From the NCBI RefSeq assembly GCF_006385175.1, contig NZ_VFIY01000004.1:310001-374000 (forward strand): 64,000 nt of DNA, given 5' to 3'. The first letter of the stretch is position 1; each line of letters opens with the position of its first letter. Made by a program: the position numbers and the translations under genes. A model generated the notes under the pieces. That model worked only from the letters and a program-made list of their open reading frames with translations. It made no database searches and was not told where the DNA came from. Origin of the DNA: Emcibacter nanhaiensis. Lineage in GTDB: Bacteria; Pseudomonadota; Alphaproteobacteria; Sphingomonadales; Emcibacteraceae. This document shows, piece by piece, positions 1 through 64,000 of this stretch.

Positions 1-1143
1 GTCGGCGGGACCGGCACCCTAGTCGGGCGCGCGTTTGACCTGTTTATGATCCTTCTGGTCGTCGCCAACATCACGGCCATGGCCGCGGCGACCATTTATA
101 CGGTGCGGCGCAGCTATTTCGAAGAATTATTCTATTTCGAGGTCTTTTCGCTGGCGGTTTTCATTATTGAATATCTGCTGCGCTTCTGGGTCTGTGTGGA
201 ATATCTGTCGGATAACGATCGCCACGGCAAGTTCGGGTTCAGATTGCAGTTTCTGTTCAGTCCCCTGATGATTATCGATTTCCTGGCCATCGCTCCGATC
301 GTGGGATTCTTCTTTGTCGGCGTGGACCTGCGCTTCCTGCTGATCCTGCGCCTGCTCAGGATTTTCAAGCTGACCCGCTATTCGCCGGCCCTGAGTTCGC
401 TGGGACGGGTCATTTACGAGGAACGGCGGGCGCTCACGGCGACCATGATCATCATGATGGGCATGGTGCTGTTTTCAGCCGCGATCATGTATTATGTGGA
501 GGGAGAGGTCCAGCCTGACGCCTTTGGCAATATTCCCATCGCCATGTGGTGGTCTCTGACCACCCTGACCACAGTGGGCTACGGCGATGTGGTTCCGGTC
601 ACCGTCATTGGCAAGCTGTTCGGCGGCATTGTGATGATTTTCGGCCTCGCCATGTATGCGCTGCCGATCGGTATCATCGCCTCCGGTTTTTCAAACGAAA
701 TACATCGCCAGGACTTTGTCGTCAGGTGGGGCCTGGTGGCCGGGGTGCCGCTGTTCAGCGACCTTGACGCGGCGATGATTACCAATATCGCCAAATACCT
801 GCGTTCCCGGGTGGTGCAGGAGGGCAAGCTGATCGCCCGGGCCGGTGACCGCGCCGACAAAATGTATCTGATTGTCAGTGGCGAAGTGGCCCGGCGGAGC
901 GGGCGTGATATCGTCAGGTTGCAGGAAGGCGCCTTCTTCGGAGTCAAATCCCTGATCGAGAATTCAAACTTTACGGCAAATTATGTCGCCACGTCCCGCT
1001 GCCAGCTTCTGGTGCTGGAAGTCAATGATTACCAGCATCTGATGGCCAATTTCCCGGAAATCGAGGAACGGCTGAAGAAGGAATATGAAAGCTTCGGCCA
1101 TGAAGACTACGGCCAGCCGGAAGGTGAAGCAGAACCGGCGTAA
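1..1143 (+). CDS. Potassium channel with C-terminal cNMP-binding-like domain (5' truncated)
   Basis: Six-helix potassium channel of the bacterial cyclic-nucleotide-gated type (MlotiK1-like architecture). The frame is open from base 1, and the residues before the first ATG at 46 already read as an S1 helix, so the gene starts left of the window. Visible are an S4-like helix rich in arginine (LRFLLILRLLRIFKLTR), the pore helix and selectivity filter TVGYGD (visible residues 191-196), S6, and a cyclic-nucleotide-binding fold over the last ~130 residues. The phosphate-binding cassette is degenerate: FGV instead of FGE, and Phe where the conserved Arg should be. It converges with icd across a shared terminator. 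Channel identity is firm; cAMP gating is doubtful. Confidence 0.9.
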   Translation, partial: VGGTGTLVGRAFDLFMILLVVANITAMAAATIYTVRRSYFEELFYFEVFSLAVFIIEYLLRFWVCVEYLSDNDRHGKFGFRLQFLFSPLMIIDFLAIAPIVGFFFVGVDLRFLLILRLLRIFKLTRYSPALSSLGRVIYEERRALTATMIIMMGMVLFSAAIMYYVEGEVQPDAFGNIPIAMWWSLTTLTTVGYGDVVPVTVIGKLFGGIVMIFGLAMYALPIGIIASGFSNEIHRQDFVVRWGLVAGVPLFSDLDAAMITNIAKYLRSRVVQEGKLIARAGDRADKMYLIVSGEVARRSGRDIVRLQEGAFFGVKSLIENSNFTANYVATSRCQLLVLEVNDYQHLMANFPEIEERLKKEYESFGHEDYGQPEGEAEPA

Positions 1144-1164
1144 TCTGAAAACGATGTTCAAACA

Positions 1165-1191
1165 AAAAGGCCCGCATCAAGCGGGCCTTTT
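1165..1191. terminator. Bidirectional terminator between the K+ channel gene and icd
   Basis: An 11-bp perfect stem, AAAAGGCCCGC / GCGGGCCTTTT, with a 5-nt loop. It has an A-tract on one side and a T-tract on the other, so it works as an intrinsic terminator for both converging genes. Confidence 0.85.
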
Positions 1192-1212
1192 CCTGTTCCT
1201 GTCGGAAATATC

Positions 1213-2427
1213 TTAGGACATGGCTTTCTGCAGGTTCTCGTCGATTTTGTCGAAGAACTGGCGGGAGGTAAGCCATCCCTGATCCGGACCAACCAGCAGG
1301 GCCAGGTCTTTGGTCATGTGGCCGCTTTCAACGGTTTCAACACAGACTTTTTCCAGCGTGGTCGCGAATTTCAGCAACTGGTCGTTGCTGTCCAGCTTGG
1401 CGCGGTGTTTGAGGCCGCCGGTCCAGGCGAAGATGGAGGCGATCGGGTTGGTGGAGGTTTCCTTGCCTTCCTGATGCATGCGGTAGTGACGGGTCACGGT
1501 GCCGTGGGCAGCTTCTGATTCAACGGTTTTCCCATCCGGGGTCATCAGGATGGAGGTCATCAGGCCGAGGGAGCCGAAGCCCTGGGCTACGGTGTCGGAC
1601 TGCACGTCGCCGTCATAGTTTTTACAGGCCCAGACGAATTTGCCGTTCCATTTCAGGGCACAGGCTACCATGTCGTCGATCAGCCGGTGTTCATAGGTGA
1701 TGCCGGCGTCTGCGAATTTCTCGGCGAATTCACTCTCGAACACTTCCTGGAACAGATCCTTGAAGCGGCCGTCGTAGGCTTTCATGATGGTATTCTTGGT
1801 GGACAGGTACACCGGCCATTTGCGGGCCAGGCCATAGTTCATGCTGGCGCGGGCGAAGTCACGGATGCTGTCGTCCAGGTTATACATGGACATGGCGACA
1901 CCCGGTCCGGGGAAGTTGAAAACTTCATGTTCGATGACGTCACCGCCGTCTTCCGGCACGAATTTGACAGTCAGACGGCCTTTGCCGGGGACCAGGAAGT
2001 CAGTGGCGCGATACTGGTCGCCAAAAGCGTGACGACCGATAACGATCGGATCGGTCCAGCCCGGCACCAGGCGCGGAACGTTGGAACAGATGATCGGCTC
2101 GCGGAACACGGTACCGCCGAGGATGTTACGGATGGTGCCGTTGGGGGAGCGATACATGCGTTTCAGGTTGAATTCCTCGACGCGGGCCTCGTCAGGAGTG
2201 ATGGTGGCGCATTTCACACCGACGCCATATTGCTTGATGGCATTGGCGGCATCGACGGTAATCTGGTCGTCTGTTTCGTCACGGACTTCAATGCCCAGAT
2301 CGTAATATTTCAGATCCACGTCCAGGTAGGGGTGGATCAGTTTTTCCTTGATCCATCCCCAGATGATGCGTGTCATTTCATCGCCGTCAATCTCGACGAT
2401 CGGGTTTTCAACTTTGATTTTTGTCAT
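1213..2427 (-). CDS. icd: NADP-dependent isocitrate dehydrogenase
   Basis: Oxidative decarboxylation of isocitrate to 2-oxoglutarate in the TCA cycle, forming NADPH in the cytoplasm. The 404-aa length and sequence match the homodimeric eukaryote-like class: [15 protein letters not shown] is followed by [19 protein letters not shown], which holds the substrate-binding Ser/Asn/Arg, and [20 protein letters not shown] lies near the C-terminus. The start [21 protein letters not shown] is the usual one for this class. It is a single-gene unit between a terminator and the LOG gene. The 2-oxoglutarate it makes is also the ligand sensed by PII (glnB, 16 kb). Confidence 0.97.
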
Positions 2428-2491
2428 ATTGGACCCTTATTCGGTTCAGCGGCAGGGCTTTGACTGCCGGGGTTAGCGGAATTCCGTTAAT

Positions 2492-2511
2492 CGGGCAGGG
2501 AAAGCTGCCCG
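2492..2511. other. Hairpin in the icd upstream region
   Basis: Inverted repeat CGGGCAG / CTGCCCG with a 6-nt loop, about 65-85 nt upstream of the icd start and downstream of the LOG gene, which is on the same strand. There is no T-tract on either side, so terminator activity is uncertain. It could end LOG transcription or sit in the icd leader. Confidence 0.35.
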
Positions 2512-2575
2512 CTTGATGGGGCGCAACATACCACCGGATTTTCCGGTTTGGAAGTCCCGAAAATAAAGAATCTTG

Positions 2576-3160
2576 CTAAAAAAGAGTATTTTTCGGATCA
2601 ATTTGCGGCTCCGGCAATTTTGACAGCAGGGGAAGCAGTTCGTCGAGGCTGGAAATGACCTCGAAAAGGCTCAGAGTATAGTCGGTCATGAACTCCTGCT
2701 CGACGATATGATCGAGCATATCCAGGAACGGATTCCAATAGTTGTCGGTGTTGAGGAGAATGATCGGCTTGTCATGGAGCTGGAGCTGTTTCCAGGTGAT
2801 CATTTCTATGGTTTCGTCCAGCGTGCCGATACTGCCCGGCAGGATCACAAAGGCGTCTGAATGGTCGAACATCATGCGCTTGCGTTCATGCATGTTGCCG
2901 ACGACAAATTTGTCAGTCAGGTTTTTCTCGCCGACTTCAAGATCTTCCAGGTGACCCGGTATGACGCCGGTAACTTCGCCGTTTCCTTCCATGACGGCCC
3001 GGGCGATGATTCCCATGAGACCGATACTGCCACCGCCATAGACCAGGCGGATGTTGTTGTCCGCCAGCAGTTCGCCAAGTTCCCGGGCGAGGGGGACGAA
3101 ACTGTCGTTCCGGCCGGTTTTGGAACCGCAGTAAACACAGATTGATTTTATCTTGGCCAT
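2576..3160 (-). CDS. LOG-family protein (Rossman fold nucleotide-binding, TIGR00730 type)
   Basis: Members of the LOG family (lysine decarboxylase-like fold) hydrolyse nucleoside 5'-monophosphates, for example cytokinin riboside monophosphates, to base and ribose phosphate. The 194-aa length, the N-terminal VYCGSKTG, the YGGGSIGLMG nucleotide-binding loop and the HERKRMMF helix are typical. The signature PGGxGTxxE reads PGSIGTLDE, with the second Gly replaced by Ser (codon agt, checked on the DNA). The catalytic Arg and Glu are retained. It is divergent from the LysM gene. The physiological substrate cannot be told from sequence. Confidence 0.9.
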   Translation of the reverse strand: MAKIKSICVYCGSKTGRNDSFVPLARELGELLADNNIRLVYGGGSIGLMGIIARAVMEGNGEVTGVIPGHLEDLEVGEKNLTDKFVVGNMHERKRMMFDHSDAFVILPGSIGTLDETIEMITWKQLQLHDKPIILLNTDNYWNPFLDMLDHIVEQEFMTDYTLSLFEVISSLDELLPLLSKLPEPQIDPKNTLF

Positions 3161-3192
3161 TATGACATCCGTTTGGTTTGAGGGCTGAATTC

Positions 3193-3221
3193 AGTATAGA
3201 TTCTTTTGCCCATCTCTTTCA
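3193..3221 (-). promoter_or_regulatory. Possible sigma-70 promoter of the LOG gene
   Basis: On the minus strand a good -10 (TATACT, 3193-3198) lies 17 bp from a weak -35 (TGAAAG, 3216-3221), about 33 nt upstream of the LOG start codon. The -35 is poor, so confidence is low. Confidence 0.35.
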
Positions 3222-3377
3222 TAAAAATGTGAAACACCGGTCACAGTTTCGACAAAATTTTATAACACCCTGCGCAATATGGCTTGATTTCCTGACATAA
3301 AATAAAAATGGCGCTGGAAACTGCGGTCCAGCCGTTATATATCAGAAGCAGTGGAACTTTGGTGATTTGGTAGTTTT

Positions 3378-4454
3378 TTGGTAGATAATCGCGACAAACC
3401 ACCCCGGAAAAGGGACAGCAGCAGTGCGGACTGGGCGCTGAAAGCAAGCCTGACATTGTTGGGCTTTGCTGCCGTATGCGCTGTTGTCTGGATTATGTTC
3501 TTTGCCGACGAAAGCGGCATCGACCTGTTCAGCTCTGACCTTCTCAAGGACGAAGAGTTCAAAACCCAGTCCGTGGAAACCGCCAGCGAAGAGGTCGTCC
3601 GCACCGTCATCCCCACATTCGATATTGTCAGGATCAGCCGCAACGGCACCGGCGTGATCGCCGGTCGTGCCGAGCCCAACAGCGATGTCTATGTCTATGC
3701 CTGGGACGATGAAATCGGGGCCGCAGTAGCCGATCGCAACGGCGAATGGGTGCTGATATTTGACACGCCGCTGCCCAGCGGCCCGACCGAACTGAGCCTC
3801 AAGTCCCAGATGCCGGGGTCGTTCGATGTCTATTCCAGCGACGTGGTGATTGTTGCCGTTCCCGACCGGGACGAGCAGCGCTTCATCGAGGATGAGACCG
3901 AGGGCGTGGTCGCGATCCTTTCTCCCCGGGCCGGTCACGGTCCGAGCCGGGTTCTGCAAAAGCCGCGGAAAATGAACCTCGGCGACCTTACCAAGGGACT
4001 GTCGCTTGAATCCCTGGATTATGACGACCAGGGCCGCATTATGATTTCCGGCATGGCGGCGCCGATGTCGGTGGTCCGCGTCTATCTTGACAATGAATAT
4101 AGAGGTGAAGTCACCGGTTCCGAGGACGGGGAGTGGACCCTCGCTTTTGAAAGCAGACTCAGTGACGGCGAACATCTGCTTCGGCTCGACCAGATTCTGG
4201 AAGGGGACGACGTGGAAGTGCGGATCGAGCAGCCGTTTGATCCCATGCTGGAGATTGACCCGGGCCGCGCCAAGGGCGAAGTCATCGTCCATCCCGGTAA
4301 CAGCCTGTGGCACATTGCCCGCAAGCTGTATGGGTCGGGATTTCATTATACCATGATCTTCAGCGCCAATCGGGATGTCATCCGCGACCCGGACCTGATT
4401 TATCCGGGACAGAAATTCACACTTCCGCGCCAGGATGACATCGAGCAGGACTGA
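3378..4454 (+). CDS. Membrane-anchored LysM peptidoglycan-binding protein with Ig-like repeats
   Basis: 358 aa. A short basic N-terminus, one membrane helix (about residues 24-45, ending VVWIMFFADES), then a periplasmic region with two Ig-like segments of similar pattern (GxAxPNSDVYVYxxxxxxxxxxxxxNGEW near 95-150, and AAPMSVVRVYL...DGEW near 220-280). It ends in a LysM domain (about 302-352: VHPGNSLWHIARKLYG...DPDLIYPGQKFTLP). The LysM domain should bind the glycan strands of peptidoglycan. The start is a TTG: an in-frame stop lies at 3363 and no ATG occurs before the membrane helix. It is divergent from the LOG gene. It is probably a cell-envelope structural or scaffold protein; no enzymatic domain is visible. 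Confidence 0.85.
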   Translation: MVDNRDKPPRKRDSSSADWALKASLTLLGFAAVCAVVWIMFFADESGIDLFSSDLLKDEEFKTQSVETASEEVVRTVIPTFDIVRISRNGTGVIAGRAEPNSDVYVYAWDDEIGAAVADRNGEWVLIFDTPLPSGPTELSLKSQMPGSFDVYSSDVVIVAVPDRDEQRFIEDETEGVVAILSPRAGHGPSRVLQKPRKMNLGDLTKGLSLESLDYDDQGRIMISGMAAPMSVVRVYLDNEYRGEVTGSEDGEWTLAFESRLSDGEHLLRLDQILEGDDVEVRIEQPFDPMLEIDPGRAKGEVIVHPGNSLWHIARKLYGSGFHYTMIFSANRDVIRDPDLIYPGQKFTLPRQDDIEQD

Positions 4455-4483
4455 TTATTCAGCAAAAATTTTATCCGGGGAAA

Positions 4484-4972
4484 TCAGGCGTGGATTTGCG
4501 CCGCGATGTCCTTCAGCTTGTCCCGCAAATCGAGCAGTGTATAGGTAATCGCCGTCATGATGTTTCTGGCGCTGAGGTCGCCTGAGAAGCTGGTTTGGCT
4601 AATCATCTGGATCTGGCTGTGCCGACTGATGGTAAAGTCGCCTTTCCGGACCAGGGGCCGGAAAATGCGAAGCAGTTCCTGGCGGCGGGTATGGTTTTCC
4701 GCGCTATAGGCCAGATGACCGAGATTGGCGACCAGATCAAGTTTCAGTTTGTCACTGTTTTCAAACGTCAGAATCTGCCCCGCAAAGGGGATGCCATGCC
4801 AGTGAAAGCTGAAGGATGCAGGGAGTTCAAGTTTTTCATCAGTGACTTCTGCGGCCAGCTGTTTGAGGAGGCGGTCCAACTCGTAGATACTTGCGCGCGA
4901 TTTCTTGTTTTCCGACACGATTGTTCCCATATCAGACGAGGTGTTTGTTATCACAGCTTCTGACACCTGCAT
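4484..4972 (-). CDS. Hypothetical protein
   Basis: I do not recognise the family. The frame is open to an ATG at 5092, but the ATG at 4972 (protein begins MQVSEAVITN) has a purine-rich GTGGAG just upstream, gives about 162 aa, and leaves room for a promoter divergent from the ABC exporter gene. The protein is soluble, with a charged N-terminal helix (ENKKSRASIYELDRLLKQLAAEV), a central beta-like segment (FSFHWHGIPFAGQILTFE) and C-terminal helices. There is no signal peptide or membrane helix. It converges with the LysM gene across 29 bp. Confidence 0.6.
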   Translation of the reverse strand: MQVSEAVITNTSSDMGTIVSENKKSRASIYELDRLLKQLAAEVTDEKLELPASFSFHWHGIPFAGQILTFENSDKLKLDLVANLGHLAYSAENHTRRQELLRIFRPLVRKGDFTISRHSQIQMISQTSFSGDLSARNIMTAITYTLLDLRDKLKDIAAQIHA

Positions 4973-5095
4973 ACTCCACTTGAAAGCTGGTTGCCTTTTG
5001 TCATGACAGACTAGGTCAGCCCTCTTAAAATAGAGTAAATAACATAAGCTTTTAATCCCATATTTAAATAATCTAATATTGAAGCAGGGCATTTC

Positions 5096-6976
5096 ATGAG
5101 ATCACTGGCGCAGGAACCGGAGAAAAACGATCCGGAAAAGGAAGAAAATCACTGGCAAACCATAAGAACACTGCTTCCCTATCTCTGGCCTGAGGGGCGG
5201 GGCGACCTGAAAACCCGGGTGGTCCTGGCTTTGGTGTTTCTGGTGGCGGCCAAGCTCATCAGCGTTTATGTGCCCTTCCTGCTCAAGGACGCCATCAACA
5301 TCCTGTCTGGTGAGGGCGGGGCGACAACCGGGAACGCGGCGATCGCCCTGCCGCTGGGACTGATTCTGGCCTATGGCATCGCCCGGGTATTGAGCCTGGT
5401 GTTTGGCGAGTTCAGGGACGCCATTTTCGTCCGGGTCGGCCAGAACGCCCTGCGTACTGTGGCGCTTCGGACCTTCCGTCATCTGCATACCCTGTCGCTG
5501 CGCTTTCATCTTGACCGCAAGACCGGAGGACTGAGCCGGATCATCGAACGGGGGGTCAAGGGTATCGATTTTCTGCTCCGTTTCATGTTGTTCAACATCC
5601 TGCCGACATTGCTGGAGCTGGTGCTGATTTCTGCCATTTTCTGGATCAAATTCGGTTTTCTTTATGCCCTGGTCACTTTTGTCAGCCTGGGCGGCTATAT
5701 TTATTTCACCATCGCCGTGACCGAGTGGCGGCTCAAATATCGCCGGGAAATGAACAAGCATGATACCCGGGCCAACACAAAGGCAATCGACAGCCTGCTC
5801 AATTACGAAACGGTCAAATATTTCAACAACGAACAGCATGAGGCGCGCCGTTATGATGTGGCGCTGGAACGCTATGAAGACGCGTCGGTCAGGAGCCAGT
5901 TGTCCCTGACCCTGCTGAATGTAGGGCAGGGTATGATTATCTCCGTCGGGCTTGTGATTGTCTTGATCCTGGCCGGGCGCGGCGTTGTTGACGGCCGCCT
6001 GACCATCGGTGACTTTGTGCTGGTCAATACACTGCTGATCCAGATCTACCAGCCGCTCAATTTCCTCGGCTTTGTGTACCGGGAGATCAAGCAGTCGCTG
6101 GTGGATATGGAAAAAATGTTTTCCATTATCTCCGAGAATGCGGAAATTCAGGACTCGCCCGATGCGAAAGATCTGATTGTGAAGGGCGGAGAGGTTGTCT
6201 TCGACCATGTGTCGTTCCACTATGCGCAGAACCGCACCATTCTGAAGGATGTGTCTTTCCGGGTGCCGGCCGGGTCCATGACCGCCATTGTCGGCTCCAG
6301 TGGCGCAGGGAAGTCAACCATTTCACGGATCCTGTTCCGCTTTTATGACATTGCCGCGGGAACAGTCACCATTGACGGACAGGATATCCGCCAGGTGACC
6401 CAGACCTCGGTCCGCCGCCATATCGGGGTCGTGCCCCAGGATACGGTGCTGTTCAACGACACCATCCGCTATAATATCCGCTACGGCAATCCGGATGCGA
6501 GCGACGAACAGGTCGAGGAGGCTGCCCGGCTGGCCCGGATCGACAAGTTTATCGAGACCCTGCCGGAAGGCTATGACACGGAAGTCGGGGAACGCGGCCT
6601 GAAGCTGTCCGGCGGGGAAAAGCAACGGGTGGCCATTGCCCGGACCATCCTGAAGAATCCCTCGATCCTGCTGCTGGACGAAGCGACTTCCGCCCTGGAC
6701 AGCCACACGGAGCGGGACATCCAGGCTGCGCTGAAAACGGTGGCGAAGGACAGGACAACCCTTGTCATCGCCCATCGTCTGTCGACAATCATTGACGCCG
6801 ACGAGATTCTTGTGATGGAGGCGGGACAGATTGTCGAACGGGGCCGCCACGCGGAGCTGCTGGCCAAACAGGGCCTCTACTACAGCATGTGGCAAAAACA
6901 GCAGGAAGCCTCCGAAGCCCGCGAAAAACTTGCGGCCCTGGAGGAAAGCGTCATTCCCGAAACCGAAAGCATTTGA
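5096..6976 (+). CDS. ABC exporter of the Atm1/HMT (ABCB7) family
   Basis: 626-aa half-transporter with a fused N-terminal six-helix membrane domain (about 35-330) and a C-terminal ATPase. Walker A is GSSGAGKST near residue 400, the signature is LSGGEKQR near 504, and Walker B is ILLLDEATSALD near 525, followed by the H-loop in VIAHRLSTI. The membrane-domain sequence HLHTLSLRFHLDRKTGGLSRIIERG is characteristic of Atm1-type exporters, which move glutathione-conjugated or persulfide-type sulfur compounds linked to Fe-S metabolism or heavy-metal tolerance. It would act as a homodimer in the inner membrane. It is followed 61 bp later by psd. Substrate is by family only. Confidence 0.92.
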   Translation: MRSLAQEPEKNDPEKEENHWQTIRTLLPYLWPEGRGDLKTRVVLALVFLVAAKLISVYVPFLLKDAINILSGEGGATTGNAAIALPLGLILAYGIARVLSLVFGEFRDAIFVRVGQNALRTVALRTFRHLHTLSLRFHLDRKTGGLSRIIERGVKGIDFLLRFMLFNILPTLLELVLISAIFWIKFGFLYALVTFVSLGGYIYFTIAVTEWRLKYRREMNKHDTRANTKAIDSLLNYETVKYFNNEQHEARRYDVALERYEDASVRSQLSLTLLNVGQGMIISVGLVIVLILAGRGVVDGRLTIGDFVLVNTLLIQIYQPLNFLGFVYREIKQSLVDMEKMFSIISENAEIQDSPDAKDLIVKGGEVVFDHVSFHYAQNRTILKDVSFRVPAGSMTAIVGSSGAGKSTISRILFRFYDIAAGTVTIDGQDIRQVTQTSVRRHIGVVPQDTVLFNDTIRYNIRYGNPDASDEQVEEAARLARIDKFIETLPEGYDTEVGERGLKLSGGEKQRVAIARTILKNPSILLLDEATSALDSHTERDIQAALKTVAKDRTTLVIAHRLSTIIDADEILVMEAGQIVERGRHAELLAKQGLYYSMWQKQQEASEAREKLAALEESVIPETESI

Positions 6977-7037
6977 TGATTTCGGTCTAGTGGATTACAA
7001 ATAAACAGAAAGTTTAATCAACGGGATATCTTTAAAC

Positions 7038-7736
7038 ATGGACAGTATCACCTCGGTTCTAGTGCCCATTCATCGTGAAGGCTACAAGTTTGTCGGCGCC
7101 TTTCTGGTGGCTACTTTTTTGCTTGTGCTGATGGAAGCGCCATATTTTCTCATTGTGGCGGCGCTGATCCTGACCGCCTGGTGTGCCTATTTCTTCCGCG
7201 ATCCGGAGCGGGTGACGCCGGTCAAGGAGGGACTGATTATCAGTCCGGCTGATGGTGTGGTGCAGTCTGTCGGCTCGGCCGTGCCGCCGGCTGAGCTCGA
7301 AATGGGTGATGCGCCCCGGACCCGGGTCAGCATCTTCATGAATGTGTTCGATGTGCATGTGAACCGCATTCCCACTGATGGTAAAATCATTCGTCAGGCC
7401 TATACGCCGGGGAAATATCTCAATGCCGCGCTGGACAAGGCCAGTGAGGAAAATGAACGCCATGCCCTGCTGATGGAGACCGAAAGCGGCAAGGAAATCG
7501 CTTTCGTGCAGATTGCGGGGCTGGTGGCCCGGCGCATTCTGTGCTGGGCTGTTGACGGTTCGGACGTGAAGGCGGGGGAAAGATTCGGTCTGATCCGCTT
7601 TGGCAGCCGGGTTGATGTCTATCTGCCGGAAGGCGTTCATTCCCAGGTCTGTGTTGGCCAGCGTGCCGTCGCCGGTGAAACCGTTATCGGCAACGAAAAA
7701 ATCCGGGAAAAAGACCGTGAAGGTGAAATACGGTGA
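7038..7736 (+). CDS. psd: Phosphatidylserine decarboxylase proenzyme
   Basis: Converts phosphatidylserine to phosphatidylethanolamine at the inner membrane. 232 aa, the short PSD-A type: two hydrophobic N-terminal segments (about 20-52) and the autocleavage site G189-S190 in [11 protein letters not shown], which yields the pyruvoyl group on the alpha chain. The conserved SPADG and the [13 protein letters not shown] stretch with its catalytic His are present. The stop codon overlaps the GTG start of pssA (GTGA), so the two consecutive enzymes of PE synthesis are translationally coupled. Confidence 0.96.
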
Positions 7737-8500
7737 CTGAACCGCAGGATCCCAAAAAAGGCGTGTCCAGGATACCGGTGCTGCCGGTCCGGAGTCTGGC
7801 GCCGAATATGATTACCATTCTTGCCCTTTGTTCGGGCATGTTTGCGATCCGCTTTGCCATTCTGGAAAAATGGGAAGCGGCTGTGATCTCCATTCTGGTT
7901 GCGGCTGTGTTTGACGGCCTGGACGGACGGGTGGCACGGATGCTCAAAGGCACCAGCAAGTTTGGCGCCGAACTGGATTCTCTGTCAGATATTGTTTCCT
8001 TCGGCGTGGCGCCGGCCCTGATCATGTATATGTGGGGCCTGCATGATGTGAAGGGACTAGGCTGGGCGGTCTCCCTGGGATTCGTGATTTGCATGGTGTT
8101 GCGCCTGGCCCGTTTCAATACGGAACTGACAGAGGAGACGACAAGCGGAAAGAAAGTGAAAAACTATTTCACCGGCATTCCTTCGCCTGCCGCCGCCGCC
8201 CTGTCTTTGTGGCCGATGATTTTATCGTTCGAAACCGACTGGGAACTGTTCAGGAATCCTGTCTTCTGCTCCACCTATATGGCCTTCATTGCGTTCCTGG
8301 CGGTCAGCCGGATTCCGACTTTCAGCTTCAAGCGCCTGGCGATTAACCGCGAGCATGTGATGTTTTATTTCCTGGGTGTGGCGATCTTCTTTTCCCTGGT
8401 GGTAACCCATCTCTGGATCACCATGTCAGTGATCGGCTTTTTATATTTGTCGACGATTCCATTCGCGGTCAAGCGCCACAAAACAGACAAGCGCAAATAG
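7733..8500 (+). CDS. pssA: CDP-diacylglycerol--serine O-phosphatidyltransferase
   Basis: Integral membrane enzyme making phosphatidylserine from CDP-diacylglycerol and serine, the substrate of the upstream psd product. The CDP-alcohol phosphotransferase motif DGxxAR(8)GxxxDxxxD is complete: [10 protein letters not shown]...GAELDSLSD, around residues 64-86. The rest forms roughly six to seven membrane helices, and 255 aa is the usual length of the alphaproteobacterial type. GTG start, overlapping psd by 4 bp. It converges with the RND operon at a strong hairpin. CdsA in this window (60.1 kb) makes its CDP-diacylglycerol substrate. Confidence 0.96.
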
Positions 8501-8501
8501 C

Positions 8502-8528
8502 GGCCTGGCAGGATTCCCCTGTCAGGCC
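8502..8528. terminator. Convergent terminator hairpin between pssA and the RND permease
   Basis: An 11-bp stem, GGCCTGGCAGG / CCTGTCAGGCC (one G-U pair), with a 5-nt loop. It begins just after the pssA stop and overlaps the last codons of the RND gene. A short CCCTTTTC tract follows on the plus side. Probably serves both directions. Confidence 0.6.
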
Positions 8529-11500
8529 ACCCTTTTCAGCTTGCGCTTTTCCTCTTTCTGGTCACGCCGTTTGCCCATCACAAGCGAGATTTTCACCTTG
8601 GCGGCCAGCAGGCAGGGGGTGAGCAGCAACGTCAGCACCGTGGCGAAAACCAGCCCGACCGAAACCGCAAGGGCAAGATCGACCCAGACTGCTGAGTAGG
8701 GGGAGCCCACTTCAAGCGTGCGGTTTGCGAAATCAATGTTCATCTGGAACACCATGGGCATCAGGCCGATGACTGTGGTGACGGTGGTCAACATCACCGG
8801 CCGGAGGCGCTGCGCCACCGTCTGGACGATGGCGTCATAGGCGTCGGCCCCCGCCTTGTACAGCCGGTCATAGGTGTCGATCAGAACAATATTGTTGTTC
8901 ACGACAATACCGGCGAGGGAAATAATACCCACCCCGGTCATGACAACCTGGAAGCTGCGGTCGAACAGGACGATGCCGATCAGAACCCCGGCCGTCGACA
9001 GCAGCACGGAGAGCAGAATCAGGAATGCGTTGTAAAAACTGTTGAACTGGGTCACCAGGATCAGGCACATCAGGAACAGCGCCATGATGAAGGCCTCGAT
9101 CAGGAATTCAAAAGCCTCCTTCTGGTCTTCATCCTGACCGGCGAAGCTGACTTTGACGGACGGATCAAATTGCTGTTGTGACAGCCACTGCTGCAACTCG
9201 GCGACAATGGTGCTGCGGGTCTTGATGTCCACCACGTTGGAGCGCACCTTGAAGGTGGGCAGGGTATCGATCCGCTCGATGCTGCTGATTTTCTGTTTGG
9301 CTTCCCGTTTGACAAAATTGCTGATCGGGACAAGACCTTCTCTTGTCCAGACCCGGACATCATCCAGCTGTTCCAGGTTCCTGTATTTTTCCGGAAACCT
9401 AACCCTGATATCCACTTCATCATCGGTGTCGTCGGGGCGGTACTCGCCGACCTTGACCCCGTTGGTGACAAGCTGAACCATATTGCCGACGCTCAGCAGG
9501 CTGGTTTCGTACAATCCGGCCATGGCGCGATCAACCTTCAGCTCCCACTGGATACCGGGCAGGGGCAGGGTGCTGTCCAGGTCTGAGAGCCCCGGTATGG
9601 TCTCCAGTTTCTGGTAAACCAGACTGGCGGCAGCCGCCGCTTTTCTGATATCGTCTGCCTTGACTTCTATCTGGATGTCCTTGCCCTGTTCGGGGCCGAA
9701 TTTGGGCAAAACAATCTCGACGACAAGCCCGGGAATATTCGCCGTTTTCCGGCGAAGTTCATCGATGATTTCATCGGAGTCCCGACGTTCCTTCCAGTTT
9801 TCGAAGTTCAGAATGATCTGGCCGATGACATCTTCCGTTGCGTCAGAGCTGGATTCCAGGCCGGTCACAGTGCGGGTCTGGCTGGTTTCTATGCCGTCGA
9901 CATGTGCAATTCGCCGCTCCACCGACCGTACCAGAATGTCCCTTTCGTCCAGGGAGAGGTTCCCCCGGGCATGGATATTAATCATCACTTTGTCGGCTAT
10001 TCCCTTGGGAAAAAACTCTACCGGAACCCGGGCGTTCGCAAACACGATAAAGACGGCAACAATAATCACTGAAATAACGGCGATTACCCTGAACGGGTGG
10101 CGGATCAGCCGGTCCACCAGGCGGACATAGGTACCGGTCAGGCCGGGAACATTCCGTGCGCTGAAATGGTCGCTTGCCGCAAGTTTGCTTGCCGCGTCAA
10201 AGGAGAAACCCTCTCTTTTGCCGATTTTGCTTCCCAGGGTCGGCATGAAGATCAGGGCCATCAGGAAAGAGGCGCTGAGCGTATAGATCAGCGTCAGGGG
10301 CACATAACGCATGAACTCCCCCGGAGTGCCGGGCCAGAACAGCAACGGAAAGAAGGCGGCCAGGGTGGTTGCGGTCGACGCCAGGATGGGCCAGGCCATG
10401 CGCTGGGCCGCCAGTTTGTAGGCTTCCTTCTTGTCCAGCCCCTCATGGAGTTTCCGGTCCGCATATTCACTGACCACAATGGACCCATCCACCAGCAATC
10501 CGACGGACAGGATCAGGCCGAACAACACCATCCGGTTGATGGTGAAACCAAACATTTCCAGCAGGAAAATGGACAACAGGAAAGAACCGGGAATGGTTAC
10601 AGCCACCAGGAAAGCCGCCCGGTTGCCGAGCGCGATAACGATGGCAATGGCCACCAGCAGAATGGCGGAGATGACACTATTCTGCAGACTGCTGATGGAA
10701 TTACGTACTTCCACAGATTGATCGCCCAGATAGGCATGCTGTAAACCCTTCGGCCAGTTTTTGGCGCTTTCTTCCACAATGGCCTTGGCCCGGGCGACGG
10801 CGTCGAAAGTGTTTTCGCCGGCTCGTTTGGTCAGGGAAATGGAGACCGCGGATCTGCCGTTAAACCGGGAATAGGTCGTGGGTTCCTTGTAGGTGCGGCG
10901 GACTTCAGCGACGTCAGCCAGGGTGACAACGCTGTTACCGGATACCTTGAGAGGAAGGTTATACACATCTAGGGCGGATTCAAAAACGCCGGGGATTTTA
11001 ACGGAAAAGCGCCCGGATCCAGTGTCCAGTGAGCCGGCGGCCACCAGCTTGTTGTTGGTGCTGACCACGGTAAGGATATCCGTCGGCGACAGCTGGTAAC
11101 TTTCCAGCTTCAACGGATCGATGATGATTTCGAGCAGGTCTTCCCGGTCTCCGTTGACCTTTGCATCCAGGATACTGGGGATGGTTTCAATGTCATCCCT
11201 GAGCCGCCGGGACAGATTATAAAGGACCCGCTCCGGAACGTCGCCGTAAAGAACCACGGTCAGGATCGGGAATATGGCGGTGCTGATTTCGTTGACACTT
11301 GGCTCGTCGGTTTCTTCGGGCAGTTCGGAACGGGCCTTGTCCACCTGTTCCCGCACATCAAGGATGGCCAGGTCAGGATCCGTTCCGGCGGTGAATTCGA
11401 CAATGATACTGGCGCCGTTTTCCTGGGCAATGCCGCGAATTTCCTTTACCCCCTCAATGGTTTTCAGGGTCACTTCCATGGGCTTAATCAGCAGGCGGGC

Positions 11501-11680
11501 GGAATCCTCAGGTGAAATGCCGTCATGGTGCAGGTGGATATAAACCAGCGGAATAGTTACGTCCGGGCGATCTTCCTTGGGAATAGTCATATAGGCGACC
11601 GAGCCGCCAATAAAAATCAGAGCCAGGCAAAGCAGAACGACCCGGAAGTGCTCTATCGCTGCGTTGATGATACTATTCAT
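8522..11680 (-). CDS. RND-family efflux permease (inner-membrane component)
   Basis: 1052-aa proton-driven RND transporter with the two-fold repeat of a membrane helix, a large periplasmic loop and five helices, as in AcrB. N-terminus FIGGSVAYMTIPKEDRPDVTIP is typical of the HAE-like permeases. The TM4 segment reads GLLVDGSIVVSEYADRKL, with only one Asp where AcrB has the DD pair, and the TM10 segment reads GIVVNNNIVLIDTYDRL, with Asn where AcrB has the proton-relay Lys. It starts 8 bp inside the end of the upstream adaptor gene, so they form one operon. No outer-membrane TolC-type gene is nearby. Substrates unknown. Confidence 0.93.
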   Translation of the reverse strand: MNSIINAAIEHFRVVLLCLALIFIGGSVAYMTIPKEDRPDVTIPLVYIHLHHDGISPEDSARLLIKPMEVTLKTIEGVKEIRGIAQENGASIIVEFTAGTDPDLAILDVREQVDKARSELPEETDEPSVNEISTAIFPILTVVLYGDVPERVLYNLSRRLRDDIETIPSILDAKVNGDREDLLEIIIDPLKLESYQLSPTDILTVVSTNNKLVAAGSLDTGSGRFSVKIPGVFESALDVYNLPLKVSGNSVVTLADVAEVRRTYKEPTTYSRFNGRSAVSISLTKRAGENTFDAVARAKAIVEESAKNWPKGLQHAYLGDQSVEVRNSISSLQNSVISAILLVAIAIVIALGNRAAFLVAVTIPGSFLLSIFLLEMFGFTINRMVLFGLILSVGLLVDGSIVVSEYADRKLHEGLDKKEAYKLAAQRMAWPILASTATTLAAFFPLLFWPGTPGEFMRYVPLTLIYTLSASFLMALIFMPTLGSKIGKREGFSFDAASKLAASDHFSARNVPGLTGTYVRLVDRLIRHPFRVIAVISVIIVAVFIVFANARVPVEFFPKGIADKVMINIHARGNLSLDERDILVRSVERRIAHVDGIETSQTRTVTGLESSSDATEDVIGQIILNFENWKERRDSDEIIDELRRKTANIPGLVVEIVLPKFGPEQGKDIQIEVKADDIRKAAAAASLVYQKLETIPGLSDLDSTLPLPGIQWELKVDRAMAGLYETSLLSVGNMVQLVTNGVKVGEYRPDDTDDEVDIRVRFPEKYRNLEQLDDVRVWTREGLVPISNFVKREAKQKISSIERIDTLPTFKVRSNVVDIKTRSTIVAELQQWLSQQQFDPSVKVSFAGQDEDQKEAFEFLIEAFIMALFLMCLILVTQFNSFYNAFLILLSVLLSTAGVLIGIVLFDRSFQVVMTGVGIISLAGIVVNNNIVLIDTYDRLYKAGADAYDAIVQTVAQRLRPVMLTTVTTVIGLMPMVFQMNIDFANRTLEVGSPYSAVWVDLALAVSVGLVFATVLTLLLTPCLLAAKVKISLVMGKRRDQKEEKRKLKRVA

Positions 11681-12785
11681 CTTGGGCAGCCTCCGGTATC
11701 AGGCCGGGATTTTCGGTGGGCACAGGATTGGCTTTCTGTCCATCCCTGACGAAATCCTGGCCGGTAACAATCAACCGGCTGTTCTCAGCCGGGCCGGTCA
11801 GCCAGACCCCTTTTGCATCTGATCCCTGAATATCGATCGGTACAAATCTTACTATATTCTGCTCGTCAACGATACGAACACCGACCACGCCATCGCTGTT
11901 CAGGACGAAGTAGGCCGGGGACAGGTAATAGGCCCGGCCCTCTTCGGCGGGCAGCAAAAGTTCCGCGGTCATGCCGTCGCGCAGGCCGGCGTTGCTGTTG
12001 TCCACTTTGAGCTCCACCCTGAAGGTGCGTGTGTCCGCATTGGCGATAGAGGAAATAAAGCGGATTTCGCCTTCGATTCGCGCCCCGTCGGCCAGGCGGG
12101 CCGCCCCTTTTTGTCCTGTATGGAGAAGCGCCACATCTTTCTCGGAAACGTCGCCGACAACCAGGAAAGGGGTTTCTTCCATCAACAGGGCGCAACTGTC
12201 GCCTTCCTTGAGGTAGGCGCCTTTTTCCACATATCGTTCATTGATAATACCGTCGAAGGGAGCGCGCAGGAATGTGTGGTCCAGTTCCACTTTCATTTTG
12301 GTGACCTGGGCTACGGCGGCATCGAGAAGGGCTTTTGCCTCCAGGGCTTTGGTTTCGGAACGGTATCCCTTGACGGAGAGTTCCTGCGCCGCCTTATATT
12401 CCAGCTCCCGCTGGGTCTTCAGGGCGAGGGCTTCCTGGTAATTGGCTTCCCTGTCATCAACGGACAAGCGGCAGATGATGTCGCCAGCCTTTACCTGACT
12501 GCCGATTTCCACCGGCAGTTCAGCCACTCTTCCTTTGGTCTGGCTGGTAATGTTGACATGACGCAAGGCGGCCGTATATCCCCGGACGGAAATTTCCCGG
12601 CGATAAGGTTTTGAACTCAGGCGGATGACAGATACGGATGCGATCTGTTCTTCCTGTCCGGCGGATGGCGCGCCAGCAGCGTTTTGCGTGTCATGTTGTT
12701 CCTGCGAAGGGAACAATATTCCGGATGTAATCCAGAGGATAACCAATAGCAAAATGACGCCGGCTGTAATATATGACTTGTTCAT
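11673..12785 (-). CDS. RND efflux periplasmic adaptor (membrane fusion protein)
   Basis: 370 aa. N-terminal membrane anchor (about 5-25, ITAGVILLLVILWITSGIL) with no lipobox Cys, then the HlyD/AcrA layout: barrel-sandwich/lipoyl halves (VNITSQTKGRVAELPVEIGSQVKAGD and LRAPFDGIINERYVEKGAYLKEG) flanking a helical hairpin (about 115-175), then a beta-barrel and a membrane-proximal domain. It would link the permease at 8522-11680 to an outer-membrane channel encoded elsewhere. It is the first gene of the operon and divergent from the TetR gene, with a 22-bp palindrome in the 215-bp gap. Confidence 0.93.
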   Translation of the reverse strand: MNKSYITAGVILLLVILWITSGILFPSQEQHDTQNAAGAPSAGQEEQIASVSVIRLSSKPYRREISVRGYTAALRHVNITSQTKGRVAELPVEIGSQVKAGDIICRLSVDDREANYQEALALKTQRELEYKAAQELSVKGYRSETKALEAKALLDAAVAQVTKMKVELDHTFLRAPFDGIINERYVEKGAYLKEGDSCALLMEETPFLVVGDVSEKDVALLHTGQKGAARLADGARIEGEIRFISSIANADTRTFRVELKVDNSNAGLRDGMTAELLLPAEEGRAYYLSPAYFVLNSDGVVGVRIVDEQNIVRFVPIDIQGSDAKGVWLTGPAENSRLIVTGQDFVRDGQKANPVPTENPGLIPEAAQDE

Positions 12786-12941
12786 TGCGGGCTCTATATA
12801 TCTAAAAAATAGGACAGGAAATCTATGCGTGTACTAATAGTGCAATTCACCCGCCCTGTGTATTAATTTTTTGAATATTTATTTTATACGAACAAAAAGT
12901 ATATTTCCGACTTAACAAAATAGCCACAGATCATTAAACTG

Positions 12942-12963
12942 GTTTAAAACAGGCGTTTTAAAC
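12942..12963. promoter_or_regulatory. Candidate TetR operator
   Basis: A perfect inverted repeat, GTTTAAAAC-AGGC-GTTTTAAAC, in the divergent gap between the efflux operon (start 12785) and the TetR gene (start 13001). Its centre is about 48 bp from the regulator start and 167 bp from the adaptor start. Size and symmetry fit a TetR-family dimer site. Regulation of the regulator, the pump or both by the adjacent TetR protein is inferred. Confidence 0.6.
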
Positions 12964-13000
12964 AGTATTTTAGTAGAAATTAAGGGGTGTAGGAACGAGT

Positions 13001-13639
13001 ATGGACAAGAAAACAACGGGCAAACCGGACTCGCGGGAGAGAATCCTGGATGTGGCGGAAAGACTGTTTTCGACAAGCAGTTTCGCCAGTGTCTCAGTAA
13101 GGGCCGTCACCGCCGAGGCCGGCGTTAATCTTTCGGCGGTAAATTATTATTTCGGATCAAAGAAGGGGTTATTCCAGGCGGTTTACCGGCGACGGTGTAA
13201 AGAGATGAACCGTCAGCGCCTGGACCTCCTGCATGCTGCCGCGGAAGCGGCGGAACAAGAGGGCCGCCAGATCACCATGTTTGAATTGATCAGCGCGCTG
13301 CTTTCCCCTCCGATCAGATGGTTGCATGACGAGGATGGAGGGCTGTCGGTTTATATCAAGTTTATTGCCCGTGCCTATCTGGAGGAAGCCAGCGACATGG
13401 CCAATGTCCTGGAGGAGGAAGTTGCGGTCTATGACAAGTTTATCCCCTATATCCGCGAAATTCATCCGGAACTGTCCGAAGAGGATATCTACTGGCGTAT
13501 CCATTTCACCCTGGGCGCCCAGCACCACACCATCAACCATCTGGACCGGATCGGTATTCTTTCCCATAACAACTGCAAAGTCAGGTCATGGGAAGAAACC
13601 AGGGACCGGTTGGTACGGTTTTGCGTAGACGGCTTCTAG
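13001..13639 (+). CDS. TetR/AcrR-family transcriptional regulator
   Basis: 212 aa. The N-terminal helix-turn-helix (about residues 12-60) carries the family pattern SRERILDVAERLF...VSVRAVTAEAGVNLSAVNYYFGSKKGLFQAVYRRR. The C-terminal ligand and dimer domain is of the CerR/DUF1956-like type judged by eye (long helices, ...WRIHFTLGAQHHTINHL). Divergent from the RND adaptor gene, so it is most simply a ligand-relieved repressor of that pump. An A+T-rich leader with GGGGTGTAGGAACG precedes the ATG. Confidence 0.9.
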   Translation: MDKKTTGKPDSRERILDVAERLFSTSSFASVSVRAVTAEAGVNLSAVNYYFGSKKGLFQAVYRRRCKEMNRQRLDLLHAAAEAAEQEGRQITMFELISALLSPPIRWLHDEDGGLSVYIKFIARAYLEEASDMANVLEEEVAVYDKFIPYIREIHPELSEEDIYWRIHFTLGAQHHTINHLDRIGILSHNNCKVRSWEETRDRLVRFCVDGF

Positions 13640-13643
13640 GGAC

Positions 13644-14201
13644 TTAGTTGAAAAGATCGTCGATGGCGCCCTGGTCCAGGCCGGATTCATCGATTTCTTC
13701 AGAGAAATAGCTGTCGATATCCTGCTGCTGGGCAACGCCCCTGGCGCCATTGATGATTGCACCGCAGTCTTCAATGAGCTTTTCCATTTTCGGGCGGTAG
13801 GCGTTTACCAGTTCTATCAGTTTGTCGCTCTGCGAGTTATTGATGGCGTCAGACACCTTGCTGACGGTTTCCAGAACAAGCTGGTCCATCTGCTGCACAG
13901 TGCTTTCAAAGGGTACCCGATATTCCGCAGGAGAATGGTCATAAGCTTCAACCGCAAGGTCCCGGGCGGCAAAAGCGCTGTCACGAAAATGGTTCTGATA
14001 GGACTTGGGGCTCCATTCCTGCACATCTTCAAGGCAGTCCGGCATATCCGGCAGCATATCAAGAAGCATATGTACTTCGTTGAAATGATTGAGGTAATCG
14101 GTCGCAAGCAATGTTTGGGAGTTAATATTCTCTCCCTCTGTTTTTTTCTGAAATTTCAGGTATTGCTCATCACCAGACATTTTTGAAGCTATTGCAATCA
14201 T
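13644..14201 (-). CDS. Hypothetical acidic helical protein
   Basis: I do not recognise a named family. 185 aa from the ATG at 14201, or 178 aa from an in-frame ATG at 14180 (MSGDEQYLKF); neither has a strong ribosome site. The protein is acidic and almost wholly helical, has no signal peptide or membrane segment, and ends in a very acidic tail (SYFSEEIDESGLDQGAIDDLFN). It has a tract rich in Met/Leu/Asp (HMLLDMLPDMPDCLEDVQEW). Its stop lies 4 bp from that of the TetR gene. It lies downstream of glnB-glnA on the same strand but beyond a strong terminator, so it is probably its own unit. Confidence 0.7.
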   Translation of the reverse strand: MIAIASKMSGDEQYLKFQKKTEGENINSQTLLATDYLNHFNEVHMLLDMLPDMPDCLEDVQEWSPKSYQNHFRDSAFAARDLAVEAYDHSPAEYRVPFESTVQQMDQLVLETVSKVSDAINNSQSDKLIELVNAYRPKMEKLIEDCGAIINGARGVAQQQDIDSYFSEEIDESGLDQGAIDDLFN

Positions 14202-14292
14202 TAAATATTTTTCTTTTTACTTCGTTTTAGCAGAATAGCATACCTACCTTGCCCGGTAAAAATTAATAATTAGCTAATATGTAGGTGCAAGA

Positions 14293-14322
14293 AAAAAGGC
14301 TCCCCGGACAGGGAGCCTTTTT
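14293..14322. terminator. Terminator of glnB-glnA
   Basis: A 12-bp stem, AAAAAGGCTCCC / GGGAGCCTTTTT, with a 6-nt loop. It lies 23 nt past the glnA stop, and the A-tract becomes a T-tract in the glnA direction. Confidence 0.85.
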
Positions 14323-14344
14323 CGCAAATGGTTTATTTTGTCTA

Positions 14345-15754
14345 TTATACAGAATAATAGAGCTGGAATTCCATCGGGTGCGGTGCGAGACCAACAGCGT
14401 GTACGTCTTCCATTTTCAGTTCGATGTAGGCATCGATCTGGTCGTCGGAGAAGACGTCGCCTTTTTTCAGGAATTCACGGTCGGCGTCCAGTGCGTTCAG
14501 GGCTTCAAGCAGGGAACCGGCAACAGTCGGTACTTCTTTCAGCTCTTCCGGCGGCAGGGCGTACAGGTCTTTGTCCATGGCATCGCCCGGATGGATTTTG
14601 TTTTCAATACCGTCAAGGCCAGCCATCAGCATGGCAGAGAAGGCCAGGTACGGGTTGGCGGTCGGATCCGGGAAGCGGATTTCAACACGCTTGCCTTTGG
14701 GGCTTGTCGCGTAAGGAATGCGGCAGGAAGCGGAACGGTTACGGGCAGAGTAGGCCAGCAGTACCGGCGCTTCGAAGCCAGGTGTCAGACGCTTGTAGCT
14801 GTTTGTGGACGCATTGGTAAAGGCGTTCAGGGCCTTGGCATGCTTGATGATGCCGCCGATGTAGTACAGGCAGGTGTCGGACAGGTCGGCATAACCGCTA
14901 CCGGCGAACAGGGGCTCGCCGTCTTTCCAGATGGACTGGTGGGTGTGCATGCCGGAACCGTTGTCAGCAGCGACCGGCTTCGGCATGAAGGTGGCCGTTT
15001 TACCGTAGCTGTGAGCAACCTGGTGTGTCACATATTTGTAGATCTGCACGCGGTCGGCAGTCTGGGTCAGGGTACCGAACATCATGCCCAGTTCATGCTG
15101 GGAAGCAGCCACTTCGTGGTGATGCTTGTCCATCGGCAGGCCCAGTTCTTTCATGATGGAAACCATTTCGCCACGGATGTCGACGCAGGAGTCAACCGGT
15201 GCAACCGGGAAGTAGCCGCCTTTAACGCCCGGACGGTGAGCATAGTTGCCGGCTTCCATTGAGGTGCCGGATTTGTACGGACCTTCAACATCGTCCAGTT
15301 CGTAGGAAGCTTTGTTGTACTGGTTGTCGAAAGTTACTTCATCGAACATGAAGAATTCCGGCTCGGGGCCGAAGTAAGCTGTATCACCGATACCGGAGTA
15401 TTTCAGATAGGCTTCGGCGCGTTCGGCTGTGGAGCGCGGATCGCGGTTGTAGCCTTCACCTGTGCCGGGCTCGAGAATGGAGCAGAAAACAACCATGGTC
15501 GGCTGGGCGGTAAACGGGTCCATGGTGACGGAAGTGGGATCCAGTTTCAGGATCATGTCGGATTCATTGATGGCTTTCCAGCCGGCGATGGACGAACCGT
15601 CAAACATCACACCTTCTTCGAACATGTCTTCGTCAACAACACTGGAGTCCATGGTCAGGTGCTGCCATTTGCCTTTGGGATCGGTAAAACGAAGATCCAC
15701 AAATGCGATTTCTTTTTCCTTAATTGTGTCAAGGATAGTTTTTACGTCGGACAT
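14345..15754 (-). CDS. glnA: Glutamine synthetase type I
   Basis: ATP-dependent synthesis of glutamine from glutamate and ammonia; cytoplasmic dodecamer. 469 aa, the usual GSI length. The Mg/glutamate-binding residues are seen in [12 protein letters not shown], the ammonia/ATP loop in [15 protein letters not shown], and the arginines in [11 protein letters not shown]. The adenylylation loop [11 protein letters not shown] retains Tyr, so it is expected to be controlled by GlnE adenylylation. It lies 62 bp downstream of glnB in the same transcript under a sigma-54 promoter, the classic nitrogen-control arrangement. Confidence 0.98.
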
Positions 15755-15816
15755 TCTCTTATATTCCTGTCTGATAGTTAGTTAATGTTAGTGTTGTGGC
15801 ATTTATACCGTTTTAC

Positions 15817-16161
<345 letters not shown>

Positions 16162-16217
16162 TTACCAATCAGTGACAAGGTTAGATTTAACAATATTAAA
16201 TTACTCCAGGCTTGATA

Positions 16218-16233
16218 AGCATTATTCGTGCCA
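16218..16233 (-). promoter_or_regulatory. Sigma-54 promoter of glnB-glnA
   Basis: On the minus strand the sequence reads TGGCACG-AATA-ATGCT against the sigma-54 consensus TGGCACG-N4-TTGCW. GG and GC are exactly 10 bp apart. The predicted start of transcription is about 50 nt upstream of the glnB ATG. NtrC would be the expected activator; a weak TGC-type dyad (TGCAAATAGTGC, about 16299-16310) further upstream is the only candidate binding site seen. Confidence 0.8.
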
Positions 16234-16408
16234 AATCCGTCAATTAAGGAAAAATAACACTTTTTTAATTTGTTCCATGGGGGCTTGATTAAAAACTATG
16301 CAAATAGTGCCCTAAAAATAATCATTTTGCAGCCATCGCACAGATTGTAGGGCGATATTGTCTGGCCGGAACCGGGGCAAAATAGCGTTTGAAAATTGAA
16401 AACTTTTC

Positions 16409-16437
16409 TTGACGACATATATTTCTATACGTAAAAG
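16409..16437 (+). promoter_or_regulatory. Sigma-70 promoter of tRNA-His
   Basis: TTGACG (16409-16414), 17-bp spacer, TAAAAG (16432-16437). The predicted start is about 11 nt before the mature tRNA 5' end. Confidence 0.6.
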
Positions 16438-16454
16438 GTCGTTACTCATTTAGG

Positions 16455-16531
16455 GCGGGTGTAGCTCAGTTGGTTAGAGCGCCAGATTGTGATTCTGGAT
16501 GTCGCCGGTTCAAATCCGGTCACTCGCCCCA
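16455..16531 (+). tRNA. tRNA-His (GTG)
   Basis: Complete cloverleaf: acceptor GCGGGTG/CACTCGC with one G-U pair, anticodon loop TTGTGAT (anticodon GTG) on a CCAGA/TCTGG stem, and T-loop TTCAAAT. CCA is encoded. A G at 16454 can form the extra G(-1):C73 pair that identifies tRNA-His. It lies between the divergent glnB and DUF885 genes. Confidence 0.97.
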
Positions 16532-16674
16532 TTCCCCTCTAAAATGATCCCCGGTTTTATCGCTTTATGCAGTCTGCAGGGCTGTACAAAATATTTCTAT
16601 TTGCTACCCTGTTCGCACAAAACATGCACTTGACCGCATCGTCAAGATAACCATAAATCCCAGGGGATATAAAT

Positions 16675-18537
16675 ATGAAATCCAAATTACTTACGACCGT
16701 CGCTTTTGTGGCTGCCTTTGGTCTTGCCGCCTGTTCCGAAGGTGACAAAACAGCGGAAAATCAAAGCCAGGCAACCCAGGTCGCCCAGGAGGCGGCAAGC
16801 CAGGCGCAAACCGAATCCGAACGGCTTAATGAATTCTTTGAAAAAAGTTTCATGGAAGTTGTCATGGACAGTCCGGAATTCCAGACCTATCTGGGCATGA
16901 TGGAGAATTCCGGCCAGTGGGATGAATATACCGAAGAAAAGGCGGCCCGCGATCTGGAAAAAGCCAAGCGGGATCTGGCGACCCTGAAAAGCGATTTTGA
17001 TTTTGATAAACTGGATGAAGCGACCAAACTCAGTTACCGGCTTTTCGAGCGGGGACTGAACGAAGAGATTGAGGCCTATAAATGGCGCCATCACAGCTAT
17101 CCCCTGAACCAGATGTTCGGCTGGCAGTCCCAGGTGCCCGCATTCATGATCAATTTCCACCGGATTTCCTCGGTCAGTGACGCCGAGGGATATGTCTCCC
17201 GGCTGGAAAACCTCAAGGCGATGACAGACCAGCGATTTGAACAGCTGAAAATCCGCGAAGAGATGGGCGTCCTGCCGCCGAAATTTGTTTATGATCATGT
17301 TATCAGCGATGCCAGGAACATGCTGAAGGGCGCACCGCTGGAAGAAAGCGGGGAAGATCATGCCCTGCTGGCGGACCTGAAAGGAAAGCTCGACAAAATC
17401 GAGATTGATGACGCCAGGAAGCAGGCATTGATCGAGCGGGCGGAAGCGGCGATTGAAAATTCCGTCAAGCCGGCGTTCGAGAAGCTGATAGAAGTCGCCG
17501 AGGCCGAGCAGGAGATGACCACGACCGACGACGGCGCCTGGAAACTGCCGGACGGGGCGGACTATTATAACTTCCGCCTGCGCCAGATCACCACCACCGA
17601 CATGACCGCCGACCAGATCCACGATCTGGGTCTGAAGGAAGTGGACCGGATTCACAGCGAAATGCGCGATATCATGATGAAGGTCGGTTTTGAGGGATCG
17701 CTGCAGGATTTCTTTGAATTCACCCGTACCGACAAACAGTTCTATTATGATGATACCGAAGAGGGCAAGGCCGCCTATCTGGCCAAGGCCACCGATATCA
17801 TCGATACCATGAAAGAACATCTGGACGAGGTCTTTATCACCAAGCCCAAGGCAGACCTGATTGTCAAGGCGGTGGAGCCGTTCCGGGAAAAATCCGCCGG
17901 CAAGGCCTTCTACAGTCGTCCGGCGCCGGACGGCAGCCGGCCGGGCATCTATTATGCCAACCTGTATAAAATGTCCGATATGCCCACCTACCAGATGGAG
18001 GCATTGGCCTATCATGAAGGTATTCCCGGGCACCACATGCAGCTGGCGATCATGCAGGAGCTGGAAAATGTACCCAAGTTCCGCAAATTCGGTGGCTACA
18101 CCGCCTATACCGAGGGCTGGGGACTTTATTCGGAACTGCTGCCCAAGGAAATGGGATTCTATGAAGATCCCTATTCGGATTTCGGCCGGTTGGCCATGGA
18201 GCTGTGGCGGGCCTGTCGCCTTGTCGTGGATACCGGCCTGCATGCCAAGAAATGGACCCGGGAACAGGCCATCGACTATCTGGCGAAAAATACACCCAAC
18301 CCCAAGGGCGATGTGGTCAAGGCCATCGAACGCTATATTGTGATGCCGGGGCAGGCGACGGCCTACAAGATCGGCATGCTCAAAATCGTCGAACTCCGGG
18401 AAAAGGCCAAGGCCGAACTGGGCGACAAGTTTGATATTCGCGAATATCATGAAGTGGTGCTGAAAGACGGCGCCCTGCCGCTGGCTATCCTCGAAGAACA
18501 GGTGGACGACTGGGTCGCCAGCAAGAAGGAAAGCTGA
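16675..18537 (+). CDS. DUF885-family lipoprotein, putative metallopeptidase
   Basis: 620 aa. The N-terminus is a lipoprotein signal with lipobox LAAC (MKSKLLTTVAFVAAFGLAAC), followed by a polar Gln/Glu-rich linker. The rest is the helical DUF885 fold. A zinc-site-like HEGIPGHH (residues 447-454) and a downstream YTEGWGLYSE that can supply the glutamate ligand resemble M32/M3-like peptidase sites. It should be anchored in the envelope facing the periplasm. Substrate unknown. It sits between tRNA-His and nnrDE, an unusual insertion next to glnB. A 617-aa open frame on the opposite strand is a codon-bias shadow. Confidence 0.9.
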   Translation: MKSKLLTTVAFVAAFGLAACSEGDKTAENQSQATQVAQEAASQAQTESERLNEFFEKSFMEVVMDSPEFQTYLGMMENSGQWDEYTEEKAARDLEKAKRDLATLKSDFDFDKLDEATKLSYRLFERGLNEEIEAYKWRHHSYPLNQMFGWQSQVPAFMINFHRISSVSDAEGYVSRLENLKAMTDQRFEQLKIREEMGVLPPKFVYDHVISDARNMLKGAPLEESGEDHALLADLKGKLDKIEIDDARKQALIERAEAAIENSVKPAFEKLIEVAEAEQEMTTTDDGAWKLPDGADYYNFRLRQITTTDMTADQIHDLGLKEVDRIHSEMRDIMMKVGFEGSLQDFFEFTRTDKQFYYDDTEEGKAAYLAKATDIIDTMKEHLDEVFITKPKADLIVKAVEPFREKSAGKAFYSRPAPDGSRPGIYYANLYKMSDMPTYQMEALAYHEGIPGHHMQLAIMQELENVPKFRKFGGYTAYTEGWGLYSELLPKEMGFYEDPYSDFGRLAMELWRACRLVVDTGLHAKKWTREQAIDYLAKNTPNPKGDVVKAIERYIVMPGQATAYKIGMLKIVELREKAKAELGDKFDIREYHEVVLKDGALPLAILEEQVDDWVASKKES

Positions 18538-18573
18538 CATACAGCTCAGCGATGATCAGGAGTAACCGGGCCG

Positions 18574-20091
18574 ATGGAAGAAACAAGGGAAGTTTTGCTT
18601 TCAACAATGGAGATGGGGGAGGCGGATCGCCTGACCATTGAAGCGGGACTTCAGGGAAGGCAGCTGATGGAAGCGGCCGGCCAGTCCATTGCCCGGATTA
18701 TCCTGGAAAAACTGAACCCGGGGCGCACGCTGGTGCTCTGCGGCCCGGGCAATAATGGCGGTGACGGCTTTGTTGTCGCCCGCGCCCTGAAAGAAAATGG
18801 CTGGCCTGTGACCGTGACGCTGATGGGAACGAAGGACAGGCTGAAAGGGGATGCCCGCCTCATGGCGGATCTCTGGGACGGGGAAATCCAGCCATTGGCG
18901 GAAGAGGGGCTTGGTGACTACGACATTATCGTCGACGGCCTGTTCGGCGCCGGGCTGGACCGGCCGCTTGAGGGTGCTCTTCTGGATATTGTCAGGGCGG
19001 CCAATGACAGCAATGCCCGAAAAGTGGCGATTGATGTGCCCAGCGGGCTCAGCGGCGACAGCGGCCTGGTGCTGGGCGGCTGCCTTGAGGCGGATCTCAC
19101 GGTGACTTTTTTCCGGCGCAAGCCGGGGCATCTGCTTTATCCGGGCAAGGCGCTATGTGGCGACCTCTATGTCACCGATATCGGGATCTCCGGCCGGGTG
19201 CTGGATGAAATCGGCGCGCAAACCTGGCTGAATAGCCCGGCCGTCTGGGGCGAGCTTTTTCCGGTGCCGTCGCCGGCCGGTCATAAATATTCCCGCGGCC
19301 ACAGCGTGGTCGTCAGCGGTGATCTGGCCCATACCGGCGCCTCCAGGCTGGCGGCCGGGGCGGCGCTCAGGATCGGTTCCGGCCTGGTCAGTGTGGCCTG
19401 TGCGCCCGAGGCGGTGCCGGCCCATGCCGCACAACTGACGGCAGTGATGATCCGGAGCTATCAGTCCCCGGAGCAGTTTGCTGATTATCTGGCCGATCAT
19501 CGGCTTAACGCCTGGTGCATCGGTCCGGCCAACGGCGTGACCAATGAGACCCGCAACAGGGTTCTGGCAATTCTGGCCGCCGGAAAGCAGGCGGTGCTTG
19601 ATGCCGATGCCATCACGGTGTTCCGGGACCGGCCGGAAGAGCTTTTTGCGGCTATTGGCAGTGACGACAGGAAAAACATGAGCAGGGAAGTCGTCCTTAC
19701 TCCGCATGCAGGAGAGTTCGGCCGGTTGTTTCCCGACCTGATGGAGGGAACCTATGGCTTCGACCGGCTCAAGGGCGCGCGCACGGCCGCCGAACGGTCC
19801 GGGGCGGTGCTGCTGCTGAAGGGCCCGGATACGGTGGTGGTCAGTCCCGACGGGCGAGCCGTAATCATGGACGATGCGCCGGCGGACCTGGCTACTGCCG
19901 GATCCGGGGATGTTTTGTCCGGCCTGGTGACCGGGCTCCTGGCCCAGGGCATGCCGGCCTTCGAGGCCGCATCGGCCGCGGTCTGGCTGCACGCGGAAGC
20001 CGCCCGGGTGTTCGGGGCCGGCCTGACGGCAGAAGACATTTCCCCTTCTTTGCCGACAGTACTTGAAAAACTCAGGGAAAAGCTGCATTAA
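18574..20091 (+). CDS. nnrDE: Bifunctional NAD(P)H-hydrate repair enzyme
   Basis: 505-aa fusion that repairs hydrated NAD(P)H. The N-terminal YjeF_N epimerase domain (about 1-220) has the CGPGNNGGDGFVVARAL nucleotide loop and IDVPSGLSGD. The C-terminal YjeF_C/ribokinase-like ADP-dependent dehydratase (about 235-500) has the LTPHAGEFGRLFP motif and the GSGDVLSGLVTGLLAQG anion-hole glycines. Cytoplasmic. It begins 34 bp after the DUF885 gene with an AGGAGT site and is probably cotranscribed with it. In many alphaproteobacteria this gene lies next to glnB; here the DUF885 gene and tRNA-His come between. Confidence 0.95.
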   Translation: MEETREVLLSTMEMGEADRLTIEAGLQGRQLMEAAGQSIARIILEKLNPGRTLVLCGPGNNGGDGFVVARALKENGWPVTVTLMGTKDRLKGDARLMADLWDGEIQPLAEEGLGDYDIIVDGLFGAGLDRPLEGALLDIVRAANDSNARKVAIDVPSGLSGDSGLVLGGCLEADLTVTFFRRKPGHLLYPGKALCGDLYVTDIGISGRVLDEIGAQTWLNSPAVWGELFPVPSPAGHKYSRGHSVVVSGDLAHTGASRLAAGAALRIGSGLVSVACAPEAVPAHAAQLTAVMIRSYQSPEQFADYLADHRLNAWCIGPANGVTNETRNRVLAILAAGKQAVLDADAITVFRDRPEELFAAIGSDDRKNMSREVVLTPHAGEFGRLFPDLMEGTYGFDRLKGARTAAERSGAVLLLKGPDTVVVSPDGRAVIMDDAPADLATAGSGDVLSGLVTGLLAQGMPAFEAASAAVWLHAEAARVFGAGLTAEDISPSLPTVLEKLREKLH

Positions 20092-20259
20092 TGTGCCCCG
20101 GGAGGTCAGACGGGAGGTTCTGATTTCGCCTCTGTCACGCCTGTCAGTCGGGATGGCCCCGACCTGCCAAAAGGTCGGAAAAAAATCTGTCATCTTTTTT
20201 TGTGGAAATTTGTTCGCAAATGACTATAAAGGCGGGTCTGAATGCCATGATGGACATTT

Positions 20260-20344
20260 GCGGGTGTGGCGAAATTGGTAGACGCGCTAGATTTAGGTTC
20301 TAGTGTCTTCGGACGTGGGGGTTCAAGTCCCTCCACCCGCACCA
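20260..20344 (+). tRNA. tRNA-Leu (TAG)
   Basis: 85-nt class II tRNA with a long variable arm (GTGTCTTCGGACG region). Acceptor GCGGGTG/CACCCGC, anticodon loop TTTAGGT on CTAGA/TCTAG, anticodon TAG, T-loop TTCAAGT, CCA encoded. A TATAAA element at 20225-20230 could be its -10, but no -35 at good spacing is evident. tig follows 96 bp later. Confidence 0.97.
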
Positions 20345-20440
20345 AATGGCCGCGAAAATTCAACGGATTTACCCATCATCGAGGTGAGGGATTAATTTCA
20401 ACAGGCCGCCAAGGCGGCCGCGTAAAAAACAGAGCGAACA

Positions 20441-21970
20441 ATGCAGGTAACTGAAACAAATTCTGAAGGTCTCAAACGCGGATACAAGGTTGTCATTCCG
20501 GCTGGTGACATCGAGGCAAAACTCAACAGTGAACTGGAGAAGGTTCGCGCCCAGATCAGAATGCCGGGTTTCCGCCCGGGCAAGGCGCCGATCTCCCTCC
20601 TGAAGAAACTCCACGGCAAAAACCTGATGGGGCAGGTGCTGGAGGAAACCATCAATTCCACATCTGCGGATGTCCTGGAAGAACAGAAGGTCCGTCCGGC
20701 GACCCAGCCGAACATCGCCATTGATGAAGGCTATGAAGAAGGCAAGGACCTGGAATATACCATGGATCTGGAAATTGTTCCCCAGTTTGATATTCCTGAC
20801 CTTTCCAAGCTGAAGCTTGAGAAACTGGTGGCCGAACCGTCAAAGGAGCAGATCAAGGAAGCCCTTGAAGGAATCGCCGCACAGCAGAAAAACTACAAGG
20901 CCGCTGCCAAAACCTATAAAGCCAAGGACGGCGACGCGGTTCTGATCGATTTCGTTGGCAAGCTTGACGGTGAAGCTTTCGAAGGCGGTGCCGGTGAAGA
21001 TACTCAGCTGGTGCTCGGCTCCAACACCTTCATTCCCGGTTTCGAGGAACAGCTGGTTGGCGTAAAAGCCGGTGACGAGAAAGACGTCAACGTTACTTTC
21101 CCGGAAAACTACCACTCCGAAGACCTGGCCGGTAAAGCTGCTGTCTTTGAAGTTAAGGTCAAGGAAGTACAGAAGCCTGAAGATGCCAAGGTTGACGATG
21201 AGCTGGCGACCAGGCTGGGCCTGTCCGACCTGGCGGCTCTTGAAGAAGCCATTAAGGGGCAGCTGTCCCAGGAAACGGACAGCCTGTCACGTACCTGCCT
21301 GAAGCGTTCCCTGCTGGATGCTTTGGCCGAGATGGTTGATTTTGATGTTCCCTCAGGCATGGTCGACATGGAATTCGAGCAGATCTGGAATCAGCTGAAG
21401 ATGGACATGTATCGCGAGGCTGCCGAGGGTGACGCCGACGTGAAACCGGAAGATATCGAAGAACCCGGTGATGACGTGAAAGAAGAGTATAAGGCCATTG
21501 CAGAGCGCCGCGTGCGTCTCGGCCTGCTGCTTTCCGAAGTCGGCCAGCAGAATAAAGTAACTGTCGGCCAGGAAGAAGTCACCCGCCAGATTGCCCAGGA
21601 AGCCCGTCGTTTCCCGGGGCAGGAAAAGCAGGTGTTCGAATTCTACCAGAACAACCCGCAGGCCATGGCCCAGGTCCGTGCGCCGCTGTTTGAGGAAAAA
21701 GTGGTCGACTTTATTCTTGAACAGGCAACACTCACTGAAAAGGCTGTTTCCCGCGATGACCTGATCGCCAAGCTGGAAGAAGACGAAGCGGCTGAAACGG
21801 CTAAAAAGCCTGCCGCCAAGAAAGCTCCGGCGAAAAAGCCTGCCGCTAAAAAGGCTCCGGCCAAGAAAACTGCCCCCAAAGCTGCGGCCGAGAAAAAAGC
21901 TCCAGCGAAAAAGCCTGCCGCCAAAAAGGCGCCGGCTAAAAAGGCCGCTGCCAAAAAAGATGACGCCTGA
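20441..21970 (+). CDS. tig: Trigger factor with Lys/Ala/Pro-rich C-terminal tail
   Basis: Ribosome-associated chaperone and prolyl isomerase at the nascent-chain exit. The ribosome-docking signature GFRPGKAP is near residues 45-52. The FKBP-type domain (about 160-245) contains DFVGKLDGEAFEGG and FIPGFEEQLVG. The C-terminal helical arms run to about 445. The protein is 509 aa, longer than the common 430-450: residues ~451-509 form a histone-H1-like tail with four imperfect (A/E)KKAPAKK units ending KKDDA. It precedes clpP-clpX-lon, the common order. The core is certain; the function of the tail is unknown. Confidence 0.97.
   Translation: MQVTETNSEGLKRGYKVVIPAGDIEAKLNSELEKVRAQIRMPGFRPGKAPISLLKKLHGKNLMGQVLEETINSTSADVLEEQKVRPATQPNIAIDEGYEEGKDLEYTMDLEIVPQFDIPDLSKLKLEKLVAEPSKEQIKEALEGIAAQQKNYKAAAKTYKAKDGDAVLIDFVGKLDGEAFEGGAGEDTQLVLGSNTFIPGFEEQLVGVKAGDEKDVNVTFPENYHSEDLAGKAAVFEVKVKEVQKPEDAKVDDELATRLGLSDLAALEEAIKGQLSQETDSLSRTCLKRSLLDALAEMVDFDVPSGMVDMEFEQIWNQLKMDMYREAAEGDADVKPEDIEEPGDDVKEEYKAIAERRVRLGLLLSEVGQQNKVTVGQEEVTRQIAQEARRFPGQEKQVFEFYQNNPQAMAQVRAPLFEEKVVDFILEQATLTEKAVSRDDLIAKLEEDEAAETAKKPAAKKAPAKKPAAKKAPAKKTAPKAAAEKKAPAKKPAAKKAPAKKAAAKKDDA
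21799..21963 (+). repeat. Imperfect tandem repeats encoding the KKAPAKK tail of tig
   Basis: Short direct repeats of the form gccgccaagaaagctccggc recur with synonymous changes through the 3' end of tig, encoding four (A/E)KKAPAKK units. Synonymous drift between copies suggests protein-level selection rather than a very recent expansion. Confidence 0.8.
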
Positions 21971-22023
21971 AGAATTAGCTGTTGAATTTTCAGCGCGTAT
22001 ATAAAATATAATTAAGGAAATGT

Positions 22024-22051
22024 AAGCGGGCGTCGACTAAGATGCCCGCTT
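22024..22051 (+). terminator. Weak terminator/attenuator between tig and clpP
   Basis: A 10-bp stem, AGCGGGCGTC / GATGCCCGCT (one G-U pair), with a 6-nt loop and only TTTATC after it. It lies 29 bp before the clpP start and may partly insulate clpP from tig. Confidence 0.5.
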
Positions 22052-22079
22052 TATCACTTAAAACAGAGGATTAGCTGAA

Positions 22080-22709
22080 ATGAGCGACCCAATTGATACC
22101 TATATGAATACACTCGTTCCCATGGTGGTTGAACAGACCAGCCGGGGAGAGCGTTCATATGACATCTATTCCCGCCTTCTCAAGGAACGGATCATTTTCC
22201 TGACCGGACAGGTGCATGACGGGGTTGCCAGTCTGATTACGGCGCAGCTTCTGTTCCTTGAAGCTGAAAATCCGAAAAAAGACATTTCCTTCTATATTAA
22301 CTCACCGGGCGGCGTGGTGACTTCCGGTCTCGGCATCTATGACACCATGCAGTATATCCGGCCCAAGGTGACAACCATTTGTATCGGCCAGGCCTGCTCC
22401 ATGGGCTCCCTGCTGCTGGCGGCCGGAGAACCGGGACAGCGTTATGCGCTGCCGAATTCCCGTATCATGATCCACCAGCCTTCCGGCGGCGCCCAGGGCC
22501 AGGCAACGGACATTGAAATCCACGCCAAGGAAATCCTGGAACTGCGCAAACGGCTCAACAACATGTATGTGAAGCATACCGGTCAGCCGCTGGATGTGAT
22601 CGAAGAAAACATGGAACGCGACAATTTCATGTCGCCGGAACAGGCCAAGGAATTCGGTCTGATTGACCAGGTATACGAGAAGCGTCTGGACATCGGCGCC
22701 GACGCCTGA
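22080..22709 (+). CDS. clpP: ATP-dependent Clp protease proteolytic subunit
   Basis: 209-aa serine protease forming a 14-mer chamber that works with ClpX (next gene) or ClpA. Catalytic Ser107 in [11 protein letters not shown], His132 in IMIHQPSGG, and Asp in the [19 protein letters not shown] segment. A short propeptide is likely. The [27 protein letters not shown] start is canonical. AGAGGA lies before the ATG. A long hairpin follows its stop, so clpX may have its own promoter. Confidence 0.98.
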
Positions 22710-22728
22710 TTTTCTCTCTGAAATTTTG

Positions 22729-22764
22729 AACGGGAATGGTAACAGACGGTTTACCATTCCCGTT
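22729..22764 (+). terminator. Terminator after clpP
   Basis: A 14-bp perfect stem, AACGGGAATGGTAA / TTACCATTCCCGTT, with an 8-nt loop, followed by AATTAATTGTTTT. It lies 20 nt past the clpP stop. Confidence 0.65.
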
Positions 22765-22982
22765 AATTAATTGTTTTACACTTTCCCATAAGCTCTAATT
22801 AAATTATCCGTTGTAATGTGCTGAAAATCCCTTACTACTATATAGGAAAGCATGTGACGGCTGATTTGGGCGCGGAAAATAATCCGGCTCCGGCAAAAAA
22901 GCGTCCTTCGGCAAAAAAATCCATTGAGATTTGACGATCAGTCGGAGTAGCATGTTTGGGAAGTTATTAGGAACAGGAACAT

Positions 22983-24254
22983 ATGACCAAATCAACATCT
23001 GGCGATTCTAAAAGTACCCTTTACTGTTCTTTTTGCGGCAAGAGCCAGCATGAAGTCAAAAAGCTGATAGCCGGACCCACTGTCTTCATTTGTGACGAGT
23101 GTGTTGAACTCTGCATGGATATTATCCGGGAGGAGAACAAGACTTCCCTGACCAAGTCCAGCGATGGCGTTCCTTCTCCCCAGGAAATTCTTTCCGTCCT
23201 TGATGATTATGTGATCGGACAGGCCCAGGCCAAAAAGGTTCTTTCCGTGGCCGTTCACAACCACTACAAGCGGCTGCAGCATGCCGGCCAGAGCAACGAC
23301 GTGGAGCTGGCCAAGTCCAACATCATGCTGGTTGGTCCGACCGGTTGCGGTAAAACGCTGCTGGCCCAGACCCTGGCCCGAATCCTCGACGTGCCCTTCA
23401 CCATGGCTGATGCCACCACCCTGACCGAAGCCGGTTATGTGGGTGAGGATGTGGAGAATATCATTCTCAAGCTGCTTCAGGCTGCCGACTATAATGTTGA
23501 GCGTGCCCAGCGTGGTATTGTCTATATCGACGAGGTGGACAAGATCAGCCGCAAGTCCGACAATCCCTCCATCACCCGCGACGTGTCCGGTGAGGGGGTT
23601 CAGCAGGCCCTGCTGAAAATCATGGAAGGCACCGTGGCCAGTGTTCCGCCGCAGGGCGGGCGCAAACACCCGCAGCAGGAATTCCTGCAGGTGGATACCA
23701 CCAACATCCTGTTTATCTGTGGCGGCGCCTTTGCCGGCCTCGACAAGATCATCGGCCAGCGTCGCGAAGGTAAATCCATTGGCTTTGGCGCCAATGTGGC
23801 CAGTGACGAGGATCGCCGCATCGGCGAACTGCTGATGGAGCTGGAGCCCGAAGACCTGCTGAAATTCGGCCTTATTCCCGAGTTTATCGGCCGTCTGCCG
23901 GTCCTGGCGACCCTGACGGACCTGGACGAGGAAGCCCTGGTGGAAATCCTCTCCAAGCCGAAAAACGCTCTGGTCAAACAGTACCAGCGCCTGTTCGCCA
24001 TGGAAGAAGTTGAACTGACCTTTACCGACGACGCCCTTCTGGCCATCGCCCGCCGGGCCATTGCCCGCAAAACCGGTGCCCGCGGCCTGCGTTCCATCAT
24101 GGAAGACATCCTGCTCGACACCATGTTCGAGCTGCCGGGTCTTGAGGGAGTGGAAGAGGTTGTCATCAACGAAGACGTCGTTGAAGGCAAGGGTCGGCCC
24201 CTGTATATTTATGCAGACAAGAAAAAGGAAGAAGCCGGCGGCGCCGGAGCCTGA
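22983..24254 (+). CDS. clpX: ATP-dependent Clp protease ATP-binding subunit
   Basis: 423-aa AAA+ unfoldase that feeds substrates to ClpP. The N-terminal zinc-binding domain carries the four cysteines CSFCGK...CDECVELC (residues ~14-42). Walker A is GPTGCGKT near 121-128, Walker B is [11 protein letters not shown], followed by sensor and arginine residues in DIL and [12 protein letters not shown]. Preceded by a 218-nt gap after the clpP terminator with no other gene; a purine-rich GGAACAGGAAC site lies before the ATG. Followed by lon. Confidence 0.98.
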
Positions 24255-24372
24255 TTTTTTCCCCGGCGTGTGCCGCTTTGACATTTTTACTGTCTGATCT
24301 TGAATATTTCCCTTTTGTTCTTACCTGAAGTGTTAAAGAAACACTCAAGTATTTAGGCTTTAAGGTAGAAAT

Positions 24373-26778
24373 TTGGTAACGCCAATGAACACAGTATATC
24401 CCGTATTACCTCTTCGCGATATTGTCGTTTTCCCGCACATGATTGTGCCCCTGTTCGTGGGCCGCGAGAAATCGGTCAAGGCGCTGGAAGATGTCATGGG
24501 CGATGACAAGAAAATACTTCTCATTTCCCAGAAAGATGCCAACCAGGATGATCCCGGTGTTGAAGACATTTATGAAGTCGGCACCCTGGCGACCGTACTG
24601 CAGCTGCTGAAACTTCCTGACGGCACCGTCAAGGTCCTGGTGGAGGGCAGCGAACGCGCGAAAGTCACCAAATACCTGGACAATGAAGAATTCTTCGAAG
24701 CCGAGGCAGCAGTCCTGCCGTCAGAGGGCGCGGACAACTCCGAGGTGGAAGGCCTGGCCCGCTCCGTGGTCGGTCAGTTTGAACAATATGTCAAACTGAA
24801 TAAAAAGATCCCGCCGGAGGTGCTTGCTTCCGTCAAACAGGTCGAGGATGCTGAAAAACTATCCGACGTGGTCGCTTCCCATCTGTCCCTGAAGATTTCC
24901 GACAAACAGGAACTTCTGGAAAACATTGATGTGGAAAAACGCCTGGAAAAAGTTTTCGGCGTAATGGAAAGCGAAATCGGCGTCATGCAGGTGGAAAAGA
25001 AAATCCGCCGCCGCGTGAAGAGCCAGATGGAGAAAACCCAGCGCGAATATTATCTGAATGAGCAGATGAAAGCCATTCAGAAGGAGCTGGGTGAGGGCGA
25101 AGAAGGCCGGGATGAACTTTCCGAGCTGGAAGAGAAAATCGCCAAGGCCAAACTGACCAAGGAAGCCCGCGAAAAAGCCACTGCCGAGCTGAAGAAACTC
25201 AAATCCATGAGCCCGATGTCAGCAGAGGCGACGGTTGTGCGCAACTATCTTGACTGGATCCTGTCCCTGCCGTGGGGCAAGAAATCCAAGGTCAAGTCCG
25301 ACCTGTCCACGGCCGAAGATATCCTCAATGCCGATCACTATGGCCTCGACAAGGTCAAGGAACGCATCCTTGAGTATCTGGCCGTTCAGCAGCGCACCAG
25401 GAAAATCAAGGGCCCGATCCTCTGTCTGGTCGGACCGCCGGGCGTCGGTAAAACTTCGCTGGGTAAATCCATCGCCAAGGCTACCGGGCGCGAATTCGTC
25501 CGCTTCTCTGTCGGGGGCGTTCGTGACGAAGCTGAAATCCGTGGTCACCGCCGCACCTATATCGGTTCCATGCCGGGCAAGGTTATCCAGAGCATGAAAA
25601 AGGCAGGAACGGCAAACCCGCTGTTTTTGCTGGATGAAATCGACAAGATGGGCGCGGACTATCGCGGCGATCCGGCTTCGGCCCTGCTCGAGGTGCTTGA
25701 TCCCGAACAGAACAGCAAGTTCAACGACCATTATCTGGAAGTGGATTATGACCTGTCCAATGTGATGTTCATCACCACGGCCAACACGTTGAACATGCCG
25801 CAGCCGCTGCTCGATCGTATGGAGATTATCCGCCTGTCCGGGTATACCGAGGACGAAAAGGTGGAAATCGCCAAACGCCACCTGGTGGGTAAAAAAGTCG
25901 AAGATCATGGTCTGAAGGAAGACGAATGGACCATTTCCGATACGGCCCTTCGCGACCTGATCCGCTATTACACCCGGGAAGCCGGTGTGCGTAACCTGGA
26001 ACGGGAAATTGCCAACCTTGTCCGCAAGGCCACCAAGGAAATCGTTCTCGGCAAGAAAAAAGCGGTTCATGTGACCACCCGAAACCTGGAGAAATATGCC
26101 GGCGTGCGGAAGTTCCGTTACGGCGAGCTGGAGGAAAAGGACATGATCGGGGTCACCACCGGTCTGGCCTGGACCGAAGTCGGTGGCGAGATCCTGGCCA
26201 TCGAGGCGATCGCTTCGCCGGGCAAGGGCAAGTTCACCATTACCGGTAAGCTGGGTGATGTGATGCAGGAATCCATCAAGGCCGCCATGAGCTTTGTCCG
26301 CTCCAAGGCCATTGAATTCGGCATCCAGCCGTCTGCCTTCGACAAGACGGACATTCATATCCACGTGCCGGAAGGGGCGACCCCCAAGGACGGGCCGTCT
26401 GCCGGTGTGGGCATGATCACTTCGATCGTCTCCGTACTCGCGGAAATCCCGGTTCGCCGCGATGTGGCCATGACCGGCGAGATCTCGCTCAGGGGCAGGG
26501 TGCTGCCGATTGGCGGACTGAAGGAAAAACTTCTTGCTGCTCATCGTAGCGGAATCAAGAAAGTCCTGATCCCGGTGGACAACGAGAAGGATCTGGCGGA
26601 AATTCCTGACAATGTAAAAAAAGGTCTGGAAATTGTGCCGGTCTCCGCCGCCCAGGAAGTTCTGGAGCATGCTCTGGCTTCACCTTTGATTCCCCTCGAC
26701 CCCAGTGAAGTGGAGACTGTCGCACCACTGGCGGAAGGAAAAGGCGAATCTGATTTTGAAGGTCAGCTGAGACACTAG
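24373..26778 (+). CDS. lon: ATP-dependent Lon protease
   Basis: 801-aa AAA+ serine protease degrading misfolded and regulatory proteins. LAN substrate-binding domain ([24 protein letters not shown]), coiled-coil middle, ATPase with Walker [10 protein letters not shown], and the Ser-Lys dyad Ser676 ([10 protein letters not shown]) and Lys719 ([12 protein letters not shown]), 43 residues apart as in E. coli. I placed the start at the TTG (24373), which has AAGGT 6 nt upstream; the ATG at 24385 is an alternative that shortens the protein by four residues. The 118-bp gap after clpX has no clear heat-shock promoter. Confidence 0.97.
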
Positions 26779-26811
26779 AATTTCCGCCGGAAACGGCTAA
26801 ATATTTAAGCG

Positions 26812-26845
26812 AAAAACGCTCATTCCTTGTGGATGGGCGTTTTTT
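26812..26845 (+). terminator. Terminator of lon
   Basis: A 12-bp stem, AAAAACGCTCAT / ATGGGCGTTTTT (one G-U pair), with a 9-nt loop and a T-tract (GTTTTTTGG), starting 33 nt after the lon stop. Confidence 0.85.
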
Positions 26846-26893
26846 GGTTCTGAAAAGTTTTGATCTATCAATGTCAAGGAAACTTTCTTGCAA

Positions 26894-26917
26894 AAAACCG
26901 CAGTTTTGAGCGGTTTT
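26894..26917. other. Second hairpin between lon and hup
   Basis: An 8-bp perfect stem, AAAACCGC / GCGGTTTT, with an 8-nt loop, just before the hup -35. The symmetrical A/T tracts make it a possible back-up or antisense-direction terminator. Confidence 0.5.
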
Positions 26918-26921
26918 CCCT

Positions 26922-26950
26922 TTGACGGAACCCCAAATGCTGTCTACACT
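26922..26950 (+). promoter_or_regulatory. Sigma-70 promoter of hup
   Basis: TTGACG (26922-26927), 17-bp spacer, TACACT (26945-26950). The start is predicted near 26957, giving a ~44-nt leader ending in AAGGGGAAG before the GTG codon. Confidence 0.75.
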
Positions 26951-27000
26951 GCACCCGCTTCATAACTATTTCAGTAGAGACTTACACAAAGGGGAAGATA

Positions 27001-27276
27001 GTGAATAAGAATGATCTTATCGCCAGCGTCGCAACCGCCGCTGATATCTCAAAAGCAGACGCCGCTCAAGCTGTAGACGGTGTATTCAATGCAATTACTG
27101 CAGCACTTTCTTCTGGTGACGAAGTTCGCCTGGTCGGCTTCGGTACATTCAGCGTAGCAGCTCGTGCTGCCAGCGAAGGCCGTAACCCGCGCACAGGTGA
27201 AAAAATTCAGATCCCTGCGTCCAAGCAGCCTAAATTCAAGGCAGGCAAGGCTCTTAAAGATGCTGTAAACAAGTAA
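27001..27276 (+). CDS. hup: HU-family DNA-binding protein
   Basis: 91-aa nucleoid protein that bends DNA as a dimer. It has the HU/IHF layout: two N-terminal helices, [52 protein letters not shown] with the DNA-inserting Pro in the RNPRTG arm. HU rather than IHF by the [11 protein letters not shown] ending. GTG start with a strong AGGGGAAG ribosome site. It has its own promoter and terminator; location after lon is a widespread order. Confidence 0.96.
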
Positions 27277-27294
27277 TTTTTTTACTGTTTTCAG

Positions 27295-27330
27295 AGGCGG
27301 TTGGCAAAAAAATGCCAGCCGCCTTTTTTT
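27295..27330 (+). terminator. Terminator of hup
   Basis: A 12-bp stem, AGGCGGTTGGCA / TGCCAGCCGCCT (one G-U pair), with a 6-nt A-rich loop and a T7 tract. Confidence 0.9.
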
Positions 27331-27406
27331 ATTCTTTACAAGAGCTGGAACAAGCGTTAGACATGCACCCACGCAACGGCGACGTTGCCATAAAATGGTA
27401 ATAGAA

Positions 27407-27482
<76 letters not shown>

Positions 27483-27546
27483 TTTTATAAAGAATAGCAG
27501 TGACTTAGATCTTTAGCCGTTGGGCCAAAAAACTTAAAAAAGCTGC

Positions 27547-27575
27547 TTGACTTAATCGGGGTGATCCCCTAAATC
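27547..27575 (+). promoter_or_regulatory. Sigma-70 promoter of tRNA-Asp
   Basis: TTGACT (27547-27552), 17-bp spacer, TAAATC (27570-27575); the tRNA starts 18 nt after the -10. The spacer contains GGGG-TGAT-CCCC (27558-27569), a short inverted repeat between the two promoter boxes. Confidence 0.55.
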
Positions 27576-27592
27576 AGTCGCACCACACCCGC

Positions 27593-27669
27593 GGGGGTGT
27601 AGCTCAGTTGGTTAGAGCGCTGGCCTGTCACGCCAGAGGTCGCGGGTTCGAGCCCCGTCACTCCCGCCA
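27593..27669 (+). tRNA. tRNA-Asp (GTC)
   Basis: 77-nt cloverleaf: acceptor GGGGGTG/CACTCCC with one G-U pair, discriminator G, anticodon loop CTGTCAC on CTGGC/GCCAG (anticodon GTC), T-loop TTCGAGC, CCA encoded. It is the last gene before the nuo operon. Confidence 0.97.
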
Positions 27670-27990
27670 TTTTCTCTCCAAAATATAACCTCTTGCTGCC
27701 GTATTTCGCAATTGCGGTACAATTCTATATTTTCTCGGGAATTTCTCAAAAAAGTCCTTGGCAACTGGCCTCTGGAAGGTCTATTAACAGGCCAAGGAGT
27801 TCTTGAGATTCCGCTGTGCCGGGTGGATGGGATTTAGCAAACTAAAATCCAGTTAAATGTTTCCATTCGAATAAGCCTGCGCTATGTAGGATAGGATTAT
27901 CAAGACAGGCCGAAATCTCCAGGCAGTGGTTTCGGTGGATGGGTGGAACCTGCCTGTGAGTTGACCGCTATTAGAAGGGGTAGGGCATAG
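27670..27990 (+). other. Intergenic region and probable leader of the nuo operon
   Basis: 321 bases without a credible gene. It holds a perfect CGCAATTGCG palindrome, a TACAAT that could be a -10 but has no -35 at standard spacing, and a CCTTGGC/GCCAAGG inverted repeat about 30 nt apart (near 27758-27797). The nuo promoter should lie here; I cannot place it with confidence. GAAGGGGTAGGG precedes nuoA. Confidence 0.5.
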
Positions 27991-28356
27991 ATGAACGATA
28001 TGCTTCTCGAATATCTTCCGATCCTGATTTTCTTTGTAATTGCCATTATTCTGTCCGGGGTTTTCGTAACCCTGCCGATGCTGATCGCCCGGCAGGCGCC
28101 GGATGCAGAAAAACTCTCCGCTTACGAGTGCGGCTTCGAGGCTTTCGGCGACGCCAGGAAACAGTTTGACGTCCGTTTCTACCTGGTGGCAATTCTCTTT
28201 ATTATTTTTGACCTGGAAGTGGCGTTTCTTTTTCCATGGGCTGTGGCGCTCGGCGACATCGGCATCTTCGGATTCGTATCCATGATGATTTTTCTCGGTG
28301 TGCTGACCATCGGCTTTATTTATGAATGGAAGAAGGGGGCCCTGGAATGGGAGTAA
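27991..28356 (+). CDS. nuoA: NADH-quinone oxidoreductase subunit A
   Basis: 121-aa membrane subunit of complex I with three helices. The loop after TM1 has the conserved [43 protein letters not shown], whose Cys reports the active/deactive state in relatives and which lies close to the quinone site with NuoH and NuoD. First gene of the 14-gene nuo operon (27991-42123). Its stop is 2 bp upstream of the nuoB ATG. Confidence 0.97.
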
Positions 28357-28358
28357 AT

Positions 28359-28907
28359 ATGTCTCAGGAAATGACCTCATCTGAAATGAAGGCGGAAATG
28401 GCCAGCCTGGAGCAGGACGCCTATTTCAAATCCATCTCTGACGAACTGGCCGATAAAGGCTTTGTGGTTACCCAGCTGGACGATATTATCGCTTGGGCCC
28501 GGACCGGCTCCCTGTGGTGGATGACGTTCGGTCTTGCCTGTTGCGCCGTTGAAATGATGCATTCCAGCATGCCCCGTTATGACGTCGAGAGATTCGGTTT
28601 TGCTCCGCGCGCGTCCCCGCGTCAGTCCGACGTGATGATTGTGGCCGGAACCCTGACCAATAAAATGGCGCCGGCCCTGCGCAAGGTGTACGACCAGATG
28701 TCCGAGCCGCGCTATGTGATTTCCATGGGAAGCTGCGCCAACGGCGGCGGCTATTACCATTATTCTTACTCCGTGGTGCGCGGCTGTGACCGGATTGTGC
28801 CGGTTGATGTTTATGTGCCCGGCTGTCCTCCGACGGCGGAGGCTCTGTTGTACGGCATTCTGCAGCTGCAGAAGAAAATCCGCCGCACGTCATCCATCGA
28901 TCGGTAG
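28359..28907 (+). CDS. nuoB: NADH-quinone oxidoreductase subunit B
   Basis: Peripheral-arm subunit carrying the terminal [4Fe-4S] cluster N2 that reduces quinone. The N2 ligands are visible: tandem Cys-Cys in [11 protein letters not shown], Cys in [12 protein letters not shown], and Cys in [15 protein letters not shown] start at the ATG at 28359 ([10 protein letters not shown]), with GGGAG 5 nt upstream. In-frame ATGs at 28326 and 28347 lie inside nuoA. About 182 aa, the usual alphaproteobacterial length. Confidence 0.96.
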
Positions 28908-28925
28908 AGCAGGAGACCAGTAAAG

Positions 28926-29546
28926 ATGAATCAGGAAACACTTGAGGATCTGCGCGAGCAAATCTCCGCCTCTCTGCCCAACGAAATCAATGATATTGTC
29001 ATCGCCTACGGCGAAATTACCGTCCTGGCCCGTGCCGACCAGATCGTCGAGGTCCTGACATTTCTGAAAAATGATTCTAGCTGCAAATTCACCCAGCTGA
29101 CCGATCTGTGTGGCGCTGACTATCCGGAGCGCGCCAAGCGTTTCGATGTGGTCTATCAGCTGCTTAGCGTGACCCAGAATCAGCGCATTCGTGTCAAGAT
29201 TCAGACCGACGAGGAAACGCCGGTGCCAAGCGTGGTGGATGTCTATCCGGCGGCAGGCTGGTATGAGCGCGAAACCTGGGACATGTATGGCGTTATGTTT
29301 AACGGCAACCCGGACCTGCGCCGGATCCTGACCGACTATGGTTTTCAGGGTTTCCCGCTACGCAAGGATTTCCCGCTGACCGGCTATGTGGAGCTGCGCT
29401 ACAGCGAAGAAGAAAAACGCGTGGTCTACGAACCTGTTCAGCTGACCCAGGAATTCCGCAAATTCGATTTCATGAGCCCCTGGGAAGGCGCCAAATATAT
29501 TCTGCCCGGCGATGAAAAGGCCGAGAGCGGGCAGGAGGGTAAGTAA
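28926..29546 (+). CDS. nuoC: NADH-quinone oxidoreductase subunit C
   Basis: 206-aa peripheral-arm subunit (30-kDa type), with no cofactor, packing against NuoD. The family signature [43 protein letters not shown] is complete. It is a separate gene from nuoD here, directly abutting it (nuoD ATG follows the stop), unlike the nuoCD fusion of enterobacteria. Confidence 0.97.
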
Positions 29547-30725
29547 ATGTCTGAAGTGGATATCAAGAACTTCAACCTGAACTTCGGTCCCCAGCATCCG
29601 GCCGCCCATGGTGTGCTGCGCCTGATCCTGGAACTGGACGGCGAGATTGTGGAGCGCAGCGATCCGCACATCGGCCTGCTGCATCGTGGCACCGAGAAAC
29701 TGATCGAGAACAAGACCTATCTCCAGGCCATTCCTTATTTCGACCGCCTCGACTATGTGGCGCCGATGAACCAGGAACATGCTTTCTGCCTCGCGATCGA
29801 AAAACTGATGGATATCGAAGTGCCGGAACGCGGCCAGTATCTGCGGGTGCTGTTCTCCGAAATAGGCCGTATCCTTAACCACATCCTGAACGTCACCACC
29901 CACGCCATGGACGTGGGCGCGCTGACGCCGATTCTGTGGCTGTTTGAGGAACGCGAAAAGCTGATGGAGTTCTATGAAGGGGTCTGCGGGGCCCGTCTTC
30001 ATGCCAACTATTTCCGTCCCGGCGGCGTGCATCAGGATATGCCTGCCGGCATGGCGGAAAAAATCCTGAAATTCTGTGACGATTATATCCAGGTTCTTGA
30101 GGATACCGAGGGCCTGGTGGTGGAAAACCGCATCTTCAAGCAGCGCAACGTGGACATCGGTGTCATCAGCCAGGAAGACGCCCTGGCCTGGGGCTACACC
30201 GGTCCGATGCTGCGCGGGGCCGGCATTGCCTGGGATATCCGCAAGGCCGAGCCCTATGACGCCTATGACAAGGTCGACTTTGACGTGGTGGTCGGCAAGC
30301 ACAGCGACTGCTATGACCGCTATATCCTGCGTCTGGAAGAAATGCGCCAGAGCCTGCACATCATCCGCCAGTGCATTGAAAAAATGCCTGAGGGTCCGGT
30401 CATGTCCGTAGACAATAAAGTGACACCGCCGCGCCGGGCAGAAATGAAAAACTCCATGGAAGCGCTGATTCATCACTTCAAACTCTATACCGAAGGCTTC
30501 AAGGTGCCGGAAGGCGAGGTTTACGCCGCCGTTGAGGCGCCGAAAGGTGAATTCGGGGTTTATCTGGTATCTGACGGGTCCAACATGCCCTACCGCTGCA
30601 AGATCCGTGCGCCGGGGTATGCCCACCTGCAGTCCATGGATTATATGGCAAAGGGTCACATGCTGGCCGATATACCGGCCCTGATCGGGTCCTTTGATAT
30701 TGTGTTCGGAGAAATCGACCGATGA
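29547..30725 (+). CDS. nuoD: NADH-quinone oxidoreductase subunit D
   Basis: 392-aa 49-kDa-type subunit that forms the quinone-binding pocket with NuoB; related to NiFe hydrogenase large subunits but without the metal ligands. The N-terminal [22 protein letters not shown] contains the quinone-site His, and the [12 protein letters not shown] and C-terminal DIVFGEIDR motifs are canonical. It starts directly after nuoC and overlaps nuoE by 4 bp (ATGA), so the arm subunits are translationally coupled. Confidence 0.98.
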
Positions 30726-31345
30726 GCGTGAGTGTCAAAAGTAGCGAAACTTTCGAGTTTACGCCGGAAAACCTGGAGTGGGCCAAGGGCCAGATCGCCA
30801 AATATCCGGAAGGCCGCCAGCAGAGCGCAGTGATGCCGCTTCTGACCAGGGCGCAGCAACAGAACGGCGGCTGGGTGACCGTGCCGATCATGGAATGTAT
30901 CGCCGACATGCTGGATATGCCTTATATCCGTGTGCATGAAGTGGCCAGCTTCTACTCCATGTACAACCTGAAACCGGTCGGCAAACATGTGATCGAGGTC
31001 TGCACCACGACACCCTGCTGGTTGCGCGGTTCCGACGATGTGGTCAAGGCCTGTAAGGAAGAGCTGGGCATCGGCTTCGGCGAAACCACCGAGGATGGTG
31101 AATTTACCCTTCTTGAAGTGGAATGCGCCGGCGCCTGTGTCAACGCCCCGGTGATCGCCTACAAGGAAGAATATTACGAAGACCTGGATGAGAACAGCAC
31201 CCGCGCTTTCATCAGGGGCATCAAGGAAGGCAAGGTTCCGGCGGCTGGCCCTCAGGTCAACCGCTTCAAGGCCTGCCCGATGGGCGGTCCGACCACGCTG
31301 ACTGACTATGCGCCCGCCGACCTGACCAGTGGGGGAGATAAGTAA
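30722..31345 (+). CDS. nuoE: NADH-quinone oxidoreductase subunit E
   Basis: 207-aa 24-kDa-type subunit with the [2Fe-2S] cluster N1a in a thioredoxin-like fold. The ligands are in [12 protein letters not shown] and [11 protein letters not shown], spacing C-x4-C and C-x3-C. A C-terminal extension (after ~160) is rich in Gly/Pro/Thr. It is overlapped by nuoF by one base (taATG), keeping the three NADH-module genes coupled. Confidence 0.97.
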
Positions 31346-32622
31346 TGCTTGCAGATAAAGATCGCATTTTTACCAACCTCTACGGTTTCCAGGACTGGAA
31401 CCTGCCGGCCGCCAAAAAACGCGGCGACTGGGACGGGACCAAGGGGCTGATCGAAAAAGGCCATGACTGGCTGGTTGATGAAATGAAGACCTCCGGCCTG
31501 CGCGGCCGCGGCGGTGCGGGCTTCCCCACCGGCCTGAAATGGTCTTTCATGCCCAAGGAATCAGATGGACGCCCGAGCTATCTGGTGGTCAATGCCGACG
31601 AGGGCGAGCCCGGCACCTGTAAGGACCGGGAAATCATGCGCCATGATCCGCACAAGCTGATCGAGGGCTGCCTGATTGCCGGATACGCCATGCGCGCCGT
31701 TGCCGCCTATATCTATATCCGCGGTGAATTCGTCCATGAAGCCAACGTGCTGGAAGCGGCCATCCAGGAAGCCTATGACGACGGCCTGATCGGCAAGAAC
31801 GCCTGCGGCACCGGTTACGACTTTGATGTTTACGTGCATCGCGGGGCAGGGGCCTATATCTGCGGTGAGGAAACCGCTCTGATCGAAAGTATCGAAGGCA
31901 AGAAAGGCCAGCCGCGCCTGAAGCCGCCGTTCCCGGCCAATGTCGGTGTCTTTGGGTGTCCGACCACGGTAAATAACGTGGAATCAATTGCGGTAGTGCC
32001 GACCATTCTGCGTCGCGGCGGCGGTTGGTTTGCCGGCATCGGTCGCGAAAACAACACCGGCACCAAGCTGTTCTGTATTTCCGGTCATGTGGAACGTCCC
32101 TGCACCGTGGAAGAGGAAATGGGTATTCCGCTCAAGGAACTGATCGAGCGCCATTGCGGCGGGGTCCGCGGCGGCTGGGACAATCTGCTGGCGGTGATTC
32201 CCGGCGGCTCTTCCGTACCGGTCCTGCCCAAGGAAATCTGTGACGACGTGCTGATGGATTTCGACAGCCTGCGCAACGTGCAAAGCGGTCTCGGCACCGC
32301 GGCGGTGATCGTGATGGACAAGTCCACCGATATCGTCAAAGCCATCGCCCGCCTGTCGGCTTTCTACAAACATGAAAGCTGCGGCCAGTGTACACCGTGT
32401 CGTGAAGGTACCGGCTGGATGTGGCGTGTGATGGAACGCCTGGTCACCGGCCAGGCGGAACTCGCCGAGATTGACATGCTGCTGGATGTGACCAAACAGA
32501 TCGAGGGCCATACCATTTGTGCCCTTGGCGATGCGGCGGCCTGGCCCATTCAGGGTCTGATGCGTCATTTCCGTCCGGAAGTGGAGCGTCGCATTAAAGA
32601 ATATAAAAGCCAGGCTGCGTAG
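31345..32622 (+). CDS. nuoF: NADH-quinone oxidoreductase subunit F
   Basis: 425-aa 51-kDa-type subunit, site of NADH oxidation. The FMN/NADH Gly-rich loop is [17 protein letters not shown] (near residue 50), followed by [16 protein letters not shown] and [15 protein letters not shown]. The [4Fe-4S] N3 cluster ligands are in [15 protein letters not shown] and a later Cys in [13 protein letters not shown]. Ends [11 protein letters not shown]; nuoG follows after 9 bp. Confidence 0.98.
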
Positions 32623-32631
32623 GAGTAGGAA

Positions 32632-34684
<2,053 letters not shown>

Positions 34685-34692
<8 letters not shown>

Positions 34693-35752
34693 TTTAATCA
34701 ACTGGCTTCTCATCAACTGGTTTGGGTCCGGCGCTATGCCCTTGTACCCGACCTACACCCTGAACATCATCGGCTGGATCCTGATTATCGTCCTGCCGTT
34801 GCTGATCGCCGTGGCCATGAGCGTTTACGTGGACCGCAAGGTCTGGGCCGCCATGCAGCTGCGCCGCGGACCGAACGTGGTGGGTCCCTGGGGATTGCTG
34901 CAGTCCTTTGCTGACGGACTTAAACTATTCCTTAAAGAAACCATCGTACCGGCCGGTGCTAACAAGGGAATTTTCCTTCTCGCCCCCTGCCTGACTTTCA
35001 TTCTGGCGCTGGTGGGCTGGGCCGTTATTCCCTGGAGCCCGGAACTGGTTCTGGCCGACATCAACGTGGGTATTCTGTACCTGTTCGCCATTTCCTCCCT
35101 CGGGGTGTACGGCATTGTAATGTCCGGATGGGCCAGTAACTCCCGTTACGCCTTCCTCGGTTCGCTGCGTTCCGCTGCGCAAATGGTGTCTTACGAGGTT
35201 TCCATCGGGTTCGTGCTGGTCACCGTACTGATGGTGGTCGGCAGCCTGAACCTGATTGATATTGTTGAGGCCCAGAAAGCGGTCTTCCTCGGCGTCAATG
35301 GCTTCTGGTTCACACCGCTGTTCCCGATGTTCGTGGTGTTCCTGATTTCGGCCCTGGCGGAAACCAACCGCCCGCCGTTCGACCTGCCGGAAGCGGAAGC
35401 TGAACTGGTGGCCGGCTACCAGGTGGAATATAGCTCCATGGCCTTCGCCCTGTTCTTCCTCGGCGAATATGCAAACATCCTGCTGATGTGCTGCATGACT
35501 AGCGTTCTGTTCTTTGGTGGCTACCTGCCGCCGGTTGAAATCGAAGCCCTGTACTGGATCCCCGGACCTATCTGGCTGTTTGCGAAGATCTGCTTCTTCT
35601 TCTTCGTCTTTGCCTGGGTCAAAGCGACGGTACCGCGTTACCGTTACGACCAGCTGATGCGGCTGGGCTGGAAAGTGTTCCTGCCCCTGTCCCTGCTGTG
35701 GGTATTCCTGACCGGGCTGTGGCTCATTGCCTTTACTGATAAGATTGGGTGA
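34685..35752 (+). CDS. nuoH: NADH-quinone oxidoreductase subunit H
   Basis: 355-aa membrane subunit (ND1 type) at the junction with the peripheral arm, forming the quinone entry channel. About eight helices; conserved [36 protein letters not shown] and the acidic loop [42 protein letters not shown] are complete. Overlaps nuoG by 8 bp and is followed 5 bp later by nuoI. Confidence 0.98.
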
Positions 35753-35757
35753 TAAAT

Positions 35758-36246
35758 ATGGCATTTCTGGATCATACAGCACGCACCTTTCTGCTGAGCG
35801 AATTCGTCTCGGCCATGTGGCTGACCCTGAAATATATGTTCAAGCCGAAAGCGACCATCAACTATCCGTACGAGAAGGGGCCACTGAGCCCGCGTTTCCG
35901 CGGTGAGCATGCGCTGCGTCGCTATCCCAACGGAGAAGAGCGCTGCATCGCCTGTAAACTGTGCGAAGCGATCTGTCCGGCCCAGGCTATCACCATCGAG
36001 GCCGAGCCCCGGGAAGACGGCAGCCGCCGCACCACCCGCTATGACATCGACATGACCAAATGTATCTACTGCGGTTTCTGTCAGGAAGCCTGCCCGGTGG
36101 ATGCCATCGTCGAAGGGCCGAACTTCGAGTTCGCCACGGAAACCCGTGAAGAGCTGATGTACAACAAAGCCAAGCTTCTGGAGAATGGTGACCGCTGGGA
36201 GCGGGAAATCGCCATGAACCTGGAACTGGACGCCCCCTACAGGTAA
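35758..36246 (+). CDS. nuoI: NADH-quinone oxidoreductase subunit I
   Basis: About 162-aa 23-kDa-type ferredoxin-like subunit with two [4Fe-4S] clusters N6a/N6b: [16 protein letters not shown] and [16 protein letters not shown]. The ATG at 35758 ([10 protein letters not shown]) has GGGTGA about 5 nt upstream. An in-frame GTG at 35749 inside the end of nuoH would add three residues and is less likely. Confidence 0.96.
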
Positions 36247-36255
36247 GGAAAAAAC

Positions 36256-36867
36256 ATGATCGCAACCATCTGCTTTTATATCTTTGCCTCGATCACGGTG
36301 ATTTCCGGCCTGATGGTCGTCTCCAGCCGTAACCCGGTGCATTCCGTACTGTTCCTGATCCTGGCTTTCTTCAATTCGGCCGCTCTGTTCCTGCTTCTGG
36401 GGGCAGAATTCCTGGCCATGATCCTGGTCATCGTTTACGTGGGCGCGGTCGCGGTGCTGTTCCTGTTCGTGGTGATGATGCTGGATATCGACTTCGCCGA
36501 GTTGCGCAAGGGCGCACAGGCCTATTTCCCGATCGGGGCTCTGATCGGCCTGATCCTGCTGGTGGAACTGGCCCTGGTGGCCGGCAGCTGGCACCTGAGC
36601 GGTGAAATGAGCACGGTGATCGCCGCCAAGACGCCGGAAGTCACCGAGGTGACCAACACCCAGGCCCTGGGACAGCTGATCTACACAGACTATGCCTTCC
36701 TGTTCCAGATGGCGGGCATGGTTCTGCTGGTGGCCATGATCGGCGCCATCGTCCTGACCCATCGTCAGCGTCCGGGTGTGAAAAAACAGAATATCGGTGA
36801 ACAGGTTCGCCGTCGTCGCGGCGATGCCTATGACATTGTCAAGGTAAAACCCGGACAGGGTGCATAA
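36256..36867 (+). CDS. nuoJ: NADH-quinone oxidoreductase subunit J
   Basis: 203-aa ND6-type membrane subunit with five helices. The TM3 region [24 protein letters not shown] is the conserved element that rotates during coupling. A basic soluble C-terminus ([19 protein letters not shown]) faces the cytoplasm. GGAAAA ribosome site. Confidence 0.96.
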
Positions 36868-36884
36868 AGAGGGAAGAGGAAAAA

Positions 36885-37193
36885 ATGGAAATCGGTTTAG
36901 CACACTACCTGACGGTAGCAGCCATTCTTTTCACGCTTGGCATCTTCGGGATTTTCCTGAACCGGAAAAACGTGATCATCATCCTGATGTCCGTGGAACT
37001 GATGCTGCTGGCGGTGAATATCAACCTGGTGGCGTTCTCCTCCTACCTCGGGGACATGATGGGGCAGGTGTTCGCCATGTTCATCCTGACCGTGGCGGCA
37101 GGCGAGGCAGCCATTGGTCTGGCCATCCTGGTGATCTACTTCCGTAACCGCGGCTCCATTGCCGTGGAAGACATCCATCTGATGAAAGGATAA
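36885..37193 (+). CDS. nuoK: NADH-quinone oxidoreductase subunit K
   Basis: 102-aa ND4L-type subunit with three helices. The two conserved membrane glutamates are present, in [14 protein letters not shown] and in [14 protein letters not shown]; they belong to the proton path between NuoJ and NuoN. Strong AGAGGAAAAA site before the ATG. Confidence 0.97.
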
Positions 37194-37200
37194 CAAGAAC

Positions 37201-39126
37201 ATGTATCAGACTATTGTCTTCCTGCCTTTGGTTATGTCCTTTATTGCCGGCATGTTCGGCAACCGGATCGGCGACCGCGGCGCCCAGATTATCACTTGCG
37301 GCGGCCTGATCGTTTCTGCGATCCTGTCCTGGGTGGCATTCTTTGATATCGCCCTGGGCCATAATGTGGCCCATGTGGAGGTGCTGTCCTGGATCGTGTC
37401 CGGTGATTTTAACCTCAGCTGGGCCTTCAAGGTGGATACGCTGACCAGTGTCATGCTGGTGGTGGTGACCACCGTGTCCTGCGTGGTGCATATCTATTCC
37501 GTCGGCTATATGAGCCATGACCCGGATATTCCGCGCTTCGTGTCTTATCTGTCCCTGTTTACCTTCGCCATGCTGATGCTGGTGACCGCCGACAACTTTC
37601 TGCAGATGTTCTTCGGTTGGGAAGGCGTGGGTCTGGCGTCCTACCTGCTGATTGGCTTCTGGTACAAGAAACCGTCGGCCTGCGCCGCCGCCATCAAGGC
37701 CTTTGTGGTTAACCGCGTCGGTGACTTCGGCTTTGCCCTCGGCATTTTCGCCATCTTCATGACGTTCGGTACCCTGGACTTCGCTACGGTTTTCGCCTCA
37801 GTCCCGGATGTGGCCGGCCAGAAGATCCATTTCCTGAACTGGGAACTCGACCTGATCACCACGATCTGTATCCTGCTGTTCATCGGCGCTATGGGTAAAT
37901 CCGCCCAGCTTGGCCTCCATACCTGGCTGCCGGACGCCATGGAGGGCCCGACCCCGGTGTCTGCCCTGATCCACGCCGCGACCATGGTGACCGCCGGTGT
38001 CTTCATGGTGGCCCGCTGTTCCCCGATCTTTGAATACAGCCCGGACGCCCTGGCTGTGGTTTGTGTGATCGGCGCCTCGACCGCCATCTTCGCCGCCACC
38101 ATCGGTGTGGCCCAGAATGACATCAAGCGGGTGATTGCTTATTCTACCTGTTCCCAGCTGGGATATATGTTCTTCGCCATCGGTGTTTCCGCCTACGGCG
38201 CGGCCATCTTCCACCTGTTTACCCACGCCTTCTTCAAGGCACTGCTGTTCCTGGGCTCCGGTTCCGTGATCCACGCCATGAGCGACGAACAGGACATGCG
38301 CAAAATGGGCGGCCTGTGGAAGAAGATCCCGGTGACCTTCGGTCTGATGACCATCGGCACCCTGGCGCTGACCGGTTTCCCGTTCTTCGCCGGCTATTAT
38401 TCCAAGGACATGATCATCGAATCCGCCTTCGCCTCGCATAGCCCGGTAGGCCCCTATGCCTTCGCCATGGGTGTTGTCGCGGCGCTGTTCACCAGCTTCT
38501 ACAGCTGGCGGCTGGTCTTTATGACTTTCTTCGGCGAAAGCCGCGCCAGCAAGAAGGTGCAGGATCATGTGCACGAGAGCCCGCAGGTCATGCTGGTTCC
38601 GCTGTATATCCTTGCTGTCGGCGCCGTGTTCGCCGGTTGGGTGTTCCATGAGTATTTCACCGGCCATCATTACGAGGAATTCTGGGGCCATGCCCTGAAG
38701 CTGGTTGGTGACAATGTGATGCATGAAGCGCACCATGTGCCGGGCTGGGTGGTCTGGTCGCCGTTTGTGGCCATGGTCACCGGCTTTGCCGTTGCCTGGA
38801 TCAGCTACATCTATGCACCCTGGATTCCTGGTGCTGCAGCAAGCACATTCAAATACCTCTACAATTTGTTCCTCAACAAATGGTATGTGGATGAAATTTA
38901 CGACTTCCTGTTCGTCCGTCCGGCCAAGCGCCTCGGTGTCTTCCTGTGGAAGCGGGGCGACGAACAGACCATCGACCGTTACGGTCCGGACGGCGTTTCT
39001 GCCTCCGTGGCCGCACTGGCGAGAAAATTCAAAGAAATGCAGACCGGATATTTGTATCACTATGCTTTCGTCATGCTGATCGGTGTGGCGGCCATTACCA
39101 CCTGGTTTATCGTGGGGGGGAACTAA
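37201..39126 (+). CDS. nuoL: NADH-quinone oxidoreductase subunit L
   Basis: 641-aa ND5-type antiporter-like proton-pumping subunit with the long C-terminal lateral helix. Key residues are in FFGWEGVGLASYLLIGFW (Glu of TM5), MGKSAQLGLHTWLPDAMEGPTPVSALIHAATMVTAGVFMVAR (Lys and His of the central channel) and VSAYGAAIFHLFTHAFFKALLFLGSGSVIHA. Largest membrane subunit of the operon; its GGGGGGAAC stretch leads into nuoM 3 bp later. Confidence 0.98.
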   Translation: MYQTIVFLPLVMSFIAGMFGNRIGDRGAQIITCGGLIVSAILSWVAFFDIALGHNVAHVEVLSWIVSGDFNLSWAFKVDTLTSVMLVVVTTVSCVVHIYSVGYMSHDPDIPRFVSYLSLFTFAMLMLVTADNFLQMFFGWEGVGLASYLLIGFWYKKPSACAAAIKAFVVNRVGDFGFALGIFAIFMTFGTLDFATVFASVPDVAGQKIHFLNWELDLITTICILLFIGAMGKSAQLGLHTWLPDAMEGPTPVSALIHAATMVTAGVFMVARCSPIFEYSPDALAVVCVIGASTAIFAATIGVAQNDIKRVIAYSTCSQLGYMFFAIGVSAYGAAIFHLFTHAFFKALLFLGSGSVIHAMSDEQDMRKMGGLWKKIPVTFGLMTIGTLALTGFPFFAGYYSKDMIIESAFASHSPVGPYAFAMGVVAALFTSFYSWRLVFMTFFGESRASKKVQDHVHESPQVMLVPLYILAVGAVFAGWVFHEYFTGHHYEEFWGHALKLVGDNVMHEAHHVPGWVVWSPFVAMVTGFAVAWISYIYAPWIPGAAASTFKYLYNLFLNKWYVDEIYDFLFVRPAKRLGVFLWKRGDEQTIDRYGPDGVSASVAALARKFKEMQTGYLYHYAFVMLIGVAAITTWFIVGGN

Positions 39127-39129
39127 GTC

Positions 39130-40647
39130 ATGAGTATTTTTGAACATTTCCCCTTCCTCTCGTTCATCACCTTCATGCCGCTGATCGGGGTGATCTTCCT
39201 GCTGATGGTGCGGGGTGATGAGGAACTGGTGGCCCGCAATTCACGCTTTGTGGCGCTGCTGACCACCATCGCGACCCTGATCTTCTCCCTGGTGTTGTGG
39301 TTCGGTTTTGACAAGACCACGGCGGACTTCCAGTTTGTCGAGCAGGCTGAATGGTTCGGCGGCGGGATCAGCTATTTCATGGGCGTGGACGGTATTTCCG
39401 TGCTCTTCGTTCTGCTGACCACTTTCATCATGCCGCTCTGTATCCTGGCCAGCTGGGACGCGATCACGACCCGGGTGCGGGAATATATGATCTGCTTCCT
39501 GATCCTGGAGACCCTGATGCTGGGTGTCTTCTGCTCCCTCGACATCGTATTGTTCTATCTGTTCTTCGAAGGCGGCCTGATCCCCATGTTCCTGATCATC
39601 GGCATCTGGGGCGGCCAGAACCGGGTTTATGCAGCCTACAAGCTGTTCCTCTATACCCTGGCCGGATCCGTGCTGATGCTGGTGGCGCTGCTCTATATGT
39701 ATATGCAGGCCGGGACCACAAGCATTCCGGAAATGATGCAGTATGACTTTGCCGCAGGCGCCCAAACCTGGCTGTTCCTGGCGTTCTTTGCTTCCTTTGC
39801 AGTCAAGATGCCTATGTGGCCGGTCCACACCTGGCTGCCGGACGCTCACGTACAGGCGCCGACCGCGGGTTCCGTGATCCTGGCGGGTATCCTGCTGAAA
39901 ATGGGCGGTTACGGTTTTCTGCGGTTCAGCCTGCCCATGTTCCCGATCGCGGCTGAGGAACTGTCCTGGCTGGTGCTGACTCTGTCCTGTATCGCCGTGG
40001 TCTACACCTCTCTGGTGGCCCTGATGCAGGAAGACATGAAAAAGCTGATCGCCTACAGTTCGGTCGCCCATATGGCCTATGTGACGCTGGGGATCTTCTC
40101 TTTCAATACCCAGGGCCTGGAAGGGGCCATCATGGTGATGCTGGCCCATGGCTTTGTCTCCAGTGCACTGTTCCTGTGTGTTGGCGTGATTTATGACCGC
40201 CTGCATACCCGTGAAATCGCCCGCTACGGCGGTCTGGCCAACAACATGCCCAAATATGCCCTGGTGTTCATGTTCTTCACCATGGCGTCCGTCGGGCTGC
40301 CGGGCACGGCCAACTTCGTCGGCGAGATCCTGGTGCTGGCCGGCCTGTTCAAATTCAGCACCTGGGCGACTTTCTTTGCCGCCACCGGCCTGATCCTCGG
40401 CGCCTCCTACATGCTGTGGCTCTATCGCCGGGTAATTTTCGGTGAACTGGTCAAGGAAGACCTCAAGGCGCTGCTCGATATGAACAGGCGGGAAATCTGG
40501 ATCTTCACGCCGCTGGTGATCTTCACCCTGTGGATGGGGGTCTATCCGATAACCTTCCTGGATTTCATCCATGTTTCGGTAGCAAACCTGCTGCAGAACC
40601 ATGAAGCCGCCATCAATGCCTTCAACATTGCCGCAAACGGTCAATAG
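39130..40647 (+). CDS. nuoM: NADH-quinone oxidoreductase subunit M
   Basis: 505-aa ND4-type antiporter-like proton channel. Conserved [20 protein letters not shown] (TM5 Glu), [43 protein letters not shown] (Lys and the broken helix) and [17 protein letters not shown]. Fourteen helices expected. Follows nuoL by 3 bp. Confidence 0.98.
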
Positions 40648-40662
40648 GAAGGGGACAAGGAA

Positions 40663-42123
40663 ATGACAAATACGATGCTTCCTGATCTGACAATTGCACT
40701 GCCCGAAATCATTCTGGCACTTGGCGCCCTGGCCCTGCTGATGCTCGGCGTGTTCCGCGGCAACCAGTCCACCTCCCTAGTGTCCTGGCTGGCGGTTGTG
40801 CTGATGGTTGTCGCCCTTGCGGTGACCGTGGGCGAGGCCGGTGAACGGACCTTTGCGTTCGGCAACATGTTTGTGGCCGATGGCTTTACCACCTTTATGA
40901 AGGTGCTGGTGTTGATTGCTTCCGCCCTGGCTGTCGTCATGTCGACGCAGTATTTCAAGGAACTGGACGAAGAGCGCTTTGAAGTGCCGGTTCTGATGGT
41001 TCTCGCTACCCTCGGTATGATGGTCATGGTCTCCGCCAACGACCTGATTTCGCTCTATATGGGCCTCGAGCTGCAGTCGCTGAGCCTTTATGTGCTGGCT
41101 TCTGTACGTCGTGACTCCGAACGGGCGACTGAATCCGGGCTGAAATATTTCGTGCTCGGGGCGCTGTCCTCCGGCATCCTGCTCTATGGATCCTCTATGG
41201 TGTACGGGTTTGTCGGCAGCACCAATTTCAGCGCCATTGCAGAAGCCCTGGCCCACAGCGGCGAACATGGCCCGGCCATCGGCGCCATTATCGGTTTGGT
41301 GTTTGTGCTGTCCGGTCTGGCCTTCAAGATTTCCGCGGTGCCGTTCCATATGTGGACACCGGACGTTTATGAGGGGGCGCCGACACCGATCACTTCTTTC
41401 TTTGCCGTGGCCCCGAAAGTGGCGGCTCTGGCCCTGCTGACCCGTGTGCTGTTTGTGCCGTTTGCCGAAATGAGCAGCGCCTGGCATCAGATCCTGGTGT
41501 TCATGTCCATCGCTTCCATGATCCTCGGTTCTGCCGCAGCCATCATGCAGACCAACATCAAACGCCTGATGGCTTACAGTTCCATCGGTCATATCGGGTT
41601 TGCCTTGGTTGGCCTTGCCGCCGGCACCGAACAGGGCGTATCCGGCCTGATCATCTATATGACCATCTATCTGGTGATGAATGTGGGGACCTTCGGTATC
41701 ATTCTGTCCATGCGCCGCAAAGACGGCATGGTTGAGGAGATCGAGGATCTGTCCGGCCTGGCCCGGAGCCGTCCGGCCATGGCGGCCGTCCTCGCGATCT
41801 TCATGTTCTCGCTCGCAGGTATTCCGCCGCTGGCCGGCTTCTTCGGCAAATTCTATGTCTTTGTCGCCGCAGTTAACGAAGGCCTCTACCTGCTGGCGGT
41901 GATCGGCGTGCTGGCCAGCGTGATCGGCGCTTACTATTACCTGCGCATCGTCAAGGTCATGTATTTCGATAAACCGGCAGAGGAATTCCTGCCGCAGAAG
42001 TCGCGCGAGATGAAGCTGATCATGGCGGTTGCCGCCGTGCTGATCGTGGCCTTCATCCTGCCGCAGGTTTCCATGCCGGTGCTGGAAAGCGCCCAGGAAG
42101 CCGCCCGGGCGTTGCTGTCCTGA
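40663..42123 (+). CDS. nuoN: NADH-quinone oxidoreductase subunit N
   Basis: 486-aa ND2-type antiporter-like proton channel, last gene of the operon. Conserved [19 protein letters not shown] (TM5 Glu), [38 protein letters not shown] (Lys) and [15 protein letters not shown]. The birA ATG follows its stop by 4 bp, so downstream genes are probably read from the nuo transcript. Confidence 0.98.
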
Positions 42124-42127
42124 TCAC

Positions 42128-42895
42128 ATGACGACAGCCAAGGATATTCAATTGCCTGAAGGTTACGGCCTTCAGGCTTTTGACGTTCTGGACAGCACCA
42201 ACGAGGAAGCCAAGCGTCTCGCCGCTGAAAAACCGACACAACATCTCTGGGTCCAGGCGGATCAGCAATCCGCAGGGAAGGGGCGCCGCGGCCGTGAATG
42301 GATCTCAGAGCGTGGCAATCTGTTCTGCTCCCTGCTTTGGAAAGCGGATTGTGATCTGAAAACCGCTTCCCAGTTGTCTTTTGTCTCGGCACTGGCGGTG
42401 CGGGATGTGATCGCCGACTTTTTGCAGGCGGACCGGCGGGTACTGTGCAAATGGCCCAATGACGTGCTGGTGGACGGGAAAAAGGTAAGCGGTATCCTGC
42501 TGGAAACGGCGGGAGAAGGACTAACCGATCCGGAATATGTTATCATCGGCATCGGGATTAACCTGTCCAGGCATCCTGAAGAGGCTCTCTATCCCGCGAG
42601 CAACCTGGCTGAACTCGGCTGTCCGGATCTGGAGCCGCTGCCGGCGTTGCAGTCCCTGGTGGCATCCCTGGACTATTGGATGACGGAATGGCGCCAGAAG
42701 GGATTTGATTATATCCGCCGTCGCTGGCTTGAGCGGGCTAAAGGGCAGGGGGAACAGATCATTATTCGCCTGCCGGACGAGGAAATACACGGAAGATTCA
42801 TTGACCTTGATGTTACCGGCGGGTTAAAAGTTGAGACAGAAAGCGGCATCCGTGTCATTGCCGCGGGTGATGTGTTTTTTGCGCCGGCCGGATAG
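42128..42895 (+). CDS. birA: Biotin--[acetyl-CoA-carboxylase] ligase
   Basis: 255 aa. Attaches biotin to the carrier protein of acetyl-CoA carboxylase through biotinyl-AMP. The ligase signature QSAGKGRRGREWISERGNLFCSLLW (adenylate loop) and CKWPNDVLVDGKKVSGILLE are complete, and the C-terminal SH3-like cap ends FFAPAG. No N-terminal winged helix, so it is a monofunctional group I ligase rather than the E. coli-type repressor. The position after nuoN and before coaX is widely shared in alphaproteobacteria. Confidence 0.95.
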   Translation: MTTAKDIQLPEGYGLQAFDVLDSTNEEAKRLAAEKPTQHLWVQADQQSAGKGRRGREWISERGNLFCSLLWKADCDLKTASQLSFVSALAVRDVIADFLQADRRVLCKWPNDVLVDGKKVSGILLETAGEGLTDPEYVIIGIGINLSRHPEEALYPASNLAELGCPDLEPLPALQSLVASLDYWMTEWRQKGFDYIRRRWLERAKGQGEQIIIRLPDEEIHGRFIDLDVTGGLKVETESGIRVIAAGDVFFAPAG

Positions 42896-42922
42896 GCGGC
42901 CTGAACAGTCGAGGGACCCAAG

Positions 42923-43696
42923 ATGCTGTTAGCAATAGATGCCGGGAATACCAATATTGTCTTCGCCTTGCACGACGGTGACGAGCTTCGCCACAAATGG
43001 CGTATTTCCAGCTCCTCCAGCCGCACCGCCGACGAATATATGGTCTGGCTGACCCAGCTGATGAACCTTGAAGGGTTTAATCCCTCAGCTGTCACCGGCG
43101 CCATTATCGCCACCGTGGTGCCCCAGGCGCTGTTCCCGCTGCAACTTCTCTGTCGCCGCTACTTCAACTGCGAGGCTATGGTGGTGGGGGAATCCGGTAT
43201 CGACCTGGGAATTGACATCAAGCTGGAAAATCCCCGGGAAGTGGGGGCAGACCGTCTGGTCAACGCGGTTGCGGCGCACAAGCTGTATGGCGGGCCGATG
43301 GTGATAATCGACTTCGGCACCGCCACCACTTTTGATGTGATCGACGACCAGGGCAACTATCACGGCGGGGTGATTGCGCCGGGCGTGAATCTGTCCATGG
43401 AAGCCCTGCATATGGCGGCGGCAAAACTGCCCCGCGTCGCAGTTGAAAAACCGGCGAAAGTCATTGGCAGCGGTACAGTGTCGGCCATGCAGTCCGGGAT
43501 TTTCTGGGGTTATATCGGCCTGATCGAGGGCATTGTGCAGCGAGTCCGCAAGGAATATGGCAAGCCCATGAAGGTGCTGGCCACCGGCGGTCTGGCGCCG
43601 CTGTTCAACGATTCCACCGATATTATCGAAATTGTCGACCAGGAACTGACCACCCGCGGGCTGTTCGAGATATATGACCGGAACAAACATGACTGA
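42923..43696 (+). CDS. coaX: Type III pantothenate kinase
   Basis: 257 aa. First step of CoA synthesis, phosphorylating pantothenate. ASKHA fold: N-terminal phosphate loop DAGNTNIVFAL, catalytic Asp in the NPREVGADRLVNAVAAH region, IIDFGTATTFDVID, and GGVIAPGVNLSMEALH. Type III enzymes are not feedback-inhibited by CoA and need a monovalent cation. Its 3' end overlaps the RNase J start by 8 bp. Confidence 0.96.
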   Translation: MLLAIDAGNTNIVFALHDGDELRHKWRISSSSSRTADEYMVWLTQLMNLEGFNPSAVTGAIIATVVPQALFPLQLLCRRYFNCEAMVVGESGIDLGIDIKLENPREVGADRLVNAVAAHKLYGGPMVIIDFGTATTFDVIDDQGNYHGGVIAPGVNLSMEALHMAAAKLPRVAVEKPAKVIGSGTVSAMQSGIFWGYIGLIEGIVQRVRKEYGKPMKVLATGGLAPLFNDSTDIIEIVDQELTTRGLFEIYDRNKHD

Positions 43697-45365
43697 GGAC
43701 CGGGACGAACTTCATTTCCTGCCTCTGGGCGGCTCCGGTGAAATCGGCATGAACCTCAACCTCTATGGGTTCGGGCCGAAAGACCGCCAGGACTGGATTA
43801 TGGTGGATTGCGGGGTTTCCTTCGCCGACATCTATTATCCGGGCATTGACCTTCTGATGCCGGAAATCGGCTTTATCGAGGACCGCAAGGACCATCTGCT
43901 CGGCATGATCATTACCCATGCGCATGAGGACCATGTGGGTGCTGTGGCCCATCTCTGGCCCTATCTTCGCTGTCCGGTCTATGCCACACCGTTTACCGCC
44001 ATCCTGCTGCGCGGCAAGCTGGAAGAGCAGGGCCTCCTCGATCAGGTGGAAATCCATGAAATCCCGCTGGGCGGCAGTTTTACAGCCGGCCCCTTCGAGG
44101 TGGAATATGTTACCCTGACCCATTCCATCCTCGAGCCCAATGCGCTCCGGATCAAAACGCCGCTTGGCAATATATTCCACACCGGTGACTGGAAAATCGA
44201 TCCCGATCCGCTGATCGGTGATGCCGTGGATGCCACGCAGATGGGAAATATCGGCGATGAAGGGGTGCTGGCCCTGGTCTGTGATTCCACCAACGTCTTC
44301 AATGTTCAGCCGACCGGCTCGGAAAAGGCGGTGCGGGATAATATGATCCAGCTGCTGTCCGGCAAAAAAGGCAGAATATTCTGCACGACCTTTGCCTCCA
44401 ATGTTGTCCGGGTGGAAACCCTGGCCAAGGTGGCAGAGGCCAGCGGACGCCATCTGTGCCTGGTCGGTGCATCCCTGAAGCGCAATGTGGCCGCCGCCCG
44501 CAAGGCCGGCTACCTTACCGATTTCCCGCCGGTGGTGGATGAAGAGGAGGCGGGCTACCTGCCGCCGGAAAAAGTCCTGTTTGTCTGCACCGGCTGCCAG
44601 GGGGAAGCCCGGGCCGCCATGATGCGGATTGCCCAGGACAATCACCGCAGTATTTCCATCTCCAGGGGCGATACGGTGGTGTTTTCTTCCAAGATTATCC
44701 CGGGTAATGAACTGACCCTCGGCCGGCTGCATAATCACCTGGTGGACAAGGGCGCGGATGTCATTACCGAAAAGGACGCCTTTGTGCACGTCTCCGGGCA
44801 TCCCGGGCAGAAGGAACTGCTGCAGATGTATAACTGGACCCGGCCGGACATCCTGGTGCCGGTGCACGGGGAACTGCGCCATATGACTCACCAGGCGGAA
44901 CTTGGACAGTCACACGGGATCGAGAAAACCATTGTCCCGCGCAATGGCCACCGGATCCGGCTGGCGCCCGAGGGACCGGAACTGCTGGACGAAGTGGAAC
45001 ATGGCTATATGGCCCTTGATGGCCAGTTCCTGGTGTCTGCCGAGGATGAGGCCATCGTCACCCGCCGCCGCCTGATGTATAACGGCGGCCTGGTGGTGTC
45101 TCTTGTGCTCAAACCGGATTTTGACCTGGCCTGTACGCCGGAAATTACGATTTTGGGCCTGGTGGATGATGACGAAGGCGGACTCATTCCCTATATAAGA
45201 CAACATATACTGGATCGCTATGATCGCCTGCCTGACCGGGTTCTCAGGAATGACAGTGCCCTGAAAGAGGAAATCAGGATTGTGGCGCGGCGGTCCGGCA
45301 AGGCATTTGGCAACCGGGAAACCGGACCTGTGACCATCGTCAATATATTGCGCCTGGATGGGTGA
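43689..45365 (+). CDS. rnj: Ribonuclease J
   Basis: About 558-aa metallo-beta-lactamase/beta-CASP RNase with 5' exonuclease and endonuclease activity in mRNA decay and rRNA maturation. The zinc motif HAHEDHVGAVAHLWP is near residue 80; a second His is in HTGDWKID; the beta-CASP motifs include CTTFASNVVRVETLAKVAEASGRHL, and PVHGELRHMTHQAEL is the third metal-site region. The ATG at 43689 (MTEDRDELHFLPLGG) lies in the coaX end; a further in-frame ATG at 43674 is less likely. The C-terminal oligomerisation domain is present. Confidence 0.94.
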   Translation: MTEDRDELHFLPLGGSGEIGMNLNLYGFGPKDRQDWIMVDCGVSFADIYYPGIDLLMPEIGFIEDRKDHLLGMIITHAHEDHVGAVAHLWPYLRCPVYATPFTAILLRGKLEEQGLLDQVEIHEIPLGGSFTAGPFEVEYVTLTHSILEPNALRIKTPLGNIFHTGDWKIDPDPLIGDAVDATQMGNIGDEGVLALVCDSTNVFNVQPTGSEKAVRDNMIQLLSGKKGRIFCTTFASNVVRVETLAKVAEASGRHLCLVGASLKRNVAAARKAGYLTDFPPVVDEEEAGYLPPEKVLFVCTGCQGEARAAMMRIAQDNHRSISISRGDTVVFSSKIIPGNELTLGRLHNHLVDKGADVITEKDAFVHVSGHPGQKELLQMYNWTRPDILVPVHGELRHMTHQAELGQSHGIEKTIVPRNGHRIRLAPEGPELLDEVEHGYMALDGQFLVSAEDEAIVTRRRLMYNGGLVVSLVLKPDFDLACTPEITILGLVDDDEGGLIPYIRQHILDRYDRLPDRVLRNDSALKEEIRIVARRSGKAFGNRETGPVTIVNILRLDG

Positions 45366-45384
45366 AAATTAGCTGGAGGAATAT

Positions 45385-45789
45385 ATGATTGGAAAACTGA
45401 ACCATGTCGCCATTGCGGTGCCGGACCTGGAGGCTGCAGCCGATCTGTATCGTAATACCCTGGGCGCCACCGTTTCCGAAGCGGTTGACCAGCCCGATCA
45501 CGGGGTGACGACTGTATTTATCGAATTGCCCAACACCAAGATTGAGTTGTTGCATCCCCTGGGCGAGAATTCACCGATTGCCGGTTTTCTGGCCAAGAAC
45601 CCGGCCGGTGGTATGCATCATGTCTGCTATGAGGTGGACGATATCACGGCCGCGGCGGAAAAGCTGAAGGCGGACGGGCTGCGTATCCTTGGCGACGGCA
45701 ACCCGAAAATCGGCGCCCACGGCAAACCGGTGCTGTTTCTACACCCCAAGGATCTGTGCGGGACCCTGGTTGAACTGGAAGAAGTATAG
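45385..45789 (+). CDS. mce: Methylmalonyl-CoA epimerase
   Basis: 134-aa vicinal-oxygen-chelate protein interconverting (R)- and (S)-methylmalonyl-CoA in propionyl-CoA breakdown. Metal ligands are seen at LNHVAIAVPDLEAA (His), KIELLHPLGENSPIAGFLAKNPAGGMHHVCYEVDDI (Glu, His) and the C-terminal CGTLVELEEV (Glu). AGCTGGAGGA ribosome site. Same strand as rnj, 19 bp downstream. Confidence 0.93.
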   Translation: MIGKLNHVAIAVPDLEAAADLYRNTLGATVSEAVDQPDHGVTTVFIELPNTKIELLHPLGENSPIAGFLAKNPAGGMHHVCYEVDDITAAAEKLKADGLRILGDGNPKIGAHGKPVLFLHPKDLCGTLVELEEV

Positions 45790-45798
45790 GATTATCCC

Positions 45799-46041
45799 AT
45801 GAGTATAGCTGGACATATTGTCGTTTTTGCCGTCGCCTGGTGGATGATCCTGTTTATGGTGTTGCCCTTTGGCGTGCGGAATCATCATGAAGCCGGGGAA
45901 GAGGGGGATGACGGCATTGAAATGGCCGCTCCGGTGAAACCCAATATCGGTAAAAAAATGCTGATCACCACGGCCCTCACCATCGTGGTCTGGGCCTGTT
46001 TCTGGGCGGTTGTGGAATTCAAGCTGATTACGCTGAGCTAA
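45799..46041 (+). CDS. DUF1467-family membrane protein
   Basis: 80 aa, two membrane helices (about 6-26 and 54-76) joined by an acidic cytoplasmic or periplasmic loop (EAGEEGDDGIEM). The WWMILFMVLPFGVRNHHEAGE stretch is typical of the family. Found next to the epimerase gene in many alphaproteobacteria. Function unknown. Last gene of the nuo-to-rnj run; a strong terminator follows. Confidence 0.85.
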   Translation: MSIAGHIVVFAVAWWMILFMVLPFGVRNHHEAGEEGDDGIEMAAPVKPNIGKKMLITTALTIVVWACFWAVVEFKLITLS

Positions 46042-46061
46042 AGGCTGGTGAACAGGCAAAA

Positions 46062-46098
46062 AAAATGCAAGGCCTTTTGGCCTTGCGTTTTGTTTTTT
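46062..46098 (+). terminator. Terminator after the DUF1467 gene
   Basis: GCAAGGCC-TTTT-GGCCTTGC stem, extended by flanking A/T pairs, followed by GTTTTGTTTTTTT. Confidence 0.92.
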
Positions 46099-46329
46099 TA
46101 ATACGTTTCTTCTTGTTTTTATTTGCCCGTATTGTTGGTTTTTTTGGTGTAGGTTTTTTTCCTCCCCAAACTTGGGCCTCCCGTTTGAAAAGACGTTAGT
46201 TCAGACTTTGCCCCTTGTCATCACAAAACTTTAATAATCGGAAAATTTTTCTGATTTTGTTGCAAAAAAGCAACAGACGGCTAATTGGCGGAAATGATAT
46301 ATAATATAGATAGATAGAGAGGTATCAGA
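46099..46329 (+). other. T-rich intergenic region with small hairpins
   Basis: No credible gene. The first ~70 bases are strongly T-rich. Small inverted repeats follow: CAAAC-tt-GGG/CCC-GTTTG, TCGGAAAA-T-TTTTCTGA (46238-46254) and GTTGC-AAAAAA-GCAAC. A TATAAT-like -10 just upstream of the next gene has no convincing -35. A small RNA cannot be excluded. Confidence 0.4.
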
Positions 46330-46773
46330 ATGAAATGTGTTTTTTCCGCCACGCTGTTAGCTGCCTTATTTATGGTTAACGTGGCATATGCAGACAAGCA
46401 GGTAATTGTGGTGGATCATAACATCTGCCGACAGCTTGTTCCCCATGTTCCGGCGCCGGATGTGGAATATAAACCCGGAGAGGATGTAAGGGGGCAACAG
46501 GTTGTTCCGGCAGATATTCCCGGCTCTTATCCGCAATTTGCGACCGGAGATGCATCATTTTATCTGGTGCAGGATCTGGCGGACCTGGCCGGCAGCAGGA
46601 TGAAGGAAAAATATCCAGGCCTCAGCCAGGATATGATCGTGGGTTATGTGGAACTCAAAAACGGGGTTGCTTATTTGAACGGCAAACCGCTATCGGCGCA
46701 GCAAAACAGTGAACTTGTCTATATATGCCGGAAAATAAAGTCAGAAAAACTGGCCCCCGATGAGAAAAGATAA
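46330..46773 (+). CDS. Small secreted protein of unknown function
   Basis: 147 aa with a clear Sec signal peptide (MKCVFSATLLAALFMVNVAYA, cleavage after residue ~21). The mature part begins with a Cys and Pro-rich stretch, CRQLVPHVPAPDVEYKPGEDVRGQQVVPADIPG, a pattern I have a general sense of from alphaproteobacterial secreted proteins but cannot name. A helical middle (VQDLADLAGSRM) and a second Cys near the end (LVYICRKIK) could form a disulphide. Own unit between the terminator and proS. Confidence 0.75.
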   Translation: MKCVFSATLLAALFMVNVAYADKQVIVVDHNICRQLVPHVPAPDVEYKPGEDVRGQQVVPADIPGSYPQFATGDASFYLVQDLADLAGSRMKEKYPGLSQDMIVGYVELKNGVAYLNGKPLSAQQNSELVYICRKIKSEKLAPDEKR

Positions 46774-46842
46774 TTGCACTCGCCGGAAAGCCTGTTAAGA
46801 ACTAGTACAAGCTATGTAAATAAACAATAACCAGGTACTGAA

Positions 46843-48147
46843 ATGCGCCTTTCTACATATTTTCTTCCTACGCTGAAAGAAAACCCCAGCGAAGCACAGG
46901 TGGTGTCCCACCGTCTGATGTTACGGTCAGGCATGATCCGGCAGACCAGCGCCGGGATCTATATCTGGCTACCGCTCGGCCTGAAAGTGTTGCGCAATAT
47001 CGAGCAGATCGTTCGCGAGGAACAGAACCGGGCCGGGGCCCAGGAACTGCTGATGCCGACCATCCAGTCTGCCGAGCTGTGGCAGGAAAGCGGGCGCTAC
47101 GACGCCTACGGCAAGGAGATGCTGCGCATCACCGACCGGCATGACCGCGAAATGCTCTATGGTCCCACCAACGAGGAAATGATCACCGACCTGTTTCGCA
47201 ACAACCTGAAAAGCTACAAGGATGTGCCCAAGATGCTGTATCACATCCAGTGGAAGTTCCGGGACGAGATCCGGCCCCGGTTCGGGGTGATGCGCGGCAG
47301 GGAATTCCTGATGAAGGACACCTACAGCTTTGACCTGGATGAGGAGGGCGCCCGGGAATCCTACAATAAAATGTATGTGGCCTATCTCAGGACCTTCGCC
47401 CGGCTTGGCATGGTGGCCATTCCTGTGAAGGCGGATACCGGCGCCATCGGTGGTGATCTCAGCCATGAATTCCAGATCCTGGCGGAAACCGGCGAAAGCA
47501 CGCTCTATTATGACAAAGCGATCGAGGAGTTCGAGCTCCACAAACTGACCGGTGATATTGATGCCGATACCATTTCCAGCCTGCAGGGCATTTATGCCAT
47601 GGAAGAGGAAAAGCACGACCCGGCTACCTGTCCGGTTGCCGCAGAAGACCTGCGCACTGCCAAGGGCATCGAGGTCGGTCATATCTTCTATTTCGGCGAT
47701 AAATATTCCAAGGCCATGGGTGCCCAGGTCACCGGACCGGATGGCAAGCTGGTCAATGTGGAAATGGGCTCCTACGGTATTGGCGTCTCCCGCCTGGTCG
47801 GCGCCCTGATTGAAGCCAACCACGACGAGAACGGCATTATCTGGCCGGAGGCGGTCGCCCCGTTCAAGGTCGGTCTGGTCAACCTGCGCGGCAAGGATGA
47901 AGCCTGTACGGTGGCCAGCGAGGCCCTGTACCAGAAGCTGCAGAACGCCGGGGTCGAGGTGCTCTATGACGACCGGGAAGTAGGCGGCGGCGTCAAATTC
48001 GCCAACATGGACCTGATCGGCCTGCCCTGGCAGGCGGTGATCGGGCCCAAAGGGCTGGAAAAAGGTGTCATCGAGTTTAAGAACCGCCGCACCGGTGAGC
48101 GGGAAGAGTTGAGCGAGGACGAACTGCTGAATCGCTTGACCGCATAA
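46843..48147 (+). CDS. proS: Prolyl-tRNA synthetase (short form)
   Basis: 434-aa class II synthetase charging tRNA-Pro. Motif 1 and 2 regions are visible ([38 protein letters not shown], and [26 protein letters not shown]), and motif 3 is [16 protein letters not shown]. The bacterial editing (YbaK-like) insertion between motifs 2 and 3 is missing, as usual in alphaproteobacteria, so mischarged Ala-tRNA-Pro would need a free-standing editing protein. lolC/E follows by 9 bp. Confidence 0.97.
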
Positions 48148-48156
48148 GGGGGTATA

Positions 48157-49413
48157 ATGTTTCGGTCCTTTGAATGGATGCTGGCCTTCAGATATCTCAG
48201 GCTCAAGGGGCATGAGGGATTTATCTCGGTTATCGCGATATTTTCGCTGCTCGGCATTATCCTTGGCGTTATGGCCCTGATCGCGACAATGAGCGTCATG
48301 GGCGGCTTCCGCGAAGAACTTCTGGGCAAGGTCATCGGTTTCAAGGGACATCTGCTGTACCAGCCGGTCGGCGGCAAGATCAGCGATTATGAACGCTCGG
48401 TGGAACTTCTGTCTTCGGTACAGAATGTGGTGCATGTGGATCCGATCATTGAGGGGCAGGTCATGGCGTCCTTCGGCGATTACGCCACCGGCGCTATTGT
48501 CCGCGGCATGCGGCCGGAAGACCTTAAAGAACGCCCTCTGGTGGCTGATCATATTGTCGCCGGCAGCCTGGATGATTTCGGAACGGGGGACCATGACCTG
48601 GCGGTCGGGGTCCGGCTGGCGGAAAATTACAATCTCCATGTCGGAAGCCTGGTGACCCTGATTACGCCGAAGGGCAGGGTAACGCCGTTTGGCACCGTGC
48701 CAAGACTGTCGAGTTATGAAATCAAGGCCATATTCGAAGTCGGCGAATATAATTATGACTCCGGCTATTTCTTCATGCCGCTGGACCAGGCCCAGAAATA
48801 TTTCAAATATGGCGATACGGTCCAATATCTGGAAATCACCCTCACTCATCCGGATTTGATCACCGAAACCTACCCCTATATCGACCAGAGGCTCAAGGCG
48901 ACCGGCCATCTCGGTCGGTTGGTGGACTGGCGCATCCTGAACAAAAGCTTCTTCAATGCGCTGCAGATTGAACGCAATGTGATGTTCATCATCCTGACCC
49001 TGATTATTCTGGTGGCCGTGTTTAATGTGATTTCCACCATGATCATGCTGGTCCGCAGCAAGAACAAGGACATCGCTATTCTCCGGACCATGGGGGCATC
49101 CCGGGCGTCCATCCTCCGGGTGTTTTTCATTACCGGGTCGACAATCGGGGTCCTGGGGACGTTTCTCGGCGTGTGGGCAGGGGTGTCGCTTGCGAAAAAT
49201 CTTCAGAATATCTCTGACCTTATCGAAAAACTGACCGGCGCCAAGGTCTGGGACGCGGAAATCCGTTTTATTTCCGAAATCCCGGCCATTATTGATCCGG
49301 GTGAGGTCATTGCGGTGACCGTTGTCTCCCTGACGCTGACCTTCCTCGCGACCCTTTATCCGGCCTGGCGGGCGGCCAAAACCGATCCGGTGGAGGCGCT
49401 GCGCTATGAGTAA
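48157..49413 (+). CDS. Lipoprotein-releasing ABC transporter permease
   Basis: 418-aa LolC/LolE-type permease of the MacB fold: one N-terminal helix (ISVIAIFSLLGIILGVMALIATMSVMGGF), a large periplasmic domain (about 50-265), and three C-terminal helices (about 270-410). With LolD it extracts mature lipoproteins from the inner membrane and passes them to LolA. One permease gene here, so it probably forms a homodimer (LolF type) rather than a LolC/LolE pair. It overlaps lolD by 8 bp. Confidence 0.95.
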   Translation: MFRSFEWMLAFRYLRLKGHEGFISVIAIFSLLGIILGVMALIATMSVMGGFREELLGKVIGFKGHLLYQPVGGKISDYERSVELLSSVQNVVHVDPIIEGQVMASFGDYATGAIVRGMRPEDLKERPLVADHIVAGSLDDFGTGDHDLAVGVRLAENYNLHVGSLVTLITPKGRVTPFGTVPRLSSYEIKAIFEVGEYNYDSGYFFMPLDQAQKYFKYGDTVQYLEITLTHPDLITETYPYIDQRLKATGHLGRLVDWRILNKSFFNALQIERNVMFIILTLIILVAVFNVISTMIMLVRSKNKDIAILRTMGASRASILRVFFITGSTIGVLGTFLGVWAGVSLAKNLQNISDLIEKLTGAKVWDAEIRFISEIPAIIDPGEVIAVTVVSLTLTFLATLYPAWRAAKTDPVEALRYE

Positions 49414-50101
49414 TCCGATCCTGCAGCTGCAGAATATTCATCGTCATTTCTTTCAGGGCGGGGAAGACCTGCATATCCTCAAGGGGGTTAACCTGGAAAT
49501 CCAGGCGGGGGAAACTGTTTCCCTGGTCGGGGCGTCGGGTGCCGGCAAGTCCACTCTGCTGCATATCACCGGGCTGTTGGAAAAGGCCAATGAAGGCGAT
49601 GTGATGATTGACGGCGTGTCCTGCAACGGCCTGTCCGACATCAAAAGGACCCGCATTCGCCGTAACGAAATCGGTTTTGTCTATCAGTTCCATCACCTGT
49701 TGCCGGAATTCACGGCGCTGGAAAATGTGGTGATGCCGCAGATGATTGCCGGTGTTGGCGGCAACAAGGCCCGGAAACGGGCCGAGGAACTTCTGGAAAA
49801 AATGGGACTGGCGGAGCGTTTGACCCACCGGCCGGCCCAGCTGTCCGGCGGGGAACAGCAGCGGGTCGCCATCGCCCGGGCGCTGGCCAACCGGCCGAAA
49901 CTGCTGCTGGCGGACGAACCGACCGGCAACCTGGATGAAACCACAGGCGGCGAAGTGCTCAACATCCTGCTGGACCTGGCCCGGGAAGAGGGAACGGCGG
50001 CCCTGCTGGCGACTCACAACACCTCTTTTGCAAAGCGAACGGCAAGCTGTGTCATTCTCAAGGACGGCAAGCTGCACAAGGGCGTCAAGATGGGGGCCTG
50101 A
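49406..50101 (+). CDS. lolD: Lipoprotein-releasing ABC transporter ATPase
   Basis: 231-aa cytoplasmic ATPase of the Lol complex. Walker [10 protein letters not shown] (near 45), Q-loop [20 protein letters not shown] (the family-typical LLPEF), signature [16 protein letters not shown], Walker [13 protein letters not shown], and H-loop ATHN. It overlaps the permease gene and is followed by dnaE after 106 bp. Confidence 0.97.
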
Positions 50102-50207
50102 GGGCTTTACCCTTTACATGATATTGGCGTGGAAGTATCTTTGTCCTGCCGTGCCGCGCGCCGGCATTAGCGGATTCTATCAGTAACTTTTTATCACTCG
50201 GGCGGGT

Positions 50208-53200
50208 ATGTCGAACCACAGCTTTATTCATCTCAGACTTCATACCGCCTATTCCCTGTCCGAAGGCGCGATTCATGTAAAAGCCCTGCCCAAGCTCTGC
50301 ACCCAGCATAATATGCCGGCCGTGGCCATTACCGACACCAATAATATGTTCGGCATGCTGGAGGCCTCCCTGACCCTGCCGGGGAGCGGCATCCAGCCGA
50401 TTGTCGGCTGTTGCCTGTCCATTACCCATGGTCCGGAAGAGCTGCAGGGCACGGTCAGGCGGCCCGAACCGGGATCCATTGCCCTGCTGGCCCAGACCGA
50501 CCAAGGCTATCACAACCTGATGGAGCTGGTCAGTCAGGCCCATCTGGAATCGGCGGTGCATGAGCCGCCGCAGATCGGGCTCAGCCTCCTGGAGGGCAAG
50601 ACCGACGGCGTGATCTGCCTGAGCGGCGGTCACAAGGGGCCGATCGGCAAATATCTGCTCGACGAGGACGAGGAAAAGGCAGCGGAGGTCACGCGCAAAC
50701 TGATGGCGCTGTTCCCGGGACGCCTCTATATGGAACTGATGCGCCATGGGATGAGTGAGGAGGAGCAGTGCGAAGATAAACTGCTGGATCTGGCCTATGC
50801 CCATGATATTCCCCTGGTGGCGACAAATGACGTGCATTTTCCCACCCGGAATATGTATGCCGCCCATGACGCGCTGCTGTGTATTGCCGACGGCGCTTAT
50901 GTGGAGCAGGACGACCGGCGCAAACTGACGCCGGAACATTATTTCAAGTCGCCCGATGAAATGGCCAGGCTGTTCGAGGACCTGCCGGAGGCTATCACCA
51001 ACACGGTGGTTGTGGCCCAGAGGTGCGCTTACAAGGTCCCGACTATTGATCCGATTCTGCCGAAATTTACTGCTGACGAGAATACCTCCGAAGCCGAGAC
51101 GTTGCGCCAGTTTGCCACAAAGGGCCTGGAAGCCCGCCTCGAGGCCCATGTCTTTACCGGGGACGAAACGCCGGAAGAGCGCGAGGAAAAGGCCAAGCCC
51201 TATTTTGACCGGCTGGATTATGAACTGGGCATTATCATCAATATGGATTTTCCCGGTTACTTCCTGATCGTGTCGGACTTCATCCAGTGGTCCAAGGACC
51301 ATAATATCCCGGTGGGGCCGGGGCGTGGCTCTGGCGCCGGCTCCGTGGTCGCCTGGGCATTGTTGATTACTGATCTTGATCCGTTGCGGTTCAGCCTGCT
51401 GTTCGAACGTTTCCTTAATCCCGAACGCGTGTCCATGCCGGACTTTGATATCGACTTCTGCCAGGACAAACGCGACCAGGTGATCAAATATGTGCAGGAT
51501 AAATACGGCCATGACCAGGTGGCGCAGATCATTACCTTCGGTAAGCTGCAGGCCCGGGCCGTGGTCCGTGATGTGGGCCGGGTGCTGCAGATGCCTTATG
51601 GTCAGGTGGACCGGCTGTCGAAGATGATTCCCAGCAATCCGGCCAATCCGGTCACCCTGTCCGAGGCGCTGGAGAGCGAGGAACGGCTGCAGGCGGAGCG
51701 GGACAGCGACCCGACCACGGCGCGGCTGATTGATATGGCCCTGCAGCTCGAAGGCCTGTACCGCCATGCCTCGACCCATGCCGCCGGCGTGGTGATCGGT
51801 GACAGGCCACTGCATCAGCTGGTGCCGCTCTACCGCGATCCCAAGTCGGACATGCCGGTGACCCAGTTCAACATGAAGTTTGTCGAGCAGGCCGGACTGG
51901 TCAAGTTCGACTTTCTGGGCCTGAAAACCCTGACGGTGCTGGCCAAGGCCGTGGAAAATATCAGGCCCCGCGGCATCGATATCGACCTGTCGCAGGTGCC
52001 GCTGGACGACAAACCGTCTTTCGAATTGATGGGCCGGGGTAAGACCGTGGGCGTGTTCCAGCTGGAAAGTAGCGGCATGCAGAATGTGCTGCTGCAGATG
52101 AAACCCGACCTGTTCGAGGATATCATCGCTGTGGTGGCGCTGTACCGTCCGGGCCCGATGGACAATATTCCCCGCTATATCGCCTGTAAACATGGCGAGG
52201 AAGAGCCGGATTACCTGCATCCGCTGCTGGTGGAGGTGCTGAAGGAAACCTACGGGGTGATCATTTACCAGGAACAGGTGATGCAGATCGCCCAGATCCT
52301 GGCCGATTATTCCCTTGGTGAAGCCGACCTGCTGCGCCGGGCCATGGGCAAGAAGATTGCCGCGGAAATGGACAAACAGAGGGCCCGGTTCCAGGAAGGG
52401 GCCGATAACAAGGGGGTGGATCCCAAGCAGGCGGCCCATATTTTCGACCTGGTGGCCAAATTCGCCGGCTACGGTTTCAACAAGTCCCACGCCGCCGCCT
52501 ATGCCCTGGTGGCCTATCATACCGCCTATCTCAAGGCCAATTTCCCGGTCGAGTTTATGGCGGCCATCATGTCGCTCGACCTGAACAACACCGACAAGCT
52601 GCAGATCTTCAAGGAAGAGTTGAAAAGCCTGCATATCCCGATCCTGCCGCCGGATGTCAATAAATCACAGGTTGAATTTTCCGTCGAGGTGATCGAGGGC
52701 GAGAGGGACGACGAACATATCGGCGGCGCCCGCGGAGACGGTGTGTTGCGCGGCGTGCGTTATGCGCTGGCCGGGCTGAAGAATGTAGGCTCGGCCGCCA
52801 TGGAGTCCCTGGTCGCGGAGCGGGAAAAGAACGGACCTTTCAAGAGCCTGGAGGATTTCTGCGCCCGGATCGACACCCACCATATCAACAAGCGGGCGCT
52901 GGAAAATATGGCCAAGGCCGGGGCGTTTGACAGTATTAATCCGAACCGGGCCCAGGTATTCCAGTCGGTGGAAATGCTGCTCAAGCAGGCCAGCGCCGCA
53001 ACCCAGGAGAGAAACAGCGACCAGGTCAGCCTGTTCGGTGATGTGGTTGAGGAGCCGAATCTGGTCCTGCCGGACGTCAATGACTGGGCCCTGATTGACA
53101 GGCTGAACAATGAACGCGAAGCGATCGGCTTTTACCTGTCCGCCCATCCGCTGGACGCCTACGACAAAGTCCTGGCGCGGCAGAAAGTGGTGCCGTCCAG

Positions 53201-53723
53201 CGAGATCGAGGCGCGGGCCACCGGCAAGGGCGGGGTGGTCAAGCTGGCCGGCACGATCCAGAGCCTGAAGGAAAAACGCTCCCAGCGCGGCAATAAATAT
53301 GCCTTCCTTGGCCTGTCGGATGCGGCCGGCGCCTATGAAGTGACACTGTTTTCCGAAGTTTTGAACGCCAAGCGGGACATGCTGGAAGCGGGCAACTCGG
53401 TGATTGTGACCGCGGAAGTGCGGAAAACCGATGAAGGGGCGGTCAGGCTGACGGCTCAGGGGATTGAATCCATCGACCAGGTTGCCGCCCGGACCGCCAA
53501 GGGACTGGAAATCTTTGTCGAGAATGAAAAGTCCCTGACCGCGGTGAAGGAGATACTCGAGCAGCATAAAGGGGGGCGGGGGACTGTTACCTTTAAAATC
53601 AAGGTTGATGACGGGGAAAAGTTCGACATAGATGTGGAACTGGGCGAAGGCTATGTGATATCACCAGCCGTTCGCAACGCGATTGTCACCATGAAAGGCA
53701 TTACGGAGGCCCGGGAAATATGA
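50208..53723 (+). CDS. dnaE: DNA polymerase III alpha subunit
   Basis: 1171-aa replicative polymerase of class DnaE1. N-terminal PHP domain (FIHLRLHTAYSLSEGAIHVKAL, AITDTNNMFG), catalytic palm Asp residues in RVSMPDFDIDFCQDKRDQVI and GRGSGAGSVVAWAL, (HhH)2 region (KKIAAEMDKQRARFQEGA, FAGYGFNKSHAAAYALVAYHTAYLKANFP), OB-fold and C-terminal tau-binding region. Length matches DnaE1. It overlaps the NUDIX gene by 4 bp. Confidence 0.98.
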   Translation: MSNHSFIHLRLHTAYSLSEGAIHVKALPKLCTQHNMPAVAITDTNNMFGMLEASLTLPGSGIQPIVGCCLSITHGPEELQGTVRRPEPGSIALLAQTDQGYHNLMELVSQAHLESAVHEPPQIGLSLLEGKTDGVICLSGGHKGPIGKYLLDEDEEKAAEVTRKLMALFPGRLYMELMRHGMSEEEQCEDKLLDLAYAHDIPLVATNDVHFPTRNMYAAHDALLCIADGAYVEQDDRRKLTPEHYFKSPDEMARLFEDLPEAITNTVVVAQRCAYKVPTIDPILPKFTADENTSEAETLRQFATKGLEARLEAHVFTGDETPEEREEKAKPYFDRLDYELGIIINMDFPGYFLIVSDFIQWSKDHNIPVGPGRGSGAGSVVAWALLITDLDPLRFSLLFERFLNPERVSMPDFDIDFCQDKRDQVIKYVQDKYGHDQVAQIITFGKLQARAVVRDVGRVLQMPYGQVDRLSKMIPSNPANPVTLSEALESEERLQAERDSDPTTARLIDMALQLEGLYRHASTHAAGVVIGDRPLHQLVPLYRDPKSDMPVTQFNMKFVEQAGLVKFDFLGLKTLTVLAKAVENIRPRGIDIDLSQVPLDDKPSFELMGRGKTVGVFQLESSGMQNVLLQMKPDLFEDIIAVVALYRPGPMDNIPRYIACKHGEEEPDYLHPLLVEVLKETYGVIIYQEQVMQIAQILADYSLGEADLLRRAMGKKIAAEMDKQRARFQEGADNKGVDPKQAAHIFDLVAKFAGYGFNKSHAAAYALVAYHTAYLKANFPVEFMAAIMSLDLNNTDKLQIFKEELKSLHIPILPPDVNKSQVEFSVEVIEGERDDEHIGGARGDGVLRGVRYALAGLKNVGSAAMESLVAEREKNGPFKSLEDFCARIDTHHINKRALENMAKAGAFDSINPNRAQVFQSVEMLLKQASAATQERNSDQVSLFGDVVEEPNLVLPDVNDWALIDRLNNEREAIGFYLSAHPLDAYDKVLARQKVVPSSEIEARATGKGGVVKLAGTIQSLKEKRSQRGNKYAFLGLSDAAGAYEVTLFSEVLNAKRDMLEAGNSVIVTAEVRKTDEGAVRLTAQGIESIDQVAARTAKGLEIFVENEKSLTAVKEILEQHKGGRGTVTFKIKVDDGEKFDIDVELGEGYVISPAVRNAIVTMKGITEAREI

Positions 53724-54520
53724 GTTCAGAGACCAAAAAAATCGCCACCCCAATTGATTCCGCGACCGTCATTCTGGTGCGTGATGGTTATGACGGGCTC
53801 GAAGTGCTGGTGGGGGAGCGTCATGGTGATATCAAGTTCGCCGGCGGAGCGCGGGTTTTTCCTGGCGGTAAAGTGGATCCGCTCGACAAAAAGGCCGAGC
53901 TTGAATGGGCCGGGGAAACTGAAGAGAAGTTACCCGAACAGTTCCGCGGCCTGCGGTTTACCGCTATTCGCGAAGTCTTTGAAGAAACCGGCCTGATCAT
54001 TGCGAAAAAGAACGGATATTCGCTTACCGAAGATCAGCGTGCGGCAATAGACAGGGAGTATCGTGACCGGGTGCATTATCAGGGTATGGGCCTGCTGGAT
54101 TTTATGAAGGAGAATGGCCTGGGCCCTGATCTGGAGGCCTGTGTGCCGTTTGCCCACTGGATCACGCCTGTTGCCCGACCCAAGCGGTTTGACACGCGCT
54201 TTTTTGTTTGTGAAGCGCCGGAGGGGCAGGTTGCCAAGGCGGACGGCCAGGAAATCATCGACGTGATCTGGGCGACCCCGACCAGGATTATCGAGGAGGC
54301 GGACGGGACTCTGATGTTCCCGACACTCATGAATTTGAAAAAGATTGCAGAATTCGGTTCAGTCAGGGAACTGATGGAAGATACGGCAGGACGGGAAATT
54401 GTCACAGTATTGCCGGAAATCAGGAAAAATGAGGCGGGGGAAGTCAGAATCGTTGCCGAGGAGGCAGGATATGGTTCTGTGGATCAAAATAGCGTTCATC
54501 CCGGTATTTCAAAGGATTAG
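53720..54520 (+). CDS. NUDIX hydrolase, NUDT19/RP2-like
   Basis: 266 aa. The Nudix helix REVFEETGL (residues 84-92) supplies the catalytic Glu residues, but its GG (G49-G50 of VFPGGKVDP) is ~34 residues before Arg84 instead of 14, so about 20 extra residues split the Nudix box, as in the NUDT19 (peroxisomal CoA diphosphatase) group. Substrate could be CoA or acyl-CoA derivatives; not proven. Starts on an ATGA overlap with dnaE and is likely cotranscribed. Confidence 0.85.
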   Translation: MSSETKKIATPIDSATVILVRDGYDGLEVLVGERHGDIKFAGGARVFPGGKVDPLDKKAELEWAGETEEKLPEQFRGLRFTAIREVFEETGLIIAKKNGYSLTEDQRAAIDREYRDRVHYQGMGLLDFMKENGLGPDLEACVPFAHWITPVARPKRFDTRFFVCEAPEGQVAKADGQEIIDVIWATPTRIIEEADGTLMFPTLMNLKKIAEFGSVRELMEDTAGREIVTVLPEIRKNEAGEVRIVAEEAGYGSVDQNSVHPGISKD

Positions 54521-54761
54521 GGGAATAACCCGACCGGTCCTTCTGCGACTGAAAATAGCCGGTGTCAGATTTCTTTACAGTGCATGGAATATTAAAAGAA
54601 CCTAAAGAGTATATTAAGTCATTGATAAATAATGATTTATTGTAAGAAAAGCGGAAAAGTGGGGGGATATTTCTGGTTTTAGGTGTCGATATTTTTTACA
54701 CAATTGCATGTGATGTCAGGGCGGATATTGTTAACTTGTTGCAATTAAAGGAAAAAATAAA
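54521..54761 (+). other. A+T-rich region upstream of the PEP-CTERM gene, possible activator sites
   Basis: No credible gene in this part of a 385-bp gap. It contains ATAAAT-AATG-ATTTAT (54625-54640), about 150-165 bp upstream of the predicted sigma-54 start, and a wider AATTGCA (54702-54708) / TGCAATT (54740-54746) inverted pair. Positions suit enhancer sites for a sigma-54 activator, but this is inference. No terminator for the dnaE/NUDIX unit is evident. Confidence 0.45.
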
Positions 54762-54779
54762 TTGGCACGCTACTTGCTT
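54762..54779 (+). promoter_or_regulatory. Sigma-54 promoter of the PEP-CTERM gene
   Basis: TTGGCACG-CTAC-TTGCTT is an exact match to the sigma-54 consensus TGGCACG-N4-TTGCW. GG (54764-54765) and GC (54776-54777) are 10 bp apart. Predicted transcription start near 54789, giving a ~117-nt leader before the GTG codon. Confidence 0.85.
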
Positions 54780-54905
54780 ATAAAGATACCGTTATCAGAT
54801 GATGTGGTACGAGCCACGAACGAGTAGTTGAGTACTTATAGATTTTTAATTTTCCATGTATGGTTGCGTTACGCTGCACTCATACGAACATCACAGGAGG
54901 TTATT

Positions 54906-55709
54906 GTGAAAAGCAATAAGATAATTTCCCTTATCACTGGCGCTATCGCAAGTGTTGTGGTTATGGGTTCAGCTCATGCTGGAACCATGATTACTGAATG
55001 GAAGCTGACAGCCGATGCAGCCTTTCAGGATGAAACTGGTGAACCGCTTGCGGATCTCATTAACAACGGCGACTATATTTCCTGGGGCCTTGAAGGCGGA
55101 AATTACAGTCATCTGGTCATTGGTGACCAGAGCGGTTACGACGGTACAACCCCGGCTGCCAACGCCAACGGTCACACCGAAGTAAACGGCATCATGACCA
55201 ACGGTGCTTTTGAAGATGCAGCCACCCTGACACACGTGAACAACGTGATCGCGTACAATACTTCGCTGACCAGCGTGACCATCCAGGATACCATCAGCCT
55301 TGAAGCTGTTAGCCCGGCTGGTTTCTCCCTGGGTCCGATCGTGTTCCCGCTGTTCATCGAGTTCCAGGAAACTCCGAACACTGAAGGCACTTGTGTTGAT
55401 GACTCTATCAGCGTGTGTGACGATATCTTCGTACTGGTAAACCCGGAAAACCTGTCCTTCAGCTTCGTTGAAGACGGATACCTCTATACCGTTACTCTGG
55501 ACCTGGGTGACACATCCTTCCTGGATGATGATGCCTGTGCCCTTGCTGGTGCCGAATCAGGTTGTCAGGGCTTCCTGACCGAAGAAAATACCTTTACAAC
55601 TCTCTACACCTCAGTGGCCATCACTGCGGAAGAAGTTTCCGAGCCTGCCATGCTGGGTCTGCTCGGCCTGGGTCTGGTCTTCGCCGGCCTGCGTCGCCGC
55701 AAAGCCTGA
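54906..55709 (+). CDS. THxN-type PEP-CTERM secreted protein
   Basis: About 267 aa. I start at the GTG at 54906, which follows AGGAGG by 5 nt and puts the signal peptide (KSNKIISLITGAIASVVVMGSAHA) at the N-terminus. An ATG at 54828 would bury it behind 26 unlikely residues. The mature part is Asp/Thr-rich with four Cys and carries THVN (residues 109-112), the mark of the THxN family. The C-terminus is an exosortase sorting signal: SEPAMLGLLGLGLVFAGLRRRKA (residues 245-267), with Ser for the first Pro of PEP. It should be exported and processed by an exosortase encoded elsewhere. Family members are linked to extracellular matrix; this protein's role is unknown. Confidence 0.88.
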   Translation: MKSNKIISLITGAIASVVVMGSAHAGTMITEWKLTADAAFQDETGEPLADLINNGDYISWGLEGGNYSHLVIGDQSGYDGTTPAANANGHTEVNGIMTNGAFEDAATLTHVNNVIAYNTSLTSVTIQDTISLEAVSPAGFSLGPIVFPLFIEFQETPNTEGTCVDDSISVCDDIFVLVNPENLSFSFVEDGYLYTVTLDLGDTSFLDDDACALAGAESGCQGFLTEENTFTTLYTSVAITAEEVSEPAMLGLLGLGLVFAGLRRRKA

Positions 55710-55766
55710 GGCTTGAGACGAAACTCCTCCAGTTTGATAAGTAGACCGGAATGAGAAAAGAACAAA

Positions 55767-55797
55767 CGTGAGCGGTTATTATAGATAGCCGCTCACG
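55767..55797. other. Long hairpin downstream of the PEP-CTERM gene
   Basis: A 9-bp perfect stem, CGTGAGCGG / CCGCTCACG, extended inward by about four A/T and G-U pairs, with a 5-nt loop. Lies 58 bp past the PEP-CTERM stop, just upstream of a canonical terminator. Confidence 0.6.
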
Positions 55798-55808
55798 CTT
55801 TGATTCAG

Positions 55809-55846
55809 GCCGTTGCTTTCCAAAAGCGACGGCTTTTTATTTTTTC
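55809..55846 (+). terminator. Terminator of the PEP-CTERM gene
   Basis: A 10-bp stem, GCCGTTGCTT / AAGCGACGGC (one G-U pair), followed by TTTTTATTTTTTC. It separates the gene from the rpsB promoter. Confidence 0.88.
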
Positions 55847-55878
55847 TGTATTATTGGCGGAAATTGGCGATTTATCCC

Positions 55879-55907
55879 TTGCCTTTTGTCTGAAAACGTC
55901 GTAATAC
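55879..55907 (+). promoter_or_regulatory. Sigma-70 promoter of rpsB-tsf
   Basis: TTGCCT (55879-55884), 17-bp spacer, TAATAC (55902-55907). The predicted start, near 55914, gives a ~107-nt leader to the rpsB ATG. Confidence 0.75.
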
Positions 55908-55969
55908 GCGCCTACTTCACACACGGGTGTAGAAGTTTGCCTCCTACATATTGAGGCCGACTTTCCGGT

Positions 55970-55981
55970 GTCTCTAGAGAC
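55970..55981 (+). promoter_or_regulatory. Palindrome in the rpsB leader
   Basis: A perfect GTCTCTAGAGAC palindrome lies 39 nt upstream of the rpsB start within the predicted leader. It could be part of an S2 autoregulatory RNA or a DNA site; the family-specific rpsB leader motif cannot be verified by eye. Confidence 0.4.
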
Positions 55982-56020
55982 CAAAGCCCGTGGAGGATTA
56001 ACCGGAAAAGGAGAAAAGAC

Positions 56021-56869
56021 ATGGCACTGCCTAGCTTTACCATGCGTCAGCTTTTGGAAGCTGGTGTACATTTTGGCCACCAGGCCCACCGTTGGAACCC
56101 CCGTATGGGCGATTACATCTTCGGTGTTCGTAACAAAATTCATATTCTTAACCTGTCCATTACCGTACCGCTTCTGCATCGCGCTATGGAACAGGTTCGT
56201 GACGTAACCGCATCCGGCGGCCGCGTATTGTTTGTCGGCACCAAACGCCAGGCTTCCGGCCCGATCGCCGAAGCTGCCAAGCGTTGCGGTCAGTATTATG
56301 TGAACCACCGCTGGCTCGGTGGCATGCTGACCAACTGGCAGACTGTTTCAAACTCCATCAAGCGTCTCAAAGAGCTGGAAGACCTCCTGAGCCAGGAACA
56401 TTCCGGTCTGACCAAAAAAGAAATCCTGCAGATGACACGTGAGCGGGATAAACTGGAGCGCTCTCTCGGTGGTATTAAAGACATGGGCGGTCTGCCGAAT
56501 GTCATCTTTGTGATCGATACCAACAAGGAAGAACTGGCCATCCAGGAAGCCAGGAAACTGGGTATTCCGGTTGTCGGCATTCTGGATACCAACAGCAACC
56601 CGGAAGGTGTTGATTTCCCGGTACCGGGTAACGATGACGCAACACGTGCGATCCAGCTGTATTGTGATCTGATTGCGGATTCTGTTCTGGAAGGTATCCA
56701 GCAGGAACTGTCAGAGCAGGGTGTCGACCTCGGCGCCGAAGAGGCTCCGGTGGAGCCGGCCCTGGAAGCTGAAGCCGAAGAGGCTCCGGCAGAAGCTGCT
56801 GCTGCAGAAGAAGCTCCCGCTGTGGAAGCACCGGCTGAAGAAGCTCCTGCTGAAGAAAAAGCGTCTTAA
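56021..56869 (+). CDS. rpsB: 30S ribosomal protein S2 with acidic C-terminal tail
   Basis: 282 aa. Core S2 (about 1-230) starts [35 protein letters not shown] and contains [20 protein letters not shown] and [19 protein letters not shown]. After about residue 235 there is a ~47-residue Ala/Glu/Pro tail with repeated EEAPAEE units, longer and more acidic than in E. coli. First gene of rpsB-tsf, with its own promoter, AAAAGGAGAA ribosome site and leader. Confidence 0.97.
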
Positions 56870-56955
56870 AAAGTTCATTGGCATCGCCGGTTTCCAGCCG
56901 CTAAAGCTGTTGGAAGCCGGCAATGACTTTATTCCGAAAATCTCAAGGAAAGAAA

Positions 56956-57882
56956 ATGGCTCAAATTACTGCTGCATTGGTTAAGGAACTGCGCGAGAAA
57001 ACCGGCGCAGGCATGATGGATTGTAAAAAAGCTCTGGCTGAGAACGACGGCGACCTGGAAGCGTCCGTTGACTGGCTGCGCCAGAAGGGTATTGCCAAGG
57101 CCGAGAAAAAAGCCGGCCGTGTGGCTGCCGAAGGTCTTGTTGCTGTTGCTGCTTCCGGCACGAAAGCTGTTGCCGTCGAGGTGAACTCTGAAACTGACTT
57201 CGTCGCCCGCAACGAGAAGTTCCAGGCAATGGTCAAAAATATTGCCCAGATTGCCCTGGACAATGATGGCGACTTCGAAGCTACCCAGAATGCAACTTAC
57301 CCGGGCACCTCCCGTAGTGTTGCCGAGGAAGTCAAGGAAGCTGTGGGCACCATCGGTGAAAACATGAACTTCCGTCGTTCTGTTGGCCTGAGTGTGAACA
57401 AAGGCGTTGTGGCTTCCTACATCCACGGCACTGTGGTTGAAGGTATGGGCAAGATTGCTGTTCTCGTTAGCCTGGAGTCAGAGGCTGACGAAGTAACACT
57501 GTCCGCTCTCGGCAAACAGCTGGCCATGCATGTTGCCGCTACCAGCCCGGCCTCCCTGTCCATCGATGACCTGGATCCGGAGCTTCTGGAGCGTGAACGC
57601 AACGTGCTGATTGAGCAGGCCCGTGAATCCGGCAAGCCTGACAACATCATCGAGAAAATGATCGAAGGCCGTATCCGCAAGTACTACGAGGAAGTGGTTC
57701 TGCTGGAACAGACTTTCGTCATCGATGGTGAAACCAAGATTTCCAAAGTTGTTGAAAATGCCGCGAAATCTGCCGGTACAGATATCAAGCTGGCCGGCTT
57801 TGTTCGTCTTGCTCTCGGCGAAGGTATCGAGAAAGAAGAAGACGATTTCGCCGCTGAGGTTGCTGCTGCCGCCGGCAACTAA
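56956..57882 (+). CDS. tsf: Elongation factor Ts
   Basis: 308-aa nucleotide-exchange factor for EF-Tu. The start [27 protein letters not shown] (TDVGN-type first domain) and [15 protein letters not shown] are canonical. AAGGAAAG precedes the ATG at 56956. An in-frame ATG at 56923 would add 11 non-homologous residues and is rejected. Followed by a hairpin and then pyrH. Confidence 0.97.
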
Positions 57883-57897
57883 TCATAGCCATATTCT

Positions 57898-57943
57898 GGG
57901 CTCATTTACCGATCATCCTTTGGCTGGTTTGGTAAATGGGCCC
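57898..57943 (+). terminator. Terminator-like hairpin after tsf
   Basis: A 13-bp stem, GGGCTCATTTACC / GGTAAATGGGCCC (one G-U pair), around a 20-nt loop, then TTCTTGT. A weak T-tract; may only reduce read-through into pyrH. Confidence 0.55.
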
Positions 57944-58042
57944 TTCTTGTATATTCTTCATGGACTTATCCTTGTCCGTGATGCAAGATGTGCGAAATAA
58001 TAAGAATACTATACGACAAGAATTTTTACAGGTGTCTGCAAT

Positions 58043-58765
58043 ATGTCCGAAGAACCTCAATTCAAAAGAGTCCTTCTGAAACTTTCCGGTGAAGCTCTTA
58101 TGGGGTCTCAGGATTACGGAATTGATCCTGAAATGGTAAATCGCGTGGCCGCCGAAATAAAGGCCGTCAGGGAATTGGGCGTAGAAGTTTGCCTTGTTGT
58201 CGGCGCGGGAAATATCTTTCGCGGCATGTCGGGCGTGGCAAGCGGTTTTGACCGCACGTCGGCGGATCACATGGGTATGCTGGCCACCGTGATGAATTCC
58301 CTGGCCATCCAGAATGCGCTGGAGAATATGGACGTTGACACCCGGGTGCTTTCCGCCTTTCCGATCTCGTCGGTCTGTGAGCCCTATATTCGCCGCCGGG
58401 CCATACGCCATATGGAAAAGGGCAGGGTTGTCGTTTTTGCTGCAGGCACCGGCAATCCGTTTTTTACGACCGATACGGCTGCCGCACTTCGGGCGGCGGA
58501 AATGAACTGCGACGCCCTGCTGAAGGGAACCCAGGTAAACGGGGTTTATACCGCGGATCCCAAGCTGGATCCGACTGCTGAAAAATATGATTCACTGTCC
58601 TATCAGGAAGTGCTGCGACGTGACCTCAAGGTTATGGACACCTCGGCCATTGCCCTGGCCAGGGAAAATGATATTCCCATACTTGTATTCTCCATTCATG
58701 AACCTGGTGAATTTGCTCGCGTTTTGAAGGGCGAAGGACAATTTACGATAATACGTCAGGAGTGA
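58043..58765 (+). CDS. pyrH: UMP kinase
   Basis: 240-aa amino-acid-kinase-fold enzyme, UMP to UDP; hexamer regulated by GTP and [12 protein letters not shown] at the N-terminus, GAGNIFRGM, and the nucleotide-binding [22 protein letters not shown] and [23 protein letters not shown] are intact. Precedes frr by 6 bp, so the two are cotranscribed. Confidence 0.97.
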
Positions 58766-58771
58766 AGAAAG

Positions 58772-59332
58772 ATGTCTTCTGAATTTGATATTGATGATCT
58801 CAAACGGCGCATGAGCGGCGCCATTGAAAACCTTAAAACCGAATTTTCAGGCCTGCGCACCGGCCGGGCCTCGGTCAACCTGCTCGATCCGGTTGTTGTT
58901 GACGCCTATGGCTCCACCATGCCGCTCAACCAGGTTGGCACCGTGGCCACTCCCGAGGCGCGGCTGATCAGTGTCCAGGTCTGGGACAAGACCCTCGTTG
59001 GCGCCACGGAAAAAGCCATCCGCAATGCCGGCCTGGGTCTTAATCCGGTAGTGGACGGGCAGACCCTGCGGATCCCGATCCCCGAATTGAACGAGGAACG
59101 TCGTCAGGAATTGACGAAAGTGGCCGGGCGCTATGCTGAACAGGCCAAGATTGCTGTCAGGAATGTACGCCGGGACGGCATGGATTCACTCAAGAAACTG
59201 GAAAAAGACGGCGAAATAAGTCAAGATGAGCAGAAAACACTCGGTGAGCAGGTCCAGAAACTGACCGATAAAAAAGTGGCCGAGATTGATGAACTGACCG
59301 CAGCAAAAGAAAAAGAGATAATGCAGGTCTGA
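58772..59332 (+). CDS. frr: Ribosome recycling factor
   Basis: 186-aa tRNA-mimicking protein that splits post-termination ribosomes with EF-G. The long three-helix stalk ends ([68 protein letters not shown]) and the short beta domain are typical. AAGAAAG ribosome site. uppS follows 14 bp later. Confidence 0.97.
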
Positions 59333-59346
59333 ATAGGGATTTCCGG

Positions 59347-60096
59347 ATGCTGGTGGCTGAAGAGGCAAATAGAGTAACTGAGTTGGCGGATGTCGTTACC
59401 CCGCCGTCCCATATTGCCATTATTATGGACGGGAACGGGCGCTGGGCTAAAAAGCGCCTGCTGCCCAAGGTCGCCGGCCACCGTAAGGGCGCCGAGGTAG
59501 TGCGCAAATGCGTGCGGGAATGTTCCCGCCTCGGCGTTAAATATCTGACACTCTATGCCTTCTCTTCGGAAAACTGGAAACGGCCGGAAGATGAGGTCAA
59601 GGACCTGATGGGGCTCCTGAAGCATTATCTCAACAACGAAATTGAAGAGCTGAACCAGCAGAATGTGCGTCTGCGTTTCATGGGCGCGCGTGAACGTCTC
59701 AGCCCGTCCATCGTTGAACTGATTGAAAATGCCGAACAGAAGACCGGCGGCAACGCCGGCCTGCAGCTGATCCTGGCGCTGAACTACGGGTCCCAGTCCG
59801 AAATCGTCAAGGCGGCCCGTGAACTCGCCCGGGAAGTCAGGGACGGCCGCATTTCAGCCGATGAAATTGACGAACAAATGTTCGCCTCTCATCTTTATCT
59901 GCCCGACATCCCCGATCCGGATGTCATTATCCGTACCAGCGGCGAACAGCGCCTCAGTAATTTCCTGCTGTGGCAGGCGGCCTATGCCGAGTTTATCTTT
60001 GTCGAGACGCTCTGGCCCGATTTCGACGAGGAGAGCCTGTCCCGCGCGATCTGCGAATTCCATAAACGTGAAAGACGGTACGGGGCGCGCCCCTGA
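59347..60096 (+). CDS. uppS: Isoprenyl transferase (undecaprenyl diphosphate synthase)
   Basis: 249-aa cis-prenyltransferase making the C55 lipid carrier for cell-wall synthesis. Catalytic Asp in HIAIIMDGNGRWAKKR, the LTLYAFSSENWKRPEDEVKDLMGLL stretch, and the substrate-binding DPDVIIRTSGEQRLSNFLLWQAAYAEFIFVETLWPDF are complete. About 20 extra N-terminal residues precede the fold. It precedes cdsA with a 36-bp gap. Confidence 0.95.
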   Translation: MLVAEEANRVTELADVVTPPSHIAIIMDGNGRWAKKRLLPKVAGHRKGAEVVRKCVRECSRLGVKYLTLYAFSSENWKRPEDEVKDLMGLLKHYLNNEIEELNQQNVRLRFMGARERLSPSIVELIENAEQKTGGNAGLQLILALNYGSQSEIVKAARELAREVRDGRISADEIDEQMFASHLYLPDIPDPDVIIRTSGEQRLSNFLLWQAAYAEFIFVETLWPDFDEESLSRAICEFHKRERRYGARP

Positions 60097-60132
60097 TGAT
60101 CGTTTGACGGTAATCCGGGGCACAATCTTCCA

Positions 60133-60909
60133 ATGAATAATCTGCTTCTCAGAATTTTATCCGCCCTGGTGATGTTACCTGTCGCCATTGCCCTGATCCT
60201 TTATGGGGGCTGGGTATATACCGCCGTGATCCTGCTTCTGAGCGTCCTGATCCTGCAGGAATGGAATATGATTACCACCGGGGGCTGGAAGACACCGCTG
60301 TTTTTTGTGCAGGCTGCACTTGTGCTGGCCCTGGGAGTCTCTCTGAAGCTTTTCGGATCTGTGTCGCTGATTGACCTGCTGGTGTTTTTGAACGCCATCC
60401 TCCTGACGGCGATTTTAAGCAAAAAAGATTTCAAGTTTGCCGTTGCCGGCGGCTTCTATGCCTTGCTGCCGGCTTTGTCGCTGATCTGGCTGCGTGAATA
60501 TCTTCCGGGCGGCGCCTACATCATCCTGTGGGCGATGATATTGGTCTGGTCAATGGATACGGGAGCCTATTTCGCCGGCAAGAAGATCGGCGGCCCGAGA
60601 ATGTCGCCGAAAATCAGTCCCAACAAGACCTGGGCCGGCTTGATCGGCGGCGCCATCCTGGCCCTGATTACCGGCACGGTTTCCGCCAGGTATTTCGGCT
60701 TTCAGCCACTCTATCAGTTTGTCATTATTTCGGTGGTTCTGGCGGTCTGGAGCCAGATCGGCGATCTGGCAGAGTCTGCAGTGAAAAGAAAGTTCAAAGT
60801 TAAAGACTCCGGTGCTATTATCCCCGGCCATGGCGGTATTCTTGACCGGGTTGACGGTATATTGTTTGTGATGCCGGTGGTTGCCCTGTATCTGTATTTT
60901 GGGGGCTAA
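60133..60909 (+). CDS. cdsA: Phosphatidate cytidylyltransferase
   Basis: 258-aa integral membrane enzyme making CDP-diacylglycerol, substrate of PssA (7.7 kb). About seven helices. The family signature is in the C-terminal third: SPKISPNKTWAGLIGGA, followed by SQIGDLAESAVKRKFKVKDSGAIIPGHGGILDRVDGI. The length is typical of alphaproteobacteria. dxr follows by 12 bp. Confidence 0.96.
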   Translation: MNNLLLRILSALVMLPVAIALILYGGWVYTAVILLLSVLILQEWNMITTGGWKTPLFFVQAALVLALGVSLKLFGSVSLIDLLVFLNAILLTAILSKKDFKFAVAGGFYALLPALSLIWLREYLPGGAYIILWAMILVWSMDTGAYFAGKKIGGPRMSPKISPNKTWAGLIGGAILALITGTVSARYFGFQPLYQFVIISVVLAVWSQIGDLAESAVKRKFKVKDSGAIIPGHGGILDRVDGILFVMPVVALYLYFGG

Positions 60910-60921
60910 GGAGAGTTTTGA

Positions 60922-62103
60922 ATGGAAGCATCGCTTCTGCCAAATAAAAATAAAATACGTACCGTATCTGTACTGGGATCAACAGGATCAATCGGCTGCA
61001 ATACGCTGGACCTGGTGGCTCGCTATCCGGATCACTACCGGGTGATGGCGCTGACGGCCAACCGCAATGTTTCAGAGCTGGCGGAACAGGCCATCCGGTT
61101 CAACGCCAAAATGGCCGTGGTCGCGGATGAAAGCTGTTACCAGGCCCTCAAGGAGGCGTTGGCCGGCACAAATATCAAGGTCGGGGCAGGGCGGGAAGCC
61201 CTGATTGAGGCTGCCTCCCTGCCGTCCGACTGGGTCATGGCGTCCATTGTCGGCGCGGCCGGTCTGGATCCCACCCTCAGCGCCATTCGCCGCGGGGCCA
61301 TCGTGGCGCTTGCCAACAAGGAATGCCTGGTCTGTGCCGGTGATCTGGTCATGAAAGAGGTGGTTGAGCATAACGCGACGCTGTTGCCTGTGGATTCAGA
61401 ACATAATGCCATCTTCCAGGTGTTTGATTTCGAGCAGCCGGAGAAGATTTCCCATGTCACGCTGACCGCGTCCGGTGGCCCCTTCTACCAGATGAGCGTG
61501 GAAGAAATGGAAAAGGTCACGCCCCAGCAGGCGGTTTCCCACCCCAACTGGGACATGGGGGCGAAAATTTCCGTCGACTCCGCCACCATGATGAACAAGG
61601 GCCTGGAATTGATCGAAGCCTATCACCTGTTCCCGGTCAGCGAGGACAAGATCGAGATTATCGTGCATCCCCAGTCCGTCATTCACAGCATGGTGTCCTA
61701 TGTTGACGGCTCGGTTTTGGCGCAGCTGGGGTCGCCGGACATGCGCACCCCCATCTCCTACACTCTGGCCTGGCCGGAGCGCATTGGCACACCAGCCAAG
61801 CAGCTGGATCTTGCCCGGTTGGGACGGTTGGACTTTTTTGAGCCGGACCCGGTTCGCTTTCCGGCGCTTAAACTTGCAAGAGAGGCATTGCAAACCGGCG
61901 GAAGTGCGCCTACTATCCTGAATGCTGCCAATGAAATTGCGGTTCATGCATTTCTGGAGGGGAAAATAGGGTTCCTGGAGATATCCAGGATAGTTGAAAA
62001 GACGCTTGGCGTCATGGGCTCGGTAGAGCTGAAATGCCTGCAGACGGTACTGGAGATCGACCGTGAAGCGAGAAGGATTTCAGCCGGGTTCATAGGAAAC
62101 TAA
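60922..62103 (+). CDS. dxr: 1-deoxy-D-xylulose 5-phosphate reductoisomerase
   Basis: 393-aa NADPH-dependent enzyme of the MEP isoprenoid pathway, feeding UppS. The NADPH loop is VLGSTGSIGCNTLDLV; the metal- and substrate-binding LVCAGDLVMKEV, LPVDSEHNAIFQVF, ASGGPFY and WDMGAKISVDSATMMNKGLELIEA motifs are complete. GGAGAG site before the ATG. rseP follows by 10 bp. Confidence 0.97.
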   Translation: MEASLLPNKNKIRTVSVLGSTGSIGCNTLDLVARYPDHYRVMALTANRNVSELAEQAIRFNAKMAVVADESCYQALKEALAGTNIKVGAGREALIEAASLPSDWVMASIVGAAGLDPTLSAIRRGAIVALANKECLVCAGDLVMKEVVEHNATLLPVDSEHNAIFQVFDFEQPEKISHVTLTASGGPFYQMSVEEMEKVTPQQAVSHPNWDMGAKISVDSATMMNKGLELIEAYHLFPVSEDKIEIIVHPQSVIHSMVSYVDGSVLAQLGSPDMRTPISYTLAWPERIGTPAKQLDLARLGRLDFFEPDPVRFPALKLAREALQTGGSAPTILNAANEIAVHAFLEGKIGFLEISRIVEKTLGVMGSVELKCLQTVLEIDREARRISAGFIGN

Positions 62104-62113
62104 AAGACGAATT

Positions 62114-63490
62114 ATGGAAGCTCTGTTTTCTTTTCTATATAACGGCCTCGCCTTTGTTATTGCCTTGTCGTTACTGGTTTTCGTTCACGAATGGGGACAT
62201 TATTTTGTCGCCCGCCTGTGCGGTGTGCGGATTGAAGTCTTTTCCATCGGATTTGGCAAGGAAATCTGGGGTCGTACCGATAAAAACGGCACCCGCTGGA
62301 AGTTCAGCTATATTCCCCTGGGCGGCTATGTCAAATTCTTCGGGGACGCCGGCGCCGCCAGCAATCCGGATGACGACAGCCTCAAGGGCATGACGCCCGA
62401 GGAGAAGGCGGTCGCTTTCCATTTCAAACCGCTGTACCAGCGCGCCGCAATTGTCTTTGCCGGTCCTGCAGTGAATATCCTGTTCGCAGTCTTTATCCTG
62501 GCCGGCTTCTTCGGTTTCCTCGGTCAGCCTTACGTGCCGCCGGTGGTGGACAAAGTCGTCGCCGGCAGTGCCGCCGAACGAGCCGGTTTCCTGCCCGGCG
62601 ATGAGATTGTTTCGATAGACGGCGATAAGGTGGAAAGTTTCCGGGATGTCCTTCTGAATGAAGTCATGAATGTGGGGTCCGAGATGGAGGTGGAAATCCT
62701 CCGGCACGGCCAGTCCATGACCCTCTATGTCACTCCGGAGTTTATCGACGCCAAGGATATATTCGGCGATCCCATCAAACTGCCGCAACTGGGGCTTGGC
62801 CACAATATCATCATCGGGTCGGTTTCCCCTGGCAGCCCGGCGGAACGGGCAGGGCTGAAACCGGGTGACCGGTTGGAGACGGTCAATGGGGAGGATATCA
62901 GTACCTTCCGCTTCCTGCAGGATACCATTCGCGATAACGAGGGCAGTACAGTCTCCCTGGGTGTGGTGCGCAACGGGCAGAACCTGGCCTTTGATGTGAC
63001 ACCGCATATGGAAACATTCATGGATAACGGGGAGGAACGCACCGCCCCGATTATCGGGATTGTCCGTGCCTATGGTGTGGAGATGAGGGAATTCGGGTTT
63101 TTTGAAGCCATTTGGGGAGGGATTGTCGAAACACGCAATATTGTGGAACGTTCCTTCGTCGGCTTGTGGCAGATCATCAGCGGTGACCGTCCCGCCAGGG
63201 AATTGGGCGGCCCGATCAAGATTGCGCAGATTGTCAGCATCTCCTTTGAAGAGGGAATCCTGTCTTATATCAACATCATTGCCATGATTTCGATAAATTT
63301 GGGCATTATCAATCTGCTGCCGATACCGATGCTGGATGGAGGGCATTTGCTATTTTACGGGTTTGAGGCCGCTTTGGGGCGCAAATTGAGTGAAAGAACG
63401 CAGGAATATGGATTTCGTATTGGATTAGTGATCATTCTTGGGTTAATGATATTTGCGACCATGAACGACTTAATGGGGTTGGCGGGCTGA
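62114..63490 (+). CDS. rseP: Site-2 metalloprotease RseP
   Basis: 458-aa membrane zinc protease cutting anti-sigma factors and signal-peptide remnants. Zinc site HEWGH at residues 25-29 in the first helix; two PDZ domains in the periplasm (about 130-210 and 225-300, each with AERAGxxPGDxI/L); C-terminal NLLPIPMLDGGHLL supplies the third ligand Asp. It directly precedes bamA. Confidence 0.96.
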   Translation: MEALFSFLYNGLAFVIALSLLVFVHEWGHYFVARLCGVRIEVFSIGFGKEIWGRTDKNGTRWKFSYIPLGGYVKFFGDAGAASNPDDDSLKGMTPEEKAVAFHFKPLYQRAAIVFAGPAVNILFAVFILAGFFGFLGQPYVPPVVDKVVAGSAAERAGFLPGDEIVSIDGDKVESFRDVLLNEVMNVGSEMEVEILRHGQSMTLYVTPEFIDAKDIFGDPIKLPQLGLGHNIIIGSVSPGSPAERAGLKPGDRLETVNGEDISTFRFLQDTIRDNEGSTVSLGVVRNGQNLAFDVTPHMETFMDNGEERTAPIIGIVRAYGVEMREFGFFEAIWGGIVETRNIVERSFVGLWQIISGDRPARELGGPIKIAQIVSISFEEGILSYINIIAMISINLGIINLLPIPMLDGGHLLFYGFEAALGRKLSERTQEYGFRIGLVIILGLMIFATMNDLMGLAG

Positions 63491-63526
63491 CCGGCCTGAA
63501 ATAATAATAAACAGGAAAATGTACTA

Positions 63527-64000
63527 GTGTTAAATCGCTTTATTAAAGTCTCATATTTATTTTGTTTATTCTGCTTTGTACCCGGACTGCTGGTTACGGC
63601 TTCGTATGCCCAGCAGAGCGTCTACAGCACCGGGCTGGCTATTTCGGAAATTGTCGTTACCGGCAACCAGAGGATTGAGTCTGAAACCATTAAATCCTAT
63701 CTGATCGTCAACGAGGGTGATGATTATTCCGAGGCCAAGGTGGACGCCTCCCTTAAACGCCTTTTTAATACGGGCCTTTTCTCTGACGTAAAAATTGGCC
63801 GTTCCGGAGACAAGCTGGTCGTGAGTGTGGTGGAAAACCCCATCCTCAACCGGATTGTTTTTGAAGGCAACAAGTCCAAGAAGGACGACAAGCTCTATGA
63901 AGAGATCACCCTGCGTCCGCGTATCGTTTTCTCGCGTGCGAAGGTGAGGGCGGATGTACAGCGCCTGCTGGAGGTTTATCGTCGCGCCGGCCGGTTTGCC
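63527..64000 (+). CDS. bamA: Outer membrane assembly factor BamA (3' truncated)
   Basis: The first 158 codons are in the window. GTG start at 63527 with AGGA about 10 nt upstream; an ATG at 63519 meets a stop after two codons. A Sec signal peptide ends near SYA (residue ~28). Two POTRA-type segments follow (ISEIVVTGNQRIESETIKSYLIVNEG, and LNRIVFEGNKSKKDDKLYEEI), the start of the five-POTRA arm. The beta-barrel lies beyond the right edge. Canonical position after rseP. Confidence 0.95.
   Translation, partial: MLNRFIKVSYLFCLFCFVPGLLVTASYAQQSVYSTGLAISEIVVTGNQRIESETIKSYLIVNEGDDYSEAKVDASLKRLFNTGLFSDVKIGRSGDKLVVSVVENPILNRIVFEGNKSKKDDKLYEEITLRPRIVFSRAKVRADVQRLLEVYRRAGRFA

Follow-up and report, generated by a model that had tools for sequence, protein, structure and literature searches.

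The THxN family PEP-CTERM gene of Emcibacter nanhaiensis described here is, with high probability, a member of a PrsK/PrsR/RpoN-controlled PEP-CTERM regulon, and its product would be sorted by an exosortase. It lies at positions 54906..55709 (+) of the window, i.e., the whole 64-kb stretch of DNA that was analysed (C4:310001-374000 of the 3.96-Mb genome). Profile searches and a structural model further identify the THxN domain as a homologue of the domain that binds C-terminal peptides in the RTX adhesins MpAFP and FrhA. Floc- and biofilm-forming bacteria have many PEP-CTERM proteins, whose function is mostly obscure; the tie to a structurally solved peptide-binding adhesin domain provides one of these families with a concrete, testable function.

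Results

The THxN Gene and Its Transcription Unit

The gene starts with GTG and encodes a protein of 267 amino acids with a signal peptide-like N-terminus. Residues 11-266 match the THxN family model NF038125 with 193.7 bits (cut-off 85), and the C-terminus scores over the cut-offs of both tail models, TIGR02595 (22.1 bits, cut-off 16) and PF07589 (24.1 bits, cut-off 20.7), in agreement with the initial annotation, which had described a secreted protein with a THVN motif and a C-terminal exosortase signal. The THVN motif (residues 109-112) is encoded at 55230..55241 (+) and the PEP-CTERM tail, VSEPAMLGLLGLGLVFAGLRRRK, at 55635..55703 (+).

Upstream of the gene, TGGCACGCTACTTGCT at 54763..54778 (+) matches the sigma-54 -24/-12 consensus, with GG at 54764-54765, GC at 54776-54777 and ten bases between them, just as had been claimed. 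From the -12 position we predict a transcription start at about 54789, consistent with the start proposed earlier, and a 5' untranslated leader of ~117 nt (54789..54905, +) preceding the coding sequence, with a Shine-Dalgarno sequence, AGGAGG, read directly at 54895..54900 (+). An Rfam scan of 54500-56100 gave no RNA switch in the leader, the sole match being the rpsB leader RNA (RF01815) downstream at 55918-56020, which scores 52 bits (gathering threshold 40) and precedes the gene for ribosomal protein S2. On the 3' side of the THxN gene, a terminator-like scan found a hairpin of 14 pairs at 55767..55797 (+) and a second one of 13 pairs at 55807..55835 (+), the latter followed by the T run TTTATTTTTT. 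Because of these two terminator-like hairpins, the gene probably forms a single-gene (monocistronic) unit. It is flanked by a NUDIX-like gene on one side and rpsB on the other, both named from their translations and the second supported by the leader match.

The Exosortase System and Its Regulon in the Genome

The gene had been called solitary, which holds inside the window and fails for the genome as a whole, where 21 PEP-CTERM tails score over cut-off. The promoter type is likewise shared, as the sigma-54 regulon proposed earlier had implied: a strong -24/-12 site is found within ~130 bp upstream of the start in 16 of these 21 genes, and the window gene is thus not alone. L002 and L017, which have no strong site of their own, are located directly behind the PEP-CTERM genes L010 and L014, respectively, each of which has one, and the PEP-CTERM gene L018 has a degenerate -24/-12 site.

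The initial annotation had named the lack of an exosortase in the genome as evidence against its proposal; exosortase, prsK and prsR are all present. The exosortase is of type A (TIGR03109, 303.7 bits, cut-off 208), and the regulators PrsK (697.5 bits, cut-off 300), PrsR (711.1 bits, cut-off 502.6) and PrsT (672 bits, cut-off 312.2) are encoded together with a single RpoN; we infer that PrsR and RpoN drive the window gene as part of the sigma-54 regulon. The prsT, prsR, prsK and epsB2 genes stand side by side at C14:130336-138064. The exosortase gene is part of a complete XrtA polysaccharide locus at C18:78503-87968 and beyond, which also encodes FemAB, ATPase, outer-membrane, tyrosine kinase, chain-length and export proteins, each over its cut-off.

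A composite pattern of box and promoter, TTTACA-N48-78-GGCAY-N6-TGC, occurs at 15 sites in the genome compared with 2 in the control, and a stricter form of it is present in 29 of the 32 family genomes. One composite site (C18:566527-566612, L066/L089) precedes a gene for a protein ending in TPEIASLMLIGLASVVVGTRLRKKA, on which the PEP-CTERM models are silent. This gene is likely to be an extra regulon member, found because of its PrsR box and RpoN site and not by a tail model. Among the composite hits that do not precede a PEP-CTERM gene, L087 has a good site and lies ahead of the gene for an unnamed protein of 161 aa, L078 and L088 lie inside coding sequence and look like chance matches, and L082 lacks a good -24/-12 site.

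Strong -24/-12 sites were also seen before other kinds of gene. L056 (G000:C6:134881-134896, -) precedes the gene of a 359-aa protein whose N-terminus is signal-like and which contains acidic DDNSDDDGxDNDGTIDNS repeats. A consensus site, L044 (G000:C4:282808-282823, -), lies before a flagellin-like gene, and RpoN, judging from such sites, seems to serve flagella besides PEP-CTERM genes in this genome.

Relationship of the THxN Domain to RTX Adhesins

Peptide patterns retrieved no close relatives of the window protein from the named genome collection, and relatives were then sought with family-model searches. In the resulting alignment of 17 THxN proteins, the THVN motif is conserved, with H110 invariant and N112 nearly invariant, and THYN is found at the aligned place in MpAFP, an adhesin from Marinomonas. 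The alignment was used to build an AlphaFold2 model (mean pLDDT 80.6). A search of the PDB with the THxN profile (hmmsearch) matched the peptide-binding domains of MpAFP (E 1e-12) and FrhA (E 3e-12), and comparison of THxN with the peptide-binding domain by hhalign gave a probability of 97.4%. The model agreed with the profiles, giving a Foldseek match to the same domain with E 3e-6 and a VIA Z of 9.9 over 168 residues, with the next unrelated fold at 4.5. No Pfam family reached its cut-off with the MpAFP domain. The same domain obtained 71.2 bits with the THxN model and 76.1 bits with choice-of-anchor K (NF038131).

The domain of the MpAFP type binds C-terminal tripeptides, with -Tyr-Thr-Asp as the best (PMC12077191, PMC10865825). 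The function of the window protein, given as unknown in the initial annotation, hence acquires a lead from homology, although what the protein does is still only suggested by it. As an exported beta-sandwich related to this domain, the protein would most likely have a ligand-binding (adhesin-like) role, and we put the chance that it is a small, ligand-binding matrix protein of adhesin type at about even. The ligand specificity itself is not transferable, since the two domains superpose with 4.0 A rmsd and share only 16-18% identity. The same low identity, together with conserved cysteines of the THxN proteins that are missing from the MpAFP domain, leaves it plausible, if not favoured, that the THxN and RTX domains have a common ancestor and both form a beta-sandwich, but that THxN proteins serve as passive matrix fillers that bind no peptide. 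Against such a filler stand the reciprocal matches of profile and MpAFP domain and a fold match clearly above unrelated folds, as well as the residues kept at aligned places in both domains (WG, S, THxN, ETPN, DI, F and Y), and we prefer the ligand-binding reading.

The THxN model also matches two giant open frames, 6825 and 2414 aa long, that belong to other proteobacteria (L134 and L135, in genomes G247 and G173), where the THxN-like region is probably the same domain on a different kind of anchor.

An IHF-like Element at a Fixed Position in Many Sister Promoters

Between the promoter and the boxes described below, TAACTTGTTGCAA at 54732..54744 (+) starts 31 nt before the -24 element and differs at two positions from YAANNNNTTGATW, which we take to be the IHF consensus. 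The copy is weak by this measure; its position fits the populated -32..-30 class of sister promoters. A perfect element 32-30 nt before the TGG was found in 12 of 74 promoters, compared with 0.3 in shuffles, and nearly all perfect matches share one orientation. With at most one mismatch allowed, the element is present at -32..-30 in 20 of the 58 family promoters as opposed to 2/348 at other positions. THxN promoters from other classes of the phylum carry it as well, L140 in perfect form at -31. When the E. nanhaiensis genome is taken alone, it accompanies 6/12 PEP and 2/14 other RpoN promoters (p 0.09), an enrichment that is only suggestive. The two mismatches in the window gene's copy would agree with mere A/T-rich DNA, or with a site for another protein, in place of IHF. 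The preference for one position and one orientation, and the perfect copy upstream of a THxN gene from another class, make this rather unlikely for the element as a whole, and we continue to regard it as a candidate IHF site. Among the papers searched, three mention both PEP-CTERM and IHF, each term one to three times, and none was found to deal with the two together, which is no proof of novelty.

Two further observations concern the same spacer. A second element, TTTCYGCCRTTTT, starts 21-19 nt before the TGG, just upstream of the -24 site, in ~9 of the 74 PrsR-box promoters, mostly in those without the IHF-like element (L006, L146, L153, L165, L166, L171, L174, L175 and L176). In addition, L068 (G000:C18:755744-755759, -) is a strong -24/-12 site in front of a gene for an HlyD-like membrane fusion protein; it has a perfect IHF consensus at -30 and adjoins an NtrC-like regulator gene at C18:755916.

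PrsR Boxes and Their Spacing from the Promoter

Two PrsR boxes upstream of the window gene had been overlooked in the initial annotation. Such boxes correspond to motif 1 of Haft et al. (2006), which ends in TTTACA, is sometimes repeated and is separated from a sigma-54 motif 2 by a spacer of 62.8 +/- 10.6 nt (PMC1569441). The distal box, TGTCAGATTTCTTTACA at 54563..54579 (+), lies 183 nt before the -24 element with a PWM score of 26.2, and the proximal box, TGTCGATATTTTTTACA at 54684..54700 (+), lies 62 nt before it with a score of 22.8. The PWM was trained on boxes of other genomes only, and both scores exceed 20.7, the maximum reached when 5400 shuffled upstream regions were scored. The 64-kb window holds no other PrsR box. 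In a genome of another genus (G002), the syntenic THxN gene has the same neighbours (dnaE, NUDIX, THxN, rpsB, tsf, pyrH), and its upstream DNA aligns poorly except for the box TGTCGGAATTTATTACA and the -24/-12 site TGGCATGGTATTTGCT, both conserved with 63 nt between them.

The gap of the proximal box falls within one of several discrete spacing classes. Across the 58 same-family promoters, the distances from box to -24 element cluster at 51-54, 62-65 (one at 67) and 74-75 nt; within the E. nanhaiensis genome they are 50-55, 62-65, 73, 85-86 and 96 nt, and in more distant genomes 62-64, 54 and 52 nt. The best spacing period, 10.9-11.4 bp, was reached by no null draw, a statistic that shared descent may still inflate even after the family promoters had been thinned for similarity. 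Head-to-head pairs of PrsR boxes are also frequent, with two 17-mers ~3 nt apart and their centres ~20 bp apart, as seen upstream of L008, L010, L012, L018, L019 and L089.

It is improbable that the RpoN promoter is real and another activator of the NtrC type, in place of PrsR, controls the window gene. The genome does encode ~10 further NtrC-like activators, and about half of its strong -24/-12 sites are associated with genes other than PEP-CTERM genes; however, both window boxes outscore every shuffle on the PWM for PEP-CTERM motif 1, the window contains no others, and motif 1 tracks PrsR across genomes in Haft et al. (PMC1569441). PrsR thus stays the preferred activator. That the -24/-12 site is a chance match, with the gene transcribed by other means, we reject as scarcely credible on sequence grounds: a consensus match on its own proves nothing, but the strict pattern TGGCAYR-N4-TTGCW, whose one occurrence in the window is this site, is found 26 times genome-wide (3.96 Mb) versus 2 for a reversed-pattern control and is thus well above chance, the composite pattern is enriched in the same way, the site is kept in the syntenic relative, its spacing from the PrsR box is fixed, and a simple scan finds no sigma-70-like site upstream of the gene on the coding strand.

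Discussion

We propose that the PrsK kinase would phosphorylate PrsR, which would then bind the TGTC-N7-TTTACA boxes and contact the RpoN-polymerase waiting at the -24/-12 site. The box would occupy a constant helical face, and an IHF-type bend may form between it and the promoter in many of the sister promoters. The window protein would be exported via Sec, and exosortase A would recognise its tail, composed of VSEP, a hydrophobic stretch and RRR, with the product being delivered to the surface or to the polysaccharide matrix that the XrtA locus produces. It is tempting to speculate, and we do so tentatively, that THxN PEP-CTERM proteins are small adhesins, sorted by the exosortase, which hold other surface proteins by their C-termini with the very domain used by giant RTX adhesins, and that PrsR promoters have three parts, namely the phased box, the RpoN site and, between them, an IHF bend.

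In kind, the system is an ordinary one; the PrsK/PrsR regulon and its cis-elements were described in 2006 (PMC1569441), and what is added here, a lead on function and some details of the promoters, is modest. The phased box and the positioned IHF-like element should nonetheless ease the finding of regulon promoters; one PEP-CTERM-like gene missed by the tail models has already been found.

Compared with the PEP-CTERM/EpsH (exosortase A) system of Haft et al., as far as the consulted part of its description goes (PMC1569441), XrtA, EpsB2, PrsK, PrsR and PrsT are common to both, and single-gene PEP-CTERM units, long upstream regions and a spacer near 63 nt are found in both alike. The box-to-promoter distances stepped by ~11 bp, and the IHF-like element at a fixed position in many sister promoters, appear from our sequence comparisons to be details beyond that description. 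A second point of reference is pepA of Aquincola tertiaricarbonis, an RpoN1-dependent PEP-CTERM gene with a mapped start, whose promoter (TGGCAC/CTGCTT) is of the same type as that of the window gene (PMC9850573). Aquincola PepA appears to belong to another PEP-CTERM family, the window protein reaching 17.9 bits on NF033554 (cut-off 80).

At the protein level, the peptide-binding domains of RTX adhesins (MpAFP/MpIBP, PDB 5k8g and 6x5v; FrhA, PDB 9y9w and 9ybq) share a common fold and the WG, THxN and ETPN residues with the predicted THxN domain. Choice-of-anchor K (NF038131) is placed in the same superfamily, the window protein scoring 18.1 bits on it, under the 30-bit cut-off. Whereas the known peptide-binding domains bud from split domains in giant RTX adhesins, the window protein is a single-domain protein of 267 aa and, in contrast to the RTX-adhesin domain, has an exosortase tail and extra cysteines.
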